Assembly (NCBI GenBank): GCA_002840845.1
Contig: PHCS01000001.1
Location: 1 to 64,000, forward strand
Direction: 5' to 3'
Origin: Betaproteobacteria bacterium HGW-Betaproteobacteria-14
GTDB lineage: Bacteria > Pseudomonadota > Gammaproteobacteria > Burkholderiales > Rhodocyclaceae
Length of the DNA stretch: 64,000 nt
Part shown: positions 1 through 64,000 of the stretch, piece after piece
Layout: each line of letters begins with the position of its first letter
Numbering within the stretch: position 1 is the first letter of the stretch
Program-made: the position numbers and the translations under genes
Notes under the pieces: generated by a model
The model's database searches: none
What the model saw: the letters and a program-made list of their open reading frames with translations, nothing else
Told to the model about the DNA's origin: nothing

Positions 1-39
1 CTTGCGTCCAGGATTAACCTTCTCGATTTCCTTTCCCAT
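1..39 (-). CDS. 5' end of an unidentified gene (partial, runs off the window)
   Basis: Only the first 13 codons are visible, reading MGKEIEKVNPGRK on the minus strand. The ATG is preceded by a strong GGAGG Shine-Dalgarno sequence with 6 nt spacing, which is why I call it a true start although the ORF track omits it. It lies downstream of, and in the same direction as, the SIR2 and HEPN-type genes, so it may be a third member of that unit. The intervening 172 bp leaves room for a separate promoter. The product cannot be identified. Confidence 0.5.
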   Translation of the reverse strand, partial: MGKEIEKVNPGRK

Positions 40-211
40 CGGACACCTCCGTCGGTATTGTCTACCTTCAAATGTGTCTGGAAAAGCCGGGCTAGCTCAC
101 TCCGGTACCTGATGACACTATGTGTTGCATAAGCCACTGCCTTAGCGTGCAGTGCGAAGGAAATAGGCTAGCCCCGTTGGCAGTTGACCGACTCGATATA
201 TGGGTTAGTCG

Positions 212-1168
212 TCACAGCTCCTTGAAAAACACTGGAACTTGTGGCTTCACTTTGCTGGTGGTGACGCGAAGTGTCGCATACCCGCGCAGCAGAGATACTT
301 CAATATGGTCATGGTCAAGGTACGGCTTGAGTACTTTGCTGCGTCGCAGTTGCCGCATCGTTCTTTCCCATTGCTTCTGCCCTTCAATGACCTTGTTGCC
401 AATGAAATGGAATCCTCGCCCACTCTTTAAGAGCACGCCACCAATCGTGCTGAGGTGTGATTCAACAGACGCGTCCAGAGAGTCGATGTCCAGCATGATG
501 AGATGCGTTTCGCCATACTGGTCGAGGCGGCTATTGACGCCCACAACATAGTCATTTGGGCGAACTACATATAGGTTCTGCAGCATGCGTCGGGCTTGGG
601 TTTGGATGTTAATTACAGAAAAGATGTTCAAGTAGAACGGTGGTTGCCAGAGAGTCAGCCGCGTATGGTGCGCATAAGTCTTTGGGCAATAAATGTCATA
701 GGAGAAGTCTTTAATCTTAGTTGGATTGTCTGCAAGAATTGCCGCAAGAATCTCTGCCGTTTCGATTTTTGGCACACAGCGGAATGCATAGGCAACATAG
801 GCTTTCAGGACGCGGAGCTTCTGCTGAATAAGCTTCGGCTGAGGTGAATGAGTGACGTTGTAGTGGAACTGATTGCGAAGCTGGTGTAGTAGTTTATGTA
901 GTTCAACGTAGCGATGCGGGAAAACCTTTGACTTACCGTAAGTCTTGTGTAGTTGCACCTCGACGTTCTTGTGCGAAGGATTTGAGGTTAAGAACTTTGC
1001 GAGAAGCGCCTGCGATGCATAAAAGCAGCAGAAGTACATATGCACCAATGCTTCGCGGAACAACTCGCGCTCGACAAGCGTTTCAGATGCTTCTAGCTCG
1101 GAGAGTGCAAGAGACAATCGCGTACTGGCGCGTCTTTTCTGTTTATGGGAGTAATCGAGCTTCAGCAT
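212..1168 (-). CDS. HEPN-like domain protein with C-terminal AEP/primase-like region (putative defence protein)
   Basis: A 318-residue protein. Residues about 15-135 look like a HEPN helical domain: the helix REALVHMYFCCFYASQALLAK is followed by LRNQFHY, an R-N-x-x-H arrangement resembling the HEPN RNase motif. The C-terminal third, about 190-318, carries NLYVVRPNDYVVGVNSR, then LDIDSLD, then SGRGFHF and LRVTTSK. That order resembles AEP motif I (DxD) and motif II (SxGxH-type) plus the following Arg strand. A HEPN RNase next to a nucleotide-binding or primase-like fold suggests a conflict system. It is about 110 bp downstream of the SIR2-like gene on the same strand and has lower GC than the window average. 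Both domain calls are by motif only; no catalytic activity is shown. Confidence 0.5.
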   Translation of the reverse strand: MLKLDYSHKQKRRASTRLSLALSELEASETLVERELFREALVHMYFCCFYASQALLAKFLTSNPSHKNVEVQLHKTYGKSKVFPHRYVELHKLLHQLRNQFHYNVTHSPQPKLIQQKLRVLKAYVAYAFRCVPKIETAEILAAILADNPTKIKDFSYDIYCPKTYAHHTRLTLWQPPFYLNIFSVINIQTQARRMLQNLYVVRPNDYVVGVNSRLDQYGETHLIMLDIDSLDASVESHLSTIGGVLLKSGRGFHFIGNKVIEGQKQWERTMRQLRRSKVLKPYLDHDHIEVSLLRGYATLRVTTSKVKPQVPVFFKEL

Positions 1169-1281
1169 GGGCGTAGATTGTGACTGCTAATAGTGTATGA
1201 GCCGCACGAGGCGCTGCAATAACGGGGCCAGCAAGTAACCTTGACAAGCGGAAAGCACGATGCACAGCATTGAAGGCACCA

Positions 1282-2340
1282 TCACATCTGCTCAACGTAG
1301 GCGGAGAAGTCGTCGAAATACTCCCAACGAGCTACCCCAACCTTCCGACGTTTGAACAACGTACGCCACTTAGACATTACAGCCGGATTCGGATCGATTA
1401 CCGTAACCCTCTTAAGGGTTCGATTTGAAAAATTTCCAAAAAGCGACCACGCAAGTCGATCCGCATCCGGCAAGGAGTATCCGCAAACAATGATCTCATC
1501 AGCTTCATGGAGGTACTCATATGCGACCGTCCACAAGTGCTGGAACAAACTGATGGAGGTAATTGGCTTCACCGGTAGTGGTGGAACCATGAGGGGGTAC
1601 ACGGCATCCTGTGGTGTCGGTGATCCGACTGAGGAGACCCAAACGGGCGACAACCAGATAGGACCTGAACCATCGGAAGTGCCGTTGATGATCTTCTCGA
1701 AATCTTCCTCCTTACAGCGCCAGTTCACCGAGCCATGCAGTTTAACTACCATCGGAAACGGGTGCTGACCGTCACGCCTTTCCACCGCATCGGGTGATTC
1801 CTTGATTCGGTCAAAATACGTCCTTGTGGGGCCAAACTTTGCAACGATGTGTCGATCAAGGAGATCATCATAGTTAAAAGTAACGATTCGGTCTGCGGAA
1901 GCAACATTCTCGGGCTCGAGATCTAGCTTTGTAGCAAACTTACGATAGATTGTTTTGCTGTTCTCCTTAGTGTGCCGCAGTGCATAGCACATCAGGTGCG
2001 TTAGGTGGCTTAACCATTCGAATACCTCTACGGAACCCTTACCGCGGCGGGGATGAATCGCTCGAATGAATTCCAGATGTCCAAGCTGCCGAATTACTGC
2101 CTGCTCTAGCCCCATCTGTTCGAAGGCCCCTTCGTCTTTCCACGACTCCATCACTAGGTCTCGCGACCGCGCTACCCAATGAGGTTTCGCTGGATTGAGT
2201 TCGCCGATTCTTTGGCAAAGACCAATATCAAGGGGTGCCGTCTTTGGAGTAATCGGAATTCGCAGCGAAGCGCTGTAGGATGCTCCAGCGCCGAGCACAA
2301 AGAGTCGTTTGACCTTTAGACGATTAGCCTTGCGCCGCAC
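1282..2340 (-). CDS. SIR2-like domain protein (putative NAD-hydrolysing defence effector)
   Basis: The N-terminus has VLGAGASYS, the SIR2 nucleotide-binding Gly-rich loop. It is followed by TFNYDD, KLHGSVNW with the SIR2 catalytic-type His, and near the C-terminus GYSLPDAD. This is the standard set of the bacterial SIR2_2 family found in defence proteins such as Thoeris ThsA, DSR and short-Argonaute partners, where the domain degrades NAD during infection. The ORF track starts at 2349, but that GTG overlaps the AGGAG Shine-Dalgarno sequence. The GTG at 2340 has 8 nt spacing and is preferred, giving 352 residues. Lower GC than neighbouring housekeeping genes suggests transfer. No transmembrane or STALD-type extension is seen, so the sensor is probably the neighbouring HEPN-type protein. 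Confidence 0.8.
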   Translation of the reverse strand: MRRKANRLKVKRLFVLGAGASYSASLRIPITPKTAPLDIGLCQRIGELNPAKPHWVARSRDLVMESWKDEGAFEQMGLEQAVIRQLGHLEFIRAIHPRRGKGSVEVFEWLSHLTHLMCYALRHTKENSKTIYRKFATKLDLEPENVASADRIVTFNYDDLLDRHIVAKFGPTRTYFDRIKESPDAVERRDGQHPFPMVVKLHGSVNWRCKEEDFEKIINGTSDGSGPIWLSPVWVSSVGSPTPQDAVYPLMVPPLPVKPITSISLFQHLWTVAYEYLHEADEIIVCGYSLPDADRLAWSLFGNFSNRTLKRVTVIDPNPAVMSKWRTLFKRRKVGVARWEYFDDFSAYVEQM

Positions 2341-2432
2341 ACTGGCCACTCCTAATATTTGGAACTGGTCATCCTGCCACTACGCATATGGAATGGCAAG
2401 TAAGTGAAGTGCTACCGCTCCTAGCCTATAGC

Positions 2433-2456
2433 CGCCGTATCACAGCACCTGACTTT
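2433..2456 (+). other. Bipartite motif CGCCGT-N10-CTGACTTT, copy 1
   Basis: Both boxes exact; spacer ATCACAGCAC. It lies in the intergenic region between the SIR2-like gene and the EamA transporter. Confidence 0.7.
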
Positions 2457-2515
2457 TCGAGACCGACATCCTGAATCTCTTTGTGAACCAAGTTGCTGAG
2501 ACTGCATACTCCGGC

Positions 2516-3364
2516 ATGCCCTCTACCCGAACCCTCCTCCTAACCACCCTCACCATGCTCGCCTTCTCCGGCAACTCGGTGCTGTGCCGCATTGCGCTGC
2601 GGGAGACAGGCATCGACGCGGCGAGCTTCACGACCATTCGGCTGGCGTCGGGGGCGGTGGTGCTGTGGCTGATCGTGCGCTTCTTTCGCCGTGCGCAGGC
2701 CGGCGGGGGCAGCTGGATGTCGGCGCTGATGCTGTTCGCCTACGCCGCCGGTTTTTCCTTCGCCTACCTGAGTCTCACCACGGCGACGGGCGCGCTGCTG
2801 CTCTTCGGCGCGGTGCAGGCGACGATGATTCTCTATGGCCTGTGGCGCGGCGAGCGCTTCGGCGCGTGGCAGCTCGTGGGCCTCGCCCTCGCGGTGGGCG
2901 GACTCGTCGGGCTGCTGCTGCCGGGGCTGTCGGCGCCGCCGCTCGCGGGCGCGGCGCTGATGCTGATGGCGGGGGCGGCGTGGGGCGTGTATTCGATCCG
3001 CGGCAAGGGGGCGGGCGATGCGACGCGCGTGACGGCGGGGAATTTCCTGCGCGCGGTGCCCTTTGCCGTGGTGCTGAGCCTGCTGCCGCTCGCCGACACG
3101 CGCCTGGATGCGGCGGGCGTTGGCTACGCGCTGGCCTCCGGGGCGATCACCTCCGGCCTCGGCTACGCCATCTGGTACACCGTGCTGCCGGCGCTGAAGG
3201 CGACGAGCGCGGCGACCGTGCAGCTCAGCGTGCCGGTGATCGCCGCGCTGGGCGGCATTGTTTTTCTCAATGAAGCGGTGACGCTGCGCTTCGTGCTGGC
3301 CTCGGTCGCCGTCCTCGGCGGCATCGCGCTGGTGATCCTCAGCGCGCCGTCCCGCAGGGGCTGA
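2516..3364 (+). CDS. EamA/DMT-family transporter
   Basis: A 282-residue integral membrane protein with about ten hydrophobic helices and two homologous EamA halves (about residues 5-135 and 145-280). It is the typical length of drug/metabolite exporters related to RhaT and YdcZ. The first helix carries AFSGNSVLCR and the second half ends LNEAVTLRFVLAS, both characteristic of EamA repeats. The substrate cannot be inferred. The track begins at a GTG at 2483; I chose the ATG at 2516 because the preceding 11 residues are polar and not part of the family. The last codons and stop are embedded in copy 2 of the bipartite motif. Confidence 0.85.
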   Translation: MPSTRTLLLTTLTMLAFSGNSVLCRIALRETGIDAASFTTIRLASGAVVLWLIVRFFRRAQAGGGSWMSALMLFAYAAGFSFAYLSLTTATGALLLFGAVQATMILYGLWRGERFGAWQLVGLALAVGGLVGLLLPGLSAPPLAGAALMLMAGAAWGVYSIRGKGAGDATRVTAGNFLRAVPFAVVLSLLPLADTRLDAAGVGYALASGAITSGLGYAIWYTVLPALKATSAATVQLSVPVIAALGGIVFLNEAVTLRFVLASVAVLGGIALVILSAPSRRG

Positions 3365-3368
3365 CTTT
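3345..3368 (+). other. Bipartite motif CGCCGT-N10-CTGACTTT, copy 2
   Basis: Both boxes exact; spacer CCCGCAGGGG. The TGA of the second box is the stop codon of the EamA gene. Confidence 0.75.
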
Positions 3369-3369
3369 T

Positions 3370-3421
3370 CCCCTCACCCCAACCCTCTCCCCGCACGCGG
3401 GGAGAGGGCGAGGGAGAGGGG
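3370..3421. repeat. Short interspersed palindromic repeat, CCCTCACCCCAACCC/GGAGAGGG family
   Basis: Contains CCCTCACCCCAACCCTCTCC followed by a CCCCGC-ACGC-GGGG hairpin and GGAGAGGG. The same element occurs at 5269-5361, inside waaA and tviB, and at the 3' end of livG. It sits directly after the EamA stop codon. Confidence 0.85.
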
Positions 3422-3443
3422 CTGCGTGGTCAGGCGCCAGGGC

Positions 3444-3472
3444 TTGACACATGTATAGCGTCGCTATACATT
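3444..3472 (+). promoter_or_regulatory. higBA promoter with overlapping palindromic operator
   Basis: TTGACA (3444-3449) and TACATT (3467-3472) are separated by exactly 17 bp. The spacer and -10 are covered by a perfect 21-bp inverted repeat, ATGTATAGCG-T-CGCTATACAT (3451-3471), the expected binding site of the HTH antitoxin HigA for autorepression. The predicted transcription start falls 1-2 nt before, or at, the higB ATG at 3481, and no Shine-Dalgarno sequence is visible, so the transcript is probably leaderless. Confidence 0.75.
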
Positions 3473-3480
3473 GACCGCGA

Positions 3481-3759
3481 ATGATCAAAACCTTTCGCCA
3501 CAAGGGCCTTGAAGCGTTCTTCAAGACCGGCAGCAAGGCGGGGATCCAGGCCGTCCATGCGAAGCGGCTGCGGTTGCAACTGGCCGGGCTCGATGGGGCC
3601 GTATCTCCGCAGGGCATGAACCTGCCGGGTTGGCGGCTTCATCCGCTTACCGGCGATCTGGCTGACCATTGGGCCGTATGGGTCTGCGGCAACTGGCGCA
3701 TGACCTTTCGGTTCGAGGGCGTCGACGCAGTATTGATTGATTATCGGGATTACCACTGA
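3481..3759 (+). CDS. higB: HigB-type (RelE superfamily) mRNA interferase toxin
   Basis: The 92-residue protein begins with MIKTFRHKGLEAFF and contains GSKAGIQ and WRMTFRFEG...DYRDYH, the signature of the HigB/plasmid-maintenance killer branch of the RelE fold. These toxins cleave mRNA on the ribosome. Length and start match the family. It is followed after 2 bp by the antitoxin gene, in the toxin-first order typical of higBA. It is driven by the palindromic promoter at 3444-3472 and appears to lack a 5' untranslated region. Confidence 0.92.
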   Translation: MIKTFRHKGLEAFFKTGSKAGIQAVHAKRLRLQLAGLDGAVSPQGMNLPGWRLHPLTGDLADHWAVWVCGNWRMTFRFEGVDAVLIDYRDYH

Positions 3760-3761
3760 CC

Positions 3762-4061
3762 ATGACTCGAATGCACAATCCGCCCCACCCGGGCGAAGTA
3801 CTCAAGGATGGCGTGTTCTCGGAGGGCGCGGTGTCCGTCACGGAAGCCGCCGCTTCGCTCGGCGTGACGCGCGTGGCGCTGTCGCGCGTGTTGAACGCCC
3901 GTGCCGCCATCAGCGCCGAGATGGCGGTCCGCCTCGGCAAGTGGCTCGGTACGAGCGCCGAGGTGTGGATCAACATGCAGGCGCAGTACGACCTCTGGAA
4001 GGCTGAACAATCGCTCAAGCGCCAAGTGGCGAAAATCCCGCCGCTGAAGCGCGCAGCCTGA
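3762..4061 (+). CDS. higA: HigA-type XRE-family antitoxin
   Basis: A 99-residue protein with the HigA opening MHNPPHPGEVLKD and an XRE helix-turn-helix: SVTEAAASLGVTRVALSRVLN, then the helix ISAEMAVRLGKWLGTSAEVWINMQAQYDL. HigA neutralises HigB by direct binding and represses the operon by binding the promoter palindrome; a clean 21-bp one is present. A second methionine at residue 4 could be the actual start. The gene lies 2 bp behind higB, so the two are co-transcribed and probably translationally coupled. Confidence 0.93.
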   Translation: MTRMHNPPHPGEVLKDGVFSEGAVSVTEAAASLGVTRVALSRVLNARAAISAEMAVRLGKWLGTSAEVWINMQAQYDLWKAEQSLKRQVAKIPPLKRAA

Positions 4062-4134
4062 TCATTCGCGTCCCGCTGGGGCTGAATTTTCACGCTATGA
4101 TGTTTCGACACGGCGTTTTCACCAGGTGCAATCA

Positions 4135-4656
4135 ATGACCGTTCAACTGGATTTTTCGAAGCTGGATCTTCAGGACGCGCTCGACCTGGCCGTCCTCATC
4201 GAGCAGGAGGCGGAGGAGCGCTATCGCTGGTTCGCGGACATGCTCGGCGAGCGCTACCCGGGCGATGCGGCGGATTTCTTTTCCATGATGGCGCGCAACG
4301 AGAAACGCCACGGCGATGAACTCGCCAAACGTCGGCTTGCGCTGTTCGGCGAGGCGCCCTCGCGCGTGACGGCGGACATGATCGAGGACGTGGAAGCGCC
4401 GGGCAGCGGCACGCCGCGGCCTTTCATGTCGCCGCGACATGCGCTGGAAGTGGCGATGGAATCCGAAATCAAGGCCTGGGTGTTTTTCGACCGGGCCCTG
4501 CCGGGCATCAAGGATCCCGCCGTCAGGATATTGTTCGAGGAGCTCCGCGACGAGGAAGCCATCCATCAGGGGCTGCTCGAAAAGCAGAAGGCCAAGTACC
4601 CCGACACGATGGAGCCGGATGTGGATCCGGCGGACGTCGACACCCCCGCCTTGTAG
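4135..4656 (+). CDS. Ferritin-like/rubrerythrin-type diiron protein
   Basis: The 173-residue, mainly helical protein has the paired iron-ligand pattern of rubrerythrin-like ferritins: EQEAEERY, then NEKRHGD, then MESEIKAWVFFD, then RDEEAIHQ. These supply Glu and E-x-x-H ligands on four helices. It lacks the C-terminal rubredoxin domain of classical rubrerythrin, so it is a stand-alone ferritin-like domain, possibly a peroxidase or iron-handling protein. The track starts at GTG 4126; the ATG at 4135 with AGG spaced 6-7 nt upstream is better. A degenerate version of the bipartite motif lies about 45 bp upstream. Confidence 0.8.
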   Translation: MTVQLDFSKLDLQDALDLAVLIEQEAEERYRWFADMLGERYPGDAADFFSMMARNEKRHGDELAKRRLALFGEAPSRVTADMIEDVEAPGSGTPRPFMSPRHALEVAMESEIKAWVFFDRALPGIKDPAVRILFEELRDEEAIHQGLLEKQKAKYPDTMEPDVDPADVDTPAL

Positions 4657-4662
4657 ATTCCT

Positions 4663-4686
4663 CGCCGTACCGCAGCGGCTGACTTT
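4663..4686 (+). other. Bipartite motif CGCCGT-N10-CTGACTTT, copy 3
   Basis: Both boxes exact; spacer ACCGCAGCGG. It lies in the short tail-to-tail gap between the ferritin-like gene and the cytochrome b561 gene. Confidence 0.75.
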
Positions 4687-4689
4687 CCC

Positions 4690-5244
4690 CTACTGCGCCG
4701 CCGGGGCGCGCCCGAATATCCGCCACAGCGTGCCGTCGCGGTTCACCACGGCGTGCTTGAGCGCGGCCAGCGCGTGCGCGGCGAACGAGAACAGCAGCAC
4801 CTTGGCGGCGATGGCGTGCACGGTTTCGAGGGCCTTGTGCAGCGCCGGCATCTCGCCCATCGGGCTGGCAATGGCGAACCAGTCGAAGACGTTGATGGCG
4901 CGTCCGCCGCTCCATACCGTGAGCGGTCCGCTCACCAGCAGCACGCCGATCGCCGCCAGCAGGATGACGTGCAGCGCACTGGCGAGGCGTTGCATGCGCG
5001 GCGGCTGCGGCAGCGGCGCTGGCGAGGTCGAGCGCGCGCGCCAGAAGACGCGGAAGGCGAGCGGCAGGAGCGCCAGCGCGCCGATGGATATGTGCAGGCG
5101 CAGCCAGTAGAGCTTCTCGTCGCCGCGCGGCATGTCTTCGAAATAGAGGCCGATGGCGAGCAGCGCGACGATCAGCGCCGCACCGAGCCAGTGGTTGAAA
5201 ACGGAAACGGCGCCATAGCGCGCCGGGGTGTCCTGCAGGTTCAT
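4690..5244 (-). CDS. Cytochrome b561 family membrane protein
   Basis: The 184-residue protein has four hydrophobic helices and the cytochrome b561 histidine pattern: FNHWLG in helix 1, RLHISIGAL in helix 2, LHVILL in helix 3 and AAHALAALKH in helix 4. It should bind two hemes b and pass electrons from the quinone pool or superoxide in the inner membrane. The DGTLWRIFG tail is typical of the CybB group. The start matches the family opening (TPARYG-VSVFNHW). It is the last gene before a tail-to-tail junction with the ferritin-like gene. It may be co-regulated with the Spy-like gene upstream, from which it is separated by a repeat pair. Confidence 0.88.
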   Translation of the reverse strand: MNLQDTPARYGAVSVFNHWLGAALIVALLAIGLYFEDMPRGDEKLYWLRLHISIGALALLPLAFRVFWRARSTSPAPLPQPPRMQRLASALHVILLAAIGVLLVSGPLTVWSGGRAINVFDWFAIASPMGEMPALHKALETVHAIAAKVLLFSFAAHALAALKHAVVNRDGTLWRIFGRAPAAQ

Positions 5245-5268
5245 GTTGTAGCTCCCTTGGTTGATTTT

Positions 5269-5361
5269 CTCCCTCTCCCGCTGGCGGGAGAGGGCTGGGG
5301 TGAGGGTGGGCCGACCGCTTGCCCCTCACCCCAACCCTCTCCCCGCTGCGGGGAGAGGGGG
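5269..5361. repeat. Paired (head-to-head) palindromic repeats, CCCTCACCCCAACCC/GGAGAGGG family
   Basis: Two copies in opposite orientation: CCCTCTCCCGC-TG-GCGGGAGAGGG followed by GGGGTGAGGG, then the inverted version ending GCGGGGAGAGGG. The pairing resembles a REPIN-type doublet. It fills the gap between the cytochrome b561 and Spy-like genes. Confidence 0.85.
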
Positions 5362-5368
5362 CCAGGCT

Positions 5369-5890
5369 TCAGCGCATGCCGCCCATGCCGCCGCCCATGC
5401 CACTCATCTGGCCGTGGCGGCCGTGCTCGCCGCGTCCACCCTTGCCGCCGTGGCGGCCGCCCATCGGATGGCGCGTCATGTCGGCGAGGGTCTTAGCCTG
5501 CTCCGGCGTGAGCGCGCCTTGCAGCTTGGCCGTGGCGTCGGAGAGGGTGGCGAGCTTCGTTGCCATCTTCGCGGCCATGTCGGCGCGGTGGCGCGCCAGC
5601 GTCGCGGCATCGGCATCCTTCGCCGGCGGCGTCGGGCGGGCGTCGAACATGTCCTTGTGCACCTTGGCGTAAGCCTGCCAGGCGTCCTGCTGCGAGGCCT
5701 TGATCTCGAGGCGCTCGGCCATCTTGTCGAGGCGGGCCTGCATGCGGGATTGCATGCGCTCCTGCATCTCCGGGGTCATTTCGCGGGGCCCCTTGCCGGG
5801 CGAGGCCGTCGCAACCGGAACGGCAACGGCGAGGGCCAGACCGCCTGCGAAAAGGGCGGTGGCGAGCTTGCTGCGGGTAGTCAGTTTCAT
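5369..5890 (-). CDS. Spy/CpxP-like periplasmic LTxxQ-motif protein
   Basis: A 173-residue precursor with a clear signal peptide (charged MKLTTRSK, hydrophobic stretch, cleavage near ATAS-PGK). The mature protein is helical and charged. It contains LTPEQAKTL, the LTxxQ motif of the Spy/CpxP family of periplasmic chaperones and envelope-stress sensors. The C-terminus is Gly/His/Met-rich (GGRHGGKGGRGEHGRHGQMSGMGGG), which suggests metal binding. AGGAG precedes the ATG. It is divergent from an OmpR-type regulator and its kinase, which are its likely controllers, as CpxR controls CpxP. Confidence 0.85.
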   Translation of the reverse strand: MKLTTRSKLATALFAGGLALAVAVPVATASPGKGPREMTPEMQERMQSRMQARLDKMAERLEIKASQQDAWQAYAKVHKDMFDARPTPPAKDADAATLARHRADMAAKMATKLATLSDATAKLQGALTPEQAKTLADMTRHPMGGRHGGKGGRGEHGRHGQMSGMGGGMGGMR

Positions 5891-5938
5891 GATGTTCTCC
5901 TGTGGGGTTGAGGTACGGTTCCCATTAAACGCGCCGCA

Positions 5939-5988
5939 TGTAACGGGGATTTTTCAGCGACCGGGGGTTTTGTTAACGGTTTGTAACG
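5939..5988. promoter_or_regulatory. Direct TGTAACG-type repeats in the divergent spy-like/response-regulator promoter region
   Basis: TGTAACG (5939-5945), TGTTAACG (5971-5978) and TGTAACG (5982-5988) lie in the 158-bp divergent intergenic region. The last two are 11 bp apart, about one helical turn, as expected for tandem binding of an OmpR-family dimer. That the adjacent regulator binds here is inference. Confidence 0.4.
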
Positions 5989-6048
5989 CTTTGTCGAACA
6001 TTCCTCACATTTGCGCCACGCCGCCCGCGGCGCACTACACTAGCGGCC

Positions 6049-6759
6049 ATGAACAAGCGAATCCTCGTCGTCGACGACGACCCCGAGCTGCGCGAACTGC
6101 TGCGCGGCTATCTGGGCGACAACGGCTATGTGGTGGATGCGGCGGAGGACGGCGCCGCCATGCGGCGGATGATGGCCGCCGCCGCGCCCGACCTGGTGAT
6201 CCTCGACCTCATGCTGCCGGGAGAGGACGGGCTCGCGCTGTGCCGCGAACTGCGCGCAGGATCGTCGCTGCCGATCCTGATGCTCACCGCGCGCGGCGAG
6301 GACACCGACCGCATCGTCGGCCTGGAGATGGGCGCCGACGATTACCTGCCCAAGCCCTTCAATCCGCGCGAACTGCTGGCGCGCATCCGCAGCATCCTGC
6401 GCCGCGCCGGCGAGAACGCCGCGCGCGAGGCGCCGACGCGGGCGCTGAGCTTTGCCGGCTGGACGCTCGACCTGGCGGCACGGCACCTCGTCGGCGCCGA
6501 CGGCGTCGTCGTGGCGATCTCGGGCGGGGAATTCAAGCTGCTGCGCGCCTTCGCCGAGAACCCCTTCCGCGTGCTGTCGCGCGACCAGTTGATGGACGTG
6601 CTGGCCGGGCGCGAGGCCGGCCCCTTCGACCGCAGCGTGGACGTGATGGTGCATCGTCTGCGCCGGCGCCTGGGCGACGACGCGCGCGAGCCGGCGCTGA
6701 TCAAGACGGTGAGGAGCGAGGGCTACATGCTGGCGGCGGACGCGGAGAAGCATTCGTGA
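6049..6759 (+). CDS. OmpR-family response regulator
   Basis: A 236-residue two-domain protein. The receiver domain (1-115) has the acidic pocket VVDDDPE, phospho-acceptor Asp53 in LVILDLMLP, the Thr in MLTARGE and the Lys in LPKPF. The C-terminal winged helix (about 135-230) has FDRSVDVMVHRLRRRLGDD and IKTVRSEGYML, the OmpR/PhoB DNA-recognition region. The gene overlaps the kinase start by GTGA, so the pair is translationally coupled. It is divergent from the Spy-like gene, suggesting an envelope-stress or metal response. The exact orthologue (CpxR, RstA, OmpR) cannot be assigned. Confidence 0.93.
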   Translation: MNKRILVVDDDPELRELLRGYLGDNGYVVDAAEDGAAMRRMMAAAAPDLVILDLMLPGEDGLALCRELRAGSSLPILMLTARGEDTDRIVGLEMGADDYLPKPFNPRELLARIRSILRRAGENAAREAPTRALSFAGWTLDLAARHLVGADGVVVAISGGEFKLLRAFAENPFRVLSRDQLMDVLAGREAGPFDRSVDVMVHRLRRRLGDDAREPALIKTVRSEGYMLAADAEKHS

Positions 6760-8144
6760 GGCTGTTGCCGAAGAGCCTGTTCGGCCAGATCGTGCTGGCG
6801 CTGGTGAGCGGCCTCGTCGTGGCGCATGTCGTCGGCGCCTGGCTGATGCTCGACGACCGCGCCCGTTTCGGCGAGCGCCTGCGCGGCGAATATGCGGCGC
6901 AGCGCATCGCCGGACTCATCACGCTGCTCGACGGCACGGCACCGGAGGAGCGCCGCCGTGTGGTGCGCGCGCTGAGCGTGCCGCCGACGCGCCTCTCCCT
7001 CGACGAGCCCTGGCAGGCGGGCGTCGATGCCTCGCCCGATGCCGAGGCCTTCATGAGGCGCGTGTTGCGCGAACTCGAACGGCCGGCGCAGCTGCAGGTG
7101 CTGTCGATCCGCCGCGCCGCGCCGCGACCTGAGGAGCGCAGGCAGTTCGGGCCGCACGCGCCGCGCGGCGAAGGCCATGCCGGGCCGCGCCACCTGGTGA
7201 TGGTGTCGGCGCAGGCGCGGCTCGCCGACGGCGCCGTGCTCACCTTCCGCCAGGCCCTGCCGGAAGCGCCGGGCGACTGGCCGTTGCGCGCATTGGGCTT
7301 GCTGGCGCTGCTTGCCGTGGTGGTGGCGCTGCTCTCCGGCTGGGCGGTGCGGCGCCTCACCAGGCCGCTGGCCTCGCTGGCGGACGCCGCCGACGGCCTG
7401 GCGCGCAACCTCGACCAGCCGCCCCTGCCCGAGAAGGGGCCGCAGGAAGTGGCGCGTGCGGCGCGTTCCTTCAACGCCATGCAGCGCGCGCTGAAAACCT
7501 ATCTCGAGACGCGCGCCCAGGCATTGGCCGGCGTCTCGCACGACCTGCGCCTGCCGCTGACGCGCCTGCGCCTGCGCCTGGAGCAGTTGCCCGAGGGGAC
7601 GACGCGCGAGGCCATGGAGCGCGATATCGGCGATATGGACGAGATGATCAGCGGCACGCTCGACTACCTGCGCGCCGGCAGCGACACCGAGCAGCCGGTG
7701 CGGCTCAATCTGATTGCGCTGGTCGAGAGCCTCGCCGAGGACGCCGAGGCGGCCGGCGCGAAAGTCAGCCTGCACGGCACAGCGGCGCCGGTCACTGCGC
7801 GGCCGCAGGGCCTGCGCCGCTGCCTCGCCAACCTGCTCGACAACGCGCGGCGTTACGGCGGCCCGGACATCGACGTGACGCTGCGCGACGGCGATGGCCA
7901 AGTGGAGATCCGCATCGAGGACCGCGGCCCCGGCATTCCCGATGCGGAGCGCGAGCGCGTCTTTGAACCCTATGTGCGCCTGGAGACCTCGCGCGCGCGC
8001 CACACCGGCGGCGCCGGCCTGGGCCTGGCCATGGCCCGCGCCGTCGCCCGCGCCCACGGCGGCGACGTTCGCCTCGAAGCGCGCGAAGGCGGCGGCACGC
8101 GCGCGATCGTCACGCTATCGCGCGGCCAGGCACCGCAGTCCTGA
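6756..8144 (+). CDS. Sensor histidine kinase (EnvZ/CpxA-type architecture)
   Basis: 462 residues. It has an N-terminal membrane helix (QIVLALVSGLVVAHVVGAWL), a periplasmic segment of about 150 residues, and a second membrane helix (ALGLLALLAVVVALLSGW). A HAMP linker follows, then HisKA with phospho-acceptor His in AGVSHDLRLPLTRLR, and an ATPase domain with N box LANLLDNARRYG and G boxes EDRGPGIPDAE and GGAGLGLAMARA. The start is a GTG at 6756 overlapping the regulator stop codon. The ORF track extends far upstream in an open but non-coding frame. Partner of the adjacent OmpR-type regulator. Confidence 0.92.
   Translation: MRLLPKSLFGQIVLALVSGLVVAHVVGAWLMLDDRARFGERLRGEYAAQRIAGLITLLDGTAPEERRRVVRALSVPPTRLSLDEPWQAGVDASPDAEAFMRRVLRELERPAQLQVLSIRRAAPRPEERRQFGPHAPRGEGHAGPRHLVMVSAQARLADGAVLTFRQALPEAPGDWPLRALGLLALLAVVVALLSGWAVRRLTRPLASLADAADGLARNLDQPPLPEKGPQEVARAARSFNAMQRALKTYLETRAQALAGVSHDLRLPLTRLRLRLEQLPEGTTREAMERDIGDMDEMISGTLDYLRAGSDTEQPVRLNLIALVESLAEDAEAAGAKVSLHGTAAPVTARPQGLRRCLANLLDNARRYGGPDIDVTLRDGDGQVEIRIEDRGPGIPDAERERVFEPYVRLETSRARHTGGAGLGLAMARAVARAHGGDVRLEAREGGGTRAIVTLSRGQAPQS
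7761..7784 (-). other. Bipartite motif CGCCGT-N10-CTGACTTT, copy 4 (one mismatch)
   Basis: Minus-strand orientation; second box exact, first box CGCTGT; spacer GCCGTGCAGG. It lies inside the histidine kinase coding region. Confidence 0.55.
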
Positions 8145-8160
8145 CTGCCGATCACGGCGG

Positions 8161-8184
8161 CGCCGTCCCGTAGCGGCTGACTTT
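8161..8184 (+). other. Bipartite motif CGCCGT-N10-CTGACTTT, copy 5
   Basis: Both boxes exact; spacer CCCGTAGCGG. It is in the tail-to-tail gap between the kinase and the hydrolase and touches the hydrolase stop codon. Confidence 0.75.
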
Positions 8185-9095
8185 CACTTGGCCGTTGCGC
8201 CGTGCTTCTCCGCGTTGCCGAGAAAGCCCGTCACCTCGCTGATCACCGCCGAGTCGTAGAGCGCGCCACGATGGCCCAGGCCGTGCGTGGCGACGAGGCG
8301 TGCCCCCGGCCAGTGCCGCGCCGTCAGTTCGCCGTCGCGGAAGGGATTGTCGCGGTCGTCGATGTCATGCACGATCAGCGCCGGCTGCGTCAGCCTCGGC
8401 GCGGTGGCCTCCACCTCGAAGTCGCTCCAGCGGATGCCGAAGCGCCGCTCGATCTGCGCCTGCATGAGGGCGCGCACGCTCTCCGGCAGCCACAGCAGGC
8501 GGGCGAAGCGGTGCGAGTATTCCGTCAGGCTGGCCGGCGGCGCGAGCAGCACCGCCTTCTTCACTTGCGCGCCGCGCGACAGCACGTAACCCGCCACGGC
8601 GCCGCCCACGGAATGCCCGATGAGGGCTTCCACCGGCCCGACATGGCGCAGCATCGCTTCGAGGGCGGCGGCCATGTGCACGATGGAGGACTCGCGTCCG
8701 CCCGTCATGCCGTGGCCGGGTGCGTCGAAGGCCACCACCGAGTAGCCGCGCGCCGTCAGCGGCGCGACGTAGCTGCGCAATTGCGCGGCGCGCCCGCCCC
8801 AGCCATGCACCAGCACCACGATCGGATCCTGTGCGCGGCCCCAGCGCCAGCCGACCAGCCGGCCGGTGGGCATCGGCACGGTGAGCAGCGAGGCCTCCTC
8901 CAGCGCATCCAGTTCGGCCTTCCTGAATCTGTGCTGCGGCGGCGTGAGGAAGAGGCGGCGCGCGCGTTTGCCGGCGCGCCTCGGCGCCAGGGGCGAGAGG
9001 AGGCGAAAGGCAAGGCGATGACCGGCAAGGCCCATTAAAAGACGAACGGTCGTGCTAAAACGGGGGCTAAAAAAAAGCGGCATGCGCAAGTCCAT
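8184..9095 (-). CDS. Alpha/beta hydrolase
   Basis: The 303-residue protein has the alpha/beta-hydrolase fold: oxyanion-hole strand VVLVHGWGG, nucleophile elbow GHSVGG with the catalytic Ser, a candidate acid in VHDIDDRDNP and the catalytic His in THGLGHRGAL. The N-terminal 60 residues are basic and hydrophobic, perhaps membrane associated. The ATG has a strong AAGGAG site that overlaps the end of the upstream tetR gene, so the two form an operon. The substrate is unknown; esterase or lipase is the family default. ACGAACGGTCGT near its 5' end is one mismatch from the TetR palindrome upstream. Confidence 0.85.
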   Translation of the reverse strand: MDLRMPLFFSPRFSTTVRLLMGLAGHRLAFRLLSPLAPRRAGKRARRLFLTPPQHRFRKAELDALEEASLLTVPMPTGRLVGWRWGRAQDPIVVLVHGWGGRAAQLRSYVAPLTARGYSVVAFDAPGHGMTGGRESSIVHMAAALEAMLRHVGPVEALIGHSVGGAVAGYVLSRGAQVKKAVLLAPPASLTEYSHRFARLLWLPESVRALMQAQIERRFGIRWSDFEVEATAPRLTQPALIVHDIDDRDNPFRDGELTARHWPGARLVATHGLGHRGALYDSAVISEVTGFLGNAEKHGATAK

Positions 9096-9100
9096 GGTGG

Positions 9101-9715
9101 CTACTCCTTTTTGCTGTTGCCACGCTCGGTGGCGTAATCGCGCACCAGGCGCTCGAAGGCGTCGAGGGCGCGTCGGCTGGCATCCTTCTCCCGGAACAGG
9201 CGCATGTTCTGCATCGCCACCAGGACAATGCCGGTGAACTCGAAGACGAACTGGTCGATGTCGGTGTCCGGCCGCAACTCGCCGGCTTCGACCGCCATGC
9301 GCACGCTGTTGGCGAGCATGCGCCGGCCATCGGCGAGGCCTGCCGCGACGGCGTCGCGCACCGGGCCGGGCTGGTCGTCGAACTCATTCGCGGCGGCATT
9401 CAACGGGCAGCCGCCGGGAAGCCGCGCCCTGCGCGTCCAGTCCATCCAGTTGGCCAGGAAGGCGCGCAGGCGGGCAATGCCGCGCGGCTCCTTCAGCGCC
9501 GGACGCACGACTGTGTCGACGAAGCGCTGCTGGCTCTCGCGGATGACGGCGATCTGCATCTCTTCTTTCGAACCGAAATGCGCGAACAGGCCGCTTTTCG
9601 ACATGCCGGCCTTGTCGGCCAGCGCACCGACGCTCAGGCCACAGATGCCGACCTGGCTGCTGAGCGCGAGCGCCTCGTCGAGGATCGCCTGCCGGGTTTC
9701 TTCACCTTTTCCCAT
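9101..9715 (-). CDS. TetR/AcrR-family transcriptional regulator
   Basis: 204 residues. The N-terminal TetR helix-turn-helix is TRQAILDEAL...LADKAGMSKSGLFAHFGSKEEM, followed by a helical ligand-binding domain including PGGCPLNAAANEFDDQPGPVRDAV, as in regulators with a TetR_C_6-like fold. The track extends to 9751, but a -10 hexamer and operator lie in that extension, so the ATG at 9715 is the real start and is probably leaderless. It forms an operon with the downstream hydrolase and likely represses it and itself through the ACGAACGTTCGT palindrome. Confidence 0.88.
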   Translation of the reverse strand: MGKGEETRQAILDEALALSSQVGICGLSVGALADKAGMSKSGLFAHFGSKEEMQIAVIRESQQRFVDTVVRPALKEPRGIARLRAFLANWMDWTRRARLPGGCPLNAAANEFDDQPGPVRDAVAAGLADGRRMLANSVRMAVEAGELRPDTDIDQFVFEFTGIVLVAMQNMRLFREKDASRRALDAFERLVRDYATERGNSKKE

Positions 9716-9721
9716 GGCGGC

Positions 9722-9751
9722 TTTATAGCACGAACGTTCGTTTTTGGTCAA
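9722..9751 (-). promoter_or_regulatory. tetR-hydrolase promoter with internal operator palindrome
   Basis: On the minus strand TTGACC (9751-9746) and TATAAA (9727-9722) are 18 bp apart. The spacer holds the perfect palindrome ACGAACGTTCGT (9730-9741). Only 6 nt separate the -10 hexamer from the ATG at 9715, so the mRNA would begin at or next to the start codon. Confidence 0.65.
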
Positions 9752-9753
9752 GA

Positions 9754-9782
9754 CAAAAAAAGAGGCGCCGCAGCGCCTCTTC
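9754..9782 (-). terminator. Intrinsic terminator of the liv/beta-oxidation operon
   Basis: On the minus strand GAGGCGC-TGCG-GCGCCTC is followed by TTTTTTT, 17 nt after the stop codon of the livK-type gene. This is a textbook rho-independent terminator and marks the 3' end of the long operon. Confidence 0.9.
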
Positions 9783-9799
9783 CCAAATGAACGAAACGC

Positions 9800-10966
9800 T
9801 TACTCGAGGTAGTCCGTCACCGGCACCCACTTGCCGCCCTGGATCTGGCTGGCGCGGGACTTGGTGTTGCCCAGGTGCTGCTTGGGCGTGAAGCTGTAGA
9901 CCGGGCTGCCGAACATGTCGCGCGGGAAGGTGCTGGTTTCCAGCGTCTTGATGAAGGACTCAGTGGTCAGCTTGTCACCGGTCTTCTTGACGACCTGGAT
10001 GAACAGGTCGGCGATGACGTAGCCGTAGGCCGAGAACAGGCCGGGATCCTCGTTGAACTTGGCCTTGTAGCTGGCGGCCCAGTCGCGCACGTTCTTCGAT
10101 GCGTCATCCGGGTACGGCACACCCACCTGATGCATGGAGTAGAAGCCCTCTACGGCCTTGCCTCCGAGCTTGTGGATGAGGTCGGTATAGGAGGCCGAGG
10201 TGCCGATGAAGTTCGGGTTCCAGCCCATCTTGCGCGCTGTGCCGATGGTGCCCAGCGTCTCGCGGATGATGGTGCCCATCACCACGGTGTCGCAGTTCGA
10301 GCCCTTCATTTTCGCCACTTGCGCGGCGAAGTCCGTCGCGCCGCGCTTGTAGGTGGTGACTTCGGTGAACTTCTGGTTGATTTCCTTCAGCCCCTCCTCG
10401 GCGCCGTGGAAGATCTCCAGACCGAACTCGTCGTCCTGATAGATGGCGCAGAAGGACTTGGCGCCGCGCTCCTTGGCCATCCACTTCACGCCGTTGCGGA
10501 TCTGGTCGTAGTAGGGGGCGGCAAAGGAAAACTTCAGCTTGTGCAGCGGATCGTACATCTGGCGCGCCGCGGTCAGCGGGAACAGGTGCGGGATGTTCTT
10601 CTCGAACAGCAGCGGCATGCTGGCCATTGCCACGGGGGTGCCGATGGTGCCGATCATGGCGAAGATCTTGTCGTTCTGCGCCAGCTTCTGCGTGGCGAGA
10701 ATGCCCTTCTTGGGATCGTAGCCGCTGTCCTCGACGATCAGCTTGATCTTGCGGCCGTTGACGCCGCCGAGCGCGTTGATCTCGTCGACGCGCATCTGCA
10801 TGCCGTTGCGCGCCGGCTTGCTGAAGCCGGCGAGCGGGCCGGACAGATCCTGGATCGATCCGACAACGATCTCGTCCTTGCTGACGCCTTGCGTGGCTGC
10901 GGCTGCGTTGGCGAAGGTTGCGCCAGCCAGGATGGCGAGCGCGCTAGCGATTCTTTTCAGCTTCAT
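9800..10966 (-). CDS. ABC transporter periplasmic substrate-binding protein, LivK type
   Basis: A 388-residue precursor with a Sec signal peptide (MKLKRIASALAILAGATFANA-AAA) and a type I periplasmic binding fold of the Peripla_BP_6 family: IVVGSIQDLSGPLAG, NGMQMRVDEINALGGVNG and FAMIGTIGTPVA. It delivers its ligand to the LivHMGF transporter encoded upstream in the same operon. Because the same operon carries an acyl-CoA synthetase and beta-oxidation enzymes, the ligand is more likely a carboxylic or aromatic acid than an amino acid; this is inference. It is the last gene before the terminator. Confidence 0.88.
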   Translation of the reverse strand: MKLKRIASALAILAGATFANAAAATQGVSKDEIVVGSIQDLSGPLAGFSKPARNGMQMRVDEINALGGVNGRKIKLIVEDSGYDPKKGILATQKLAQNDKIFAMIGTIGTPVAMASMPLLFEKNIPHLFPLTAARQMYDPLHKLKFSFAAPYYDQIRNGVKWMAKERGAKSFCAIYQDDEFGLEIFHGAEEGLKEINQKFTEVTTYKRGATDFAAQVAKMKGSNCDTVVMGTIIRETLGTIGTARKMGWNPNFIGTSASYTDLIHKLGGKAVEGFYSMHQVGVPYPDDASKNVRDWAASYKAKFNEDPGLFSAYGYVIADLFIQVVKKTGDKLTTESFIKTLETSTFPRDMFGSPVYSFTPKQHLGNTKSRASQIQGGKWVPVTDYLE

Positions 10967-10993
10967 GTCTTCTCTCCTCTCCAGTAAATGGGC

Positions 10994-12859
10994 TTATTGG
11001 TACATAGATTCTATAAGGTCTGCATATTTTAGGTTAACGAATTTCCGCTTCAATTTCATCGTCGGCGTCAGTTCATCGTCCTCTGCAGACAGCTTCTGTT
11101 CGATCAAACGGAACTTCTTCACCTGTTCGACGCGGGCGAACTGCTTGTTTACCCGCTGCATCTCATCCTCGATCAGCTTCTGGATCTCCGGCGCGCGGCA
11201 CAGGCTGACGTAGTTCGAGAAGGGGATGTCGTGGTCCTGGGCGAATTTCTCGACGTTGTCCTGGTCGATCATGATCAGGCACACCAGATAGGGCCGCTTG
11301 TCGCCGATCACCACCGCGTCGGTGATGTAGGGCGAGAACTTGAGCTGGTTCTCGATCTCCGAGGGCGTGATGTTCTTGCCGCCGGCGGTGATGATGATGT
11401 CCTTGAGGCGATCGGAGATCTTGAAAAAGCCGTCCTCGTCCATGTAGCCGACGTCTCCGGTATGCAGCCAGCCCTCGGCATCGATGGTCTCGGCGGTCTT
11501 CTCCGGCTGGTTGAGGTAGCCCATGAAGACGCTGTCGCCGCGGATCAGCAGTTCGCCGTTGTCGGCCACCTTCACCTCGCAGTAGGCGTTGGCGATGCCG
11601 ATCATGCCTGGCTTGATGCGGTGGATGGGCGTGGTGGTGGCGCCGCCGCCGGATTCGGTCTGGCCCCACACCTCCAGCATCGGCACGCCCAGCGCCATGT
11701 ACCAGCGCACCAGGTCGGGCGAGATCGGCGCCGCGCCGGTGACGAGGAAGCGGCAGTTATGGATGCCGATCAGCTTGCGCACGTTGTTGAGGACCAGGAC
11801 GCGTCCCAGCCAGTGCAGCGCCCTGAGCCATGCGCCGATCGGCTTGCCCTGCTCGTAGAGCGAAACCATGTGCAGGCCCAGTCCGACCGCCCACTTGTAG
11901 GCAAGCTTCTCCAGGCCGGTGGCCTCGGCCAGGGCGATGGTGACGCCCGAGTAGAATTTCTCCCAGATGCGCGGCACGGCGAGGAACACGGTCGGCTTGA
12001 TCTCGCGCACGTTCTCGGGAATGGTTTCCGGGTTCTCGACGAAGTTCAGCCGGGCGCCGGTATACAGCGAGAAATAGGCGCCCGCCATGCGCTCGGCGAC
12101 GTGGCACAGGGGCAGGAAGCACATGTGCTCGTCCGCCTCGTTCTGCGCGATGATCAGGTTGAAGCCGCGCACCGAGTAGATCACGTTGTGGTGCGAGAGC
12201 ATGGCGCCCTTCGGCTTGCCGGTGGTGCCGGAGGTGTAGATGAGGATGGCGAGATCCTCCGGGCGGCGGCAGTCGATGCGTGCGCGCCATTCGGCCTGTG
12301 CCTCGGCGCCGAGCCGGGCCATGCGCTCGCGGCCGAGTTCGCGCAGGCGCTCCAGACTGATGATCTGCGGGTCGTCGAGATCGCGCAGGCCCTCGGTTTC
12401 CCAGACGATGATCTTTCTCAGCTGCGGCAGGTTCTCGCGCGCTTCCAGCGCCTTGTCGAGTTGCTCCTCGTCCTCGACGAAGAGATAGACGGAAGCGGAG
12501 TCCTGCGTCAGGAATTCGACCTGCGCGGCGGAATCGGTCGGATAGATGCCCGAGCTGACGCCGCCCGCGCACAGTGCGCCCAGGTCGCTGAAAAGCCATT
12601 CCTGGCGGGTGTTGCCGAGGATGGAGACCGTCTCGCCGGGCTCGAAGCCGAGCTCGATCAGGCCCATGCCGATCTCGCGCACGATGCCTTCAAGTTCGCG
12701 CCAGGTCAGCGTCTGCCACAGCCCGAAGGACTTCTGCCTGAAGATGACGCGTTCGCCGCGCTGTTCGACCGCGTTCATGAACATGCGCGGGATCGTGTCG
12801 CCCGGCACGACGACTTCCCGGGTTGACCAGAACTGCGAGTTGTCTTTCTTCCACCACAT
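10994..12859 (-). CDS. Long-chain-type acyl-CoA synthetase (AMP-forming)
   Basis: 621 residues. The adenylate-forming signature YTSGTTGKPKGAMLSH is present, along with GWLHTGDVGYMDEDGFFKISDRLKD and GGKNITPSEIE of the C-terminal subdomain. The family activates fatty or related carboxylic acids to CoA thioesters through an acyl-adenylate. The ORF track fuses it to an upstream open frame; the ATG at 12859 (MWWKKDNSQFW) lies 14 bp after livF and fits the family. Its place between livF and livK couples uptake to activation. Confidence 0.9.
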   Translation of the reverse strand: MWWKKDNSQFWSTREVVVPGDTIPRMFMNAVEQRGERVIFRQKSFGLWQTLTWRELEGIVREIGMGLIELGFEPGETVSILGNTRQEWLFSDLGALCAGGVSSGIYPTDSAAQVEFLTQDSASVYLFVEDEEQLDKALEARENLPQLRKIIVWETEGLRDLDDPQIISLERLRELGRERMARLGAEAQAEWRARIDCRRPEDLAILIYTSGTTGKPKGAMLSHHNVIYSVRGFNLIIAQNEADEHMCFLPLCHVAERMAGAYFSLYTGARLNFVENPETIPENVREIKPTVFLAVPRIWEKFYSGVTIALAEATGLEKLAYKWAVGLGLHMVSLYEQGKPIGAWLRALHWLGRVLVLNNVRKLIGIHNCRFLVTGAAPISPDLVRWYMALGVPMLEVWGQTESGGGATTTPIHRIKPGMIGIANAYCEVKVADNGELLIRGDSVFMGYLNQPEKTAETIDAEGWLHTGDVGYMDEDGFFKISDRLKDIIITAGGKNITPSEIENQLKFSPYITDAVVIGDKRPYLVCLIMIDQDNVEKFAQDHDIPFSNYVSLCRAPEIQKLIEDEMQRVNKQFARVEQVKKFRLIEQKLSAEDDELTPTMKLKRKFVNLKYADLIESMYQ

Positions 12860-12873
12860 GGCCTTGATCCGCC

Positions 12874-13662
12874 CTATCGCCAGTTTTTCTTCTTCTTCCA
12901 GCGCCGCGTGCCGCGGACGCCGGTTTCCTTGATGCCGAGGTAGAACTCCTTGATGTCCTCCTTTTCGCGCAGGACGTCGCAGCGGTCCTCCATGACGATG
13001 CGTCCGACCTCGAGCACATAGCCGAAGTCGGCATACTTCAGGGCCACGCGGGCGTTCTGCTCGACCACCAGCAGCGTGACGCCGCGCTCGCGGTTGATGC
13101 GCACGACGATCTCGAAGATTTCCCTGGTCAGCTTGGGCGAGAGGCCCAGGCTGGGTTCGTCGAGCAGCATGATGGTGGGCTTCGCCAGCAGGGCGCGGCT
13201 GATGGCCAGCATCTGCTGCTGGCCGCCGGAAAGCTGTCCGGCCGGCTGCCCCATCCGTTCCTTGAGGATGGGGAAGTAGGCGTAGATCTGCTCGATCTCC
13301 TTCTCGACCGCGGCGCGCTCGCCCATCGGGCGGGTGTAGGCACCCATGAGAAGGTTCTCGCGCACCGTCAGCAACGGAAAGATCTCGCGGCCCTCGGGCA
13401 CGTGGGCGATGCCTTTCCGCACGATCAGGGCCGGATCCTGCTTCTGGATCTGCTCGCCGTGATAGACGACGCTGCCCTTTTGCGGATCGATGATGCCGGA
13501 GATGGTCTTGAGGATGGTCGACTTGCCGGCGCCGTTGGCGCCGAGCACGGTGACGATGCTGCCCTGGTGCACCTTGAGCGAGACGCCGCGGATCGCCTTC
13601 ACCGGCCCGTAGGACGACTCGACGTTGTTCAGCTGGAGGATGATGTCGCCATCGAGGCTCAT
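12874..13662 (-). CDS. livF: ABC transporter ATP-binding protein LivF
   Basis: The 262-residue ATPase has Walker A GANGAGKST, signature LSGGQQQMLAISRAL, Walker B IMLLDEPSLGL and switch His region LLVVEQNA. Length and the order YGPVKAIRGVSL fit LivF of the branched-chain amino-acid (HAAT) importers. It overlaps livG by ATGA. The C-terminus is unusually basic (RRWKKKKNWR). Confidence 0.93.
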   Translation of the reverse strand: MSLDGDIILQLNNVESSYGPVKAIRGVSLKVHQGSIVTVLGANGAGKSTILKTISGIIDPQKGSVVYHGEQIQKQDPALIVRKGIAHVPEGREIFPLLTVRENLLMGAYTRPMGERAAVEKEIEQIYAYFPILKERMGQPAGQLSGGQQQMLAISRALLAKPTIMLLDEPSLGLSPKLTREIFEIVVRINRERGVTLLVVEQNARVALKYADFGYVLEVGRIVMEDRCDVLREKEDIKEFYLGIKETGVRGTRRWKKKKNWR

Positions 13663-14546
13663 GATTCGCCCCCGGCGCCGGGCCGCCCCAAGCCGGGGGC
13701 AGCGTGAGACATGGAACTGCCGGCCGGCGGCGAACTTCCGTCACCCCCCTCCGCGGGAGGGGGGGTGGGGGGGAGGTCTTCATCAGCGCCTCCCAGGTAG
13801 GCTTCAACGACATCCGGATGCGACTGCACTTCCTCGGACGTGCCGAGCGCCAGCATCTCGCCCTGGTTGAGGGCGAGCACGCGGTCGGAGACGCGCGAGA
13901 CCAGGCCCATGTCGTGCTCCACCATCAGAACCGTGATGCCGAGGTCGTGCTTGATGTCCTCGATCCAGAAGCCCATTTCCTCGGTTTCCTCGACGTTGAG
14001 GCCGGAGGAGGGCTCGTCGAGCAGCAGCAGCTTCGGCCGCATGGCGAGCGCACGGCCCAGCTCGACCACCTTGCGCACGCCGTAGGGCAGGCCGGCCACC
14101 ATCTGGTCGCGGTAATGCTGCAGATCGAGGAACTCGATGACTTCCTCGACGGTGCGGCGGAACTGCAGTTCGCCGCGCCGCGTCGCGGGGGTGAAGAACA
14201 GATCCTGCAGCCAGTTGGTGTGGCGGTGGCAGTGGCGTCCGACGAGCAGGTTCTGCATCACGGTGGCGTGCTCGAATAGCTCGATGTTCTGGAAAGTGCG
14301 GGCGATGCCGAGCCGCGCGATCTCGTAGGGGGCGAGGTGGGAGATCTTCTCGCCCTCGAAGGTGACGAAGCCGGACGTGGGCGAATAGAGCCCGCTGATC
14401 ATGTTGAAGATGGTGGTCTTGCCCGCGCCGTTGGGGCCGATCAGCGAGAACACCTCGTTCGGCCAGATCTCGAAGGAGACGTTGTCGACGGCCTTCAAGC
14501 CGCCGAACTGGATGGACAGGCGTTCGACTTGCAGTAGTGGCTTCAT
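13659..14546 (-). CDS. livG: ABC transporter ATP-binding protein LivG with repeat-derived C-terminal tail
   Basis: 295 residues. Walker A is GPNGAGKTT, Walker B is KLLLLDEPSSGL and the H-loop region is VLMVEHDMGLV; the LivG-specific opening is MKPLLQVERLSIQFGGL. The signature region is atypical: AGLPYGVRKVVELGRAL replaces LSGGQ, as in many LivG proteins. LivG normally ends shortly after VVEAYLGG. Here about 38 extra residues (Pro/Gly/Ser-rich) follow, encoded by a palindromic repeat at 13739-13776 and flanking DNA. The ORF track wrongly extends it upstream through livM. It overlaps both neighbours by ATGA. Confidence 0.93.
   Translation of the reverse strand: MKPLLQVERLSIQFGGLKAVDNVSFEIWPNEVFSLIGPNGAGKTTIFNMISGLYSPTSGFVTFEGEKISHLAPYEIARLGIARTFQNIELFEHATVMQNLLVGRHCHRHTNWLQDLFFTPATRRGELQFRRTVEEVIEFLDLQHYRDQMVAGLPYGVRKVVELGRALAMRPKLLLLDEPSSGLNVEETEEMGFWIEDIKHDLGITVLMVEHDMGLVSRVSDRVLALNQGEMLALGTSEEVQSHPDVVEAYLGGADEDLPPTPPPAEGGDGSSPPAGSSMSHAAPGLGRPGAGGES
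13739..13776. repeat. Palindromic repeat at the 3' end of livG
   Basis: ACCCCCCTCCGCGGGAGGGG and the following GGTGGGGGGG form a GC-rich palindrome related to the CCCTC/GGAGAGGG family. It encodes part of the Pro/Gly-rich extra tail of LivG. Confidence 0.65.
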
Positions 14547-15619
14547 TTCAGCCGTTCCGATTTCATGTAGCTCTTCTGTCGTCGGAACATGCCCTTGCGA
14601 TAGAAGGGGAACATCTGGAAATACGTGCGTATCTTCAACCAGCGCCCGTACAGGCCCATCGGTTCGAACAGGATGAAAACGATCAGGATGATGCCGAAGA
14701 TGCTCGGCTGCAGGCCGGTCTGCTGGCCGATGGCGGGCGGCAGCCAGTCCTTGGCGATGACGATGAACTGCTGCACGCCGATCCAGAAGGCGGCGCCGAA
14801 GATGGCGCCGTAAATCGAGCCGACGCCGCCGACGACGAGGATGATGAGCAGCTCGATGGACTGCAGGAAGGTGAACTGCTCGGGCGATAAGTAGCGCAGC
14901 TTGTGCGCGTACAGCGCGCCGGCGATGCCGGTGATGGCGGCGGAAAGCGCGAAGGCCGTGGTCTTGTAGTAGGCGAGGTTGATGCCCATGCTCTGTGCGG
15001 AGACTTCCGAATCGCGGATGGCGACGAAGGCGCGGCCGGTGGGGCTGCGCAGCAGGTTCATGACCCCCAGCACGCAGAGGACCAGGATGGTCAGGCAGAG
15101 GAAATACATGCGCAGCTCGCTGTCGATGGGCAGGCCGAAGACCTCGAGGCTGCCGATGATCATGCCGCTGTTGCCGCCGGTGATGCTGTCGGCGCGCGTC
15201 ACCCCTTCCTCGACGATGAAGCCGAAGGCCAGGGTGGCGATGGCCAGATACATGCCCTTCACGCGCAAGGCGGGCAGGCCGACGATGATGCCGGTGATGC
15301 CGGCGATCAGCGCCGCGAACGTCAGCGACAGTGCGAAGGGCCAGCCGAGCTGTTGCAGGTAGCCCTCCGTATAGGCGCCCATGGCGAGAAAGGCGGCATG
15401 GCCGATCGACACCTGCCCGGTGAAGCCGACCAGGATCATGAGGCCGAGGCTGACGATGGCGTAGATCCAGATGAACACCATCTGCGAAAGGTAGTATTCC
15501 GGCAGCAGCCAGGGCAGGGCGCAGAGGCCGGCCAGCAGGGCGCTGTACCAGAAGATCTGGCCGCCATGCTTGAAGAGGCGGATGTCCTGCTGATAGTTCG
15601 TCTTGAATAGAAAACGCAT
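14543..15619 (-). CDS. livM: ABC transporter permease LivM
   Basis: 358 residues with about ten hydrophobic helices. It has the LivM motifs LMILVGFTGQVSIGHAAFLAMGAY and RSPTGRAFVAIRDSEVSAQSMGIN, the latter being the EAA-like loop contacting the ATPases. It forms the heteromeric channel with LivH. It overlaps livG by ATGA, and a repeat of about 75 bp separates it from livH. Confidence 0.93.
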   Translation of the reverse strand: MRFLFKTNYQQDIRLFKHGGQIFWYSALLAGLCALPWLLPEYYLSQMVFIWIYAIVSLGLMILVGFTGQVSIGHAAFLAMGAYTEGYLQQLGWPFALSLTFAALIAGITGIIVGLPALRVKGMYLAIATLAFGFIVEEGVTRADSITGGNSGMIIGSLEVFGLPIDSELRMYFLCLTILVLCVLGVMNLLRSPTGRAFVAIRDSEVSAQSMGINLAYYKTTAFALSAAITGIAGALYAHKLRYLSPEQFTFLQSIELLIILVVGGVGSIYGAIFGAAFWIGVQQFIVIAKDWLPPAIGQQTGLQPSIFGIILIVFILFEPMGLYGRWLKIRTYFQMFPFYRKGMFRRQKSYMKSERLK

Positions 15620-15637
15620 GGGCTATCAACTCCGCTC

Positions 15638-15710
15638 CGTCATTCCCGCGAAAGCGGGAATCCAGGGGCATCCTTGCGGGCTACTGGGTTCCCGCTTCCG
15701 CGGGAACGAC
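15638..15710. repeat. dRS3-like repeat pair (ATTCCC-N8-GGGAAT)
   Basis: Begins CGTCATTCCCGCGAAAGCGGGAATCC in outline and ends with the inverted GGTTCCCGCTTCCGCGGGAAC. The ATTCCC-N8-GGGAAT core matches the neisserial dRS3 consensus. It separates livH from livM within the operon. Confidence 0.85.
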
Positions 15711-15729
15711 GAATGTTTCGGCATGAGCG

Positions 15730-16626
15730 CTAGACCCTCTTCCTGAGGTTTTCGCCGAACAGGCCGGTGGGCTTGACCGCCAGCATGATCAGCACGACGA
15801 CGTAGGCGGCGATGTCCTTGAAGCCCTCGGGGAGATAGAAGCCGGCGAGCATCTCGACCACGCCAATGATCAGCCCGCCGACCAGGGCGCCCGGAATGCT
15901 GCCGAAGCCGCCGATCACCGCGGCGGGGAATGCCTTCAGGCCGATGAAGCCCATGTTGGCATGCACGAAGGTGATCGGCGCCAGCAGCAGGCCGGCGCAG
16001 GCCGAGACGGCGGCGGACAGGCCCCACACCAGCATGTTGATGCGCCGCACCGGAATGCCCATGTAGAAAGCGGCCAGCTGGTTCTGCGAGGTCGCCTTCA
16101 TGGCGATGCCGATCTTGGTGTGCCTGAAGAGCAGATAGAGGCCAAGGATCAGCAGCACGGTGACGCCAATGATGACGATCTGCTCCATCGGCATCACCAG
16201 GCCGCCCTCCGTGCCGCTGCCGCCGATGCGGACGATTTCGTCCCGGTAGGGCACCGGCAGGACATGGGTGTCGGTGCCCCAGTTCGGAATCATGGTGACC
16301 AGGCCGCGCGAGAGGAAACCGATGCCGATGGTCACCATCACCACGGTAAACGAGGGGTGTCCGAGCAGCGGGCGCAGCACCACGCGCTCGAGCAGCATGC
16401 CGAAGAGGAACATGACGATCAGGGTGGCGAGGAAGGCGATCCAGAACGGCATGCCCAGGGCCACGCTGGTACCCAGGCCGATGAATCCGCCGAGCATCAT
16501 CAGGTCGCCCTGGGCGAAGTTGACCGCCTCGGTGGCCTTGTAGATGAGCACGAAGCCGAGCGCGAGCAGGCCGTAGATGCAGCCTTGCGCGATGCCGCTC
16601 GCGACGAGTTGCAGGAATTGCAGCAA
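15730..16626 (-). CDS. livH: ABC transporter permease LivH
   Basis: 298 residues, strongly hydrophobic. It has the LivH opening LQLVASGIAQGCIYGLLALGFVLIYKATEAVNFAQGDLMMLG and the loop MKATSQNQLAAFYMGIPVRRIN. It is the first transporter gene in this operon, preceded by a 113-bp gap after the FadJ-type gene in which I see no convincing terminator, so read-through from the beta-oxidation genes is likely. Confidence 0.93.
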   Translation of the reverse strand: MLQFLQLVASGIAQGCIYGLLALGFVLIYKATEAVNFAQGDLMMLGGFIGLGTSVALGMPFWIAFLATLIVMFLFGMLLERVVLRPLLGHPSFTVVMVTIGIGFLSRGLVTMIPNWGTDTHVLPVPYRDEIVRIGGSGTEGGLVMPMEQIVIIGVTVLLILGLYLLFRHTKIGIAMKATSQNQLAAFYMGIPVRRINMLVWGLSAAVSACAGLLLAPITFVHANMGFIGLKAFPAAVIGGFGSIPGALVGGLIIGVVEMLAGFYLPEGFKDIAAYVVVLIMLAVKPTGLFGENLRKRV

Positions 16627-16739
16627 AACCCGACCTCCTCCGTAGTTCCGACTTTATATCGCGCCCCGTGGGCGGGCACCGCGGTTATTTCGCAGTGCAG
16701 AATAGTCTTTCGCTATTCGCTTTGTGTGGCGATTATGAC

Positions 16740-18902
16740 TTATATCGAAAAGAATTGTGAACCCTCTGCGGATTTTTTTCGAAGGCTTTCAGACGGGAGG
16801 AAGCGGTCGCCGCATTGTTTCGCCAGGCGGTCGCAGGCGGCAATGAAATTGGCCAGGCCCATGGTGTGGATCTGGCCGATCGGGCCGCCGCGGAAGGGCG
16901 GGTAGCCCCAGCCGAGAATGGCGCCGACGTCGGCGTCGCGCGGCGCGGCGAGCACGCCTTCTTCCAGGCAGCGGACGGTTTCGATGGACTGGATCAGCAT
17001 GAGACGCTCGATCACCTGATCGAGGGAGGGTTGTTCGGCGCGGATCGGGAAATGCTCGGCGAGGCCCGCCCACAGGCGCTTCTTCCCGCCGGCCGGGTAG
17101 TCATAGAAGCCCTGTCCGCCCTTCTTGCCGAGGCGGCCGAGTTTTTCCACCATGAGGGCGGCGACCTGGTCGGCGGCACGCTCGACGTATTCAGCGCCGA
17201 GATCGGCTTTCGTCTGCTTCGCGATCTTGTGCACCAGTTCGAGCGAGACCTCGTCGGCCAGCGCCAGCGGGCCCACCGGCATGCCGGCGATGCGCCCGGC
17301 GTTCTCGATCAACGCAGGCTGAACCCCTTCCTGCAGCAGGGCCATGCCCTCGGAGAGGTAGGTGCCGAAGACGCGGCTGGTGTAGAAGCCGCGCGCATCG
17401 TTGACCACGATCGGCGTCTTGCCGATCGCCTTGACGAAGTCCATGGCGCGGGCGAGGGTTGCCGGCGAGGTCTGCTGTCCGAGGATGATTTCGACCAGCG
17501 GCATGCGTTCGGCCGGCGAGAAGAAATGCAGGCCGATGAAATTCGCCGGGCGGCTGCTCGCCTCGGCCAGGCCGGTGATGGGGAGGGTGGACGTATTGGA
17601 AGCGAAGATCGCGTCGATGGATATCACCGCCTCGGTCTTCTTCGTCACCTCGGCCTTGAGCGTGCGGTCCTCGAACACCGCCTCGACCACCAGTTCGCAG
17701 CCGGCGAGGTCGGCGTAGTCGGCGGTGGGGTGGATGCGCGCCAGCACGGCGTCGGCGCCGTCCTGTGCGAGCTGACTTTTGGCGACGCGCTTTGCCAGCA
17801 GCTTGGCCGAGTAGGCCTTGCCGCGCTCGGCGGCTTCCAGCGTCGCGTCCAGCAGCACCACGTCCAGTCCCGCCGTTGCCGCCGCGTGGGCGATGCCCGC
17901 GCCCATCATGCCGGCGCCGAGCATGCCTATCCGCGTGTACTTCTGCGTCGGCACGTCCTGCGGCCGGCCGGCCAGCTTGTTCGCCTCCTGCATGAAGAAG
18001 AACAGGCTGCGGATCATGTTCTTCGCTTCGGGGCTGCGCACCAGGCTGACGAAATAGCGCGTCTCGTTCTTCAGACCGGTGTCGATGTCGGTCTGCATGC
18101 CCTCGAAGACGCAGGAGAGGATGTGCTTCGGCGCCGGGTAGTTGCCCTGCGTCTTCTCGCGCAGCATGGCATTGCCGGCCATGAAGGTCTGCATGCCTGA
18201 AGGCGTCATGACGCCGCCGCCGGGAATCCTGTAGCCCTTCTGGTCCCAGGGCTGCAGCGTCTTGCCCGGCTTGCCGTCCTTGCCTGACGCGATGTTCTTC
18301 GCGGCGGCTTCCAGCACCCAGGCGCGCGCGGCATCGCGTTCCGTGCCGGCCGGCACGACGGCGTGGATCTGGCCGAGCTTCTGCGCCTCGGCGGCCTTGA
18401 TGCGCTTGCCCTCGGTGAGCAGCAGCAGCGCCGGCTGGATGCCCATCAGGCGCGGTGCGCGCTGCGTGCCGCCGGCGCCGGGCAGCAGGCCGAGCGTGAC
18501 TTCGGGGAAGCCGAAGCGCGCTTTCGGGTTGTCGGCAGCGACGCGGTAGTGGCAGGCCAGCGCCAGTTCCAGGCCGCCGCCGAGCGTGTTGCCGTTGAGC
18601 GCCGCCGCCACCGGTTTCCCGGTGGTTTCCAGTGCCCGCAGCAAACGATGCCAGCCGCCGAGGTTGGCGGTGAGCGCCTGCGCGTCGTTCGCCTTCAGCA
18701 GCATGTCGAGGTCGCCGCCGGCGATGAAGTCGGCCTTGGCCGAGGCGACGACGATGCCCTTCACGGCGGGGTCGGCGAGCGCCTTCTGCACGGCCTCGGC
18801 GAAGGCCGCCATGCTCTGGTCGTTGAGGACGTTCTGCGAACGCCCCGGCAGGTCCCACTCGAGGGTGGCGATGCCTTCGCTATCTACTGCGTAGTTGATC
18901 AT
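16740..18902 (-). CDS. Bifunctional enoyl-CoA hydratase / 3-hydroxyacyl-CoA dehydrogenase (FadJ/FadB alpha-subunit type)
   Basis: 720 residues. The N-terminal crotonase domain (1-190) has IAGGDLDML and the oxyanion segment NGNTLGGGLELALAC. The central NAD-binding domain (about 325-505) has LGAGMMGAGIAHAAA and FFSPAERMPLVEII. The C-terminal dehydrogenase domains follow, ending with GWGYPPFRGGPIGQI. It catalyses hydration and NAD-dependent oxidation of acyl-CoA in beta-oxidation. It shares the operon with a thiolase and an acyl-CoA dehydrogenase, giving a complete beta-oxidation spiral with the acyl-CoA synthetase downstream. Copy 6 of the bipartite motif lies inside it. Confidence 0.92.
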   Translation of the reverse strand: MINYAVDSEGIATLEWDLPGRSQNVLNDQSMAAFAEAVQKALADPAVKGIVVASAKADFIAGGDLDMLLKANDAQALTANLGGWHRLLRALETTGKPVAAALNGNTLGGGLELALACHYRVAADNPKARFGFPEVTLGLLPGAGGTQRAPRLMGIQPALLLLTEGKRIKAAEAQKLGQIHAVVPAGTERDAARAWVLEAAAKNIASGKDGKPGKTLQPWDQKGYRIPGGGVMTPSGMQTFMAGNAMLREKTQGNYPAPKHILSCVFEGMQTDIDTGLKNETRYFVSLVRSPEAKNMIRSLFFFMQEANKLAGRPQDVPTQKYTRIGMLGAGMMGAGIAHAAATAGLDVVLLDATLEAAERGKAYSAKLLAKRVAKSQLAQDGADAVLARIHPTADYADLAGCELVVEAVFEDRTLKAEVTKKTEAVISIDAIFASNTSTLPITGLAEASSRPANFIGLHFFSPAERMPLVEIILGQQTSPATLARAMDFVKAIGKTPIVVNDARGFYTSRVFGTYLSEGMALLQEGVQPALIENAGRIAGMPVGPLALADEVSLELVHKIAKQTKADLGAEYVERAADQVAALMVEKLGRLGKKGGQGFYDYPAGGKKRLWAGLAEHFPIRAEQPSLDQVIERLMLIQSIETVRCLEEGVLAAPRDADVGAILGWGYPPFRGGPIGQIHTMGLANFIAACDRLAKQCGDRFLPSESLRKKSAEGSQFFSI
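17756..17779 (+). other. Bipartite motif CGCCGT-N10-CTGACTTT, copy 6
   Basis: Both boxes exact; spacer CCTGTGCGAG. It lies inside the FadJ-type gene, antisense to the coding strand. Confidence 0.7.
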
Positions 18903-18932
18903 TCAAGACTCCAAATATCCGGAGCGATTGAT

Positions 18933-19005
18933 CGTCATTCCCGCACAAGCGGGAATCCAGAGGCTGCATGGATTCCGGGTCGCGCTCCGCTTGCCCGGAA
19001 TGACG
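18933..19005. repeat. dRS3-like repeat pair (ATTCCC-N8-GGGAAT)
   Basis: ATTCCCGCACAAGCGGGAAT followed, after a short linker, by the inverted half GATTCCGGGT...CCCGGAATGACG. It lies between the thiolase and FadJ-type genes and fills most of that gap. Confidence 0.85.
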
Positions 19006-19014
19006 AACTCGCTT

Positions 19015-20223
<1,209 letters not shown>

Positions 20224-20225
20224 GG

Positions 20226-21362
20226 TTATAAAGTCCGGCTGATGAGTTCTTTCATGATTTCGTTGGTGCCGCCGTAGATGCGCTGCACGCGGGCGTCGGC
20301 ATAGGCGCGCGCGATCGGGTACTCCCACATGTAGCCGTAGCCGCCGTGCAGCTGCAGGCAGGCGTCGGCCACCTTGCACTGCAGGTCGGTGGTCCAGTAT
20401 TTCGCCATGGCGGCATCGACGGCGTCGAGCTTGTTTTCCAGCAGCAGCTCCATGCAACGGTCGACGAAGATGCGCGCGATCTGGATCTCGGTCTTCAGCT
20501 CGGCCAGGGTGAAGCGCGTGTTCTGGAAGGCCATGATCTCCTGGCCGAAGGCCTTGCGCTCGTGCGCGTAGGCGACGGTCCAGGACAGCGCCGCCTCGGC
20601 GCCCGCCACCGCGCCAAGCGCGATCTGCATGCGCTCCCACGGCAGCTCCTGCATGAGGTACACAAAGCCGTTGCCCTCGTCGCCGAGCAGGTTGGCTGCC
20701 GGCACGCGCACATTGTCGAAGAAGAGTTCGGCCGTGTCCTGCGCCTTCATGCCGAGCTTCTTCAGGCGCTTGCCCTTGGAGAAGCCGGCCATCGAAGTGT
20801 CCACGATGAACAGGCTGATGCCCTTGTAGCCCTTCGCCGCATCGGTCTTGGCGACGACGATGACGAGATCGGCATTCCAGCCGTTGGTGATGAAGGTCTT
20901 CGAGCCGTTGAGCACCCAGTGCTCGCCGTCCTTGACTGCCGCGGTCTTGATGCCCTGCAGGTCGCTGCCGGCGGCCGGCTCGGTCATGGCGATGGCGCCG
21001 ATCATCTCGCCACTCGCCATCTTCGGCAGGTAGGTCCGCTTGATGTGCTCGCTGCCGTAGTGCAGCAGGTAGGGCGCGACGATCTCCGAGTGCAGGCCAA
21101 AGCCGAAGCCGGAATCGCCGATGCGGTTCTGCTCCTCGATCAGCACCATGCTGTAGAGCTTGTCGGCGCCGGCGCCGCCGTACTGCTCCGGCATGGAGGG
21201 GCAGAGAAAGCCGGCGGCGCCGGCTTTTTTCCACACCTCGCGGTCCACGTAGCCCTGCTCCTCCCAGCGTTCGCGATGCGGCTGCACTTCGGTTTCCATG
21301 AAGCGCCGCACGGCGTCGCGGAAAAGCGTGTGTTCTTCCTTGAACAGGGTTCGTTCGAACAT
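20226..21362 (-). CDS. Acyl-CoA dehydrogenase
   Basis: The 378-residue FAD flavoprotein has the family signatures [16 protein letters not shown] and [33 protein letters not shown]. The middle beta domain carries GSKTFITNG. It introduces the alpha-beta double bond in acyl-CoA and passes electrons to ETF. It is the first gene of the minus-strand catabolic operon and is divergent from a second, larger acyl-CoA dehydrogenase, with which it shares a 122-bp promoter region containing a 12-bp palindrome. Confidence 0.94.
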
Positions 21363-21434
21363 GGCGTGACCTCGGAATGGGAGGGTATTGCGACCAGCCG
21401 TGAAGGGTAGTAAAGTGGTTCGACCCTGTCAAGC

Positions 21435-21446
21435 AAGCAATTGCTT
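21435..21446. promoter_or_regulatory. 12-bp palindrome AAGCAATTGCTT in the divergent acyl-CoA dehydrogenase promoter region
   Basis: A perfect dyad lies in an otherwise AT-rich 122-bp gap between two divergently transcribed acyl-CoA dehydrogenase genes. It is a plausible operator for the TetR-type regulator encoded at 26145-26765, but the pairing is inference. Confidence 0.4.
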
Positions 21447-21484
21447 TGTTGCTTTTACACACTGTTTTACATGGAGAAATCGCC

Positions 21485-23164
21485 ATGGACGCCCAACACC
21501 CCCCGCTGCTCGCCACGCATGAGGTCATCAACCAGGCCCAGGCGCTGGAAAACTACAACGCCTATTCCCGCAACATCGCGCTGCAGGAAGCCGTCGCGCG
21601 CGAAGGCGCCGGCTGGGCGCAGGACTGGCTCGTCGCGCGCGGCGCCGAAGTCGGCAGCGCGGAATGGATCGAACACGGCCGCCTCGCCAACGAAAACCCG
21701 CCCAAGCCGAAACTCTTCGACCGCTACGGCAACCGTCGCGACGAGGTCGAGTTCCACCCCTCCTGGCACGAATGCCTGGGCTGGCTGAAGCGGCACGGCT
21801 GCGACACCGGGCCGTGGGCCGAGCCGAAGCCAGGCGCGCATGTCGCCCGCGCCGCCGCCTACGTCATGTTCGCCGAGATCGAGGACGGCTCGCTCTGTCC
21901 GACGACCATGACCTACGGCGCCGTGCCGGTGCTTCGCAACGTGCCGGAGATCGCCCGCGACTGGATGCCGCTCATGCTTTCGCGCGAGTACGACGCGCGT
22001 TTCATCCCCGCTGCGCAGAAGCGCGGCGTGCTGATCGGCATGGGGCTGACCGAGAAGCAGGGCGGCTCCGACGTGCGCGCGAACACCACGAGAGCCGAAC
22101 AAGTCGGCTCGGCCACGCGCGCCGAAGACAGTGGCGACGGCTCCTGGCGTATCGTCGGCCACAAGTGGTTCCTCTCGGCGCCGATGTGCGATGCCTTCCT
22201 CGTCACGGCGCAGTCGCCGAAGGGCCTGTCCTGCTTCTTCGTGCCGCGCTGGACGCCGGACGGGCGGCTCAACGAGATCCGCATCCAGCGCTTCAAGGAC
22301 AAGATGGGCGACCGCTCCAACGCCGGCACCGAGGCCGAGTTCTGGGGCTCGGTCGGCTGGCTGGTCGGCGAGGAGGGGCGCGGCATCCCCACCGTGCTGG
22401 AGATGGGCGTGTATACCCGCCTCGATTGCGCCATCGGCTCGACCGGCATCATGCGCGCGGCGCTGTCGCAGGCGATGCACCACACCAGTCAGCGCGCCGC
22501 CTTCGGCAAGCTGCTGCGGCAGCAGCCGCTGATGATGAACGTGCTGGCCGACATGGCGCTGGAGAGCGAGGCGGCCACAGCCTTGTCGCTGCGCCTGGCG
22601 CGCGCCTTCGACGCGCAGGAGGACGAGTCGGAGTCGCTGCTGCGGCGCCTGCTCACGCCGGTGGCCAAGCTGTGGATCTGCAAGCGCTGCCCGACGCTGG
22701 TGGCCGAGGCGATGGAGGCGCACGGCGGCAACGGCTTCGTCGAGGAAGGGCCGATGCCGCGCCTGTTCCGGCAGAGCCCGCTGAACTCGATCTGGGAAGG
22801 CTCCGGCAACGTCATGTGCCTGGACACGCTGCGCGCGCTGGCCAAGCATCCCAGGAGTGCCGAGGCGCTTGCCGCGGAGATCGCGCCGGCACTCGGCAAG
22901 CACGCCGCCTTCGACCGCCACATCGCGCAACTGCAGTCTGCGCTGCGCGACGCCGACGGCATCGAGTCGCGCGCGCGCAGCCTGACGCAGGACATCGCGC
23001 TGGCCATGCAGGCGGCGCTGCTGCTGCGCTTCGCGCCGGCGGCCGTGAGCGAGGCCTTCTGCGCCTCGCGCCTGGGCGGCGATTGGGGCCATGTGCTCGG
23101 CACACTGGCGAAGCACACCGACTTCGAAACCATCCTGCAGCGCGCCTGGCCGCAAAATGCTTAG
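21485..23164 (+). CDS. AidB-like acyl-CoA dehydrogenase family protein
   Basis: 559 residues, longer than ordinary acyl-CoA dehydrogenases. It has the AidB-type N-terminal extension ([22 protein letters not shown]) and the motifs [18 protein letters not shown] and [39 protein letters not shown]. In E. coli AidB is a flavoprotein of the alkylation response; homologues next to catabolic genes may instead act on acyl-CoA. I favour the catabolic role here because AtuA and enoyl-CoA hydratase genes follow. The track starts at 21446, but the ATG at 21485 with GGAGA 7 nt upstream is better. Confidence 0.85.
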
Positions 23165-23170
23165 AACCCT

Positions 23171-23269
23171 TAACCACAGAGGCACAGAGACACAGAGTAT
23201 TCATTTTCTGGTTTTCTCTGTGCCTCTGTGTCCCCCAAGGGGATTTCCTTCGGGGCACCTCTGTGGTGA
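23171..23269. repeat. CCACAGAGGCACAGAG palindromic repeat carrying a nested 20-bp element
   Basis: CCACAGAGGCACAGAGACAC is followed by its inverted partner CTCTGTGCCTCTGTGTC, but the distal arm is interrupted before CTCTGTGGT. The interruption, CCCAAGGGGATTTCCTTCGG (23234-23253), differs by only two bases from a segment interrupting a different repeat family at 48019-48038. Confidence 0.8.
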
Positions 23270-24658
23270 ATGGTCTTGAAGGCCATTCGCATCGGCGCCG
23301 GCCTGGGTTTCTACGGCGACGCGTGGCGGCCGGTGGCCGCCAGCATCGAGCGCGGCGGGGTGCAGTACATCGGCTCGGACCACCTGGCCGAGCTGACCCT
23401 GGCGATCCTGCAGAAGGACCGCATGAAGGATTCGGCGGCGGGCTACACGCGCGACCTCGTGCCGATGCTGACCAGCCTGTGGCCGCTGGCGCAGCCGCGC
23501 GGCGTGAAATTTCTGCTCAATGCCGGCGGGCTGAATCCCGAAGGTGCGCGGGATGCCCTGGTCGCCGAATTCAACAAGCGCGGCTGGAAGGCGAAGATCG
23601 CCACGGTCACCGGAGATGCACTGATCGAACGCATCGACTCCTTGCGTGCAGCCGGCGAGCCGCTCGACCACCTCGACACCGGCGCCTCCATCGACACGGT
23701 GCGCAGCCGCCTGCTCTTCGCCAACGCCTACCTCGGCGCGCAGCCGCTGGTGCGCGCGCTGGAAGCCGGCGCCGACATCGTGCTGACGGGCCGCGTCGCC
23801 GACGCCGCGCTGTTCCTCGCGCCGCTGATCCGCGAATTCGGCTGGGCGGCGGACGATTGGAACCGGCTCGCGGCAGGCCTCACTGTCGGCCACCTGCTGG
23901 AGTGTTCCGGCCAGGGCAGCGGCGGCAATTTCAATTCGTACCTGGAGAATGGATGGGAGTCGGTGCCCGACCTCGGCCATATCGGCTATCCCATCGCGGA
24001 AGTCAGTCCCGATGGCACGGCGATCATTACCAAGGCGCCGGGCACCGGCGGACGGGTGGACTTCGACACCGTGCGCCAGCAGCTGCTCTACGAAGTGCAC
24101 AATCCGCATGCCTATTTCTCGCCCGACGTCGTGCTCGACATGGGCACGCTCAAGCTGGACGACCTCGGCGGCGACCGCGTGCGCGTGTCCGGCGCCACCG
24201 GCCGGCCGCGCCCGGACAAGCTGAAGATCGTCGCCGGCTACGAAGACGGCTGGGCGGGCACGGCCACCATCGGCTACTCGTGGCCCGGCGCCATGAGGAA
24301 GGCACGCGTTACGGCGGCGATCATCGAGCGCCAGCTTGCGGAACAGAAACTCGCCTACGACGAGATCCACACCGAATACCTCGGTTACAACTCACTGCTC
24401 GGCGATCTTGCCGACGATTCGCGCATCGATGAGCTCAACGAGGTTTACCTGAAGATGTCGGTGCATGCCAAGGAACGGCGACTGGCCGAGGCCTTTCCGC
24501 GCCAGTTTCCGTGGCTGGCATTGTCCGGCCCGCCGACGGCGAGCGGCTTCTCCGGCATTGAGCCGGCGCGCCAGCTGCTCGGCCTGTGGCCGACGCTGGT
24601 GCGGCGCGATCTCGTCGAGCCGGAAGTGAAAGTCAGCCTCTGCGAAACGGCGGCATGA
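23270..24658 (+). CDS. AtuA-family protein (acyclic terpene utilisation, DUF1446)
   Basis: 462 residues. It has the AtuA/DUF1446 features: the opening IRIGAGLGFYGDAW, NAGGLNPEG, TGRVADAALFLAPL, LECSGQGSGGNF and DFDTVRQQLLYEVHNPHAY. In Pseudomonas, AtuA is required for citronellol/geraniol catabolism but its reaction is unresolved. The gene begins at the very edge of a repeat (ATG 23270) and overlaps a small AtuA-related gene by ATGA; many proteins carry the two as one polypeptide. Copies 7 and 8 of the bipartite motif lie in it, the latter encoding its last residues. Confidence 0.85.
   Translation: MVLKAIRIGAGLGFYGDAWRPVAASIERGGVQYIGSDHLAELTLAILQKDRMKDSAAGYTRDLVPMLTSLWPLAQPRGVKFLLNAGGLNPEGARDALVAEFNKRGWKAKIATVTGDALIERIDSLRAAGEPLDHLDTGASIDTVRSRLLFANAYLGAQPLVRALEAGADIVLTGRVADAALFLAPLIREFGWAADDWNRLAAGLTVGHLLECSGQGSGGNFNSYLENGWESVPDLGHIGYPIAEVSPDGTAIITKAPGTGGRVDFDTVRQQLLYEVHNPHAYFSPDVVLDMGTLKLDDLGGDRVRVSGATGRPRPDKLKIVAGYEDGWAGTATIGYSWPGAMRKARVTAAIIERQLAEQKLAYDEIHTEYLGYNSLLGDLADDSRIDELNEVYLKMSVHAKERRLAEAFPRQFPWLALSGPPTASGFSGIEPARQLLGLWPTLVRRDLVEPEVKVSLCETAA
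23999..24022 (-). other. Bipartite motif CGCCGT-N10-CTGACTTT, copy 7 (one mismatch)
   Basis: Minus orientation; first box exact, second box CTGACTTC; spacer GCCATCGGGA. It lies within the AtuA gene. Confidence 0.5.
24629..24652 (-). other. Bipartite motif CGCCGT-N10-CTGACTTT, copy 8
   Basis: Minus orientation, both boxes exact; spacer TTCGCAGAGG, nearly identical to the spacer of copy 13 in tviB. It encodes the last residues of AtuA. Confidence 0.7.
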
Positions 24659-25014
24659 AACGCAAACTGGTCGAAATCGCCCACGCCCGCAGCGGCGACA
24701 AGGGGGACCGCTGCGACCTCGGCCTGTTCGCGCCCGATGCGGCGACCTATGCCGTGCTCAAGCGCGAAGTCACGCCGGAGCGCCTCGTCCGCCACTTCGC
24801 CGGCATGGCCAGCGGCCCCGTCGAGCTCTACCCGCTCGACAACCTGCTGGCCCTGAAGATCGTGCTCAACGGCGCACTCTCGGGCGGCGCGGCGCGCTCC
24901 CTGCGCAGCGACAATCTGGGAAAATGCGCCGCCGCGGCGCTGCTGCGCATGGAAATAGAACTACCGCCAGATTTCGTCATTCCCGCGAAGGCGGGAATCC
25001 AGAACGATGCGTGA
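24655..25014 (+). CDS. Small AtuA-related protein with a repeat-encoded C-terminus
   Basis: 119 residues. The conserved part, KLVEIAHARSGDKGDRCDLGLFAPD through LGKCAAAALLRMEIEL, matches the AtuA-related C-terminal domain that accompanies DUF1446 proteins. It overlaps the AtuA stop codon by ATGA, so the two subunits are translationally coupled. The final PPDFVIPAKAGIQNDA is not family sequence: FVIPAKAGIQ is the translation of the dRS3-like repeat at 24975-25002. The repeat has therefore replaced or extended the native end of the gene, and the reading frame runs 8 nt into the GIY-YIG gene. Confidence 0.8.
   Translation: MKRKLVEIAHARSGDKGDRCDLGLFAPDAATYAVLKREVTPERLVRHFAGMASGPVELYPLDNLLALKIVLNGALSGGAARSLRSDNLGKCAAAALLRMEIELPPDFVIPAKAGIQNDA
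24975..25002. repeat. dRS3-like repeat (left flank of the GIY-YIG gene)
   Basis: ATTCCCGCGAAGGCGGGAAT core with flanking CGTC and CCAG. It supplies the C-terminus of the AtuA-related protein and ends just before the ATG of the GIY-YIG gene. Confidence 0.85.
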
Positions 25015-25300
25015 AAGACAACCATGTGTCTATATTCTGGCAAGCAAGAGAAACGGCACGCTTTACATCGGTGTGACCAGTGACCTCGTAAAGCGAGTCT
25101 GGGAGCATCAGAACGATCTGGTTGAAGGGTTCACGAAGAAGTACGCTGTGCATCGTCTTGTGTACTACGAAATGCTCGAGAACATGGAATCAGCCATCCA
25201 GCGCGAAAAGCAACTGAAGAAGTGGAATCGGGACTGGAAGATCGACTTGATTGAGAAGGACAACCCGGAATGGCACGATTTGTACGATTCGCTGATTTAG
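25007..25300 (+). CDS. GIY-YIG nuclease superfamily protein (UPF0213-like)
   Basis: A 97-residue single-domain GIY-YIG protein. CVYILASKRNGTLYIGVTSDL supplies the GIY-like and YIG strands, VKRVWEH the conserved Arg, and AIQREKQLKKWNR the helix with the metal-binding Glu. GYTKK is replaced by GFTKKY, as usual in this subgroup. These stand-alone nucleases have no established role. The gene is flanked tightly by dRS3-like repeats (24975-25002 and 25303-25376) and interrupts an acyl-CoA catabolic gene set, suggesting it arrived with the repeats. Confidence 0.88.
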   Translation: MRERQPCVYILASKRNGTLYIGVTSDLVKRVWEHQNDLVEGFTKKYAVHRLVYYEMLENMESAIQREKQLKKWNRDWKIDLIEKDNPEWHDLYDSLI

Positions 25301-25302
25301 CT

Positions 25303-25376
25303 CGTCATTCCCGCGAATGCGGGAATCCATCAACAGTCTGGATTCCGGGTTCCGCTTCGCGGCCCCGGAATGACGG
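25303..25376. repeat. dRS3-like repeat pair (right flank of the GIY-YIG gene)
   Basis: ATTCCCGCGAATGCGGGAAT, a linker, then the inverted half GATTCCGGGT...CCCCGGAATGACG. It begins 2 bp after the GIY-YIG stop codon and ends 17 bp before the preferred start of the enoyl-CoA hydratase gene. Confidence 0.87.
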
Positions 25377-25393
25377 GGTTTCAAGGTGACGAA

Positions 25394-26158
25394 GTGACTG
25401 TCCGCATCGAAAAGCAGGACCGCGTCACCACGGTCATCCTCGATCGGCCGGAGAAGCGCAACGCGGTCGACCGCGCTACGGCCCTTGCACTGGCCGATGC
25501 CTTCCGTGCCTTCGACGCCGATGCCGGATCGGATGTGGCGGTGCTGTGGGGTGCGGGCGGGCATTTCTGCGCCGGCGCCGACCTTGGCGCGCTGGGCGAC
25601 GAAGCGCGGCGCAACAGCCTTGCCCCGGAGGGCGACGGGCCGATGGGGCCGACGCGCATGCTGCTGTCCAAGCCGGTCATCGCCGCCGTATCGGGTTATT
25701 GCGTCGCCGGCGGGCTGGAACTGGCCTGCTGGTGCGATCTGCGCGTGGCGGACCGGAGCGCGGTGTTCGGCGTGTTCTGCCGCCGCTTCGGCGTGCCGCT
25801 GATCGACGGCGGCACGGTGCGGCTGCCTCGCCTCGTCGGTCAGTCGCGGGCGCTCGACATGATCCTCACCGGGCGTCCCGTGGCTGCAGATGAGGCGCTG
25901 GCGATGGGGCTGGCCAACCGCGTCGTCGCGGACGGCGAGGCGCGGCAGGCGGCCGAAGCGTTGGCGAAGGAATTGGCGGGTTATCCGCAAACCTGCATGC
26001 GGCATGACCGGCTGTCGGCGCAAGAGCAGTGGGGCATGACGCAGGACATGGCGATGGGCAACGAATTCAGGCATGGTCAGGCAACGCTGGCGAGCGGCGA
26101 ATGGCTCGCCGGCGCTGAACGATTCGGCAAGGGAGCAGGCAGGCATGGCAGTCGTTAG
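25394..26158 (+). CDS. Enoyl-CoA hydratase/isomerase family protein
   Basis: 254 residues of crotonase fold: VTTVILDRPEKRNAVDRATA, the oxyanion hole GGHFCAGADLGAL and SGYCVAGGLELACWCDLRVA, then FGVFCRRFGVPLIDGGTVRLPRLVG. The track start at 25370 is an ATG inside the upstream repeat; the GTG at 25394, with AAGGTG 6 nt upstream, begins the family sequence and is preferred. It overlaps the downstream tetR by 14 nt. It probably acts on the same CoA thioesters as the AtuA and AidB-like proteins. Confidence 0.88.
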   Translation: MTVRIEKQDRVTTVILDRPEKRNAVDRATALALADAFRAFDADAGSDVAVLWGAGGHFCAGADLGALGDEARRNSLAPEGDGPMGPTRMLLSKPVIAAVSGYCVAGGLELACWCDLRVADRSAVFGVFCRRFGVPLIDGGTVRLPRLVGQSRALDMILTGRPVAADEALAMGLANRVVADGEARQAAEALAKELAGYPQTCMRHDRLSAQEQWGMTQDMAMGNEFRHGQATLASGEWLAGAERFGKGAGRHGSR

Positions 26159-26765
26159 GACGAAAACAAAACCCCGGGCGCCGGCCGCCGACGAAGGCAA
26201 CCGCCGGGCGGAACTGATTCGCGCGGCGGGCAAGCTGTTCGTCGAGAAAGGCTTCGACGCCACCACCATCCGCGACATCGCCGACGCCGTCGGCATGCGT
26301 TCGGGCAGTCCCTTCTACCACTTCAAGAGCAAGCAGGACATGCTCAAGTCGGTGATGATCGAGGGCCTGCAGGCCGCGCTGGCCGCGCAGCAGGAGGCGG
26401 TGGCCGGCGTGCGCGGCGCCGAGGCGCGCTTCCGCGCCCTGGTGAAGAGCCATCTGCGCATCATCCTCGAGGATCACACCGAGTTCCCGGTGCTGCTTTA
26501 CGAATGGCGCGCGCTCACCGACGATTCGCGCGCCGAGGTCATCGCCGTGAAGGACCGCTACGAGGCGGTCTGGCAGTCGGTGCTGAAGGATCTGATGAAG
26601 GCCGGACTGCTCAAGGACGATGGCCGCGTCACGCGCCTGCTGCTGTTCGGCGCCTTCAACTGGACGGTGCAGTGGTACCGGCCGGACGGGGAATTCACCA
26701 TCGACGACATCGCCGAACGCGCCGCAGACCTTTTTCTCTGTCCGCGGCCGGAAGGGCGACGCTGA
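26145..26765 (+). CDS. TetR-family transcriptional regulator
   Basis: 206 residues. The helix-turn-helix AGKLFVEKGFDATTIRDIADAVGMRSGSPFYHFKSKQDM is followed by a C-terminal ligand-binding domain of about 130 residues with EDHTEFPVLLYEWRAL, like regulators of acyl-CoA catabolism (FadR/PsrA/KstR2-like). The track starts at 26073, but the ATG at 26145 gives a normal TetR length. It overlaps both neighbours (14 nt, then TGATG), so it is in an operon with the enoyl-CoA hydratase and likely senses a CoA thioester. Its operator may be the palindrome at 21435. Confidence 0.88.
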   Translation: MAVVRTKTKPRAPAADEGNRRAELIRAAGKLFVEKGFDATTIRDIADAVGMRSGSPFYHFKSKQDMLKSVMIEGLQAALAAQQEAVAGVRGAEARFRALVKSHLRIILEDHTEFPVLLYEWRALTDDSRAEVIAVKDRYEAVWQSVLKDLMKAGLLKDDGRVTRLLLFGAFNWTVQWYRPDGEFTIDDIAERAADLFLCPRPEGRR

Positions 26766-27109
26766 TGGTCTTCGCCCTCTCCCTGCTGCTGCCCATGCTG
26801 GCTTTCTCGTTCTGGTTGTTCTGGCGCCTGTCGCCGCAACGGGTTGAGGCCGCGCCGCTGCGCCGCTTCAATCTCGCCGCCATTGCGCTGGCGCTGCTGC
26901 TCGGCGCGCTGCTCATCTGGTACGTGCGCAGCAACATGATGACGGGCAGCGACCGTGCCACCTGGCCCCTGGTCGCGGCCTTTTACCTGGCCGGTGCGAT
27001 CCCGCTCTTCCTGGCCCTGGCCGGCCTGGTGCGGCGGAAATGCTATGGGTCCAAGGAGGCGGACAAGCCGCTGGAACTCACGCGCGATCTTTCCAAAACG
27101 CGCTTCTGA
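26765..27109 (+). CDS. Small integral membrane protein of unknown function
   Basis: 114 residues with three hydrophobic helices: FALSLLLPMLAFSFWLFW, LAAIALALLLGALLIWYV and LVAAFYLAGAIPLFLALAGLV, then a charged tail. I do not recognise a family. Start and stop overlap the tetR gene as TGATG, so it is translated from the same message. It is convergent with the LuxR-type gene, with 6 bp between the stop codons. Confidence 0.65.
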   Translation: MVFALSLLLPMLAFSFWLFWRLSPQRVEAAPLRRFNLAAIALALLLGALLIWYVRSNMMTGSDRATWPLVAAFYLAGAIPLFLALAGLVRRKCYGSKEADKPLELTRDLSKTRF

Positions 27110-27115
27110 CGGACT

Positions 27116-28279
27116 TCAGGTGCGCTTGCGCGGCCAGGCCATCAGCATGCGTATCAGTTCGACCTGACGCCGCGCGCCGGTCTTGTCGAGGATGCCGCGC
27201 AACTGGGTGCGCACCGTATTCACGCTGACATCGAGATGCGCCGCGGCCTGCGGCAGCGTCGAGTGCGTCAGCAGTGCGACCAGCAAACGGCTCTCCGCCC
27301 GCGACAGTTCGTGCGTGGCGGCAAAGTCGCCCACGTTCAGATTCTCGCTAGTCGAGGGATCGTGGATCATCAGCGCCGCGCTCGGCCGCCGGGCATCCTC
27401 CGGCTGCTCCCTCACCGCAGGCAGCGCCATGCGCATGACCCAGTAGCCGGGCTTGCCCGACGGCCGGGAGATTCGCATCATGCTCTCCAGCGGGCTGTGC
27501 GATCTCACCATTTTTTCCAGCGCAATGCGTTGCGCGGGTGCGGCCGCCAGCAGGCGGCCCGACTCCAGCCACAAGCCGTCGCGCGCCTCGAGCAGATGCT
27601 GCGCCGGGCGGTTGGCGAAGACAATGCGGCCGGCGTCGTCCGCCAGCACCAGTGCCGGGGCGATGGTGTCGGCGGCCGCTTCCATGACGGATAGCCGCTG
27701 TTCCATTTCCGCCAGCCGGAAGGCGATGCGTGTCGCCTCGCGCAGGTGTGGAACGAGCGACCGCATCACCTCCTTGTCGGCCTCGCCGAAGAACGGGCGC
27801 GACAGCGAACGATAGACCGCCACATGGATGCGCGGGATGCCGGGCTCGCTGCCGTCGTGCAGCATGCCGCCGCAGACGTCGTGGATGTCCTGCGGGCGGA
27901 GGAATTCGCGGTAGAAGAGCGAATCGAGGAAGGCGCGGCGCGGCAGCAGATCGTCGCCTGTGATGACGTTGCCCGGCACGAACACGCAACGCGCTTCGCC
28001 GGCCTGCATCCAGATGTCGTGGGCGTGGTAGTGCTCGGCGTAGCGCTGCAGCCAGACAGGCTGCAGCTTGTGGGGGACCCATAGCCCGTGCAGTTCGGGC
28101 GTCGCCTGGTGCGAGAACATCAGCCCGCTGTCGCCGCCCAGAAAATCGACGATGCCCGCGAAGGCCTCGGGCCAGCGGCCGGGAGCGGATGCCGCCGCAT
28201 ACAGGGCGGGCAGCACCGCCGCGATACGTTCCGCGGCCGTGCCTTCCCGCGAGGCCATCCTGGACTCGGCGACTGTCAT
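27116..28279 (-). CDS. LuxR-family transcriptional regulator
   Basis: 387 residues. The C-terminal LuxR/GerE helix-turn-helix (about 325-387) reads ELSRAESRLLVALLTHSTLPQAAAHLDVSVNTVRTQLRGILDKTGARRQVELIRML. The N-terminal part has no receiver domain but contains a PAS-like stretch, APALVLADDAGRIVFANRPAQHLLE. This matches a family of stand-alone LuxR regulators in betaproteobacteria often found near lipid or aromatic catabolism genes. I prefer the ATG at 28279 to the track start at 28339 because the preceding 20 residues look non-conserved. Target genes are unknown. Confidence 0.78.
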   Translation of the reverse strand: MTVAESRMASREGTAAERIAAVLPALYAAASAPGRWPEAFAGIVDFLGGDSGLMFSHQATPELHGLWVPHKLQPVWLQRYAEHYHAHDIWMQAGEARCVFVPGNVITGDDLLPRRAFLDSLFYREFLRPQDIHDVCGGMLHDGSEPGIPRIHVAVYRSLSRPFFGEADKEVMRSLVPHLREATRIAFRLAEMEQRLSVMEAAADTIAPALVLADDAGRIVFANRPAQHLLEARDGLWLESGRLLAAAPAQRIALEKMVRSHSPLESMMRISRPSGKPGYWVMRMALPAVREQPEDARRPSAALMIHDPSTSENLNVGDFAATHELSRAESRLLVALLTHSTLPQAAAHLDVSVNTVRTQLRGILDKTGARRQVELIRMLMAWPRKRT

Positions 28280-28474
28280 GTTGGCTTGTGTGTTGCGGCA
28301 GGCGAGCAACCCGCCAAACCCCGTCGGCATGCGCCGCACTCGGCAGCTGCGGCTTGGCGCTACTCTATTGCGGCGCCGATGCCCGAGTCAATCGGATTGT
28401 CATAAAATCCAGGCCTCGAATGTTCATGCCTCAATCACAGCAACCTTCCAAGGCGGTCCGCGGGAGGCGAAGGG

Positions 28475-29434
28475 TTAATCCACTGAAGGGCTGACCGGCA
28501 GCGCACACGCGGCGCGATACTCCGCCGCCAGTCGTGCCGCCAGTTCGGCGGCCGGTGGCACGTCGTGGATGGTCGCCACGCCGTGGCCGGCGCTCCAGGT
28601 GTCGCGCCAGGCCTTCGCCCCCGAGCCGAAATCCTCCTTGGCATCCGTGCTGCCAAGCATCTCCTTCGTGTAGCCGGCCTGCTCCAGGCTGGGCCAGAGG
28701 AAGTTGGCATGGGTGCCGGTGATGGCCGGCGTGTAGACGATGTCCTTCGCCGTGCAGTCGAGGAGCATCTGCTTGTAGTCTTCGGGCGCCATGGACTCCT
28801 GCGTGGCGATGAAGCGCGTGCCCATGTAGGCGAAGTCCGCGCCCATCACCTCCGCCGCGCGCACCGAGGCGCCGTCGGAAATCGAACCGCCCAGCACCAG
28901 CGCACCCTCCCAGAATTCGCGGATCTCGCGCACCAGCGAGAAGGGGCTCTGCGTGCCGGCATGGCCGCCGGCGCCGCTGGCGACGGCGACGATGCCATCG
29001 ACGCCGGCCGCGATGGCCTTCTTCGCATGGTAGGCGTGGATGACGTCGCTGAAGACCACGCCGCCGTAGCCGTGCACCGCCTTCACCACCTCGCCGGGAT
29101 GGCCCAGGCTGGTGATAACGAAGGGCACCTTGTGCTTCACCACCAGTTCGAAATCCTGCTCCAGCCGCTTGTTCGAGTGGTGCAGGATGAGGTTGACGCC
29201 ATAGGGCGCCACGGGCGCCTTCGGCTTGGCCGCCATGGCCGCGCCGAGTTCGGCGTTGATCCGCGTCAGCCACTCGTCGAGCACCTCGATCGGGCGCGCA
29301 TTCAGCGTGGGGAATGTTCCGGCGATGCCGGCGCGGCAACAGGCGATGACCAGATGCGGGCCTGAGACGAGGAACATCGGCGCGGCGATGACGGGAGCGG
29401 TCATGCGGCCGATAAATATTTCTGGAAGGCTCAT
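28475..29434 (-). CDS. Nitronate monooxygenase-like FMN enzyme
   Basis: 319 residues with the NMO/2-nitropropane dioxygenase TIM-barrel pattern: PVIAAPMFLVSGPHLVIACCRAGIAGTFP, GVDGIVAVASGAGGHAG with the catalytic-type His, GGSISDGASVRAAEVMGADFAYMGTRFIATQES. Such enzymes oxidise alkyl nitronates using FMN. Some homologues in catabolic clusters act as enoyl reductases. The ATG lies 1 bp after the stop of a small membrane-protein gene, so it is in an operon with that gene and the MFS transporter. Confidence 0.87.
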   Translation of the reverse strand: MSLPEIFIGRMTAPVIAAPMFLVSGPHLVIACCRAGIAGTFPTLNARPIEVLDEWLTRINAELGAAMAAKPKAPVAPYGVNLILHHSNKRLEQDFELVVKHKVPFVITSLGHPGEVVKAVHGYGGVVFSDVIHAYHAKKAIAAGVDGIVAVASGAGGHAGTQSPFSLVREIREFWEGALVLGGSISDGASVRAAEVMGADFAYMGTRFIATQESMAPEDYKQMLLDCTAKDIVYTPAITGTHANFLWPSLEQAGYTKEMLGSTDAKEDFGSGAKAWRDTWSAGHGVATIHDVPPAAELAARLAAEYRAACALPVSPSVD

Positions 29435-29435
29435 G

Positions 29436-29570
29436 TCAGTTGCAGAAGTAGCGCTGGTTGATGTAATCGATGGCGGCCTCCGGCTTGAGGTAGCCCTTGA
29501 AGGCCCAGCCGGCGGCGAAGGCGGCGAGCGCGACGGCGAGAACGATCAGGATGAATCGCGTGGCCTTCAT
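29436..29570 (-). CDS. 44-residue single-pass membrane protein
   Basis: MKATRFILIVLAVALAAFAAGWAF forms one N-terminal membrane helix followed by a 20-residue polar tail ending DYINQRYFCN. It is too short for a separate entry in the ORF track. Its start overlaps the MFS stop codon as ATGA and its stop is 1 bp before the nitronate monooxygenase start, which supports real translation. No family is recognised; it could be a small partner of the transporter. Confidence 0.6.
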   Translation of the reverse strand: MKATRFILIVLAVALAAFAAGWAFKGYLKPEAAIDYINQRYFCN

Positions 29571-30784
29571 CGTGCGGGCTGTGCGGAGAGTCGCGCCATG
29601 GGTCGCTCGTCCACCGGCAGGTTGACCAGCGCCGCCAGCACGCCGAGTGCAATGGCGATCATCCAGACGATGTCGTAGGCGCCGGTCATGTCGAAGATCA
29701 GCCCGCCCAGCCAGACGCCGAGGAAGCTGCCGAGCTGGTGGCTGAAAAAGACGAAGCCGGAGAGCATGGCGAGGTAGCGCACACCGAAGATCTGCGCGAC
29801 GAGGCCGTTGGTGAGCGGCACCGTGCCCAGCCAGAGCAGGCCCATGGCGGCGGCGAAGATCGCCACCGAGGTCGGCGTCAGCGGCGCCAGCAGGAACACC
29901 ACGATGACGATGCTGCGTGCGAAGTAGAGGCCGGCGAGCAGGTTCTTCTTGCGCCAGCGGCCGCCGGCCAGGCCGAAGCCGTAGGTGCCGAAGATGTTGA
30001 ACAGCCCGATCAGCGCGAGCGCCAGCATGCCGACGTTGGCAGTGAGGCCCTTGTCGAGCACGTAGGACGGCAGGTGCGCGCCGATGAACACCACCTGAAA
30101 GCCGCAGACGAAGTAGCCCAGCGTGAGCAGCCAGAAGGCGCGATGGCCGAAGGCCTCGCGCACGGCTTCGCCCGCCGACTGGGCCATGAGGTGATGCCCG
30201 CCCGCGCCTTCCCGCTCCGCCGCGCCCAGGGCCAGCGGCATCATCATCGCGGCCGCCGTGGCGAGGCCGATGAGGGCCATCAGCCAGCCGGCATTGCTGA
30301 TGATGAACTGCCCGGTCGGCACCAGCATGAACTGGCCGAAGGAGCCGGCCGCGCCCACGATGGCCAGCGCCATGGCGCGCTTCTCCGGCGCGATGGCGCG
30401 GCCGACCGCGCCGTAGATGACCGAGAAGGTGGTGGCGGACAGGCCCATGCCGACGAGAATGCCGGCGGAGAGCATGAACATGAACGGCGTCGTCGACACC
30501 GCCATCAGCGCGACGCCTGCGGCGTAGAGCAGGCCGCCGCCGAAGACGACCCTGCCCGCGCCCCAGCGGTCGGCGAGCCAGCCGGTAATCGGCCCGCCCG
30601 CGCCCCACACCAGATTCTGGATGGCGATGGCGAAGGAGAAAGCCTCGCGGCTCCAGGCGAGGTCCTGCGTCATCGGCTGCAGGAACAGGCCGAAGGTGTG
30701 GCGGATGCCGAGTGAGAGCGAGACCACGATGCTGCCGCAGACCAGCAGCAATGTCGCCGTGCGGGGAGTCACCTGAGCGTTCAT
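29567..30784 (-). CDS. Major facilitator superfamily transporter
   Basis: 405 residues with 12 hydrophobic helices. The MFS loop 2-3 motif appears as GWLADRWGAGRVVFGGG, and GRWRKKNLLAGLYF in the second half. The pattern SLSLGIRHTFGLFLQPMTQDLAWSREAFSFAIA is typical of the oxalate/formate-antiporter-like and monocarboxylate (MCP-like) MFS families. The track start is a TTG at 30811; the ATG at 30784 is preferred. It forms a coupled operon with a 44-residue membrane protein and a nitronate monooxygenase. The substrate is unknown. Confidence 0.85.
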   Translation of the reverse strand: MNAQVTPRTATLLLVCGSIVVSLSLGIRHTFGLFLQPMTQDLAWSREAFSFAIAIQNLVWGAGGPITGWLADRWGAGRVVFGGGLLYAAGVALMAVSTTPFMFMLSAGILVGMGLSATTFSVIYGAVGRAIAPEKRAMALAIVGAAGSFGQFMLVPTGQFIISNAGWLMALIGLATAAAMMMPLALGAAEREGAGGHHLMAQSAGEAVREAFGHRAFWLLTLGYFVCGFQVVFIGAHLPSYVLDKGLTANVGMLALALIGLFNIFGTYGFGLAGGRWRKKNLLAGLYFARSIVIVVFLLAPLTPTSVAIFAAAMGLLWLGTVPLTNGLVAQIFGVRYLAMLSGFVFFSHQLGSFLGVWLGGLIFDMTGAYDIVWMIAIALGVLAALVNLPVDERPMARLSAQPAR

Positions 30785-30881
30785 TGACGGGTACAATTGT
30801 TGAGTTTTCAACCACGCACTATAACATCGGGCCCGGAGCGAAAATCCACGCTGGCGCCCGGGTTAAGCCAACACACGAACC

Positions 30882-32345
30882 ATGAAGCTCAATGACCCGC
30901 AGCTCTTGAAGACGCAGGCCTATATCGACGGCGCCTGGCGCGGCGCCGATGGCGGCGCCACTTTTGCAGTGAACAACCCGGCAAGCGACGAGCGCCTCGC
31001 CGAGGTGCCCGACATGGGCGCGACCGAGACGCGGCGCGCCATCGAGGCGGCAAATGCTGCCTGGCCGGCGTGGCGGGACAAGACCGCCAAGGAGCGCGCG
31101 GCGGTGCTGCGGCGCTGGTACGAATTGATGCTGGCCCATGCCGACGACCTGGCGCTGCTGATGACCTCCGAGCAGGGCAAGCCGCTGGCCGAGGCCAAGG
31201 GCGAGGTGCTCTACGCGGCGAGCTTCGTCGAGTGGTTCGCCGAGGAGGCGAAGCGCGTCTATGGCGAGACGATTCCCGCCACCCAGGCCGACAAGCGGCT
31301 GGTCGTCGTCAAGCAGCCGATCGGCGTCAGCGCCGCCATCACGCCGTGGAATTTCCCCGCGGCGATGATCACGCGCAAGGTGGCGCCGGCGCTGGCTGCC
31401 GGTTGCACGGTGGTGGTGAAGCCGGCCGAGCAGACGCCGCTCAGCGCGCTGGCGCTGGCGGAGCTCGCACAGCGCGCCGGTTTCCCGGCCGGCGTCTTCA
31501 ACGTTGTTACCGGCAGCGCGGAGTCCGCGCCGAAGATCGGCGGCGAACTGACGGCCAACCCCATCGTGCGCAAGCTCTCCTTCACCGGCTCGACGGAAGT
31601 CGGGCGGCTGCTCATGGCGCAGTGCGCGCCGACTATCAAGAAGGTCTCGCTAGAACTGGGCGGCAACGCGCCCTTCATCGTCTTCGACGACGCCGACCTC
31701 GACGCGGCGGTGGAAGGCGCGCTCGCCTCGAAGTACCGCAATACCGGCCAGACCTGCGTCTGCGCCAACCGCCTGCTGGTGCAGGCGGGCATCTACGACG
31801 CCTTCGCGGCGAAACTGGCGGAGAAGGTGAAGCAGATGAAGGTCGGCGCCGGCACCGAGTCGGATGTCGTGCAGGGGCCGCTGATCGACGCGCAGGCGCT
31901 GGCCAAGGTCGAGGAGCATATCGCCGATGCATTGGCCAAGGGCGCCAAGGTACTGACGGGTGGCAAGCGCCATGCACGCGGCGGCACCTTCTTCGAGCCG
32001 ACGGTGATCGCCGACGTCACGCCCGAGATGAAATGCGCACGCGAGGAGACCTTCGGCCCGGTGGCGCCGCTGTTCCGCTTCACGGAAGAGGCCGAGGCGG
32101 TCGCGCTGGCCAATGCCACCGAGTTCGGTCTCGCCGCCTATTTCTTCTCGCGCGATGTGGCGCGCTGCTTCCGCGTTGGCGAGGCGCTGGAATACGGCAT
32201 GGTCGGCATCAACACCGGCATCATGTCGAACGAGGTGGCGCCCTTCGGCGGCGTCAAGCAGTCCGGCATCGGTCGCGAGGGCTCGAAGTACGGCATCGAG
32301 GAATATCTCGAGATCAAATACATGTGTTTCGGCGGAATCGTGTAA
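30882..32345 (+). CDS. gabD: NAD(P)-dependent succinate-semialdehyde dehydrogenase (GabD-like)
   Basis: 487 residues, the GabD length. It has TPWNFPAAMITRKVAPALAAGCTVVVKPAEQTPLSALALAEL, the NAD-binding FTGSTEVGR, Glu in LELGGNAPFIVFDDADLD and catalytic Cys in NTGQTCVCANR. The C-terminus FGGVKQSGIGREGSKYGIEEYLEIKY is the GabD signature. It oxidises succinate semialdehyde to succinate. It is followed, after a repeat, by an alcohol dehydrogenase in the same direction, which could supply an aldehyde. Confidence 0.9.
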   Translation: MKLNDPQLLKTQAYIDGAWRGADGGATFAVNNPASDERLAEVPDMGATETRRAIEAANAAWPAWRDKTAKERAAVLRRWYELMLAHADDLALLMTSEQGKPLAEAKGEVLYAASFVEWFAEEAKRVYGETIPATQADKRLVVVKQPIGVSAAITPWNFPAAMITRKVAPALAAGCTVVVKPAEQTPLSALALAELAQRAGFPAGVFNVVTGSAESAPKIGGELTANPIVRKLSFTGSTEVGRLLMAQCAPTIKKVSLELGGNAPFIVFDDADLDAAVEGALASKYRNTGQTCVCANRLLVQAGIYDAFAAKLAEKVKQMKVGAGTESDVVQGPLIDAQALAKVEEHIADALAKGAKVLTGGKRHARGGTFFEPTVIADVTPEMKCAREETFGPVAPLFRFTEEAEAVALANATEFGLAAYFFSRDVARCFRVGEALEYGMVGINTGIMSNEVAPFGGVKQSGIGREGSKYGIEEYLEIKYMCFGGIV

Positions 32346-32354
32346 GTCGGGCTT

Positions 32355-32409
32355 GTAGGTCGGGCTTCAGCCCGACAGCTGCCCAAGTCGGGCTGAAGCC
32401 CGACCTACG
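32355..32409. repeat. GTAGGTCGGGCTTCAGCCCGAC palindromic repeat doublet
   Basis: GTAGGTCGGGCTTCAGCCCG, a short linker, and the inverted copy ending GGGCTGAAGCCCGACCTAC. Other copies lie at 36170, 47971 and 51742. It fills the gap between the gabD-like and adh genes. Confidence 0.9.
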
Positions 32410-32420
32410 AGAGGAGGTTT

Positions 32421-33545
32421 ATGAAAATCCGTGCTGCAGTGCTGAACCAGACGGGTCTATCGGCGCCCTACGCGCAAAGCCGGCCGCTCGCCATCGAGAC
32501 GCTGGATCTGGGCGCGCCCGGCAAGGGAGAAGTGCTGGTGCGGATCGCCGCTGCCGGCCTGTGCCATTCGGATCTGTCGGTGATCAACGGCGACCGGCCG
32601 CGTCCGGTGCCGATGGCGCTGGGCCATGAGGCTGCGGGCGTCGTCGAGCAGGTGGGCGAAGACGTGGCGGATCTGGCGCCCGGCGACCATGTCGTCATGG
32701 TGTTCGTGCCGAGTTGCGGCCATTGCGGTCCTTGTGCCGAGGGGCGGCCCGCGCTGTGCGAGCCGGGCGCCGCGGCGAACACCGCCGGCACCCTGGTCTC
32801 GGGCGCGCGGCGGCTGTCGCGCAATGGGACGGCCATCCAGCACCACATGGGCGTGTCCGCCTTTGCCGATCACGCCATCGTCTCGCGCCGCTCGCTGGTG
32901 CGGATCGATCCCGAACTTCCGCTCGACGAGGCGGCGCTGTTCGGCTGCGCGGTACTGACCGGCGTCGGCGCGGTGGTGAATACCGCGCGCGTGCCGCCGG
33001 GCAGCAGCGTCGCCGTGCTCGGACTGGGCGGGGTCGGCCTGAATTCCCTGCTGGCCGCCGTCGCTTCGGGTGCGGAAAAGATCATCGCGCTCGACATGAT
33101 CGAGAGCAAGCTGCAACTGGCGCGCCAACTCGGCGCGACGCATGCGGTGAACGCCGGGGACAAGGATGCCATCGAGCAGGTGAAGGCGCTCACGCAGGGC
33201 GGGGTCGATTATGCCTTCGAGATGGCCGGGTCGGTGGCGGCGCTGGAACTGGCCTACCGCATCACGCGCCGCGGCGGCACCACCGTCACGGCCGGCCTGC
33301 CCAATCCGCAAAGCAACTGGCCGCTGCAGGCGGTCACGCTGGTTGCCGAGGAGCGGACGGTGAAGGGCAGCTACATCGGCTCCTGCGTGCCGAGCCGCGA
33401 CGTGCCGCGCTACATCGCGCTCTATCGCGCCGGCAAGCTGCCGGTGGACAAACTGATGAGCGCGCGCATCGCGCTCGATGACATCAACGCCGGCTTCGAC
33501 CGCCTCGCTTCAGGCGAGGCGGTGCGGCAGGTGATCGTTTTCTGA
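32421..33545 (+). CDS. Zinc-dependent medium-chain alcohol dehydrogenase
   Basis: The 374-residue MDR enzyme has the catalytic zinc region CHSDLSVINGDRPRPVPMALGHEAAGVV, structural zinc cysteines CGHCGPCAEGRPALC, and Rossmann VAVLGLGGVGLNSLLAA. It resembles class III/aryl-alcohol type dehydrogenases that act on larger alcohols. An AGAGGAGG Shine-Dalgarno sequence precedes the ATG, immediately after the repeat. With the preceding semialdehyde dehydrogenase it could oxidise an alcohol to an acid in two steps; this is inference from adjacency. Confidence 0.88.
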   Translation: MKIRAAVLNQTGLSAPYAQSRPLAIETLDLGAPGKGEVLVRIAAAGLCHSDLSVINGDRPRPVPMALGHEAAGVVEQVGEDVADLAPGDHVVMVFVPSCGHCGPCAEGRPALCEPGAAANTAGTLVSGARRLSRNGTAIQHHMGVSAFADHAIVSRRSLVRIDPELPLDEAALFGCAVLTGVGAVVNTARVPPGSSVAVLGLGGVGLNSLLAAVASGAEKIIALDMIESKLQLARQLGATHAVNAGDKDAIEQVKALTQGGVDYAFEMAGSVAALELAYRITRRGGTTVTAGLPNPQSNWPLQAVTLVAEERTVKGSYIGSCVPSRDVPRYIALYRAGKLPVDKLMSARIALDDINAGFDRLASGEAVRQVIVF

Positions 33546-33571
33546 AACCGGATTGATGCGTTGAGGCGGCA

Positions 33572-34030
33572 TTACCTGCAATAGGCGTCGGCCTGCTTCT
33601 GCCATGTATCGGCGAAGCGTCCGCGCTCATCGTCTTCCATATAGATGCGCTCGCCATCCTTGCCCATGCGGTAGAGGGGACGCTCCTGCGTGAGGGACTC
33701 CAGGGCGCGGCGCGCCTGCCGGCATTTGTCTTCAGTTTCCTGGGCTTTTTTCTGCTGATCCTGCCGCCGCTTTTCTTCCTGGAAGCGGCGTTCGTTCGAC
33801 TCCTGCAACTGTTCCTGCCAGCTGCGGCTGGGCGGCGGCGCTTGCGTGTTGTCGAGTAGTGGTTGCGGGTTCGCCCCGAGTTTTTTGGCCGCCTTGCCGA
33901 CAGGCGGCGTGTCGGAATAATGCACCACGCCTTTGTCGTCGACCCACTTGTAGAGCCCGCCCGAAGCCAGGGCGGCGGGTGCCGCGACCCAGCCGTAGAC
34001 ACACAGAAACAGCGCAAGCCCGCGGCGCAT
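33572..34030 (-). CDS. DUF4124 domain-containing secreted protein
   Basis: 152 residues. A signal peptide (RRGLALFLCVYGWVAAPAALA-SG) is followed at once by the DUF4124 motif GLYKWVDDKGVVHYSDTPP. A Gln/Glu/Arg-rich coiled-coil-like stretch (QEQLQESNERRFQEEKRRQDQQKKAQETEDK) and a short C-terminal region with KDGERIYM follow. The family is common in betaproteobacteria and its function is unknown. The track start is a TTG; the ATG at 34030 is used here. It lies 10 bp downstream of thiC and may be co-transcribed. Confidence 0.82.
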   Translation of the reverse strand: MRRGLALFLCVYGWVAAPAALASGGLYKWVDDKGVVHYSDTPPVGKAAKKLGANPQPLLDNTQAPPPSRSWQEQLQESNERRFQEEKRRQDQQKKAQETEDKCRQARRALESLTQERPLYRMGKDGERIYMEDDERGRFADTWQKQADAYCR

Positions 34031-34040
34031 GGACAACGCC

Positions 34041-36014
<1,974 letters not shown>

Positions 36015-36017
36015 TCA

Positions 36018-36095
36018 GGCTTCCCTACGACGGCATTACCCGTACAGGTTCAAAGGGTATGTTCTCAGCCGTGAAAACGCGGCACCCCCAGTGCT
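36018..36095 (-). ncRNA. TPP riboswitch (THI-box) aptamer
   Basis: Read on the minus strand: GGGGGTGCCGC, GGCTGAGA, ACCCTTTGAACCTGTACGGG, TAATGCCGTCGTAGGGAAG. These are the conserved THI-box elements in the right order: the CUGAGA loop that binds the pyrimidine, ACCC-UUUGAACCUG, and GGGUAAUGCC that binds the pyrophosphate. It lies directly upstream of thiC and should repress it when TPP is abundant. Confidence 0.95.
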
Positions 36096-36135
36096 GCTCA
36101 AACTACTGCAAACCGCGCCGCGATGCAAGGCTCGG

Positions 36136-36293
36136 CCAGGGCAATCGAATGAATGCCGGCAGCCGGTTTGTAGGTCGGGCTTCAGCCCGACAGCAGCGGC
36201 GGATCAACCGCCCAAGTCGGCCTGAAGGCCGACCTACAGCCCGACCTACGGAGAGATTTCTCCATTCCCGTGGCATTCATTCGATTGCCCTGG
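36136..36293. repeat. Composite element: 22-bp perfect inverted repeat enclosing a GTAGGTCGGGCTTCAGCC repeat
   Basis: The outer arms CCAGGGCAATCGAATGAATG... (36136-36157) and its exact complement (36272-36293) are 22 bp each. Between them lies a GTAGGTCGGGCTTCAGCCCGAC doublet (36170-36250) with a third partial half. The enclosed repeat appears to have landed inside a pre-existing hairpin. Together with the riboswitch this fills the 392 bp between thiC and the lemA-like gene; I see no gene here. Confidence 0.8.
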
Positions 36294-36367
36294 CAGTGCG
36301 GGCACAGTGTGGCGGGGTATTGGCCGCTGTGGTAGGTTTCAGCGGGGCTGCATATTCCGGGAGGGCC

Positions 36368-36916
36368 ATGTCACTTTCTTTGATGCTGTTGCTTGCAGTG
36401 CTTGGCGCGGCGGTCCTCTGGGGCATCGTCCTCTTCAACCGCCTGGTGGCGCGGCGCAACCATGCGCGGGAAGCCTGGAGCGGCATCGACGTGCAGCTGA
36501 AACGGCGTCACGATCTCCTGCCCAAGCTGGTCGAGGCGGTGAAGGCGTATGCCGGCTTCGAGCGCTCGGTGCAGGCGGCGAGCGTCGAGGCGCGCGCGGG
36601 CGCTTCCCGCAGCGAACTCGAGCGGACGGAGAATGCGCTCACCGGCCAGCTGCGCGGCCTGCTGGCGGTGGTGGAGGCTTATCCCGACCTGAAGGCCAGC
36701 CGCAGTTACCTCGATCTACAGCAGCAGATCACCGAGGCCGAGGAGCAGATCCAGTACGCGCGGCGCTACTACAACGGCACCGTGCGCGAACTCAACATCC
36801 TGATCGATTCCTTCCCGAGCAACCTGGTGGCGCGGCTGTTCGGCTATGCCCACAGGGATTATTTCGAGATCGAGCTGGCCACCCAGCGCGACAGTCCCGC
36901 GCTGCCGTTCTCCTGA
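36368..36916 (+). CDS. LemA family protein
   Basis: 182 residues. One N-terminal membrane helix (SLSLMLLLAVLGAAVLWGIVLFN) is followed by a helical-bundle LemA domain: NHAREAWSGIDVQLKRRHDLLPKLVEAVKAYAGFE, then AYPDLKASRSYLDLQQQITEAEEQIQYARRYYNGTVRELN, ending FPSNLVARLFGY. This is a near-canonical LemA. GGGAGGG precedes the ATG at 36368. LemA genes commonly pair with DUF2207 or TPM-domain genes, as here; the cellular role is not established. Confidence 0.92.
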   Translation: MSLSLMLLLAVLGAAVLWGIVLFNRLVARRNHAREAWSGIDVQLKRRHDLLPKLVEAVKAYAGFERSVQAASVEARAGASRSELERTENALTGQLRGLLAVVEAYPDLKASRSYLDLQQQITEAEEQIQYARRYYNGTVRELNILIDSFPSNLVARLFGYAHRDYFEIELATQRDSPALPFS

Positions 36917-36926
36917 GAGGGAAATC

Positions 36927-38846
36927 ATGCCAAGGCTGTTTTGCATCGCCGTCCTCTGGGCACTGACTTTTGCTCCGGCAAGCGCCGTCGGCAGCGAATT
37001 CATCCGCCACTTCGATGCGCAGATCGAGGTGAAGGCCGACGGCTCGATGGAGGTGACGGAGACCATCAGCGTCAACGCCGAGGGCACCTCAATCAAGCGC
37101 GGCATCTATCGCGACTTTCCCACCATTTATCGCGCCTGGTACGGCCGCCGCACCGTGCCTTTCGAAGTGCTGTCGGTCAAGCGCAACGGCCAGCCCGAGC
37201 CCTCGCACCAGGAGTGGCGCGACAATGGCACGCGCCTCTACATCGGTCGTGGCGACCGCAACATTCCGCGCGGCGAACACGTCTACGAGATCCGCTACCG
37301 CACGGACTTGCAGCTCGGCTTCTTCGCCGATCATGACGAGTTGTACTGGAATGTCACCGGCAATGGCTGGAACTTCCTGATCGAGCGTGCCACGGCCACG
37401 GTCGTGTTGCCGCAGCGCCTGCCCGATTCGGCACTGACGCTCGAGGCCTACACCGGCCCGCAGGGTGCGCAGGGGCGCGACTGGCGCGCAAGGATCGACG
37501 AGGCGGGCCGCGCCCGCTTCGAGACGACGGCGGTGCTGGGGCACCGGGAGGGGCTGACCATTGTCGTCGGCTGGCCGAAAGGACTGGTCGCGGAACCGAC
37601 GCGCCAACAAAAGCAGGCCCGCTGGCTGCGCGACAACGCCGAGGTCAAGGGCGGCCTCTTCGGCGCGGCCCTCCTGCTCGTCTATTACCTGATCGTCTGG
37701 CGCCGCTACGGACGCGACCCGGCCGGGCAGACGATCATTCCGCGCTTCGCCCCGCCCAAGGATGTCTCGCCGGCGGATGCGCGCTTCCTTGCCCGCACCG
37801 GCTACGACGAACGCACCTTCGCAGCCGCACTTGTCGGCCTGGCCGTCAAGGGGCACCTGATCATTCACGAGGACGACGATCACGACTTCACCCTCGAGCG
37901 GCCGCGTGGCACCCCGGGCCAGCCGCTGCTGAACGACGAGCAGGCGCTGCTCGACGCCATTGGCCTTGCGCCCGGCAGCCAGATGACCCTGAAATCGAGT
38001 GCCGCGCAGGCGATCGACAATGCGAAGAAAGCCCTCAAGGACACCCTGCGCAAGGAGCACCTCAAGCGCCATTTCGTCACCAACGGCATCTACCTCGTGC
38101 CGGGGTTGATCGGCAGCGCAGCCGTCCTGGCCTGGGCCGGCTTCAGCGCCGCCCAGCCAGAGCCGGTCTTCTTCTTCATGATCGTCTGGCTCACCGGCTG
38201 GACCTTTGGCGTCTACGCGCTGCTCATGCAGGCGGGGAACATCTGGCGCATGGTGCGGCAGGGCAAGTGGCTCATGATCGTGCCGGCGCTGATGATGAGC
38301 GCCTTCGCCATCCCCTTCATCGGCGGCGAGATCTTCGGCCTCTACATTCTGACCTCGCAAAGCTCGACCGTCATGGTCGCGCTGCTGTTCCTCATCGTCG
38401 GCATCAACTACGCCTTCTATCACTGGCTGCAGGCGCCGACCCTGGCCGGGCGCCGGCTGATGGATGAGATCGCCGGCTTCCGCATGTACCTCGATGTGGC
38501 GGAGAAGGATGATCTGCGCGTGCGGCGCGGGCCGGAACGCACGCTGGAACTGTTCGAGAAATACCTGCCCTATGCCCTCGCGCTGGGCGTCGAAAACGCC
38601 TGGGCCGAGCAGTTCGCCGACATTCTGGCCGGCGTCAAGGCGGAAGGCGGCGGCACCACGCCCATGCACTGGTACAGCGGGCCGTCGCTTCACAGCCTCG
38701 GCAGCGCGGGCTTCGCCAGTGGCCTGGCCGGCGGCCTCGCCGGCGCGATTTCCTCCGCGAGCGCGCCGTCGGGCGGCAGTTCGGGCGGTGGTGGCGGTGG
38801 GTCTTCGGGCGGCGGGGGTGGAGGGGGCGGGGGCGGCGGCTGGTAA
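36927..38846 (+). CDS. DUF2207 domain-containing membrane protein with poly-Gly tail
   Basis: 639 residues. A signal peptide (LFCIAVLWALTFAPASA) precedes an extracytoplasmic beta-rich DUF2207 region beginning FIRHFDAQIEVKADGSMEVTETISVNAEG. Membrane helices follow at about 235-250, 390-430, 450-490 and 500-520, and a cytoplasmic-like region. The tail is GGSSGGGGGGGGGGGW, a C-terminal Gly-rich end with a terminal Trp seen in many DUF2207 proteins. It lies 10 bp after the lemA-like gene and is surely in the same operon. Copy 9 of the bipartite motif encodes part of the signal peptide. Function unknown. Confidence 0.85.
   Translation: MPRLFCIAVLWALTFAPASAVGSEFIRHFDAQIEVKADGSMEVTETISVNAEGTSIKRGIYRDFPTIYRAWYGRRTVPFEVLSVKRNGQPEPSHQEWRDNGTRLYIGRGDRNIPRGEHVYEIRYRTDLQLGFFADHDELYWNVTGNGWNFLIERATATVVLPQRLPDSALTLEAYTGPQGAQGRDWRARIDEAGRARFETTAVLGHREGLTIVVGWPKGLVAEPTRQQKQARWLRDNAEVKGGLFGAALLLVYYLIVWRRYGRDPAGQTIIPRFAPPKDVSPADARFLARTGYDERTFAAALVGLAVKGHLIIHEDDDHDFTLERPRGTPGQPLLNDEQALLDAIGLAPGSQMTLKSSAAQAIDNAKKALKDTLRKEHLKRHFVTNGIYLVPGLIGSAAVLAWAGFSAAQPEPVFFFMIVWLTGWTFGVYALLMQAGNIWRMVRQGKWLMIVPALMMSAFAIPFIGGEIFGLYILTSQSSTVMVALLFLIVGINYAFYHWLQAPTLAGRRLMDEIAGFRMYLDVAEKDDLRVRRGPERTLELFEKYLPYALALGVENAWAEQFADILAGVKAEGGGTTPMHWYSGPSLHSLGSAGFASGLAGGLAGAISSASAPSGGSSGGGGGGSSGGGGGGGGGGGW
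36947..36970 (+). other. Bipartite motif CGCCGT-N10-CTGACTTT, copy 9
   Basis: Both boxes exact; spacer CCTCTGGGCA. It lies in the signal-peptide codons of the DUF2207 gene. Confidence 0.7.
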
Positions 38847-38857
38847 GCGAAGGAGAG

Positions 38858-38900
38858 TTGACTCCGGAGAGGACGGCAGATACATTACTGACCGGTCAGT
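38858..38900 (+). promoter_or_regulatory. RND-efflux operon promoter with TetR operator
   Basis: TTGACT (38858-38863) and TACATT (38881-38886) are 17 bp apart. The perfect palindrome ACTGACCGGTCAGT (38887-38900) follows the -10 directly and covers the expected transcription start. This is an AcrR/TetR-type operator and predicts autorepression of the downstream tetR-RND genes. Confidence 0.8.
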
Positions 38901-38917
38901 TATTTAATATTCTGCTT

Positions 38918-39550
38918 ATGGTCTGCCCAGTTACACGCTGGCGTCGCCGCAAGGAAGCGCGCCCGCAGGAACTCACCGATGCCGCGCTGGCCCTTTTCGT
39001 CGAAAAGGGCTATGCCGCCACGCGTCTCGACGAGATCGCGGCGCAGGCGGGCGTGTCGAAAGGCACGCTCTACCTGTATTTCAGCAGCAAGGAAGAGCTG
39101 TTCAAGGCGGTGGTGCGCGAAGGCCTGCTGCCGCTGCTGGCCGAGGGCGAAACCCTCGTGGCGAATGCTCCCGGCCCGGCCAGCGAGTTGTTCAGGACCA
39201 TTGTCGTACGCTGGTGGGAAGTGGTCGGCGACAACCCCATCGGCGGCATTTTCAAGCTGATCTTCGCCGAGGCGCGCAATTTTCCCGAGATCTCGCGCTT
39301 CTACGCCGAGGAGGTGATCGATCGCGGCAAGCGTCTGCTGGCGGCCGCCCTGCAGCGCGGCATCGACTCCGGCGAGTTCCGCCCCTTCAATCCCGACGAT
39401 CTCGTGCACATCGTGTTTTCGCCGCTGATGATGCGGCTGATCTGGAAGCACTCGCTCGACTGCTGCGGCGTGCACACCGTGCCGACCGACGTTTATCTGC
39501 GTGAATACATCGACCTGACGCTGCGCGGCCTGCGCCGCGACGCCGCATGA
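38918..39550 (+). CDS. TetR/AcrR-family repressor of the RND efflux operon
   Basis: 210 residues. The helix-turn-helix is ALALFVEKGYAATRLDEIAAQAGVSKGTLYLYFSSKEELFKAVVRE, followed by a TetR_C domain with NPIGGIFKLIFAEARNFPEISRFYAEEVI and a conserved IDLTLRGL end, like regulators in front of RND pumps. The track start at 38858 coincides with the promoter -35, so the ATG at 38918 is used; it lies 17 nt after the operator. It overlaps the adaptor gene by ATGA. Confidence 0.9.
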   Translation: MVCPVTRWRRRKEARPQELTDAALALFVEKGYAATRLDEIAAQAGVSKGTLYLYFSSKEELFKAVVREGLLPLLAEGETLVANAPGPASELFRTIVVRWWEVVGDNPIGGIFKLIFAEARNFPEISRFYAEEVIDRGKRLLAAALQRGIDSGEFRPFNPDDLVHIVFSPLMMRLIWKHSLDCCGVHTVPTDVYLREYIDLTLRGLRRDAA

Positions 39551-40605
39551 AGGAGAACCACACTGTGCGCTGCCTGATCCTTTCCCTTGCGCTGGTGGCC
39601 GTACCGGCCCTTGCCCAGACAACGGTCGCCGCAAAGCCGCCCCAGGCCGAGTTGTCGTTTCGAGCTTTCGGCGACATAGCCATGTACCCGCGGCGCGAAG
39701 CGCCGGCGGCGGTGGTCAGCCTCAACGAGTCGCGCATCGCGGCGGAGGTTGCGGCAGTCATCGTCGCCATGAATGCCGAGGCGGGACAGGTCGTGGACAA
39801 GGGGGCCGTGCTGGCACGCCTCGATGCGCGCGATTCCTCGCTGGCGCTGGAGCGCGCCGCGGCCGCCGAGGCCTCGGCGAAAGCCCGCCTCGGCCTGGCC
39901 GAGGCGCAACTCAGGCGCGCGCGCGAACTGAAGGAGAAAAACTTCATCTCGCAGGAGGCGCTCAATCAGCGCGAGACCGAGGTCGCGGTCGTTGCGGCCG
40001 ACGCCCGCGCGGCCCGCGCGGCGCTGGCTACGGCACGCCGCAACCTGGACAAATGCGTCATTCGCGCGCCGTTCCGCGCCATCGTGCGCGCCCGCAGCGG
40101 CCAGGTGGGCGAACTTGCCGGCGCGGGCACGACGCTGTACACGCTGCTCGATGCGGATCGTCTGGAAATTTCCGCGCAGGTGCCGGCGCGGGATGCGGAA
40201 CAGCTCACCCACGTGAAGGAAATCGCATTCGTTGGCCAGGACGGCCGGCATGCCGTCAGCCTGATCCGCATCTCGCCCGCCATCGAGCGCGCGGCGCGCA
40301 CGCGCGAGGCGCGCCTGCGCTTCGTGGGCGCGGTGGTGTCGCCGGGCGCCGAGGGGCGCATCGAATGGCGCGATCCTGCCGCCCATGTTCCGCCCGAGTA
40401 TCTGGTTCGCCGTGGCACGCAGCTCGGGGTGTTCGTCATTGAAGCGGGCAAGGCGCGTTTCGTACCACTGGCCGAGGCGCAGGAAGGTCGGCCCGCGCCG
40501 GCCGGGCTGAAGCCCGAGGCGCGCATCGCGGCAGAGGGTCGACATACGCTCAACGACGGCCAGGCGGTCGCGGAAAAGCCCGCGGAAGGTACGCGCAAGC
40601 AATGA
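39547..40605 (+). CDS. RND efflux periplasmic adaptor (membrane fusion protein) 1
   Basis: 352 residues. A signal peptide (CLILSLALVAVPALA-QT) is followed by the adaptor halves: NAEAGQVVDKGAVLARLDARD (lipoyl-like), a coiled-coil hairpin of about 70 residues with ARLGLAEAQLRRARELKEKNFISQEALNQRE, then CVIRAPFRAIVRARSGQVGELAGAGTTLYTLLDADRLEI. It links the inner-membrane pump to an outer-membrane channel. It overlaps both the tetR gene and the pump gene by ATGA. A GTG at 39565 is an alternative start. Confidence 0.9.
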   Translation: MKENHTVRCLILSLALVAVPALAQTTVAAKPPQAELSFRAFGDIAMYPRREAPAAVVSLNESRIAAEVAAVIVAMNAEAGQVVDKGAVLARLDARDSSLALERAAAAEASAKARLGLAEAQLRRARELKEKNFISQEALNQRETEVAVVAADARAARAALATARRNLDKCVIRAPFRAIVRARSGQVGELAGAGTTLYTLLDADRLEISAQVPARDAEQLTHVKEIAFVGQDGRHAVSLIRISPAIERAARTREARLRFVGAVVSPGAEGRIEWRDPAAHVPPEYLVRRGTQLGVFVIEAGKARFVPLAEAQEGRPAPAGLKPEARIAAEGRHTLNDGQAVAEKPAEGTRKQ

Positions 40606-43600
40606 AGTTCGTCACCGCGCTCATCCGCAACCACCCGTTCGCCAACATCACCTTTGCGGTGGTGATGGTGATGGGCCTGTTCGCCTACCTGACGATGCCG
40701 CGCGAACAGGACCCCGAGATCAACTTCAACTGGGTGATCATCACCACCACGGTGCCGGGCGCCTCGGCGGAGGATGTCGAGAAGCGCGTCACCAAGCCCC
40801 TGGAGGACGGCATCAAGCTGGTGGCGGACACCAAGTTCGTCGCCTCGAACTCGCGCGAGAACGTCTCCTCCATCCTGGTGCGCTTCAACGACATTTCCGA
40901 GCGCACGTTCGACAAGCGCATGAACGACCTGCGCCGCGAGATCGACAACAAGGCCAATACCGAGCTGCCGCCCGAAGCGAAGGATCCGCGCGTGCTGGAG
41001 ATCACCACCTCGAACGGCTTCGCCACGGCCATGGTGATGGTGACCGGTGAAGCCGACGACGAGCAGCTGCGCAGCGCGGTGCGCGACTTCCGCGACGACC
41101 TCGAGCGCATTCCCGGCGTGGACCGCGTCTACGCGATCGGCCTGCACGAGCCCGAACTGCTGGTGGAGTTCGACCCGCATGCGGCACAGTCGCGCGGCAT
41201 CGCGCCGGGCGACATTGCCGATGCGATCAACGCCTGGTTCCGCGACACGTTCGCTGGCAAGGCGCGCGCCGGCGATACCGAATGGATGGTGCGCATCCTC
41301 GGCACCAGCGCCGACCCGGGCCACCTCGCCCGGCTCAGCGTCGCGCCGGCCGCCAATCCGCGCGGCCAGGTGCCGCTGGACGCGATTGCCGAGGTTTCGC
41401 GCACCCGCGCCAAGCCGGAGCGGCTGGCCTCGACGGCCGGCAAGCCGGCCGTGGTGCTATCGGTCACCAAGAAAAGCGGCATCAACACGCTGGAACTGGT
41501 CGAGCGCGTCAATGACTACATCGCCGAACGCAATCCGCTCATTGCCGAGCGCGGGCTGCGTGCTGCCCTGCTCGACGACCAGACCATTCCGACGCGCAAC
41601 GCCATCGGCATCATGCAGACCAACGCCCTCTTCGGCCTGGCCACGGTGCTGCTGGTGTCCTGGCTGTTTCTCGGCACGCGCATCGCCGGTCTGGTCGGCC
41701 TGGGCATTCCCTTCTCGCTGGCGGGCACTTTCGCCGTCCTGTACGCCCTGGATTTCACCCTGAACATCTCGGTCCTGCTCGGCGTCGTCATCGCCCTGGG
41801 CATGCTGGTCGATGATGCGGTGGTGGTGGTGGAGGCGATTTATTACCGCGTCACGCGCGGACAGCCCGTTCTTGAAGCCGCGGTGGACGCCCTGCGCGAA
41901 GTGGCGGCGCCGGTGACCGCGGCGGTGGCCACCACCATGGCGGCCTTCCTGCCGCTGATGCTGCTGCCGGGCATCGTGGGCAAGTTCATGTTCGTCATCC
42001 CGGCGGTGGTGACCCTGGCCCTGGCCATGAGCCTGGTCGAGGCCTACTGGATGCTGCCGGCCCACGTCTCCGGCCTCAAGCTGAACTTCGACGACCCTTC
42101 GCGCCTGCACGCCCGCCGCGTGCGCTTCACCCATTGGCTGCGCGTGAAGTACGCGCGGCTGCTGATCAAGGTGATGCGCCACCCGGCGCTGTCCGGCCTG
42201 TTCATGGCCGCGGTCGTCGCCGTCGCCTTCGCCGTCGTCGGTGCGGGACTGGTGCGCACGCAGTTCTTCGCCTTCGATCCGATCCGGCTGTTCTACGTGA
42301 ACGTGGACATGCCGCCGGGGACGCCCATCGAAGCGACGCTGCGGGCGGTCGAGTCGGTCGAGCAGCGGCTCGGCAAGCACCTGCAGCCGGGCGAACTGCG
42401 CGCCATGGCTTCCGTCGCCGGCTTCAAGTACACCGACACCGAGCCGCTCTATGGCGACGTGTACGGCCAGGTCATCGTCTCGCTCAGCCCCCGTGTCGGC
42501 GACATGCGCGAAACGGACGAAGTGGTCGCGGCCGCCCGCGCCGACATCGAGGGCATGGCCGGGCCGGGGAAAACCAGCTTCACCATGATTTCTGGCGGCC
42601 CGCCGCTGTCGAAGGCCATCCGCGTGCGTGCGCGCAACGACGACCCGGTGGAACTGCGCGCCGCCGCCGACGCGCTCCTCGGCATCGTGCGCGCCATAAA
42701 GGGCAGCCGCGACGTCGTGGATGACGATGTCCCCGGCCGGCCCGAACTGGTGCTGACGCTGGATCGCGAGGCGGTGCGCAATGCCGGCCTCAACCCGGCC
42801 CAGGTGGCGCGGCACGTGCGTCTGGCGGTCGATGGCGAGATCGTCGCCAGCATGCGCGACCGCGGCGAGAAGCTCGAGGTGCGCGTGCGCGCCCGGCCGG
42901 TTCCAGGCGCGGACATCGTGCGGCTGCTCGACACGCCGCTGGCCCTGCCCGGCGGCGGCAGCACCACGCTGGGCGCGCTGACCCGCTACGAGACCCAGGC
43001 CGGCAAGGGCATCATCAAGCACTACAACCTGCGCCGGGCGATTGCGGTCGAGGCCGATCTCGACCGCGAGGCGAACGACGCCGTCACCGCCAATGAAGAG
43101 ATCAAGCGCGAATGGGAGAAGGTGCGCACGCGCTACCCGAACACGGATCTCGACTTCTCGGGCGAGCTCGACGACATCCAGGAAAGCCTGGACGCCATGA
43201 AGGTATTGTTCCTCTTCGGCCTCGGCCTGATCTACCTGATCCTCGCCGCGCAGTTCAGGAGCTACTGGCAGCCACTGATGATCCTCGTCACCGTGCCGCT
43301 GGCCTTCACCGGCGTGGTCTTCGGCCTGCTGGTGTCGCTCAACCCGCTCTCGCTCTACACCCTGTACGGCGTCATCGCCCTGACCGGCATCGCCGTCAAC
43401 TCCGCCATCGTGCTGATCGCCGCCGCCAACGACCGCATGCAGCTGGGCATGGGCGCGCTGCACGCGGCGGTGTATGCGGCGCGCCGGCGCGTCGTGCCGA
43501 TCATCATCACCTCCGTCACCACCATCGGCGGCCTGTTCTCGCTGGCCGTCGGCCTGGGCGGAAAATCACTCATCTGGGGGCCGATGGCGGCTTCCATCGT

Positions 43601-43730
43601 CTGGGGCCTGGGCTTTGCCACGGCGCTGACGCTGTTTGTCGTACCCCTGTTGTACTGGGTGTTCATGCGGCCGCGTGCGCCGCGACGCGGCCGCCTGCTG
43701 CGGCGCTTTTCCTTCGGTGCGAAATCATGA
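40602..43730 (+). CDS. RND efflux transporter permease 1
   Basis: 1042 residues, AcrB/HAE-superfamily length, with 12 expected helices. It opens NHPFANITFAVVMVMGLFAYLTMPREQDPEINF and has the proton-relay Asp pair in LLGVVIALGMLVDDAVVVVEAIYYRV. The second half has LILAAQFRSYWQPLMILVTVPLAFTGV and the conserved GKSLIWGPMAASIVWGLGFAT. It exports hydrophobic compounds using proton motive force; substrate unknown. Overlaps both adaptor genes by ATGA. Confidence 0.93.
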   Translation: MKFVTALIRNHPFANITFAVVMVMGLFAYLTMPREQDPEINFNWVIITTTVPGASAEDVEKRVTKPLEDGIKLVADTKFVASNSRENVSSILVRFNDISERTFDKRMNDLRREIDNKANTELPPEAKDPRVLEITTSNGFATAMVMVTGEADDEQLRSAVRDFRDDLERIPGVDRVYAIGLHEPELLVEFDPHAAQSRGIAPGDIADAINAWFRDTFAGKARAGDTEWMVRILGTSADPGHLARLSVAPAANPRGQVPLDAIAEVSRTRAKPERLASTAGKPAVVLSVTKKSGINTLELVERVNDYIAERNPLIAERGLRAALLDDQTIPTRNAIGIMQTNALFGLATVLLVSWLFLGTRIAGLVGLGIPFSLAGTFAVLYALDFTLNISVLLGVVIALGMLVDDAVVVVEAIYYRVTRGQPVLEAAVDALREVAAPVTAAVATTMAAFLPLMLLPGIVGKFMFVIPAVVTLALAMSLVEAYWMLPAHVSGLKLNFDDPSRLHARRVRFTHWLRVKYARLLIKVMRHPALSGLFMAAVVAVAFAVVGAGLVRTQFFAFDPIRLFYVNVDMPPGTPIEATLRAVESVEQRLGKHLQPGELRAMASVAGFKYTDTEPLYGDVYGQVIVSLSPRVGDMRETDEVVAAARADIEGMAGPGKTSFTMISGGPPLSKAIRVRARNDDPVELRAAADALLGIVRAIKGSRDVVDDDVPGRPELVLTLDREAVRNAGLNPAQVARHVRLAVDGEIVASMRDRGEKLEVRVRARPVPGADIVRLLDTPLALPGGGSTTLGALTRYETQAGKGIIKHYNLRRAIAVEADLDREANDAVTANEEIKREWEKVRTRYPNTDLDFSGELDDIQESLDAMKVLFLFGLGLIYLILAAQFRSYWQPLMILVTVPLAFTGVVFGLLVSLNPLSLYTLYGVIALTGIAVNSAIVLIAAANDRMQLGMGALHAAVYAARRRVVPIIITSVTTIGGLFSLAVGLGGKSLIWGPMAASIVWGLGFATALTLFVVPLLYWVFMRPRAPRRGRLLRRFSFGAKS

Positions 43731-44761
43731 AGCTCAAGATAGTGATAGTAAGTATTGCCTCTCTCGCCCTGCTGGCCGCGGGCTGTTCGCAGCAGGAGCC
43801 GCCGGCCCAGCCGCTGCGCACGGTCCGCGTCATGCAGATCGACGCCGCCGCCGTGTCGGGGAGCCTGACTTTCCCAGGCGAGGTGCGCGCGCGCCACGAG
43901 AGCCGGCTGGCTTTTCGCATCGGCGGCAAGATCGTCGAGCGGCGCGTCGATGTCGGTGCGGCGGTGAAGCGCGGCCAGGTGCTGGCGCGCCTCGATGCGC
44001 AGGATGTCGCGCTGCAGGCAGCGCAGGCCGAGGCGAACCGCGCATTGGCCGAGGCCGAGGCGAAGCGTTACCGCGATTTGCGCGCGAAAAATTTCGTCAG
44101 CCAGGCCGTGCTGGACGCCAAGGAGACGGCGCTGAAGACGGCCGTGGCGCAGGCGGGCGTGGCGAAGAACCAGGCCGCCTATGCCACGCTCGTGGCCGAC
44201 CGCGACGGCGTGGTGACGGCGGTGGAGGCCGAGGCGGGGCAGGTGGTGTCCGCCGGCCAGACGGTGGTGCGCGTGGCCGGGGACAGCGAGAAGGAAATCG
44301 TCATCGCGGTGCCGGAGAGCGAGGTGGAGAAGGTGCGCACCGCCGAGGGCTTCACCATCAGCCTGAACAGCCTGCCCGGCCGCAGCTGGCAGGGCCGCCT
44401 GCGCGAGTTGTCGCCGGGCGCCGATGCGGCGACGCGCACATTTACGGCACGCATTGCCGTGGCGGGCGAGGACGCGGCGATGCGCCTGGGCATGAGTGCC
44501 GGCGTGCAGGCGAAAGTCAGTTCCGGCGACACGGCGCTGCGGCTGCCGCTGTCCGCCTTCTTCACCCGCGACGACCAGCCGAACGTGTGGGTGCTCGATC
44601 CGGCGACGCAGACGGTGAGCCTGAAGAAGGTCGAGACGGACGGCGTCGTCGGCAACGACATGCGCGTGAAGTCCGGCCTGCAGGCCGGCATGTGGGTGGT
44701 CACCGCCGGCGCCAACCTGCTCGAGCAAGGGCAGAAGGTGCGCCTGCCGGAGCAGAAATGA
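43727..44761 (+). CDS. RND efflux periplasmic adaptor lipoprotein 2
   Basis: 344 residues. A lipoprotein signal ends in the lipobox LLAAGC. Next come LTFPGEVRARHESRLAFRIGGKIVERRVDVGAAVKRGQVLARLDAQD, a hairpin with AEANRALAEAEAKRYRDLRAKNFVSQAVLDAKETALKTA, then LVADRDGVVTAVEAEAGQVVSAGQTVVRVA and a C-terminal VWVLDPATQTVSLKKVE barrel. This is the MexA/VexE-like adaptor architecture. The track merges it with an upstream shadow frame; the ATG at 43727 overlaps the pump-1 stop codon. Copies 10 and 11 of the bipartite motif lie inside it. Confidence 0.92.
   Translation: MKLKIVIVSIASLALLAAGCSQQEPPAQPLRTVRVMQIDAAAVSGSLTFPGEVRARHESRLAFRIGGKIVERRVDVGAAVKRGQVLARLDAQDVALQAAQAEANRALAEAEAKRYRDLRAKNFVSQAVLDAKETALKTAVAQAGVAKNQAAYATLVADRDGVVTAVEAEAGQVVSAGQTVVRVAGDSEKEIVIAVPESEVEKVRTAEGFTISLNSLPGRSWQGRLRELSPGADAATRTFTARIAVAGEDAAMRLGMSAGVQAKVSSGDTALRLPLSAFFTRDDQPNVWVLDPATQTVSLKKVETDGVVGNDMRVKSGLQAGMWVVTAGANLLEQGQKVRLPEQK
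43849..43872 (+). other. Bipartite motif CGCCGT-N10-CTGACTTT, copy 10
   Basis: Both boxes exact; spacer GTCGGGGAGC. It lies within the second adaptor gene. Confidence 0.7.
44513..44536 (-). other. Bipartite motif CGCCGT-N10-CTGACTTT, copy 11
   Basis: Minus orientation, both boxes exact; spacer GTCGCCGGAA. It lies within the second adaptor gene, about 640 bp from copy 10 and in the opposite orientation. Confidence 0.7.
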
Positions 44762-44772
44762 TGAAACCTATT

Positions 44773-44866
44773 TCACCACAGAGACACAGAGGCACAGAGG
44801 AAACCGAGAAACAGAGACTCGCTCTCTATAAATGCTTTTCTCTGTGCCTCTGTGTCTCTGTGGTTA
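44773..44866. repeat. CCACAGAGACACAGAGGCAC palindromic repeat
   Basis: CACCACAGAGACACAGAGGC, a central linker of about 45 bp, then the inverted TCTGTGCCTCTGTGTCTCTG-TGGT. It is an uninterrupted relative of the element at 23171. It separates adaptor 2 from pump 2 within the efflux operon. Confidence 0.87.
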
Positions 44867-44876
44867 AGGGTTTCAA

Positions 44877-47800
44877 ATGAACCCCGACGGCCGCTTCAAC
44901 CTTACCGCCGCGGCGTTGCGCCACCGCGAGCTGACGCTGTTCTTCATCCTCGTCATCGCCATTTCCGGCTTCGCTTCCTACTTCAAACTGGGCCAGCGCG
45001 AAGACCCCGACTTCACCTTCCGCGCCATGGTCGTGCGCACCATGTGGCCGGGGGCCACGGCGGAGCAGGTGGACAGGCAGGTGACCGAGCGCATCGAGAA
45101 GAAATTGCAGGAGGTGCCCTTCTTCCGCCACACGCGCAGCTACTCCAAGCCCGGCGAGTCGCTCATCATCCTGGAGTTGCACGACACGGCGCGCGGCCAG
45201 GCGGTGGCCGACACCTGGTACCAGGTACGCAAGAAGATCGGCGACATCCGCGGCACCCTGCCCGAGGGGGTCGTCGGGCCGTTCTACAACGACGAGTTCG
45301 GCGACGTCTTCGGCTCCATCTACGCTTTCACCGCCGACGGCTACACGCACTCGGAATTGCGCGACTACGTCGAGGCGGCGCGCCAGCGCCTGCTGAAGCT
45401 GAAGAACGTCGCCAAGATCGACCTCGTCGGCATCCAGGACGACCGCATCTTCATCGAGCTGTCGCAGCAGAAGCTGGCATCGCTGGGCCTCGATGCGCAG
45501 AGAATCGGCCAGGCGCTGGCGACGCAGAACGCCGTGGTGCCGGCCGGCGCCGTGAATTCCGCGACCCATACCATTCCCCTGCGCGTCACCGGCGAACTGG
45601 ACTCGGTGGCCGCGGTGGCCGACACGCGCGTGGCGGTGGCCGGACGCAGCCTGCGCATCGGCGACATCGCGCGGGTCTACCGCGACTACGTCGATCCGCC
45701 GATCTCCAAGATGTATTTCCGCGGCCAGCAGGCGATCGGCCTGGCGGTGTCCATGGTCAAGGACGGCGACGTGCTCAAGCTGGGCGAGGACCTCGACCGC
45801 GAAATGGCGGCGATTCATGCCGACCTGCCGATCGGCATCGAGTTCGCCCAGGTGTCCAACCAGCCGCGCATCGTCAAGGCGGCGGTGGGCGACTTCATGC
45901 GCGTCTTCCTCGAAGCGCTGGCCATCGTGCTGGTGGTGAGCTTTCTCAGTCTGGGCCTGCGCACCGGCCTGGTGGTGGCCATCACCATCCCCTGGGTGGT
46001 GGCGGCGACCTTCCTCGGCATGCGCTACTTCGGCATCGACCTGCACCGCATTTCCACCGGGGCGCTGATCATCGCGCTGGGCCTGCTGGTCGACGACGCC
46101 ATGATCGCCGTCGAGATGATGTCGCGCAAGATCGAGCAGGGCCTGGGCAAGCTTGCCGCCGCCGCCTTCGCCTGGCGCAGCACGGCTTTCCCCATGCTCA
46201 CCGGCACGCTGATCACGGCGGCGGGTTTTCTGCCCATCGGCACGGCGAAGTCGGCTACCGGCGAGTACACGTTCGGCATCTTTGCCGTGGTGGGCCTGGC
46301 CCTGTTGATCTCCTGGGTCGCCGCCGTAGTCGTGACGCCCTTCCTCGGCAACCTGATCCTGAAGGGGCCGCAGCACGAGCATGCCATCGCCGGCCACGAC
46401 GTCTTCAATACGCGCTTCTATCATCGCCTCAGGAGTGTCCTCGAATGGTGCCTTTCGCACCGCAAGCTGACCATGCTGGCCACGCTCGGCCTGTTCGCGC
46501 TCGGCGTGGTCGGCATGGGCTTCACGGAGAAGCAGTTCTTCCCCAACTCCAACCGCCAGGAAGTCCTGGTCGAGCTCTGGCTGCCGGAAGGGTCGAGCTT
46601 TGCCGCCACGGAGAAGGAAGCCAAGCGGCTGGAGGCGGCCATCGCCGGGGATGAGGACGTGGCCGCGTGGGTGACCTATGTCGGCAATGGCTCGCCGCGC
46701 TACTTCCTCTCGCTCGACCAGCAGCTGTTCCGCAGCAACTTCGCGCAGACGGTGATCCTCAGCAAGGACCTGGAAGGGCGTGAGCGCATCGTCGCGCGCC
46801 TGCGCACGCTCCTGGCGGAGGAATTCCCCGGCGTGCGCGCCCGCGCCAACCGTGTCGCGCTCGGCCCTCCGGTGTCCTATCCGCTGCAGTTCCGCGTCAG
46901 CGGCACGGACATCCCGAAGATCAAGGCAATCGCCGACGAGGTGGCCAACGCCATGCGCGCGTCGAAGCACACCCTGGATGTCAACCACGAATGGGGCACG
47001 CGCGCGCCGATGCTGCGCGTCGATGTCGACCAGGACAAGGCGCGCGCGCTCGGCGTGACTACCGCCAGCGTCTCGCGCGCCCTGCAGGCTGCCGTCAGCG
47101 GCGCCACGGTGGCGCAGTTGCGCGAGAACGACCGCCTCATCGACATCATGCTGCGCGCGCCCGAATCCGAGCGCGATGCCATGGAGCGCGTGCTGGCCGT
47201 GCAGGTGCCGACCGCCTCCGGCCGCTACGTGCCGGTGACCCAGGTAGCGACGGTGCGGGAAGCCTTCGAGGAACCCATCCTCTGGCGGCGCAGCCGAGAA
47301 CTGACCCTGACGGTGCGCGCCGACATCGTCGACGGCGTGCAGGCGCCCGATGTCGCGAATGCCATCGACAAGCAGCTGGCGCCGCTGCGCGCGAAGCTGC
47401 CGGTTGGCTACCGCATCGACATCGGCGGCTCGCTGGAGGAGTCAGGCCGGGCGCAGGAATCGATCAACGCCGGCATGCCGATGATGCTGGCGGTGGTGCT
47501 GGCCATCCTCATGATCCAGCTGCAGAGTTTCTCGCGCACCTTCATGGTGCTGCTGACGGCGCCCTTGGGGCTCATCGGCGTGGCGCTGGCCCTGCTCGTC
47601 TTCCGCCAGCCCTTCGGCTTCGTCGCCATGCTCGGCACCATCGCCCTGGGCGGCATGATCATGCGCAACACCGTCATCCTCGTCGACCAGATCGAGCAGG
47701 ACATCCGCGCCGGCGAGCCGCCCTGGGTGGCGATCCGCGAAGCCACCGTGCGCCGCTTCCGTCCCATCATGCTGACGGCCGCCGCCGCCATCCTGGCCAT

Positions 47801-47948
47801 GGTGCCGCTCACGCGCAACGTACTGTGGGGGCCGATGGCCTTCGCCATCATGGGCGGCCTGCTGGTGGCCACCGTGCTGACGGTGCTGTTCGTGCCGGCG
47901 CTATATGCGGCATGGTTCCGGGTGAAGAAGGTCGAGGGTGCCAACTAG
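44877..47948 (+). CDS. RND efflux transporter permease 2
   Basis: 1023 residues. The opening is RHRELTLFFILVIAISGFASYFKLGQREDPDFTFRAMVVRTMWPGATAEQVDRQV, with relay Asp pair in IIALGLLVDDAMIAVEMMSRKI and the second-half motif GTIALGGMIMRNTVILVDQIEQDI. It belongs to a different branch of the AcrB superfamily from pump 1 (VexF-like). It is the last gene of the operon, behind its own adaptor; a repeat lies between them. No outer-membrane factor is in the operon, but tolC is 1.2 kb downstream. Confidence 0.93.
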   Translation: MNPDGRFNLTAAALRHRELTLFFILVIAISGFASYFKLGQREDPDFTFRAMVVRTMWPGATAEQVDRQVTERIEKKLQEVPFFRHTRSYSKPGESLIILELHDTARGQAVADTWYQVRKKIGDIRGTLPEGVVGPFYNDEFGDVFGSIYAFTADGYTHSELRDYVEAARQRLLKLKNVAKIDLVGIQDDRIFIELSQQKLASLGLDAQRIGQALATQNAVVPAGAVNSATHTIPLRVTGELDSVAAVADTRVAVAGRSLRIGDIARVYRDYVDPPISKMYFRGQQAIGLAVSMVKDGDVLKLGEDLDREMAAIHADLPIGIEFAQVSNQPRIVKAAVGDFMRVFLEALAIVLVVSFLSLGLRTGLVVAITIPWVVAATFLGMRYFGIDLHRISTGALIIALGLLVDDAMIAVEMMSRKIEQGLGKLAAAAFAWRSTAFPMLTGTLITAAGFLPIGTAKSATGEYTFGIFAVVGLALLISWVAAVVVTPFLGNLILKGPQHEHAIAGHDVFNTRFYHRLRSVLEWCLSHRKLTMLATLGLFALGVVGMGFTEKQFFPNSNRQEVLVELWLPEGSSFAATEKEAKRLEAAIAGDEDVAAWVTYVGNGSPRYFLSLDQQLFRSNFAQTVILSKDLEGRERIVARLRTLLAEEFPGVRARANRVALGPPVSYPLQFRVSGTDIPKIKAIADEVANAMRASKHTLDVNHEWGTRAPMLRVDVDQDKARALGVTTASVSRALQAAVSGATVAQLRENDRLIDIMLRAPESERDAMERVLAVQVPTASGRYVPVTQVATVREAFEEPILWRRSRELTLTVRADIVDGVQAPDVANAIDKQLAPLRAKLPVGYRIDIGGSLEESGRAQESINAGMPMMLAVVLAILMIQLQSFSRTFMVLLTAPLGLIGVALALLVFRQPFGFVAMLGTIALGGMIMRNTVILVDQIEQDIRAGEPPWVAIREATVRRFRPIMLTAAAAILAMVPLTRNVLWGPMAFAIMGGLLVATVLTVLFVPALYAAWFRVKKVEGAN

Positions 47949-47970
47949 GTTAAAATCGCATGGTTGCGCC

Positions 47971-48063
47971 GTAGGTCGGGCTTCAGCCCGACTTGGGCGG
48001 TTGGACAGTCGCAGTTGTCCCACGGGGATTTCCTGCGGTCATCGGGCTGAAGCCCGACCTACA
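47971..48063. repeat. GTAGGTCGGGCTTCAGCCCGAC repeat carrying a nested 20-bp element
   Basis: GTAGGTCGGGCTTCAGCCCG and the distal inverted arm enclose an extended linker holding CCCACGGGGATTTCCTGCGG (48019-48038). That segment matches 18 of 20 bases with the one interrupting the unrelated repeat at 23171-23269. It fills the gap between pump 2 and pcm. Confidence 0.85.
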
Positions 48064-48111
48064 GTGGCCAGCTTTATTAGAATTTGCTAATATGCATTTT
48101 GGAGCAAGGTT

Positions 48112-48765
48112 ATGAACCTGGAACAAGCCCGCTACAACATGGTCGAGCAGCAGATCCGCACCTGGGAGGTGCTGGATCAGGAAGTGCTCGATCTGCTGAT
48201 GACCGTCAAGCGCGAACAGTTCGTGCCGCCAGCCTGCCTCAAGCTGGCCTTCGCCGACACGGAGATTCCGCTCGGCCACGGCGCGGCGATGCTGTCGCCC
48301 GTCATCGAGGCGAAGATCCTGCAGGCGCTGCAACTGCGCAAGTCCGACAAGGTGCTGGAGGTCGGCACGGGATCGGGCTACATGGCGGCTCTGCTGGGCG
48401 CGCGCAGCGACCATGTTTATTCGGTCGAGATCGAGCCCGAGCTTGCAGCCCGGGCAAGAGAGAACCTGCAGCGGCAATGTGCCGACAACGTCACGGTGAT
48501 CGACGGCGACGGCGCACTGGGTTGGCCCTCGCAGGCGCCCTACGACGCGATCGTCCTCTCCGGCTCGGTTGCGGAAGTGCCGGAGGCGCTGCTGTGGCAG
48601 ATCAAGGTGGGCGGACGGCTGTTGGCGGTGGTGGGCGAGGCGCCCCTGATGCAGGCGCGGCTTGTCACCTGCGTGGGCGAAGGCAGCTTCCAGAGCGTTA
48701 ACCTTTTCGAGACCAGCATCCCGCGCCTGCGCAATGTGCCCGAGCGGGGGAAATTCGTTTTTTGA
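48112..48765 (+). CDS. pcm: Protein-L-isoaspartate O-methyltransferase
   Basis: 217 residues. The SAM-binding motif I is VLEVGTGSGYMAALL, with the PCMT opening ARYNMVEQQIRTWEVLD and HGAAMLSPVIEAKILQAL. The family repairs isoaspartyl residues in damaged proteins. In many betaproteobacteria a PCMT-like gene sits in front of a rhodanese gene and tolC, exactly as here. Shine-Dalgarno sequence AGCAAGG lies before the ATG. It lies downstream of the repeat, so it starts a new transcription unit. Confidence 0.92.
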   Translation: MNLEQARYNMVEQQIRTWEVLDQEVLDLLMTVKREQFVPPACLKLAFADTEIPLGHGAAMLSPVIEAKILQALQLRKSDKVLEVGTGSGYMAALLGARSDHVYSVEIEPELAARARENLQRQCADNVTVIDGDGALGWPSQAPYDAIVLSGSVAEVPEALLWQIKVGGRLLAVVGEAPLMQARLVTCVGEGSFQSVNLFETSIPRLRNVPERGKFVF

Positions 48766-48774
48766 GGAACCGGC

Positions 48775-49092
48775 ATGGTACAGATCACGGCAAATGAATT
48801 GAGCGAGTGGCTGCAGGACGGGGAACGTCCCGCCCCGCTGCTGCTCGACGTGCGCGAGCCCGACGAGTTCGCCGCCTACCGCATCGAGGGCTCGACGCTC
48901 ATTCCCATGCGCACCATCCCGGCGCGCCTGCACGAGCTGGACCGCTCGGCCGACGTGGTGATGATCTGCCGCTCCGGCGCGCGCAGCTATCACGCCGGGA
49001 TGTTCCTCAAGCAGAACGGCTTCGAGCGCGTCTACAATCTGGCCGGCGGCGTGATCGCATGGTCTCGCGACGTCGCGCGCGCTGCTGCATAA
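48775..49092 (+). CDS. Rhodanese-like domain protein
   Basis: A 105-residue single rhodanese domain: LLLDVREPDEFAAYRIEGSTLIPM and the active-site loop VMICRSGARSYHAG with the catalytic Cys, then NGFERVYNLAGGVIAWSRDV. It is a sulfur carrier or thiosulfate sulfurtransferase-like protein in the cytoplasm. It lies 9 bp after pcm and 20 bp before tolC, so these genes are co-transcribed. Confidence 0.93.
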   Translation: MVQITANELSEWLQDGERPAPLLLDVREPDEFAAYRIEGSTLIPMRTIPARLHELDRSADVVMICRSGARSYHAGMFLKQNGFERVYNLAGGVIAWSRDVARAAA

Positions 49093-49112
49093 CGAACGGC
49101 CCCGGAGTCCCC

Positions 49113-50444
49113 ATGAAGAAGACCCTGACCCTGCTTGCGCTTGCCCTCACTGCCGTGCCGGCGTTTGCCGCAGACCTGCTGCAGGTCTATCGCGACGCGA
49201 TCGAATACGATGCCCAGTACGCCTCGGCGAAGGCGGCGCGCGATGCCGGGCTGGAAAAGCTGCCGCAGGGACGCGCCGGCCTGCTGCCGGTGATCTCTGC
49301 TTCGGCCAGCACGGTGCGCAACGATGTGGACTACGAGCGCCGCTTCCCCGGCGCGGCCGGCATGGATGCGCGCTACAACACCAACGGCTACCAGCTCACC
49401 CTGACGCAGCCCCTCTTCCGCTGGCAGAATTTCGTGCAGTACGACCAATCGAAGCTGCAGGTGACGCTGGCCGAGGCGCAGTTCGCGCAGGCCCGGCAGG
49501 ACCTCATCCTGCGCGTGGCGCAGGCCTATTTCGACGTGCTCCTCGCTCAGGACAGCCTGGACCTGGCGCAGGCGCAGAAGAAGGCCATCGGCGAGCAGCT
49601 CGAGTCGGCCAAGCGCAACTTCGAGGTGGGCACCTCCACCATTGTCGACACGCACGAGGCGCAGGCGCGCTACGACCTCGTCACGGCGCAGGAGCTGGCC
49701 GCAGGGAACGACCTGGAGATCAAGCGCCAGGCGTTGAACCAGGTCATCGGCAAGGTGCCGGAGCGGCTCAACGCGCTGCGCCCGCAGGTGCAATTGCAGC
49801 GCCCGCAGCCGGACGACATCGCCAAATGGGCGGAGAGCGCCGAGACGGGCAGCCCGCTCGTCGCCGTGCAGCAGGCGGCGTACGAAATCGCCGAGAAGGA
49901 AATCGGCCGGCAGCGTGCCGGCCACTACCCGACGCTCGACCTGGTGGCGACGCGCGGCCGCAGTTCCGCCACCGGCGGCCTGGCGCTCGGCGTCCCTGCG
50001 CCCGGCAGCGACACCCACACTACCACGGTCGGCCTGCAACTTTCCGTGCCGCTCTTTGCCGGCGGCGCAGTGATGTCGAAGGAGCGCGAAGCCGTCGCCC
50101 TGCGCGAGAAGGCGCGGGCCGATCTCGATACCACGCGACGCAGCGCCGTCCTCGGCGCCCGCCAGGCCTATCTCGGCGTCACCAGCGGCATGGCCCAGGT
50201 GAAGGCCTTCGAGCAGGCGCTGGTGTCCAACCAGTCGGCCCTCGATTCGAACAAGCTGGGCTACGAAGTCGGCGTGCGCATCAACATCGACGTGCTCAAC
50301 GCCCAGCAGCAGCTCTTTTCCACTCGCCGTGATCTTGCCAAGGCGCGCTACGACACCCTGCTGGCGCAGCTGAAGCTGAAGGCGGCGGCAGGTACCCTGG
50401 GCGAGGACGACGTCCAGGCCATCAACGCATTGCTCGAGAAATAA
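49113..50444 (+). CDS. tolC: TolC-family outer membrane efflux protein
   Basis: 443 residues. A signal peptide (KKTLTLLALALTAVPAFA-AD) is followed by two OEP repeats with long helical stretches: DLLQVYRDAIEYDAQYASAKAARDAGLEKLPQGRAGLLP, TLTQPLFRW, and the second-half VGLQLSVPLFAGGAV...LREKARADLDTTRRSAVLGARQAYLG. It forms the outer-membrane exit duct for RND or type I systems. It is the natural partner of the two pumps upstream, although it is in a separate unit. The ATG at 49113 was chosen over the track start. Its 3' end overlaps waaA tail to tail by 23 nt. Confidence 0.93.
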   Translation: MKKTLTLLALALTAVPAFAADLLQVYRDAIEYDAQYASAKAARDAGLEKLPQGRAGLLPVISASASTVRNDVDYERRFPGAAGMDARYNTNGYQLTLTQPLFRWQNFVQYDQSKLQVTLAEAQFAQARQDLILRVAQAYFDVLLAQDSLDLAQAQKKAIGEQLESAKRNFEVGTSTIVDTHEAQARYDLVTAQELAAGNDLEIKRQALNQVIGKVPERLNALRPQVQLQRPQPDDIAKWAESAETGSPLVAVQQAAYEIAEKEIGRQRAGHYPTLDLVATRGRSSATGGLALGVPAPGSDTHTTTVGLQLSVPLFAGGAVMSKEREAVALREKARADLDTTRRSAVLGARQAYLGVTSGMAQVKAFEQALVSNQSALDSNKLGYEVGVRINIDVLNAQQQLFSTRRDLAKARYDTLLAQLKLKAAAGTLGEDDVQAINALLEK

Positions 50445-51738
50445 GCTCGAGCGTCTTCGCCGTGGCGCCGCGGTGGCGCGCGGCGAATTCGATTCCCGCG
50501 GTGCCCATGCTATTTTGCGCAGCTTCATCGCGCAGCAGGGCATCGGCTGCCTCCAGCAATTCCTCCGCTGAACCAATCTGCCGTGCCGCGCCGCAGGCCA
50601 GCGCCTGCTCGGCCGCCTGCGCAAAATTGAACGTCGAGCGTCCGATCAGCACCGGCTTGCCGACGGCGCAGGCCTCGATCAGGTTCTGGCAGCCGTAGTC
50701 GAGCAGGCTGCCGCCGATGAAGGCGACGTCGCAGGCGGCGTAGTAGGCGAACAGTTCCCCCATGCTGTCGCCGAGCAGCACCTGCGTCTGCGCGTTGATG
50801 GGCGTGTTTTCGCTGCGCCGCTGCAGGGTCAAGCCAATTCTGCCCGCCAGCGCGGCGACTTCCCCGAAGCGCTGCGGGTGGCGCGGCACGACGACCAGCA
50901 GCGCCTCTCCCAGCGAGCGCTTCGCCAGGGCCGCGAACAGCAGCGCCTCTTCGCCCTCGCGCGTGCTGGCGGCGAGCAGCACCGGGCGCGGCCCGATCAT
51001 TTGGCGCAGGGCTTCGCCGCGCGCGATCTGCTCCGGCGGCGGCAGGATGTCGAACTTCACGCTGCCCAGCACCTCGACCTGCGGCGCACCCAGCGCGCGC
51101 AGGCGCGCGGCATCGGCTTCCGTCTGCGCGGCGATGGCCGCCAGGCCCTGCAGCGCACCGCGCGTCAGGTTCGGAAAGCGGGCATAGCGGCGCGCCGACT
51201 TTTCAGAAAGGCGGGCGTTCGCCAGCAACAGGGGAATACCGTTCTCCTTGCAGGCCGCCACCAGATTCGGCCAGATCTCGGTTTCCATGATGATGCCGAC
51301 GGCGGGCCGGAAGTGCTTCAGGAAGCGTTGCACGGCAAACGGGTAGTCGTACGGCAGATAGGCGCGCAGCACGCCGTCGCCCAGCAGGTCTGCGGAAGCC
51401 TGGCGCCCGGTCGGCGTCATGTGCGTGAGGAGGATGCGATGCTGTGGATAGCGCACCTTCAGGGCCGCCACCAGCGGCACCGCCGCGCGCGTCTCGCCGA
51501 CCGAGACGGCATGCAACCAGATCAAACCCTCTCCCCCGACCCCTCTCCCGCTCGCGGGAGAGGGGAGGCCGGCCCCCTCTCCCCTCAGGGGAGAGGGTTG
51601 GGGTGAGGGGAAAAAGCCGAACCGCTCCCCGACATGCTGCAGATATTCCGTCTGCTTCCGGCTGCGCAGGAGCAGGTGCAGGCCGACATACGGCAGCAGG
51701 AGCAGCAGCGCCAGGTTGTAGAGCAGGCGCGCCATCAT
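50422..51738 (-). CDS. waaA: 3-deoxy-D-manno-octulosonic acid (Kdo) transferase with an in-frame repeat insertion
   Basis: 438 residues. An N-terminal membrane anchor (RLLYNLALLLLLPYVGLHLLL) is followed by GT-B domains. The catalytic Glu is in WLHAVSVGETRAA, with MTPTGRQ, LLLANARLSEKSARRYA, DSMGELFAYYAACDVAFIGGSL and GCQNLIEACAVGKPVLIG. It adds Kdo to lipid A. Between ERFGF and IWLHAVSVGE, where other WaaA proteins have a short linker, there are about 28 extra residues (SPQPSPLRGEGAGLPSPASG...) translated from two palindromic repeats. The frame stays open, so the protein is probably made. It is followed by waaC in the reverse direction after a repeat. Confidence 0.93.
   Translation of the reverse strand: MMARLLYNLALLLLLPYVGLHLLLRSRKQTEYLQHVGERFGFFPSPQPSPLRGEGAGLPSPASGRGVGGEGLIWLHAVSVGETRAAVPLVAALKVRYPQHRILLTHMTPTGRQASADLLGDGVLRAYLPYDYPFAVQRFLKHFRPAVGIIMETEIWPNLVAACKENGIPLLLANARLSEKSARRYARFPNLTRGALQGLAAIAAQTEADAARLRALGAPQVEVLGSVKFDILPPPEQIARGEALRQMIGPRPVLLAASTREGEEALLFAALAKRSLGEALLVVVPRHPQRFGEVAALAGRIGLTLQRRSENTPINAQTQVLLGDSMGELFAYYAACDVAFIGGSLLDYGCQNLIEACAVGKPVLIGRSTFNFAQAAEQALACGAARQIGSAEELLEAADALLRDEAAQNSMGTAGIEFAARHRGATAKTLELISRAMR
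51525..51610. repeat. Two palindromic repeats inserted in frame within waaA
   Basis: CCCTCTCCCGCTCGCGGGAG and the opposite-orientation CCCCTCAGGGGAGAGGGTTG-GGGTGAGGGG form a doublet of the same family as at 3370 and 5269. All of it is translated as part of WaaA. Confidence 0.9.
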
Positions 51739-51741
51739 TCC

Positions 51742-51822
51742 GTAGGTCGGGTTGTAGGTCGGGCTTCAGCCCGACAGCTGCGGTCAATCGCTGGCCAATG
51801 TCGGGCTGAAGCCCGACCTACA
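51742..51822. repeat. GTAGGTCGGGCTTCAGCCCGAC palindromic repeat doublet
   Basis: A partial unit, then GTAGGTCGGGCTTCAGCCCG, linker, and the inverted copy ending GAAGCCCGACCTACA. It fills nearly the whole gap between waaA and waaC. Confidence 0.9.
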
Positions 51823-51838
51823 TGGAGCGTATTCCGTT

Positions 51839-52798
51839 TCATGCCTGGAGTAGCTCCCCGGTTGCGGCGATGGCCTCGTCTGCCGTCGGCGGCGCGCCCG
51901 CTGCGCCCAGGTTGATCGCCGTGGCGCCGGCATAGACCCCGGTCAATTCCGGTCTCGAGCCCGAGAACAGGCACAAAGTCAGCCGCCCCAGGGCGGCGGC
52001 GATGTGGCTGAGGCCGGTGTCGACGCCGACCACGATGTCCGCCCCCCCCAGTAATTGCGTCAGCTCGGCGATGCCCATGGCTGGCGCTGCGATTGCAGAC
52101 TTCATGCCCATTGCCAGGCGTGCGGCGCGCTCGCGCTCCGCTGCGCTGCCGCCGGGCAGCACGCAGGCCAGGCCGCGCGCATTGAGCGCAGCGGCGAGCG
52201 CCAGCCAGTCGCCCTCCGGCCACAGCTTGTCGGCGCGGCTGCTGGCAGTCAGCAATACGCAATAGGGCGCGGCCGGCAGCCAGGGCGCGGCCAGCGGGGC
52301 GGCGGCGATGCCGTAATCGAGCGGCAGGTCCGGTTCGACGCCGAGCGCGGCGGCAGCCAGCCAGCGGTTGCGCTCGACCGCATGCAGGTTCTTCGGGATG
52401 ACGTAGGTGTCGTCGTAGCAGCGCGCGGCGAGCGGCTCGCGCGCCACTTCGGCGGCATAGCCGGCGTGCCGGCCACGAGCCAGCCGCGCCATCAGCGCGC
52501 TCTTGATCAGGCCCTGCGTGTCGAGCACCAGGTCGTAGCTTTCAGTGCGCACCGCTGCCCTGAAAGCACGCAGCTCGCGCCAGGTGGCCGCGGACAAGAG
52601 GTTGCGGCGCCAGCGTCGCACTGCGACTGGAATCACGCGGCTCACGGCCGGATGCAGGCGCGGGATGTCGGAGAAACCCTCCTCCACCACCCAGTCGATG
52701 CGCGCTTGCGAAAAGCGCGCGCGGATGTCGCTCGCTACCGGCAGGTTGTGCACGACGTCGCCGAGGGAGGAGGTCTTGACGAGGAGGATCGAGCGCAT
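51839..52798 (-). CDS. waaC: Lipopolysaccharide heptosyltransferase I
   Basis: The 319-residue GT-9 enzyme opens [29 protein letters not shown] with [16 protein letters not shown], both WaaC hallmarks. It also has [22 protein letters not shown], the donor-site region [13 protein letters not shown], and [25 protein letters not shown]. It adds the first heptose to Kdo2-lipid A. The track start at 52981 lies in the divergent gene, so the ATG at 52798 is used. It is divergent from the epimerase gene, leaving 82 bp for two promoters. Confidence 0.94.
51975..51998 (-). other. Bipartite motif CGCCGT-N10-CTGACTTT, copy 12 (one mismatch)
   Basis: Minus orientation; second box exact, first box CGCCGC; spacer CCTGGGGCGG. 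It lies within waaC. Confidence 0.5.
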
Positions 52799-52880
52799 TT
52801 GGATGCCGTGGCTGGCTTGTCGATTAGAATGTGCGCCAGAAAACGGAATTATAAGCCATGACTTTGCGGAAACCCGACGC

Positions 52881-53888
52881 ATGAAAGTGCTCATCACCGG
52901 CGCCGCCGGATTCATAGGAATGCACGTCGCCCTGCGCCTTCTGGCGCGCGGCGACGAGGTCGTCGGCATCGACAACCTCAACGACTACTACGACGTCGGC
53001 CTGAAGGAAGCGCGCCTCGCGCAATTGTCGTCCCTGCCGGGCTTCCGCTTCGTCCCCCTCGATATCGCCGACACCGCTGGCGTGGCCGAGCTGTTCAGCA
53101 AGGAACGCTACGAGGGCGTCATCAATCTGGCCGCCCAGGCCGGCGTGCGCTACTCGCTGATCAACCCGCATGCCTACGCCCAGACCAACCTCGTCGGCTT
53201 CGTCAATCTGCTCGAAGGCTGCCGCCACGGCAAGGTCGGGCATTTTGTCTATGCCAGCAGCTCCAGCGTGTATGGCGGCAACACCAGGATGCCGTTCTCC
53301 GAGCACGACAGCGTCGACCACCCGGTCAGCCTCTACGCCGCCAGCAAGAAATCCAACGAGCTGATGGCGCACACCTACAGCCACCTATTCGACCTGCCGA
53401 CGACGGGCCTGCGCTTCTTCACCGTCTACGGCCCCTGGGGCCGGCCGGACATGGCGCTGTTCCTGTTCACCCGCGCCATGCTCGAAGGACGGCCGATCGA
53501 CGTCTTCAACCACGGCAAGATGCAGCGCGACTTCACCTACATCGACGACATCGCCGAGGGCGTGGTGCGCGTGCTCGACCGCCCGGCCGCCCCGGACCCC
53601 GCATTCATCAAGGACCGCCCGGATCCGGCCACCAGCTGGGCACCCTATCGCGTCTACAACATCGGCAACCACCAGCCGGTGGAGCTGATGGCCTACATCG
53701 AGGCGCTGGAGGGGGCCCTCGGCCGCAAGGCGGAGAAGAATTTCCTGCCCCTGCAGGACGGCGACGTGCCCGCCACCTATGCCGACACGGCCGAACTTCA
53801 GGCAGCCACCGGCTTTGCCCCCGCCACCCCGGTGGGCGAGGGGGTGCGCCGCTTCGTCGAGTGGTATCGCGGCTATTACCAAGTATGA
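52881..53888 (+). CDS. NAD-dependent epimerase, UDP-glucuronate 4-epimerase type
   Basis: The 335-residue extended SDR protein has the NAD loop GAAGFIG, active site SSSSVYG and YAASKKSNE (YxxxK). The region [18 protein letters not shown]...FVPLDIAD is typical of the CapI/LpsL/GAE UDP-GlcA 4-epimerase group, and [26 protein letters not shown] is also diagnostic. It converts UDP-GlcA to UDP-GalA, or acts on a related UDP-uronic acid. It heads the plus-strand polysaccharide locus. The following TviB-like dehydrogenase makes an N-acetylated uronic acid, so this enzyme could be its TviC-like partner. Confidence 0.9.
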
Positions 53889-53895
53889 CGACACC

Positions 53896-53951
53896 TTGCC
53901 CAAGCCGATGATTTTGTGCTAGATTCTCATCCGTTCAACAAATGAACGGAT
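53896..53951 (+). promoter_or_regulatory. Promoter and inverted-repeat operator of the EPS-associated MarR gene
   Basis: TTGCCC (53896-53901) and TAGATT (53920-53925) are 18 bp apart. The inverted repeat ATCCGTTC-N7-GAACGGAT (53929-53951) covers the expected transcription start and lies 4 bp before the GTG start. It is a likely autoregulatory MarR site. Confidence 0.6.
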
Positions 53952-53955
53952 ATCC

Positions 53956-54320
53956 GTGACCCCTCGCGAAGCCGCCCACTACCAAGTACTCCGCCTGATC
54001 GAGGAACAGCCCGAGATCAGCCAGCGCGAGCTTGCGCGCACGTTGGGGGTCAGCCTCGGCAAGACCCACTACCTGCTCAAGGCCCTGCTCGACAAGGGCC
54101 TGGTCAAGGCCGACAACTTCCGCCGCAGCGACAACAAGCTGGCCTACGCCTATCTGCTCACGCCGAGCGGCATCGCCGCGAAGCTGGAGCTGACGCGCGC
54201 CTTCCTGCGCTTGAAGGAAGGCGAGTATCAGGCCGCACGCGAGGAAATCGCGCGATTGCGCAAGGAACTGGATGCGACAATCGCGCCGACCGAACCCGAC
54301 ATGCCCGCAAGGAAAGCGGG

Positions 54321-54324
<4 letters not shown>
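53956..54324 (+). CDS. MarR-family EPS-associated transcriptional regulator
   Basis: 122 residues. The winged-helix reads HYQVLRLIEEQPEISQRELARTLGVSLGKTHYLLKALLDKGLVKADNFRRSDNK, followed by YAYLLTPSGIAAKLELTRAFLRLKEGEYQAAREEIARLRKEL. This matches the MarR_EPS family that heads exopolysaccharide loci in betaproteobacteria and deltaproteobacteria. The start is a GTG. The stop overlaps the tviB start as ATGA, so regulator and first biosynthetic gene are coupled. Confidence 0.92.
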
Positions 54325-55694
<1,370 letters not shown>

Positions 55695-55721
55695 TGGCCG
55701 CCAACTTTATGAGAGCATCCC

Positions 55722-56648
55722 GTGGCTAGCGGCCGCGTGCTCATCACCGGGGGCAGTGGGCTGCTCGCGCTGAACTGGGCCTGCGCCATGCGCGGCACAT
55801 GGGATGTCGTGCTCGGGACCCATTCCCGTAAAGTGTCTTTGGCTGGCGTCGCTTCGCGACCGCTCGATCTCGAGAATGCCGGGCGGCTAACGCGCCAGGT
55901 CGAAGAGCTGGCTCCGGATATCGTAGTGCATACCGCAGGACTGACCAACGTCGACCGCTGCGAGGACGATCCGGCCCTGGCGCGCCACGTCAATGCAGAA
56001 CTGGCCCGCAATGTCGCCGAAGCGGCAGCAAGCAGTAACGTCCGGCTGGTGCATGTCTCGACAGACCACCTGTTTGCCGGCACCCGCAGCGGCTACCGCG
56101 AGGACGATACCCCAGAGCCGCTCAACGAGTACGCCCGCAGCAAACTGCTGGCCGAGGAATGGGTAAAACAGGCCGATCCCCGTGCGCTGATCGTCCGAAC
56201 CAATTTCTTCGGCTGGGGCCATGCCGGGCGGCAGTCCTTTAGCGACTGGATCGTCTACTCGCTGCGCGCCGGCAGGGAGATCACGATGTTCGACGATGTG
56301 CACTTCACGCCAATTCTCGCCGATGCCCTTGCGGCGGCTACGCACCGGCTTGCCGGCCTGACTGCCAGCGGAACCTTCAACGTGGCCGGCGATGAGCGCG
56401 TGTCGAAATACGAATTCGCCAAGCGGCTGGCGCAGGCTTTCGATCTGCCTGGCAAATTAATTCAGCGTGGCCGAATTCGTGACGCGGGTTTGTTTGCAAA
56501 GCGACCGCCGGACATGTCCCTGGATAACACAAAGGCGCGAGACTTGCTTAGCACTAGCTTGGGACGGCTCGACGACTATATTCATATTTTGCGCCGCCAA
56601 GAAAGCGAAGGCCGGCGCGAAGAACTCTTTCACGCTGTAACGGAGTAA
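55722..56648 (+). CDS. RmlD-like sugar-nucleotide reductase (dTDP-4-dehydrorhamnose reductase family)
   Basis: The 308-residue SDR protein opens RVLITGGSGLLALNWA and has the RmlD-type HTAGLTNVDRCEDDP, HVSTDHLFAGTRSGYREDDTPEPLNEYARSKLLAEE (S/T-D and YxxxK) and VRTNFFGWG. The canonical GxxGxxG is altered to GGSGLLA. It is not flanked by rmlA, rmlB or rmlC, so dTDP-rhamnose synthesis is unlikely; it may reduce another keto-sugar in this locus. It starts with GTG 27 nt after tviB. Confidence 0.82.
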   Translation: MASGRVLITGGSGLLALNWACAMRGTWDVVLGTHSRKVSLAGVASRPLDLENAGRLTRQVEELAPDIVVHTAGLTNVDRCEDDPALARHVNAELARNVAEAAASSNVRLVHVSTDHLFAGTRSGYREDDTPEPLNEYARSKLLAEEWVKQADPRALIVRTNFFGWGHAGRQSFSDWIVYSLRAGREITMFDDVHFTPILADALAAATHRLAGLTASGTFNVAGDERVSKYEFAKRLAQAFDLPGKLIQRGRIRDAGLFAKRPPDMSLDNTKARDLLSTSLGRLDDYIHILRRQESEGRREELFHAVTE

Positions 56649-56651
56649 ATC

Positions 56652-57647
56652 ATGTCATTTCTAGAGGGGAAATCGGTTTTGGTGACGGGGGCGACCGGCT
56701 CGTTCGGCAAGCGCTTCGTCAAGTCGGTGCTTGAGGAGCATAACCCTAAACGGTTGGCTGTTTTCAGCCGAGACGAGCTAAAGCAGTTTGAGATGCAGCA
56801 AGTTATCCAGGACCAAAGACTGCGCTATTTTCTAGGAGACGTGCGCGACAAGGAGCGCCTCTACCGGGCTTTCGATGGCGTTGAGGTGGTTATCCACGCA
56901 GCTGCGATGAAGCAGGTTCCCGCATCCGAGTACAACCCGATGGAGGCCATCAAGACCAACATCATCGGCGCGGAAAACGTCATCAATGTTTGCATCGACC
57001 AGGAGGTCAAGCACGTTATCGCGCTTTCGACCGACAAGGCGGCCAATCCTGCGAATCTGTACGGCGCCACAAAGCTTTGTTCGGACAAGCTGTTTATTGC
57101 AGCTAATACGCTATCCGGTCGCCATAGGACTCGTTTTTCTGTGGTTCGGTATGGCAACGTGATCGGCTCGCGTGGTAGCGTCATTCCCTTCTTCATGCAG
57201 AGACGCAAATCAGGTGTCCTCCCAATTACCGATCCGCGGATGACACGCTTTTGGATCACCTTGGGCCAAGGCGTCCAGTTTGTTCTGGATAGCCTCGAGC
57301 GCATGCATGGCGGTGAGGTATTTGTACCGAAAATCCCCAGCATGAACATCATGGATGTTGCCAAGGTTGTTGCGCCTGAATGTCGCACGGAGATTATCGG
57401 CATCAGACCGGGCGAGAAACTGCATGAGATCATGATCACGCCTGATGATGCTTGGAATACATTGGAATATTCGGATTACTACGTGATCCAACCTGCCACC
57501 CAGTGGTGGGATGCAAAGAAGTTCATCGCAGAGACCAACGGAAAGCTAGTACCGGAGGGATTTCAATACAGCAGCGACCGCAACGACATGTGGATGAAAA
57601 ATGAGGAATTGCATTTTTTGCTGGAGCGCGAGCAGGTGGAATTGTGA
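56652..57647 (+). CDS. pseB: UDP-N-acetylglucosamine 4,6-dehydratase (inverting), PseB
   Basis: 331 residues. The opening KSVLVTGATGSFGKRFVKSVLEEH and the PseB-specific AAAMKQVPASEYNPMEAIKTNIIGAENVI are seen, along with the active site STDKAANPANLYGATKLCSDKL and RYGNVIGSRGSVIPFF. It converts UDP-GlcNAc to UDP-2-acetamido-2,6-dideoxy-L-arabino-hexos-4-ulose, the first committed step to pseudaminic acid. It lies 3 bp after the RmlD-like gene and overlaps pseC as GTGA. From here on codon use is visibly less GC-rich. Confidence 0.93.
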   Translation: MSFLEGKSVLVTGATGSFGKRFVKSVLEEHNPKRLAVFSRDELKQFEMQQVIQDQRLRYFLGDVRDKERLYRAFDGVEVVIHAAAMKQVPASEYNPMEAIKTNIIGAENVINVCIDQEVKHVIALSTDKAANPANLYGATKLCSDKLFIAANTLSGRHRTRFSVVRYGNVIGSRGSVIPFFMQRRKSGVLPITDPRMTRFWITLGQGVQFVLDSLERMHGGEVFVPKIPSMNIMDVAKVVAPECRTEIIGIRPGEKLHEIMITPDDAWNTLEYSDYYVIQPATQWWDAKKFIAETNGKLVPEGFQYSSDRNDMWMKNEELHFLLEREQVEL

Positions 57648-58816
57648 TTCCTTACGGAAAGCACTTCCTGGACGAGGCGGATATTGCAGCCGTCGTTGAA
57701 GTCCTGAGGAGTGGATACCTAACTCAGGGCCCAAAAATTGCCGAGTTCGAAGCGGCTGTTGCCTCATATGTGGGAGCGCGATTTGCAGTAGCTGTTTCCA
57801 GTGGTACTGCAGGGCTGCATCTTGCTTGCATAGCAGCCGGTATTGTGAGGGGCGATATTGTAGTTACCTCGCCAATTACTTTTATCGCAAGCGCTAACTG
57901 TGCGCTATACATGGGTGCCCGCCCGGTTTTTGCAGACATTGACCCCGGCACGCTGAATTTGTCAGTTGAATCGCTGGAGGAAGCTAGTCGAAAGGAAGCG
58001 ACGATCAAGGCCGTGATACCGGTGCATTTTGCCGGACTGCCTTGTGACATGAACGCGATCAATGCCACCGCGGAAAAATGGGGGGCTGCGATTATCGAGG
58101 ATGCGGCCCACGCGTTTGGCGCCTCATATCCTGACGGAGGAAAGGTAGGCAATTGCGTAAATTCGCTGATGACGGTGTTTTCCTTTCATCCTGTAAAAGC
58201 TATTGCTGCTGGCGAAGGTGGCTTGATTACGACCAATGACGAAGCTACCTACAAACGACTATTGCGCTTGCGTAGCCATGGCATAAACAAGGGCGACGAT
58301 CCAATGTTGAATCCGGGTGCTGCGCAGGAAGACGGAGAGCCGAACCTTTGGTATTACGAAATGCAGGAACTGGGCTTCAACTATCGCATTACAGACATCC
58401 AATCGGCACTCGCACTGTCTCAGTTCGGCAAGCTAGATGCATTTCTTGAGCGACGAAAAGAGCTTGCGCTTCGCTACGATGCAGCCTTCGCCAGCATGGC
58501 TACGTTAAAACCCGCTCAGCCTGTTGGCCGAGACCGAAGCGCACATCATATTTACCCTGTTCGCATCGACTTCGCAAAAAGCGGACTTACCAGGACGCGG
58601 CTCATGCACGGTCTGCGTGAGAGAGACATTGGTACTCAGGTGCATTACATACCGGTATACCTGCAACCCTATTATCGGAATCTCGGATACAAGCCGGGCG
58701 CATGTCCGACTGCGGAAGCGTATTACCGCGAAGCACTCAGCCTGCCTCTCTACTATAGCCTTGCCAATAGCGACCAGGATAGGGTTGTCAGTGCCCTGAA
58801 CGAGCTGCTTCAATGA
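57644..58816 (+). CDS. pseC: UDP-4-amino-4,6-dideoxy-N-acetyl-beta-L-altrosamine transaminase, PseC
   Basis: The 390-residue DegT-family PLP enzyme opens IPYGKHFLDEADIAAVVEVLRSGYLTQGPKIAEFEAAVASYVGA. It has the cofactor-binding IIEDAAHAFGASY and the PLP Lys in MTVFSFHPVKAIAAGEGG, which is PseC-type. RDIGTQVHYIPVYLQPYYR is also diagnostic. It aminates the C4 keto group made by PseB. It starts with GTG overlapping the pseB stop codon and overlaps the next gene by ATGA. Confidence 0.93.
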   Translation: MIPYGKHFLDEADIAAVVEVLRSGYLTQGPKIAEFEAAVASYVGARFAVAVSSGTAGLHLACIAAGIVRGDIVVTSPITFIASANCALYMGARPVFADIDPGTLNLSVESLEEASRKEATIKAVIPVHFAGLPCDMNAINATAEKWGAAIIEDAAHAFGASYPDGGKVGNCVNSLMTVFSFHPVKAIAAGEGGLITTNDEATYKRLLRLRSHGINKGDDPMLNPGAAQEDGEPNLWYYEMQELGFNYRITDIQSALALSQFGKLDAFLERRKELALRYDAAFASMATLKPAQPVGRDRSAHHIYPVRIDFAKSGLTRTRLMHGLRERDIGTQVHYIPVYLQPYYRNLGYKPGACPTAEAYYREALSLPLYYSLANSDQDRVVSALNELLQ

Positions 58817-59697
58817 AACTGGGTCTGGGAGCAGTTCAATTCGGTGCTGACTATGGCATCTCCAACGCAGGAGGGAAAGTGCCCCGGCAGGAGGTGGCAA
58901 GCGTGCTTGCCTACGCGGAGAGCACAGGAGTTGACGTGCTTGATACCGCAGCCGCGTACGGGGACAGCGAATCGGTACTGGGCAGCGTGCTCTGGCCGGA
59001 TCACCACTTTCGAGTGGTCACCAAAATCCCGGCTTTGGATCCAGCTCTGGATTCCATTCAATGTATCAGCGCGGTGCACGAAAGCCTGTATTCCTCGCTC
59101 AAGCGCTTGCGCATGAAATCTATCTATGGTGTTCTTTTGCATCGCGCGGCGGATGCGGCAGGAGCGAACGGGGCCCGGTTGTCCAAGGCGCTCCAGGAAC
59201 TCAAGCATGAAGGGCTTGCGCAGAAGATTGGCGTTTCCGTGTATGGCGCTGAAGAACTGGAAGAGGTGCTGGAGAATTTTGTGCCGGACCTGGTGCAACT
59301 GCCATCCAACGCCTTCGATCAACGCCTGCTGCGAAACGGCTGGTTGGCACGCCTTGCCGCTCTGGGAGTGGAAACCCACGTGCGCTCGGTATTTTTGCAG
59401 GGGCTCCTGCTTATGCCGGCTAGCCAGCGCCATAGCGCATTTGGTCACTACCGGAATGAGTTTGATCGTTTTGATCGGTTCTGTAATGAGTACAACCTGA
59501 CGCCACTTGAAGCCGCGCTTGGTTACGTGCGGCACCTTCCGGGCGAGGCGACAATTGTCGGCGTGACAAAACGGGCCGAGCTTGAGGAAATCGTTCGGGC
59601 AATGGAAGCCGGCAATGTGCCGCCGCTCGAAGCTTATGCTGCATTGGCATGCGACGATGTCGGGCTGGTCAACCCGTCAATGTGGCGACTGCAATAA
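58813..59697 (+). CDS. Aldo/keto reductase family protein
   Basis: The 294-residue TIM-barrel protein has the AKR tetrad positions Asp and Tyr in DVLDTAAAYGDSE, Lys in VVTKIPA and His in GVLLHRAAD. It opens LGLGAVQFGADYGISN, the subgroup found in nonulosonate and flagellin-glycosylation loci. It is not part of the canonical Pse pathway, so its presence suggests that a sugar intermediate is modified. It is tightly packed: ATGA overlap with pseC, 19 bp to the synthase gene. Confidence 0.87.
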   Translation: MKLGLGAVQFGADYGISNAGGKVPRQEVASVLAYAESTGVDVLDTAAAYGDSESVLGSVLWPDHHFRVVTKIPALDPALDSIQCISAVHESLYSSLKRLRMKSIYGVLLHRAADAAGANGARLSKALQELKHEGLAQKIGVSVYGAEELEEVLENFVPDLVQLPSNAFDQRLLRNGWLARLAALGVETHVRSVFLQGLLLMPASQRHSAFGHYRNEFDRFDRFCNEYNLTPLEAALGYVRHLPGEATIVGVTKRAELEEIVRAMEAGNVPPLEAYAALACDDVGLVNPSMWRLQ

Positions 59698-59716
59698 TAC
59701 CGAGGCAGGGGAACAT

Positions 59717-60733
59717 ATGGGAATTGAAATTATCGCGGAGCTCGCCCAGGGATACGAGGGAAAGCCGCATCAAGCCGCCGCATTGGTAGCGGCGGCAGCG
59801 GCTGCAGGCTCCGATGCCGCCAAGCTTCAGCTTGTTTATGCTTCCGAGCTCTGTGTGCCTGGCTACAAATACTACGATCTGTTCAAAACCCTGGAGATGC
59901 CTGATGCTGTATGGGACGATTTGGCAGAACTTGGCCGTCAAAAGAATATCGCCTTGCATCTGGACATTTTCGGGCGGCGCAGCCTGGCACTGGCGGAACG
60001 AATCTGCGCGGAAGCGATCAAGGTGCACGGCACCGACATGGCCAATGAAGGATTGCTTAATGATGTAGCGAGATCCTCTATTCCAAGAGTGCTCCTCGCT
60101 TGCGGTGGCGCGATGCGTGGAGAAATCGAGCGCGCATTGAAAATCCTTAACAGGAAGAAGCTGGTCCTTCTCTTCGGCTTTCAGGGCTATCCGACCCTGA
60201 ACGCCGCCAATCAGATTTCCCGCCTGCGCGAATATGCCCCACTTGTCGCAGCGTCAGACGGGGGGGTAGCCGTTGGGTTTGCCGATCACGCGCCGGTTGA
60301 TCATGCTTTGCGGTTCGCTGTCCCGGCGACGGCGATAGGGGCCGGAGCCACCGTCCTCGAGAAGCATTTGACCCTCGCACAAGTGATGCGGCTGGAAGAC
60401 CACGAAGCCGCACTGAATCCCGACGACTTCGCTGATTTCGTCGCCCTCATGCACTCGTGCGAGGAGGCGCTGGGCCCAGTCGCGAAAAATGCCGAGGATT
60501 TCGGCATGGATGCAACCGAAGTCGGCTACCGACGCATGGTGCGCAAGCATGTCGTGGCTGTTCGCCCATTGCCCGCCGGCACCGTGCTTATGCCCGAGGA
60601 TCTGGCATTGAAGCGCACCCCTGCAACCGAGGCCTTGGACGAAATTGCCGCAGCTTATGGCAAGCGTCTCACGAAGAGCATCGAAGCGGATCAGCCGATT
60701 ACCAGAGAAATGCTGACGGAGAACCGCCAATGA
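59717..60733 (+). CDS. NeuB/PseI-family nonulosonic acid synthase (divergent)
   Basis: 338 residues. The N-terminal TIM-barrel has IEIIAELAQGYEG, DAAKLQLVYASEL (the family AxKFQ strand), GAGATVLEKHLTL and HEAALNPDDF. The C-terminal antifreeze-like SAF domain (about 275-338) has RKHVVAVRPLPAGTVLMPEDLALKRTP. Such enzymes condense an N-acetylated hexose with phosphoenolpyruvate. It is more divergent than typical PseI, so the product may be a variant nonulosonate. The track begins 45 codons early in the preceding gene; ATG 59717 with AGGGGAA upstream is used. It overlaps the next gene by ATGA. Confidence 0.87.
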   Translation: MGIEIIAELAQGYEGKPHQAAALVAAAAAAGSDAAKLQLVYASELCVPGYKYYDLFKTLEMPDAVWDDLAELGRQKNIALHLDIFGRRSLALAERICAEAIKVHGTDMANEGLLNDVARSSIPRVLLACGGAMRGEIERALKILNRKKLVLLFGFQGYPTLNAANQISRLREYAPLVAASDGGVAVGFADHAPVDHALRFAVPATAIGAGATVLEKHLTLAQVMRLEDHEAALNPDDFADFVALMHSCEEALGPVAKNAEDFGMDATEVGYRRMVRKHVVAVRPLPAGTVLMPEDLALKRTPATEALDEIAAAYGKRLTKSIEADQPITREMLTENRQ

Positions 60734-61506
60734 ATCGCCGATTCGTCGCTGCGCTGGCTTGCCGGAATACCGGATCGCGATTGTACGGCAAGCCGCTTCA
60801 AAAGATCAATGATCGCGATACCATTCTTGACCAGATTATTCATGCCGTTCGAAGATTCCCGATCATCGACGAAATCGTGCTCGGCATTTCGGAGGGCGTG
60901 GCCAACCTGCCTTTCATCGATGTGGCCCACGCCCATGGCGTGAGTTACATACTGGGGGATCCGCAGGATGTGCTGAAGCGCCTCATACAATGTGGCCGTG
61001 CCGGGCGCGCCACCGACGTGTTCCGGGTTACCACCGAGTGCCCCTGGTTCGCTTACGATATGTTGCCCGGGCTTTGGCGGGCCCATGTGGAAAATGGCAA
61101 CGACATCACAGTCTGTGACCGCCTGCCCGAAGGGCTGAATTTCGAAATCTACACCCTTGATGCATTGGAGCGCGCCCATGAGCGCGGCTCCAGCAGGGAC
61201 CGCTCCGAGTTCTGCTCGAACTACTCGCGCACACATCCCGAGGAGTTCAAGGCCCAGGTGTATCTGCCGCCCGAAAGCTGGCGACGCATGGATTTGCGCG
61301 TGACGGTCGACTATCCAGAAGATCTGATCATTGCCCGCGAAATTGCACGGCAGTTCGCGGACAAAATGCCTCTCGTCGGAACGGATGACATAGTGAGATA
61401 CCTGGATAGCCGAACAGACCTCTGCGCGCTTATCAATCCCTATGTGGACCCCAGCCCGTTATGGGATGTCTTCTCACATCAATTGGAATGGACGAGTCAT
61501 GCGTAG
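60730..61506 (+). CDS. SpsF/PseF-like cytidylyltransferase family protein
   Basis: 258 residues with the cytidylyltransferase opening FVAALACRNTGSRLYGKPLQ (degenerate form of IxARxxSxRLPGKxL), ILDQIIHAVRR, DVLKRLIQC, FRVTTECPWF and LRVTVDYPEDL. In Bacillus spsEFG and in Pse loci this family activates the nonulosonate with CMP. The canonical Arg of the nucleotide loop seems to be replaced, so activity is not certain. It overlaps neuB by ATGA and the aminotransferase by 8 nt. Confidence 0.8.
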   Translation: MNRRFVAALACRNTGSRLYGKPLQKINDRDTILDQIIHAVRRFPIIDEIVLGISEGVANLPFIDVAHAHGVSYILGDPQDVLKRLIQCGRAGRATDVFRVTTECPWFAYDMLPGLWRAHVENGNDITVCDRLPEGLNFEIYTLDALERAHERGSSRDRSEFCSNYSRTHPEEFKAQVYLPPESWRRMDLRVTVDYPEDLIIAREIARQFADKMPLVGTDDIVRYLDSRTDLCALINPYVDPSPLWDVFSHQLEWTSHA

Positions 61507-62827
61507 GATCACGAACTTTGCCAATTCCAGGGATTTCACAATACGCATTCACGATCTTATTCCTGGCGGTGCGCACACGTATTCAAAGGGTGACGATCAG
61601 TTTCCGGCCAATGCACCCGCTGCCATTGCGCATGGCAAGGGCGCGCGAGTTTGGGATCTCGACGGCAACGAGTACATCGACTGCAGCATGGGCCTGACTT
61701 CAGTGAGCATTGGGCACGGTTACGAACCCGTAGCGCGTGCCGTATGCGAGGCGGCTTTGCTGGGAACCAATTTTCAGCGACCGGCCACTCTAGAACTCGC
61801 CGCTGCCGAACGTTTCCTGGAAACCGTGCAGACGGGCGACATGGTTAAGTTCGCCAAGAACGGATCGACGGTAACTACCGCCGCGGTCAAGCTGGCACGT
61901 GCCTACACGGGGCGCAGTCGGGTGGCGCTTTGCCGCGAGCACAATTTCTTTAGCTACGACGATTGGTTTATCGTCACTACCCCCTGCGACCGAGGCATTC
62001 CCGAGCAGACGCGCTCGCTTACGGCCGGCTTCAGCTACAACGACATTGCGTCGGTTCAGTCCCTCTTCGAGCAGAAGAACCACAACATTGCCTGCCTCAT
62101 CATGGAGCCGGTCAAATTCGACCCTCCACAGGACGGATTCCTTCAAAAAGTGGCTGAGCTCTGTCGAGCCCACGGCGTCGTCTTCATCCTCGACGAAATG
62201 ATCTCGGGCTTCAAGTGGGGGCTGAAAGGCGCGCAGCATCACTTCGATGTGAAGCCCGATCTCTCCACTTGGGGCAAGGGCATCGCCAACGGTTTTTCCG
62301 CATGTGCCCTGACAGGACGAGCCGACATCATGGAGCTGGGCGGGATACGTAGCTCGGGCGCCGACAAGCTCTTTCTCATTTCCACTACGCATGGCGCCGA
62401 GACCATCGGCCTGGCGGCCATGATTGCCACCATCGACGAATTCGAGCGGCACGGCATGATCGAATCCAACTGGAAGAGGGGCGAGGACTTGCGCGGCAGG
62501 CTGAATAATGTGATCGCGCTTCACGGACTCGGCAACGCACTGGAAGTGAAGGGCGAAGCCTGCTTGCTTGCCCTAATATGTCGCAATGCGCAGGGCGTGC
62601 CGGATGATGCTTACCGGACGCTGATGATGCAGGAAATGATTGCTCGGGGTGTGCTGTTCCAGGGATTGTTCTACACAACCTGGTCGCACCAGGATGCGGA
62701 ACTCGACGAAATTGTTGCCGCCTTTGGTGAGTCGTGTGCCATCTATAGCCAGGCAATAGAAAGCGGATCGTGTAGTGAGCACCTGATAGGCCCGCCAGCG
62801 AGACCTGTATTCCGCAAGAGGATTTGA
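61499..62827 (+). CDS. Class III aminotransferase, glutamate-1-semialdehyde aminomutase-like
   Basis: The 442-residue fold-type I PLP enzyme has LIPGGAHTYSKGDDQFP, GARVWDLDGNEYIDCSMGL, KFAKNGSTVTTAAVKLARAYTGR, IMEPVKFDPPQDGFL, FILDEMISGFKWG and PLP Lys in STWGKGIANGFSACAL. It resembles HemL, but its place in a nonulosonate cluster argues for sugar modification rather than heme synthesis. Such HemL-like genes recur in flagellin- and O-antigen-glycosylation loci. The track start was moved to ATG 61499. After it come 108 bp with a tandem duplication. Confidence 0.87.
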   Translation: MRRITNFANSRDFTIRIHDLIPGGAHTYSKGDDQFPANAPAAIAHGKGARVWDLDGNEYIDCSMGLTSVSIGHGYEPVARAVCEAALLGTNFQRPATLELAAAERFLETVQTGDMVKFAKNGSTVTTAAVKLARAYTGRSRVALCREHNFFSYDDWFIVTTPCDRGIPEQTRSLTAGFSYNDIASVQSLFEQKNHNIACLIMEPVKFDPPQDGFLQKVAELCRAHGVVFILDEMISGFKWGLKGAQHHFDVKPDLSTWGKGIANGFSACALTGRADIMELGGIRSSGADKLFLISTTHGAETIGLAAMIATIDEFERHGMIESNWKRGEDLRGRLNNVIALHGLGNALEVKGEACLLALICRNAQGVPDDAYRTLMMQEMIARGVLFQGLFYTTWSHQDAELDEIVAAFGESCAIYSQAIESGSCSEHLIGPPARPVFRKRI

Positions 62828-62898
62828 CATTGAATCAGTGCAAGATACTGAGGTGGGCGGCGAGCTTGTCGGCGACGGAGAAACCGACAAAGTTAACT

Positions 62899-62938
62899 AA
62901 GGGAAGCCTTTTCCAGTGAAGGGAAGCCTTTTCCAGTG
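62899..62938 (+). repeat. 20-bp exact tandem duplication at the pseG start
   Basis: AAGGGAAGCCTTTTCCAGTG occurs twice head to tail (62899-62918 and 62919-62938). Each copy carries a Shine-Dalgarno-like AAGGGAAG and a GTG. Only the second GTG is in frame with pseG. Confidence 0.9.
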
Positions 62939-64000
62939 TCAAACATCCTGATTCGCGTTGACGCGGCGATTGAGCTAGGCATGGGCCATGTTATGCGCTG
63001 CCTAACTCTGGCAGATTGCTTGCGCGCGGCGGGCGGGCAAATTGCTTTCTCCTGCAGAAGGTTGCCTGGGAATCTCTGTGATTTAATTGAAATGAAGGGC
63101 TACAAAGTACATCACATGGCTAATCCCGAGGATGGACTAGCTACCATTGACTGGCTGGACGATGCGGCGCAGACGAAAGCGGCTCTCGCAGATAGTGCTC
63201 GGACCGACTGGTTGATCGTGGATCACTATGGCCTCGACCGAAGCTGGGAATCCGCAATGCGTCCATTCGTCAGACGCATCATGGTTATCGACGACCTTGC
63301 TGACCGCCCGCATGACTGCGATGTGCTGCTGGATCAGAACTACTACAAAAATCTGGAGCACCGCTATGAAGGATTGGTGCCTGGACATTGCCTGAGGTTA
63401 TTGGGACCGACCTATGCGCTGCTGCGACCGGAGTTTTTTGAAGCTCGTCGCCATCTGCGCCAGCGGGATGGGCTCGTCAGGAGAATTCTGGTCTTTCTGG
63501 GCGGCGGCGATTCGCAGAACGTGACATCGAAGGTAATCGAGGCAATAGCCCTGACGGGCCACCCTGAAATCGCCCTAGATGTGGTGATCGGCTCCACCAA
63601 CCCTCATCATGAGCAGATCGCAGCACTTTGTTCGCTGAGAAGGAATGCACGTCTTCACATTCAAGTCGAAAATATGGCTGCCCTGATGGCGTCGGCCGAC
63701 CTCAGCATAGGCGCAGGTGGGGCGACCACTTGGGAGCGTTGCCTCCTCGGCCTGCCGACACTGACCGTAGTGTTTGCCGCCAATCAGGAGCAGACCACCA
63801 TCGACCTGGCTGATACCGGAGCGATACGCTACATCGGCTGGGCAGATAACGTGAGCATCTCGGAATTGGCCGAGGCCATCGATGATGCCATTTCCCGCCC
63901 TGAAGAGAACGTGGAGATGGGTCATCGGGCAATGCAAGTGATGAGCGACTTCGTGTATGACAGCCAGCTTCAGGCAGTTGCAGCCCTCCTGCAACGGACA
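62936..64000 (+). CDS. pseG: UDP-2,4-diacetamido-2,4,6-trideoxy-beta-L-altropyranose hydrolase PseG (3' end outside window)
   Basis: An open frame of 355 codons runs to the window end and is missing from the ORF track. It opens ILIRVDAAIELGMGHVMRCLTLADCLRAAGG, the PseG/SpsG opening with catalytic His in GHVMRC. It continues with WLIVDHYGLD, VIDDLADRPHDCDVLLDQNYY, FLGGGDSQNVTSKVIEAI, SIGAGGATTWERCLLGLPTLTVVFAANQEQT. PseG removes UDP before the NeuB-type condensation. It starts with GTG at 62936 within the duplicated 20-mer. PseG proteins are often about 340-360 residues or fused to a PseH acetyltransferase, so the missing acetyltransferase may follow. Confidence 0.9.
   Translation, partial: MSNILIRVDAAIELGMGHVMRCLTLADCLRAAGGQIAFSCRRLPGNLCDLIEMKGYKVHHMANPEDGLATIDWLDDAAQTKAALADSARTDWLIVDHYGLDRSWESAMRPFVRRIMVIDDLADRPHDCDVLLDQNYYKNLEHRYEGLVPGHCLRLLGPTYALLRPEFFEARRHLRQRDGLVRRILVFLGGGDSQNVTSKVIEAIALTGHPEIALDVVIGSTNPHHEQIAALCSLRRNARLHIQVENMAALMASADLSIGAGGATTWERCLLGLPTLTVVFAANQEQTTIDLADTGAIRYIGWADNVSISELAEAIDDAISRPEENVEMGHRAMQVMSDFVYDSQLQAVAALLQRT

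Follow-up and report, generated by a model that had tools for sequence, protein, structure and literature searches.

A repeat pair in frame within waaA

The window, by which we mean the whole 64,000 nucleotide stretch of DNA analysed here, carries on its minus strand the gene for lipid IV(A) Kdo transferase, and within this gene lie two palindromic repeats. The features of the locus, together with a second repeat-bearing gene of the window, are as follows.

50422–51738, minus strand: waaA/kdtA, lipid IV(A) Kdo transferase, 438 aa, ATG start, frame open throughout
51661–51735, minus strand: N-terminal membrane-anchor helix, residues 2–26 in the AlphaFold2 model
51527–51610, minus strand: in-frame repeat doublet, residues ~44–71 (PSPQPSPLRGEGAGLPSPASGRGVGGEG), between ERFG and IWLHAVSVGE; hairpins adjacent, tails outward
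51573–51610, plus strand: unit 1, CCCTCTCCCC-TCA-GGGGAGAGGG-TT-GGGGTGAGGGG, the canonical TM/PIT triplex motif
51527–51564, minus strand: unit 2, CCCTCTCCC-GCGAGC-GGGAGAGGG-GTC-GGGGGAGAGGG, with variant third block and tail
51508–51525, minus strand: beta-1 of the catalytic N-domain, IWLHAV, residues 72–77 in the AlphaFold2 model, directly after the insert
51749–51822, strand not assigned: palindrome pair of the unrelated GTAG type (GTAGGTCGGGCTTCAGCCCGAC) immediately before the waaA start, of a family that occupies the WaaA loop in genomes G021 and G109
54793–54830, plus strand: second in-frame copy of the repeat in the window, inside a UDP-ManNAc/UDP-glucose dehydrogenase gene (54207–55691)

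The product is a WaaA by score, motif and fold. It reaches 598 bits against the NCBIfam equivalog NF004386 (cut-off 524), matches Pfam PF04413 and PF00534, has the SVGE motif after IWLHAV (E82, in invariant alignment columns) and is homologous to WaaA proteins of solved structure (2xci and 4bfc), the first of which is the top Foldseek match to its AlphaFold2 model. This model, computed from a 48-sequence alignment, has a mean pLDDT of 93, falling below 50 at residues 51–64. One full-length waaA, and no second intact copy, was found in the source assembly (G000), a draft of 104 contigs that is 94.5% complete and may thus lack about 5.5% of the genome. The catalytic domain has a dN/dS of 0.20–0.31, indicating purifying selection.

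The two exact hairpins occupy 51541–51564 and 51575–51597, their tails reaching 51527 and 51610, respectively, so that the term head-to-head used in the preliminary description is correct if the hairpin is taken as the head. Six exact hairpins of this type occur in the window against 0.00 expected from 100 dinucleotide shuffles, and unit 1 shares 27 identical nucleotides with another copy at 3366–3392. Single-strand folding at the waaA repeat is predicted to be strong (z -3.3, from a duplex folding prediction). Within WaaA the repeats encode 28 residues, all in frame, from which the peptides PSPQPSPLRGEG..., FGFFPSPQPSPLR, GEGAGLPSPASGR and GVGGEGLIWLHAVSVGETR would be predicted. The tail of unit 2 is GGTCGGGGGAGAGGG; as read from the sequence, the canonical tail GGGTTGGGGTGAGGG would place a TGA in the waaA frame, and the copy that was kept is therefore one that can be read through.

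The linker from ERFG to IWLH measures 31 residues here compared to the usual 10 of repeat-free relatives (10 residues in 63 of 113 parsed rows, in which some genomes are counted twice). Since 28 residues are repeat-encoded, about seven native residues must be missing, which leaves a net gain of about 21 aa; the preliminary description was right about the number of repeat-encoded residues, but not in treating all of them as added. A simple insertion would not be expected to remove the native loop, and pure insertion was rejected for both WaaA and PolA, as native loop residues are missing in each.

As the model places the anchor helix at residues 2–26, disorder at 51–64 and beta-1 at 72–77, the insert enters just before beta-1, between membrane anchor and WLHAVSVGE as first described. 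In the predicted structure it is a disordered linker joining the anchor to an otherwise normal fold. In the general layout of Rossmann-type domains the point of entry to beta-1 is at the sheet edge away from the active-site cleft, a position which fits tolerance of an insert. The earlier suggestion of a tolerated loop gains support from the single full-length gene, the dN/dS value, the disorder of this loop in a confidently modelled fold and the intact frame of every repeat-bearing waaA allele seen.

Identity of the repeat

The unit has the form CCCTCTCCC-loop-GGGAGAGGG-NN-GGGGNGAGGG, or carries GGGGTGAGGG as its third block, and corresponds to the G/C-rich intrastrand triplex motif TM/PIT, i.e. 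CCCTCTCCC, a loop of 1–6 nucleotides, GGGAGAGGG, a short loop and a G-rich third block. Compared with Table 1 of Holder et al. 2015 (PMC4666352), unit 1 is an exact match and unit 2 corresponds with GGGGGAGAGGG as its third block. Judged from sequence, the waaA repeats are thus potentially triplex-forming, G/C-rich palindromes of the TM/PIT type. The elements called TM, TMECO or PIT in that study share with ours the blocks CCCTCTCCC, GGGAGAGGG and GGGGTGAGGG, the short loops, the interspersed distribution, the inverted pairs and a link to local deletions and variability, the motif being associated with genome instability in E. coli; the triplex forms in vitro, but no stable triplex was seen in vivo (PMC4666352). 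All 23 copies of E. coli K-12 are intergenic (PMC4666352), which is a property and not part of the formal definition, whereas in our source genome at least 13 of 55 clusters lie in frame in conserved genes.

The units begin with CCCTCNCCCC or end with GGGGNGAGGG and lack the unpaired tag at the stem end that characterises GTAG/CGTC REPs. Nor do they resemble REP/REPIN elements in being associated with a cognate Y1 (RAYT) transposase: a search for Y1 transposases in G000 found none, and among the Y1 genes present in 8 of 16 genomes of the genus none is flanked by the TM repeat, while some are flanked by the GTAG family. No transposase of this kind that could mobilise the TM repeat came to light. 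The REP/REPIN–RAYT system (PMC2817692; PMC3116915) does have a counterpart in the second palindrome family, GTAGGTCGGGCTTCAGCCCGAC, which in G011 flanks a Y1 (RAYT-like) gene immediately downstream of waaA (locus L269, repeats at 1330 and 1938, gene at 1501–1821), but the TM repeat in the waaA of the window is of another family.

The window also holds seven copies of another, 32-nt repeat (..CGCCGTCCCGCAGCGGCTGACTTTC; 3339, 4657, 8155, 17750, 43843, 54525 and 55340), one of which abuts the TM repeat at 3366, as well as CGTCATTCCCGCGAAAGCGGGAATCCAG palindromic repeats and CACAGAGGCACAGAG repeats (15638, 18933, 24975 and 25303; 23165 and 44772).

The WaaA loop among relatives

A repeat-derived WaaA loop (doublet, single unit or half-copy) is present in 9 of the 14 genomes of the same genus with a WaaA match, distributed as follows.

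Doublet: G000, G002, G010
Single unit: G004, G006, G008, G003
Half-copy: G001, G014
Native loop: G005, G007, G011, G015
Little or none, possibly a remnant: G009

G019, from another genus, has a single TM unit in the same loop. Trimmed forms such as PSPQRGEG and PFSPRGEG are nearly of native length, and homologues without repeat DNA do not have the repeat-encoded residues. In a tree of the catalytic domain, loop state differs between supported sister groups: G000 (doublet) and G004 with G006 (single), G008 (single) and G001 (half), G014 (half) and G015 (none). The G000 and G002 loops agree in two-unit structure, unit order and the variant tail of unit 2, while G004 and G006, the closest relatives of G000, carry one unit; on these sequences the simplest reading is that the one-unit loops near G000 arose by unit loss.

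Same-genus species with repeat-derived loops differ by ~15–22% of nucleotides in the catalytic part of the gene. Comparison of loop states across the genus thus indicates that the insertion is not recent, and the recent movement proposed in the preliminary description, for which a doublet shared with G002 would not be expected, finds no support.

The same loop has also been occupied by other repeats. In G021 and G109, of another genus, it contains GTAG-type palindromes (TAGGTCGGGCTTCAGCCCGAC), and in G120 and G165, of a third genus, members of the CCCCCTCCC/GGGAGGG family, their relative G060 having none.

The waaA of G008 appears to be mosaic, its anchor part resembling G007 and G003 and its catalytic part G001, and the switch lies close to the repeat loop. 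Identity to G007 is 95% before the loop and 80% after it (Fisher p 2.5e-5, 120-nt segment), and identity to G001 80% before and 92% after (Fisher p 3e-4, 120-nt segment), both p-values being for genome pairs chosen after looking. This pattern suggests recombination near the loop. G008 also has a second, partial waaA at a contig end (contig C118, 8924–9979), possibly reflecting strain mixture or contamination.

In-frame repeats in other genes

Pattern searches of G000 counted 69 TM units at up to two mismatches, compared to six for a reversed control pattern. The 69 units form 55 clusters, of which 13 or more fall within conserved coding frames as judged from codon-position G+C and Pfam domains: in waaA, the UDP-sugar dehydrogenase gene, uvrA (three), hypF, an acyl-CoA dehydrogenase gene, hsdR (two), trpC, polA and the genes for a YgiQ-like radical SAM protein and an FAD oxidase. 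The UDP-sugar dehydrogenase gene (54207–55691) has a degenerate second unit beside its TM copy, and its relatives carry a single insert, a different one or none.

Two further proteins repeat the pattern of WaaA. In TrpC, directly after CILLIVAA, TM pairs are found in G000, G010, G013 and G004; G012 has a shorter TM-like loop, G011 and G005 carry GTAG pairs, and G002, G007, G001, G008 and G009 keep a short native loop. In this protein the repeats may have entered by pure insertion. The UvrA linker before LEILGA.EHNLK contains TM pairs in four species and is native in four, while G011 and G001 have a different insert (TPF..KGG..PPGPPF.KGG). Unrelated palindrome families thus occupy the same residue position across genera in WaaA and within the genus in TrpC and UvrA. 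In the PolA exonuclease linker one TM copy, common to seven genomes, replaces the native linker. On contig C13 of G000 (29385–35237) we also observed a very long UvrA-type frame (1963 codons) that seems to consist of two UvrA halves and contains repeat insertions at three separate places.

Paired TM copies are hairpin-adjacent in all six cases inside genes but in only 3 of 16 elsewhere (Fisher p = 0.001), an exploratory comparison in which pairs were classified by eye from coordinates and 'elsewhere' denotes all remaining pairs, whether intergenic or not. The other 13 are tail-facing. Hairpin-adjacent pairs leave 3–6 frames open and tail-facing pairs mostly 2–3, and stop codons as the sole cause are insufficient to account for 6:0 versus 3:13.

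Relation to known intragenic palindromes

In-frame palindromes in proteins are already known from Rickettsia and from GTAG/CGTC REPs, and the present one is an unusually clear case. Rickettsia palindromic elements (Ogata, Claverie; as cited in PMC3733652) likewise occur in frame in many unrelated protein genes and are apparently tolerated, but their sequence is different, as is the bacterial class, and we liken the TM repeat to them by behaviour without claiming membership. Proteins decorated with RPE-1 are expressed in vivo according to that citing article, whereas TM-decorated proteins are predicted here from their genes.

Di Nocera et al. 2013 (PMC3733652) describe GTAG/CGTC REPs inside genes of several bacteria, notably uvrA and DNA polymerase I, either single or in pairs that encode 20–30 aa. 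They also describe two Xanthomonas species whose recB genes carry different REPs at approximately one site. Singles and pairs, uvrA and DNA polymerase I, and sites shared by different repeats all recur here, but the TM repeat is without GTAG/CGTC tags, and here sites are shared by different repeats in waaA, trpC and uvrA, in the case of waaA across several genera. WaaA and TrpC are not among the REP-bearing proteins named in the sections of that article consulted, and a literature search for WaaA with repeat insertions found nothing relevant. To this the present case adds a TM motif placed in frame, and sites in waaA, trpC and uvrA that unrelated families have occupied repeatedly.

Origin and maintenance of the repeat-derived loop

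We propose that a repeat pair probably lodged in frame in a permissive WaaA linker long ago, and that selection confines such repeats to the few loops of this kind, where they are translated and remodelled. TM and other repeats would land or be copied widely in the genome, in-gene copies surviving only where the protein tolerates a flexible stretch rich in Pro, Ser, Gly and Glu and the frame stays open. The linker between membrane-anchor helix and first beta-strand is probably one such place, and would for this reason have collected several unrelated palindromic repeats independently. Once lodged, the repeat could be remodelled to two units, one or a half, plausibly by slippage between hairpin arms, with changes that may be neutral for the enzyme. 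It may have displaced native residues by deletion on insertion or by later trimming, and the missing native loop in WaaA and PolA would, by analogy, agree with reported deletions near TM motifs in E. coli. Wide spread with survival in open, permissive linkers would account for the conservation of frame, the way in which unrelated repeats settle in the same loops, and the free variation in unit number.

A stronger version, which we regard as unlikely, holds that these loops act as permanent docking sites where one palindrome is replaced by another, unrelated one, an existing repeat loop, unconstrained and unstable as DNA, favouring the next arrival; proteins would thus gain interchangeable linkers, and in waaA the repeat would mark a recombination boundary between anchor and catalytic parts.

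That repeat-derived loops are kept in many species could mean that they have some use. The Pro/Ser-rich peptide might, for example, have a selected role in spacing the anchor from the catalytic domain, as its retention or renewal in many species, the near-native length of the trimmed forms and the replacement of the native linker in PolA as well would allow. Such domestication is nevertheless improbable, since sister species manage without the repeat loop, its sequence, length and repeat family vary freely and the same peptide is found in unrelated enzymes.

Two readings are less probable again. One, that the doublet jumped into waaA recently and in the G000 lineage only, would explain the perfect TM motif of unit 1 and its 27-nt identity to the copy at 3366–3392, but is very hard to reconcile with loops of the same boundaries in nine genus members and in G019, and with the two-unit structure of G002. 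The other makes the peptide a by-product of a hairpin or triplex, formed by the gene or its mRNA, that modulates waaA expression or recombination; strong single-strand folding, the association of the motif with instability in E. coli and the mosaic waaA of G008, G007 and G001 point that way, but close relatives have half-copies and repeat-free loops and no stable triplex could be detected in vivo (PMC4666352), and we give it scarcely any weight. An assembly error or a dying gene, conceivable in a 104-contig draft, is very unlikely, since the same class of insert occurs, always in frame, in G001 and G002, whose genomes are single contigs, and in assemblies made independently, and dN/dS is well below 1.

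A motif reported only from intergenic sequence in E. coli K-12 thus frequently lies in frame within genes elsewhere, and repeat-bearing loops mark insertion-permissive positions in enzymes. WaaA, TrpC and UvrA in one genus provide clean natural replicates of selfish or unstable palindromes becoming protein sequence.
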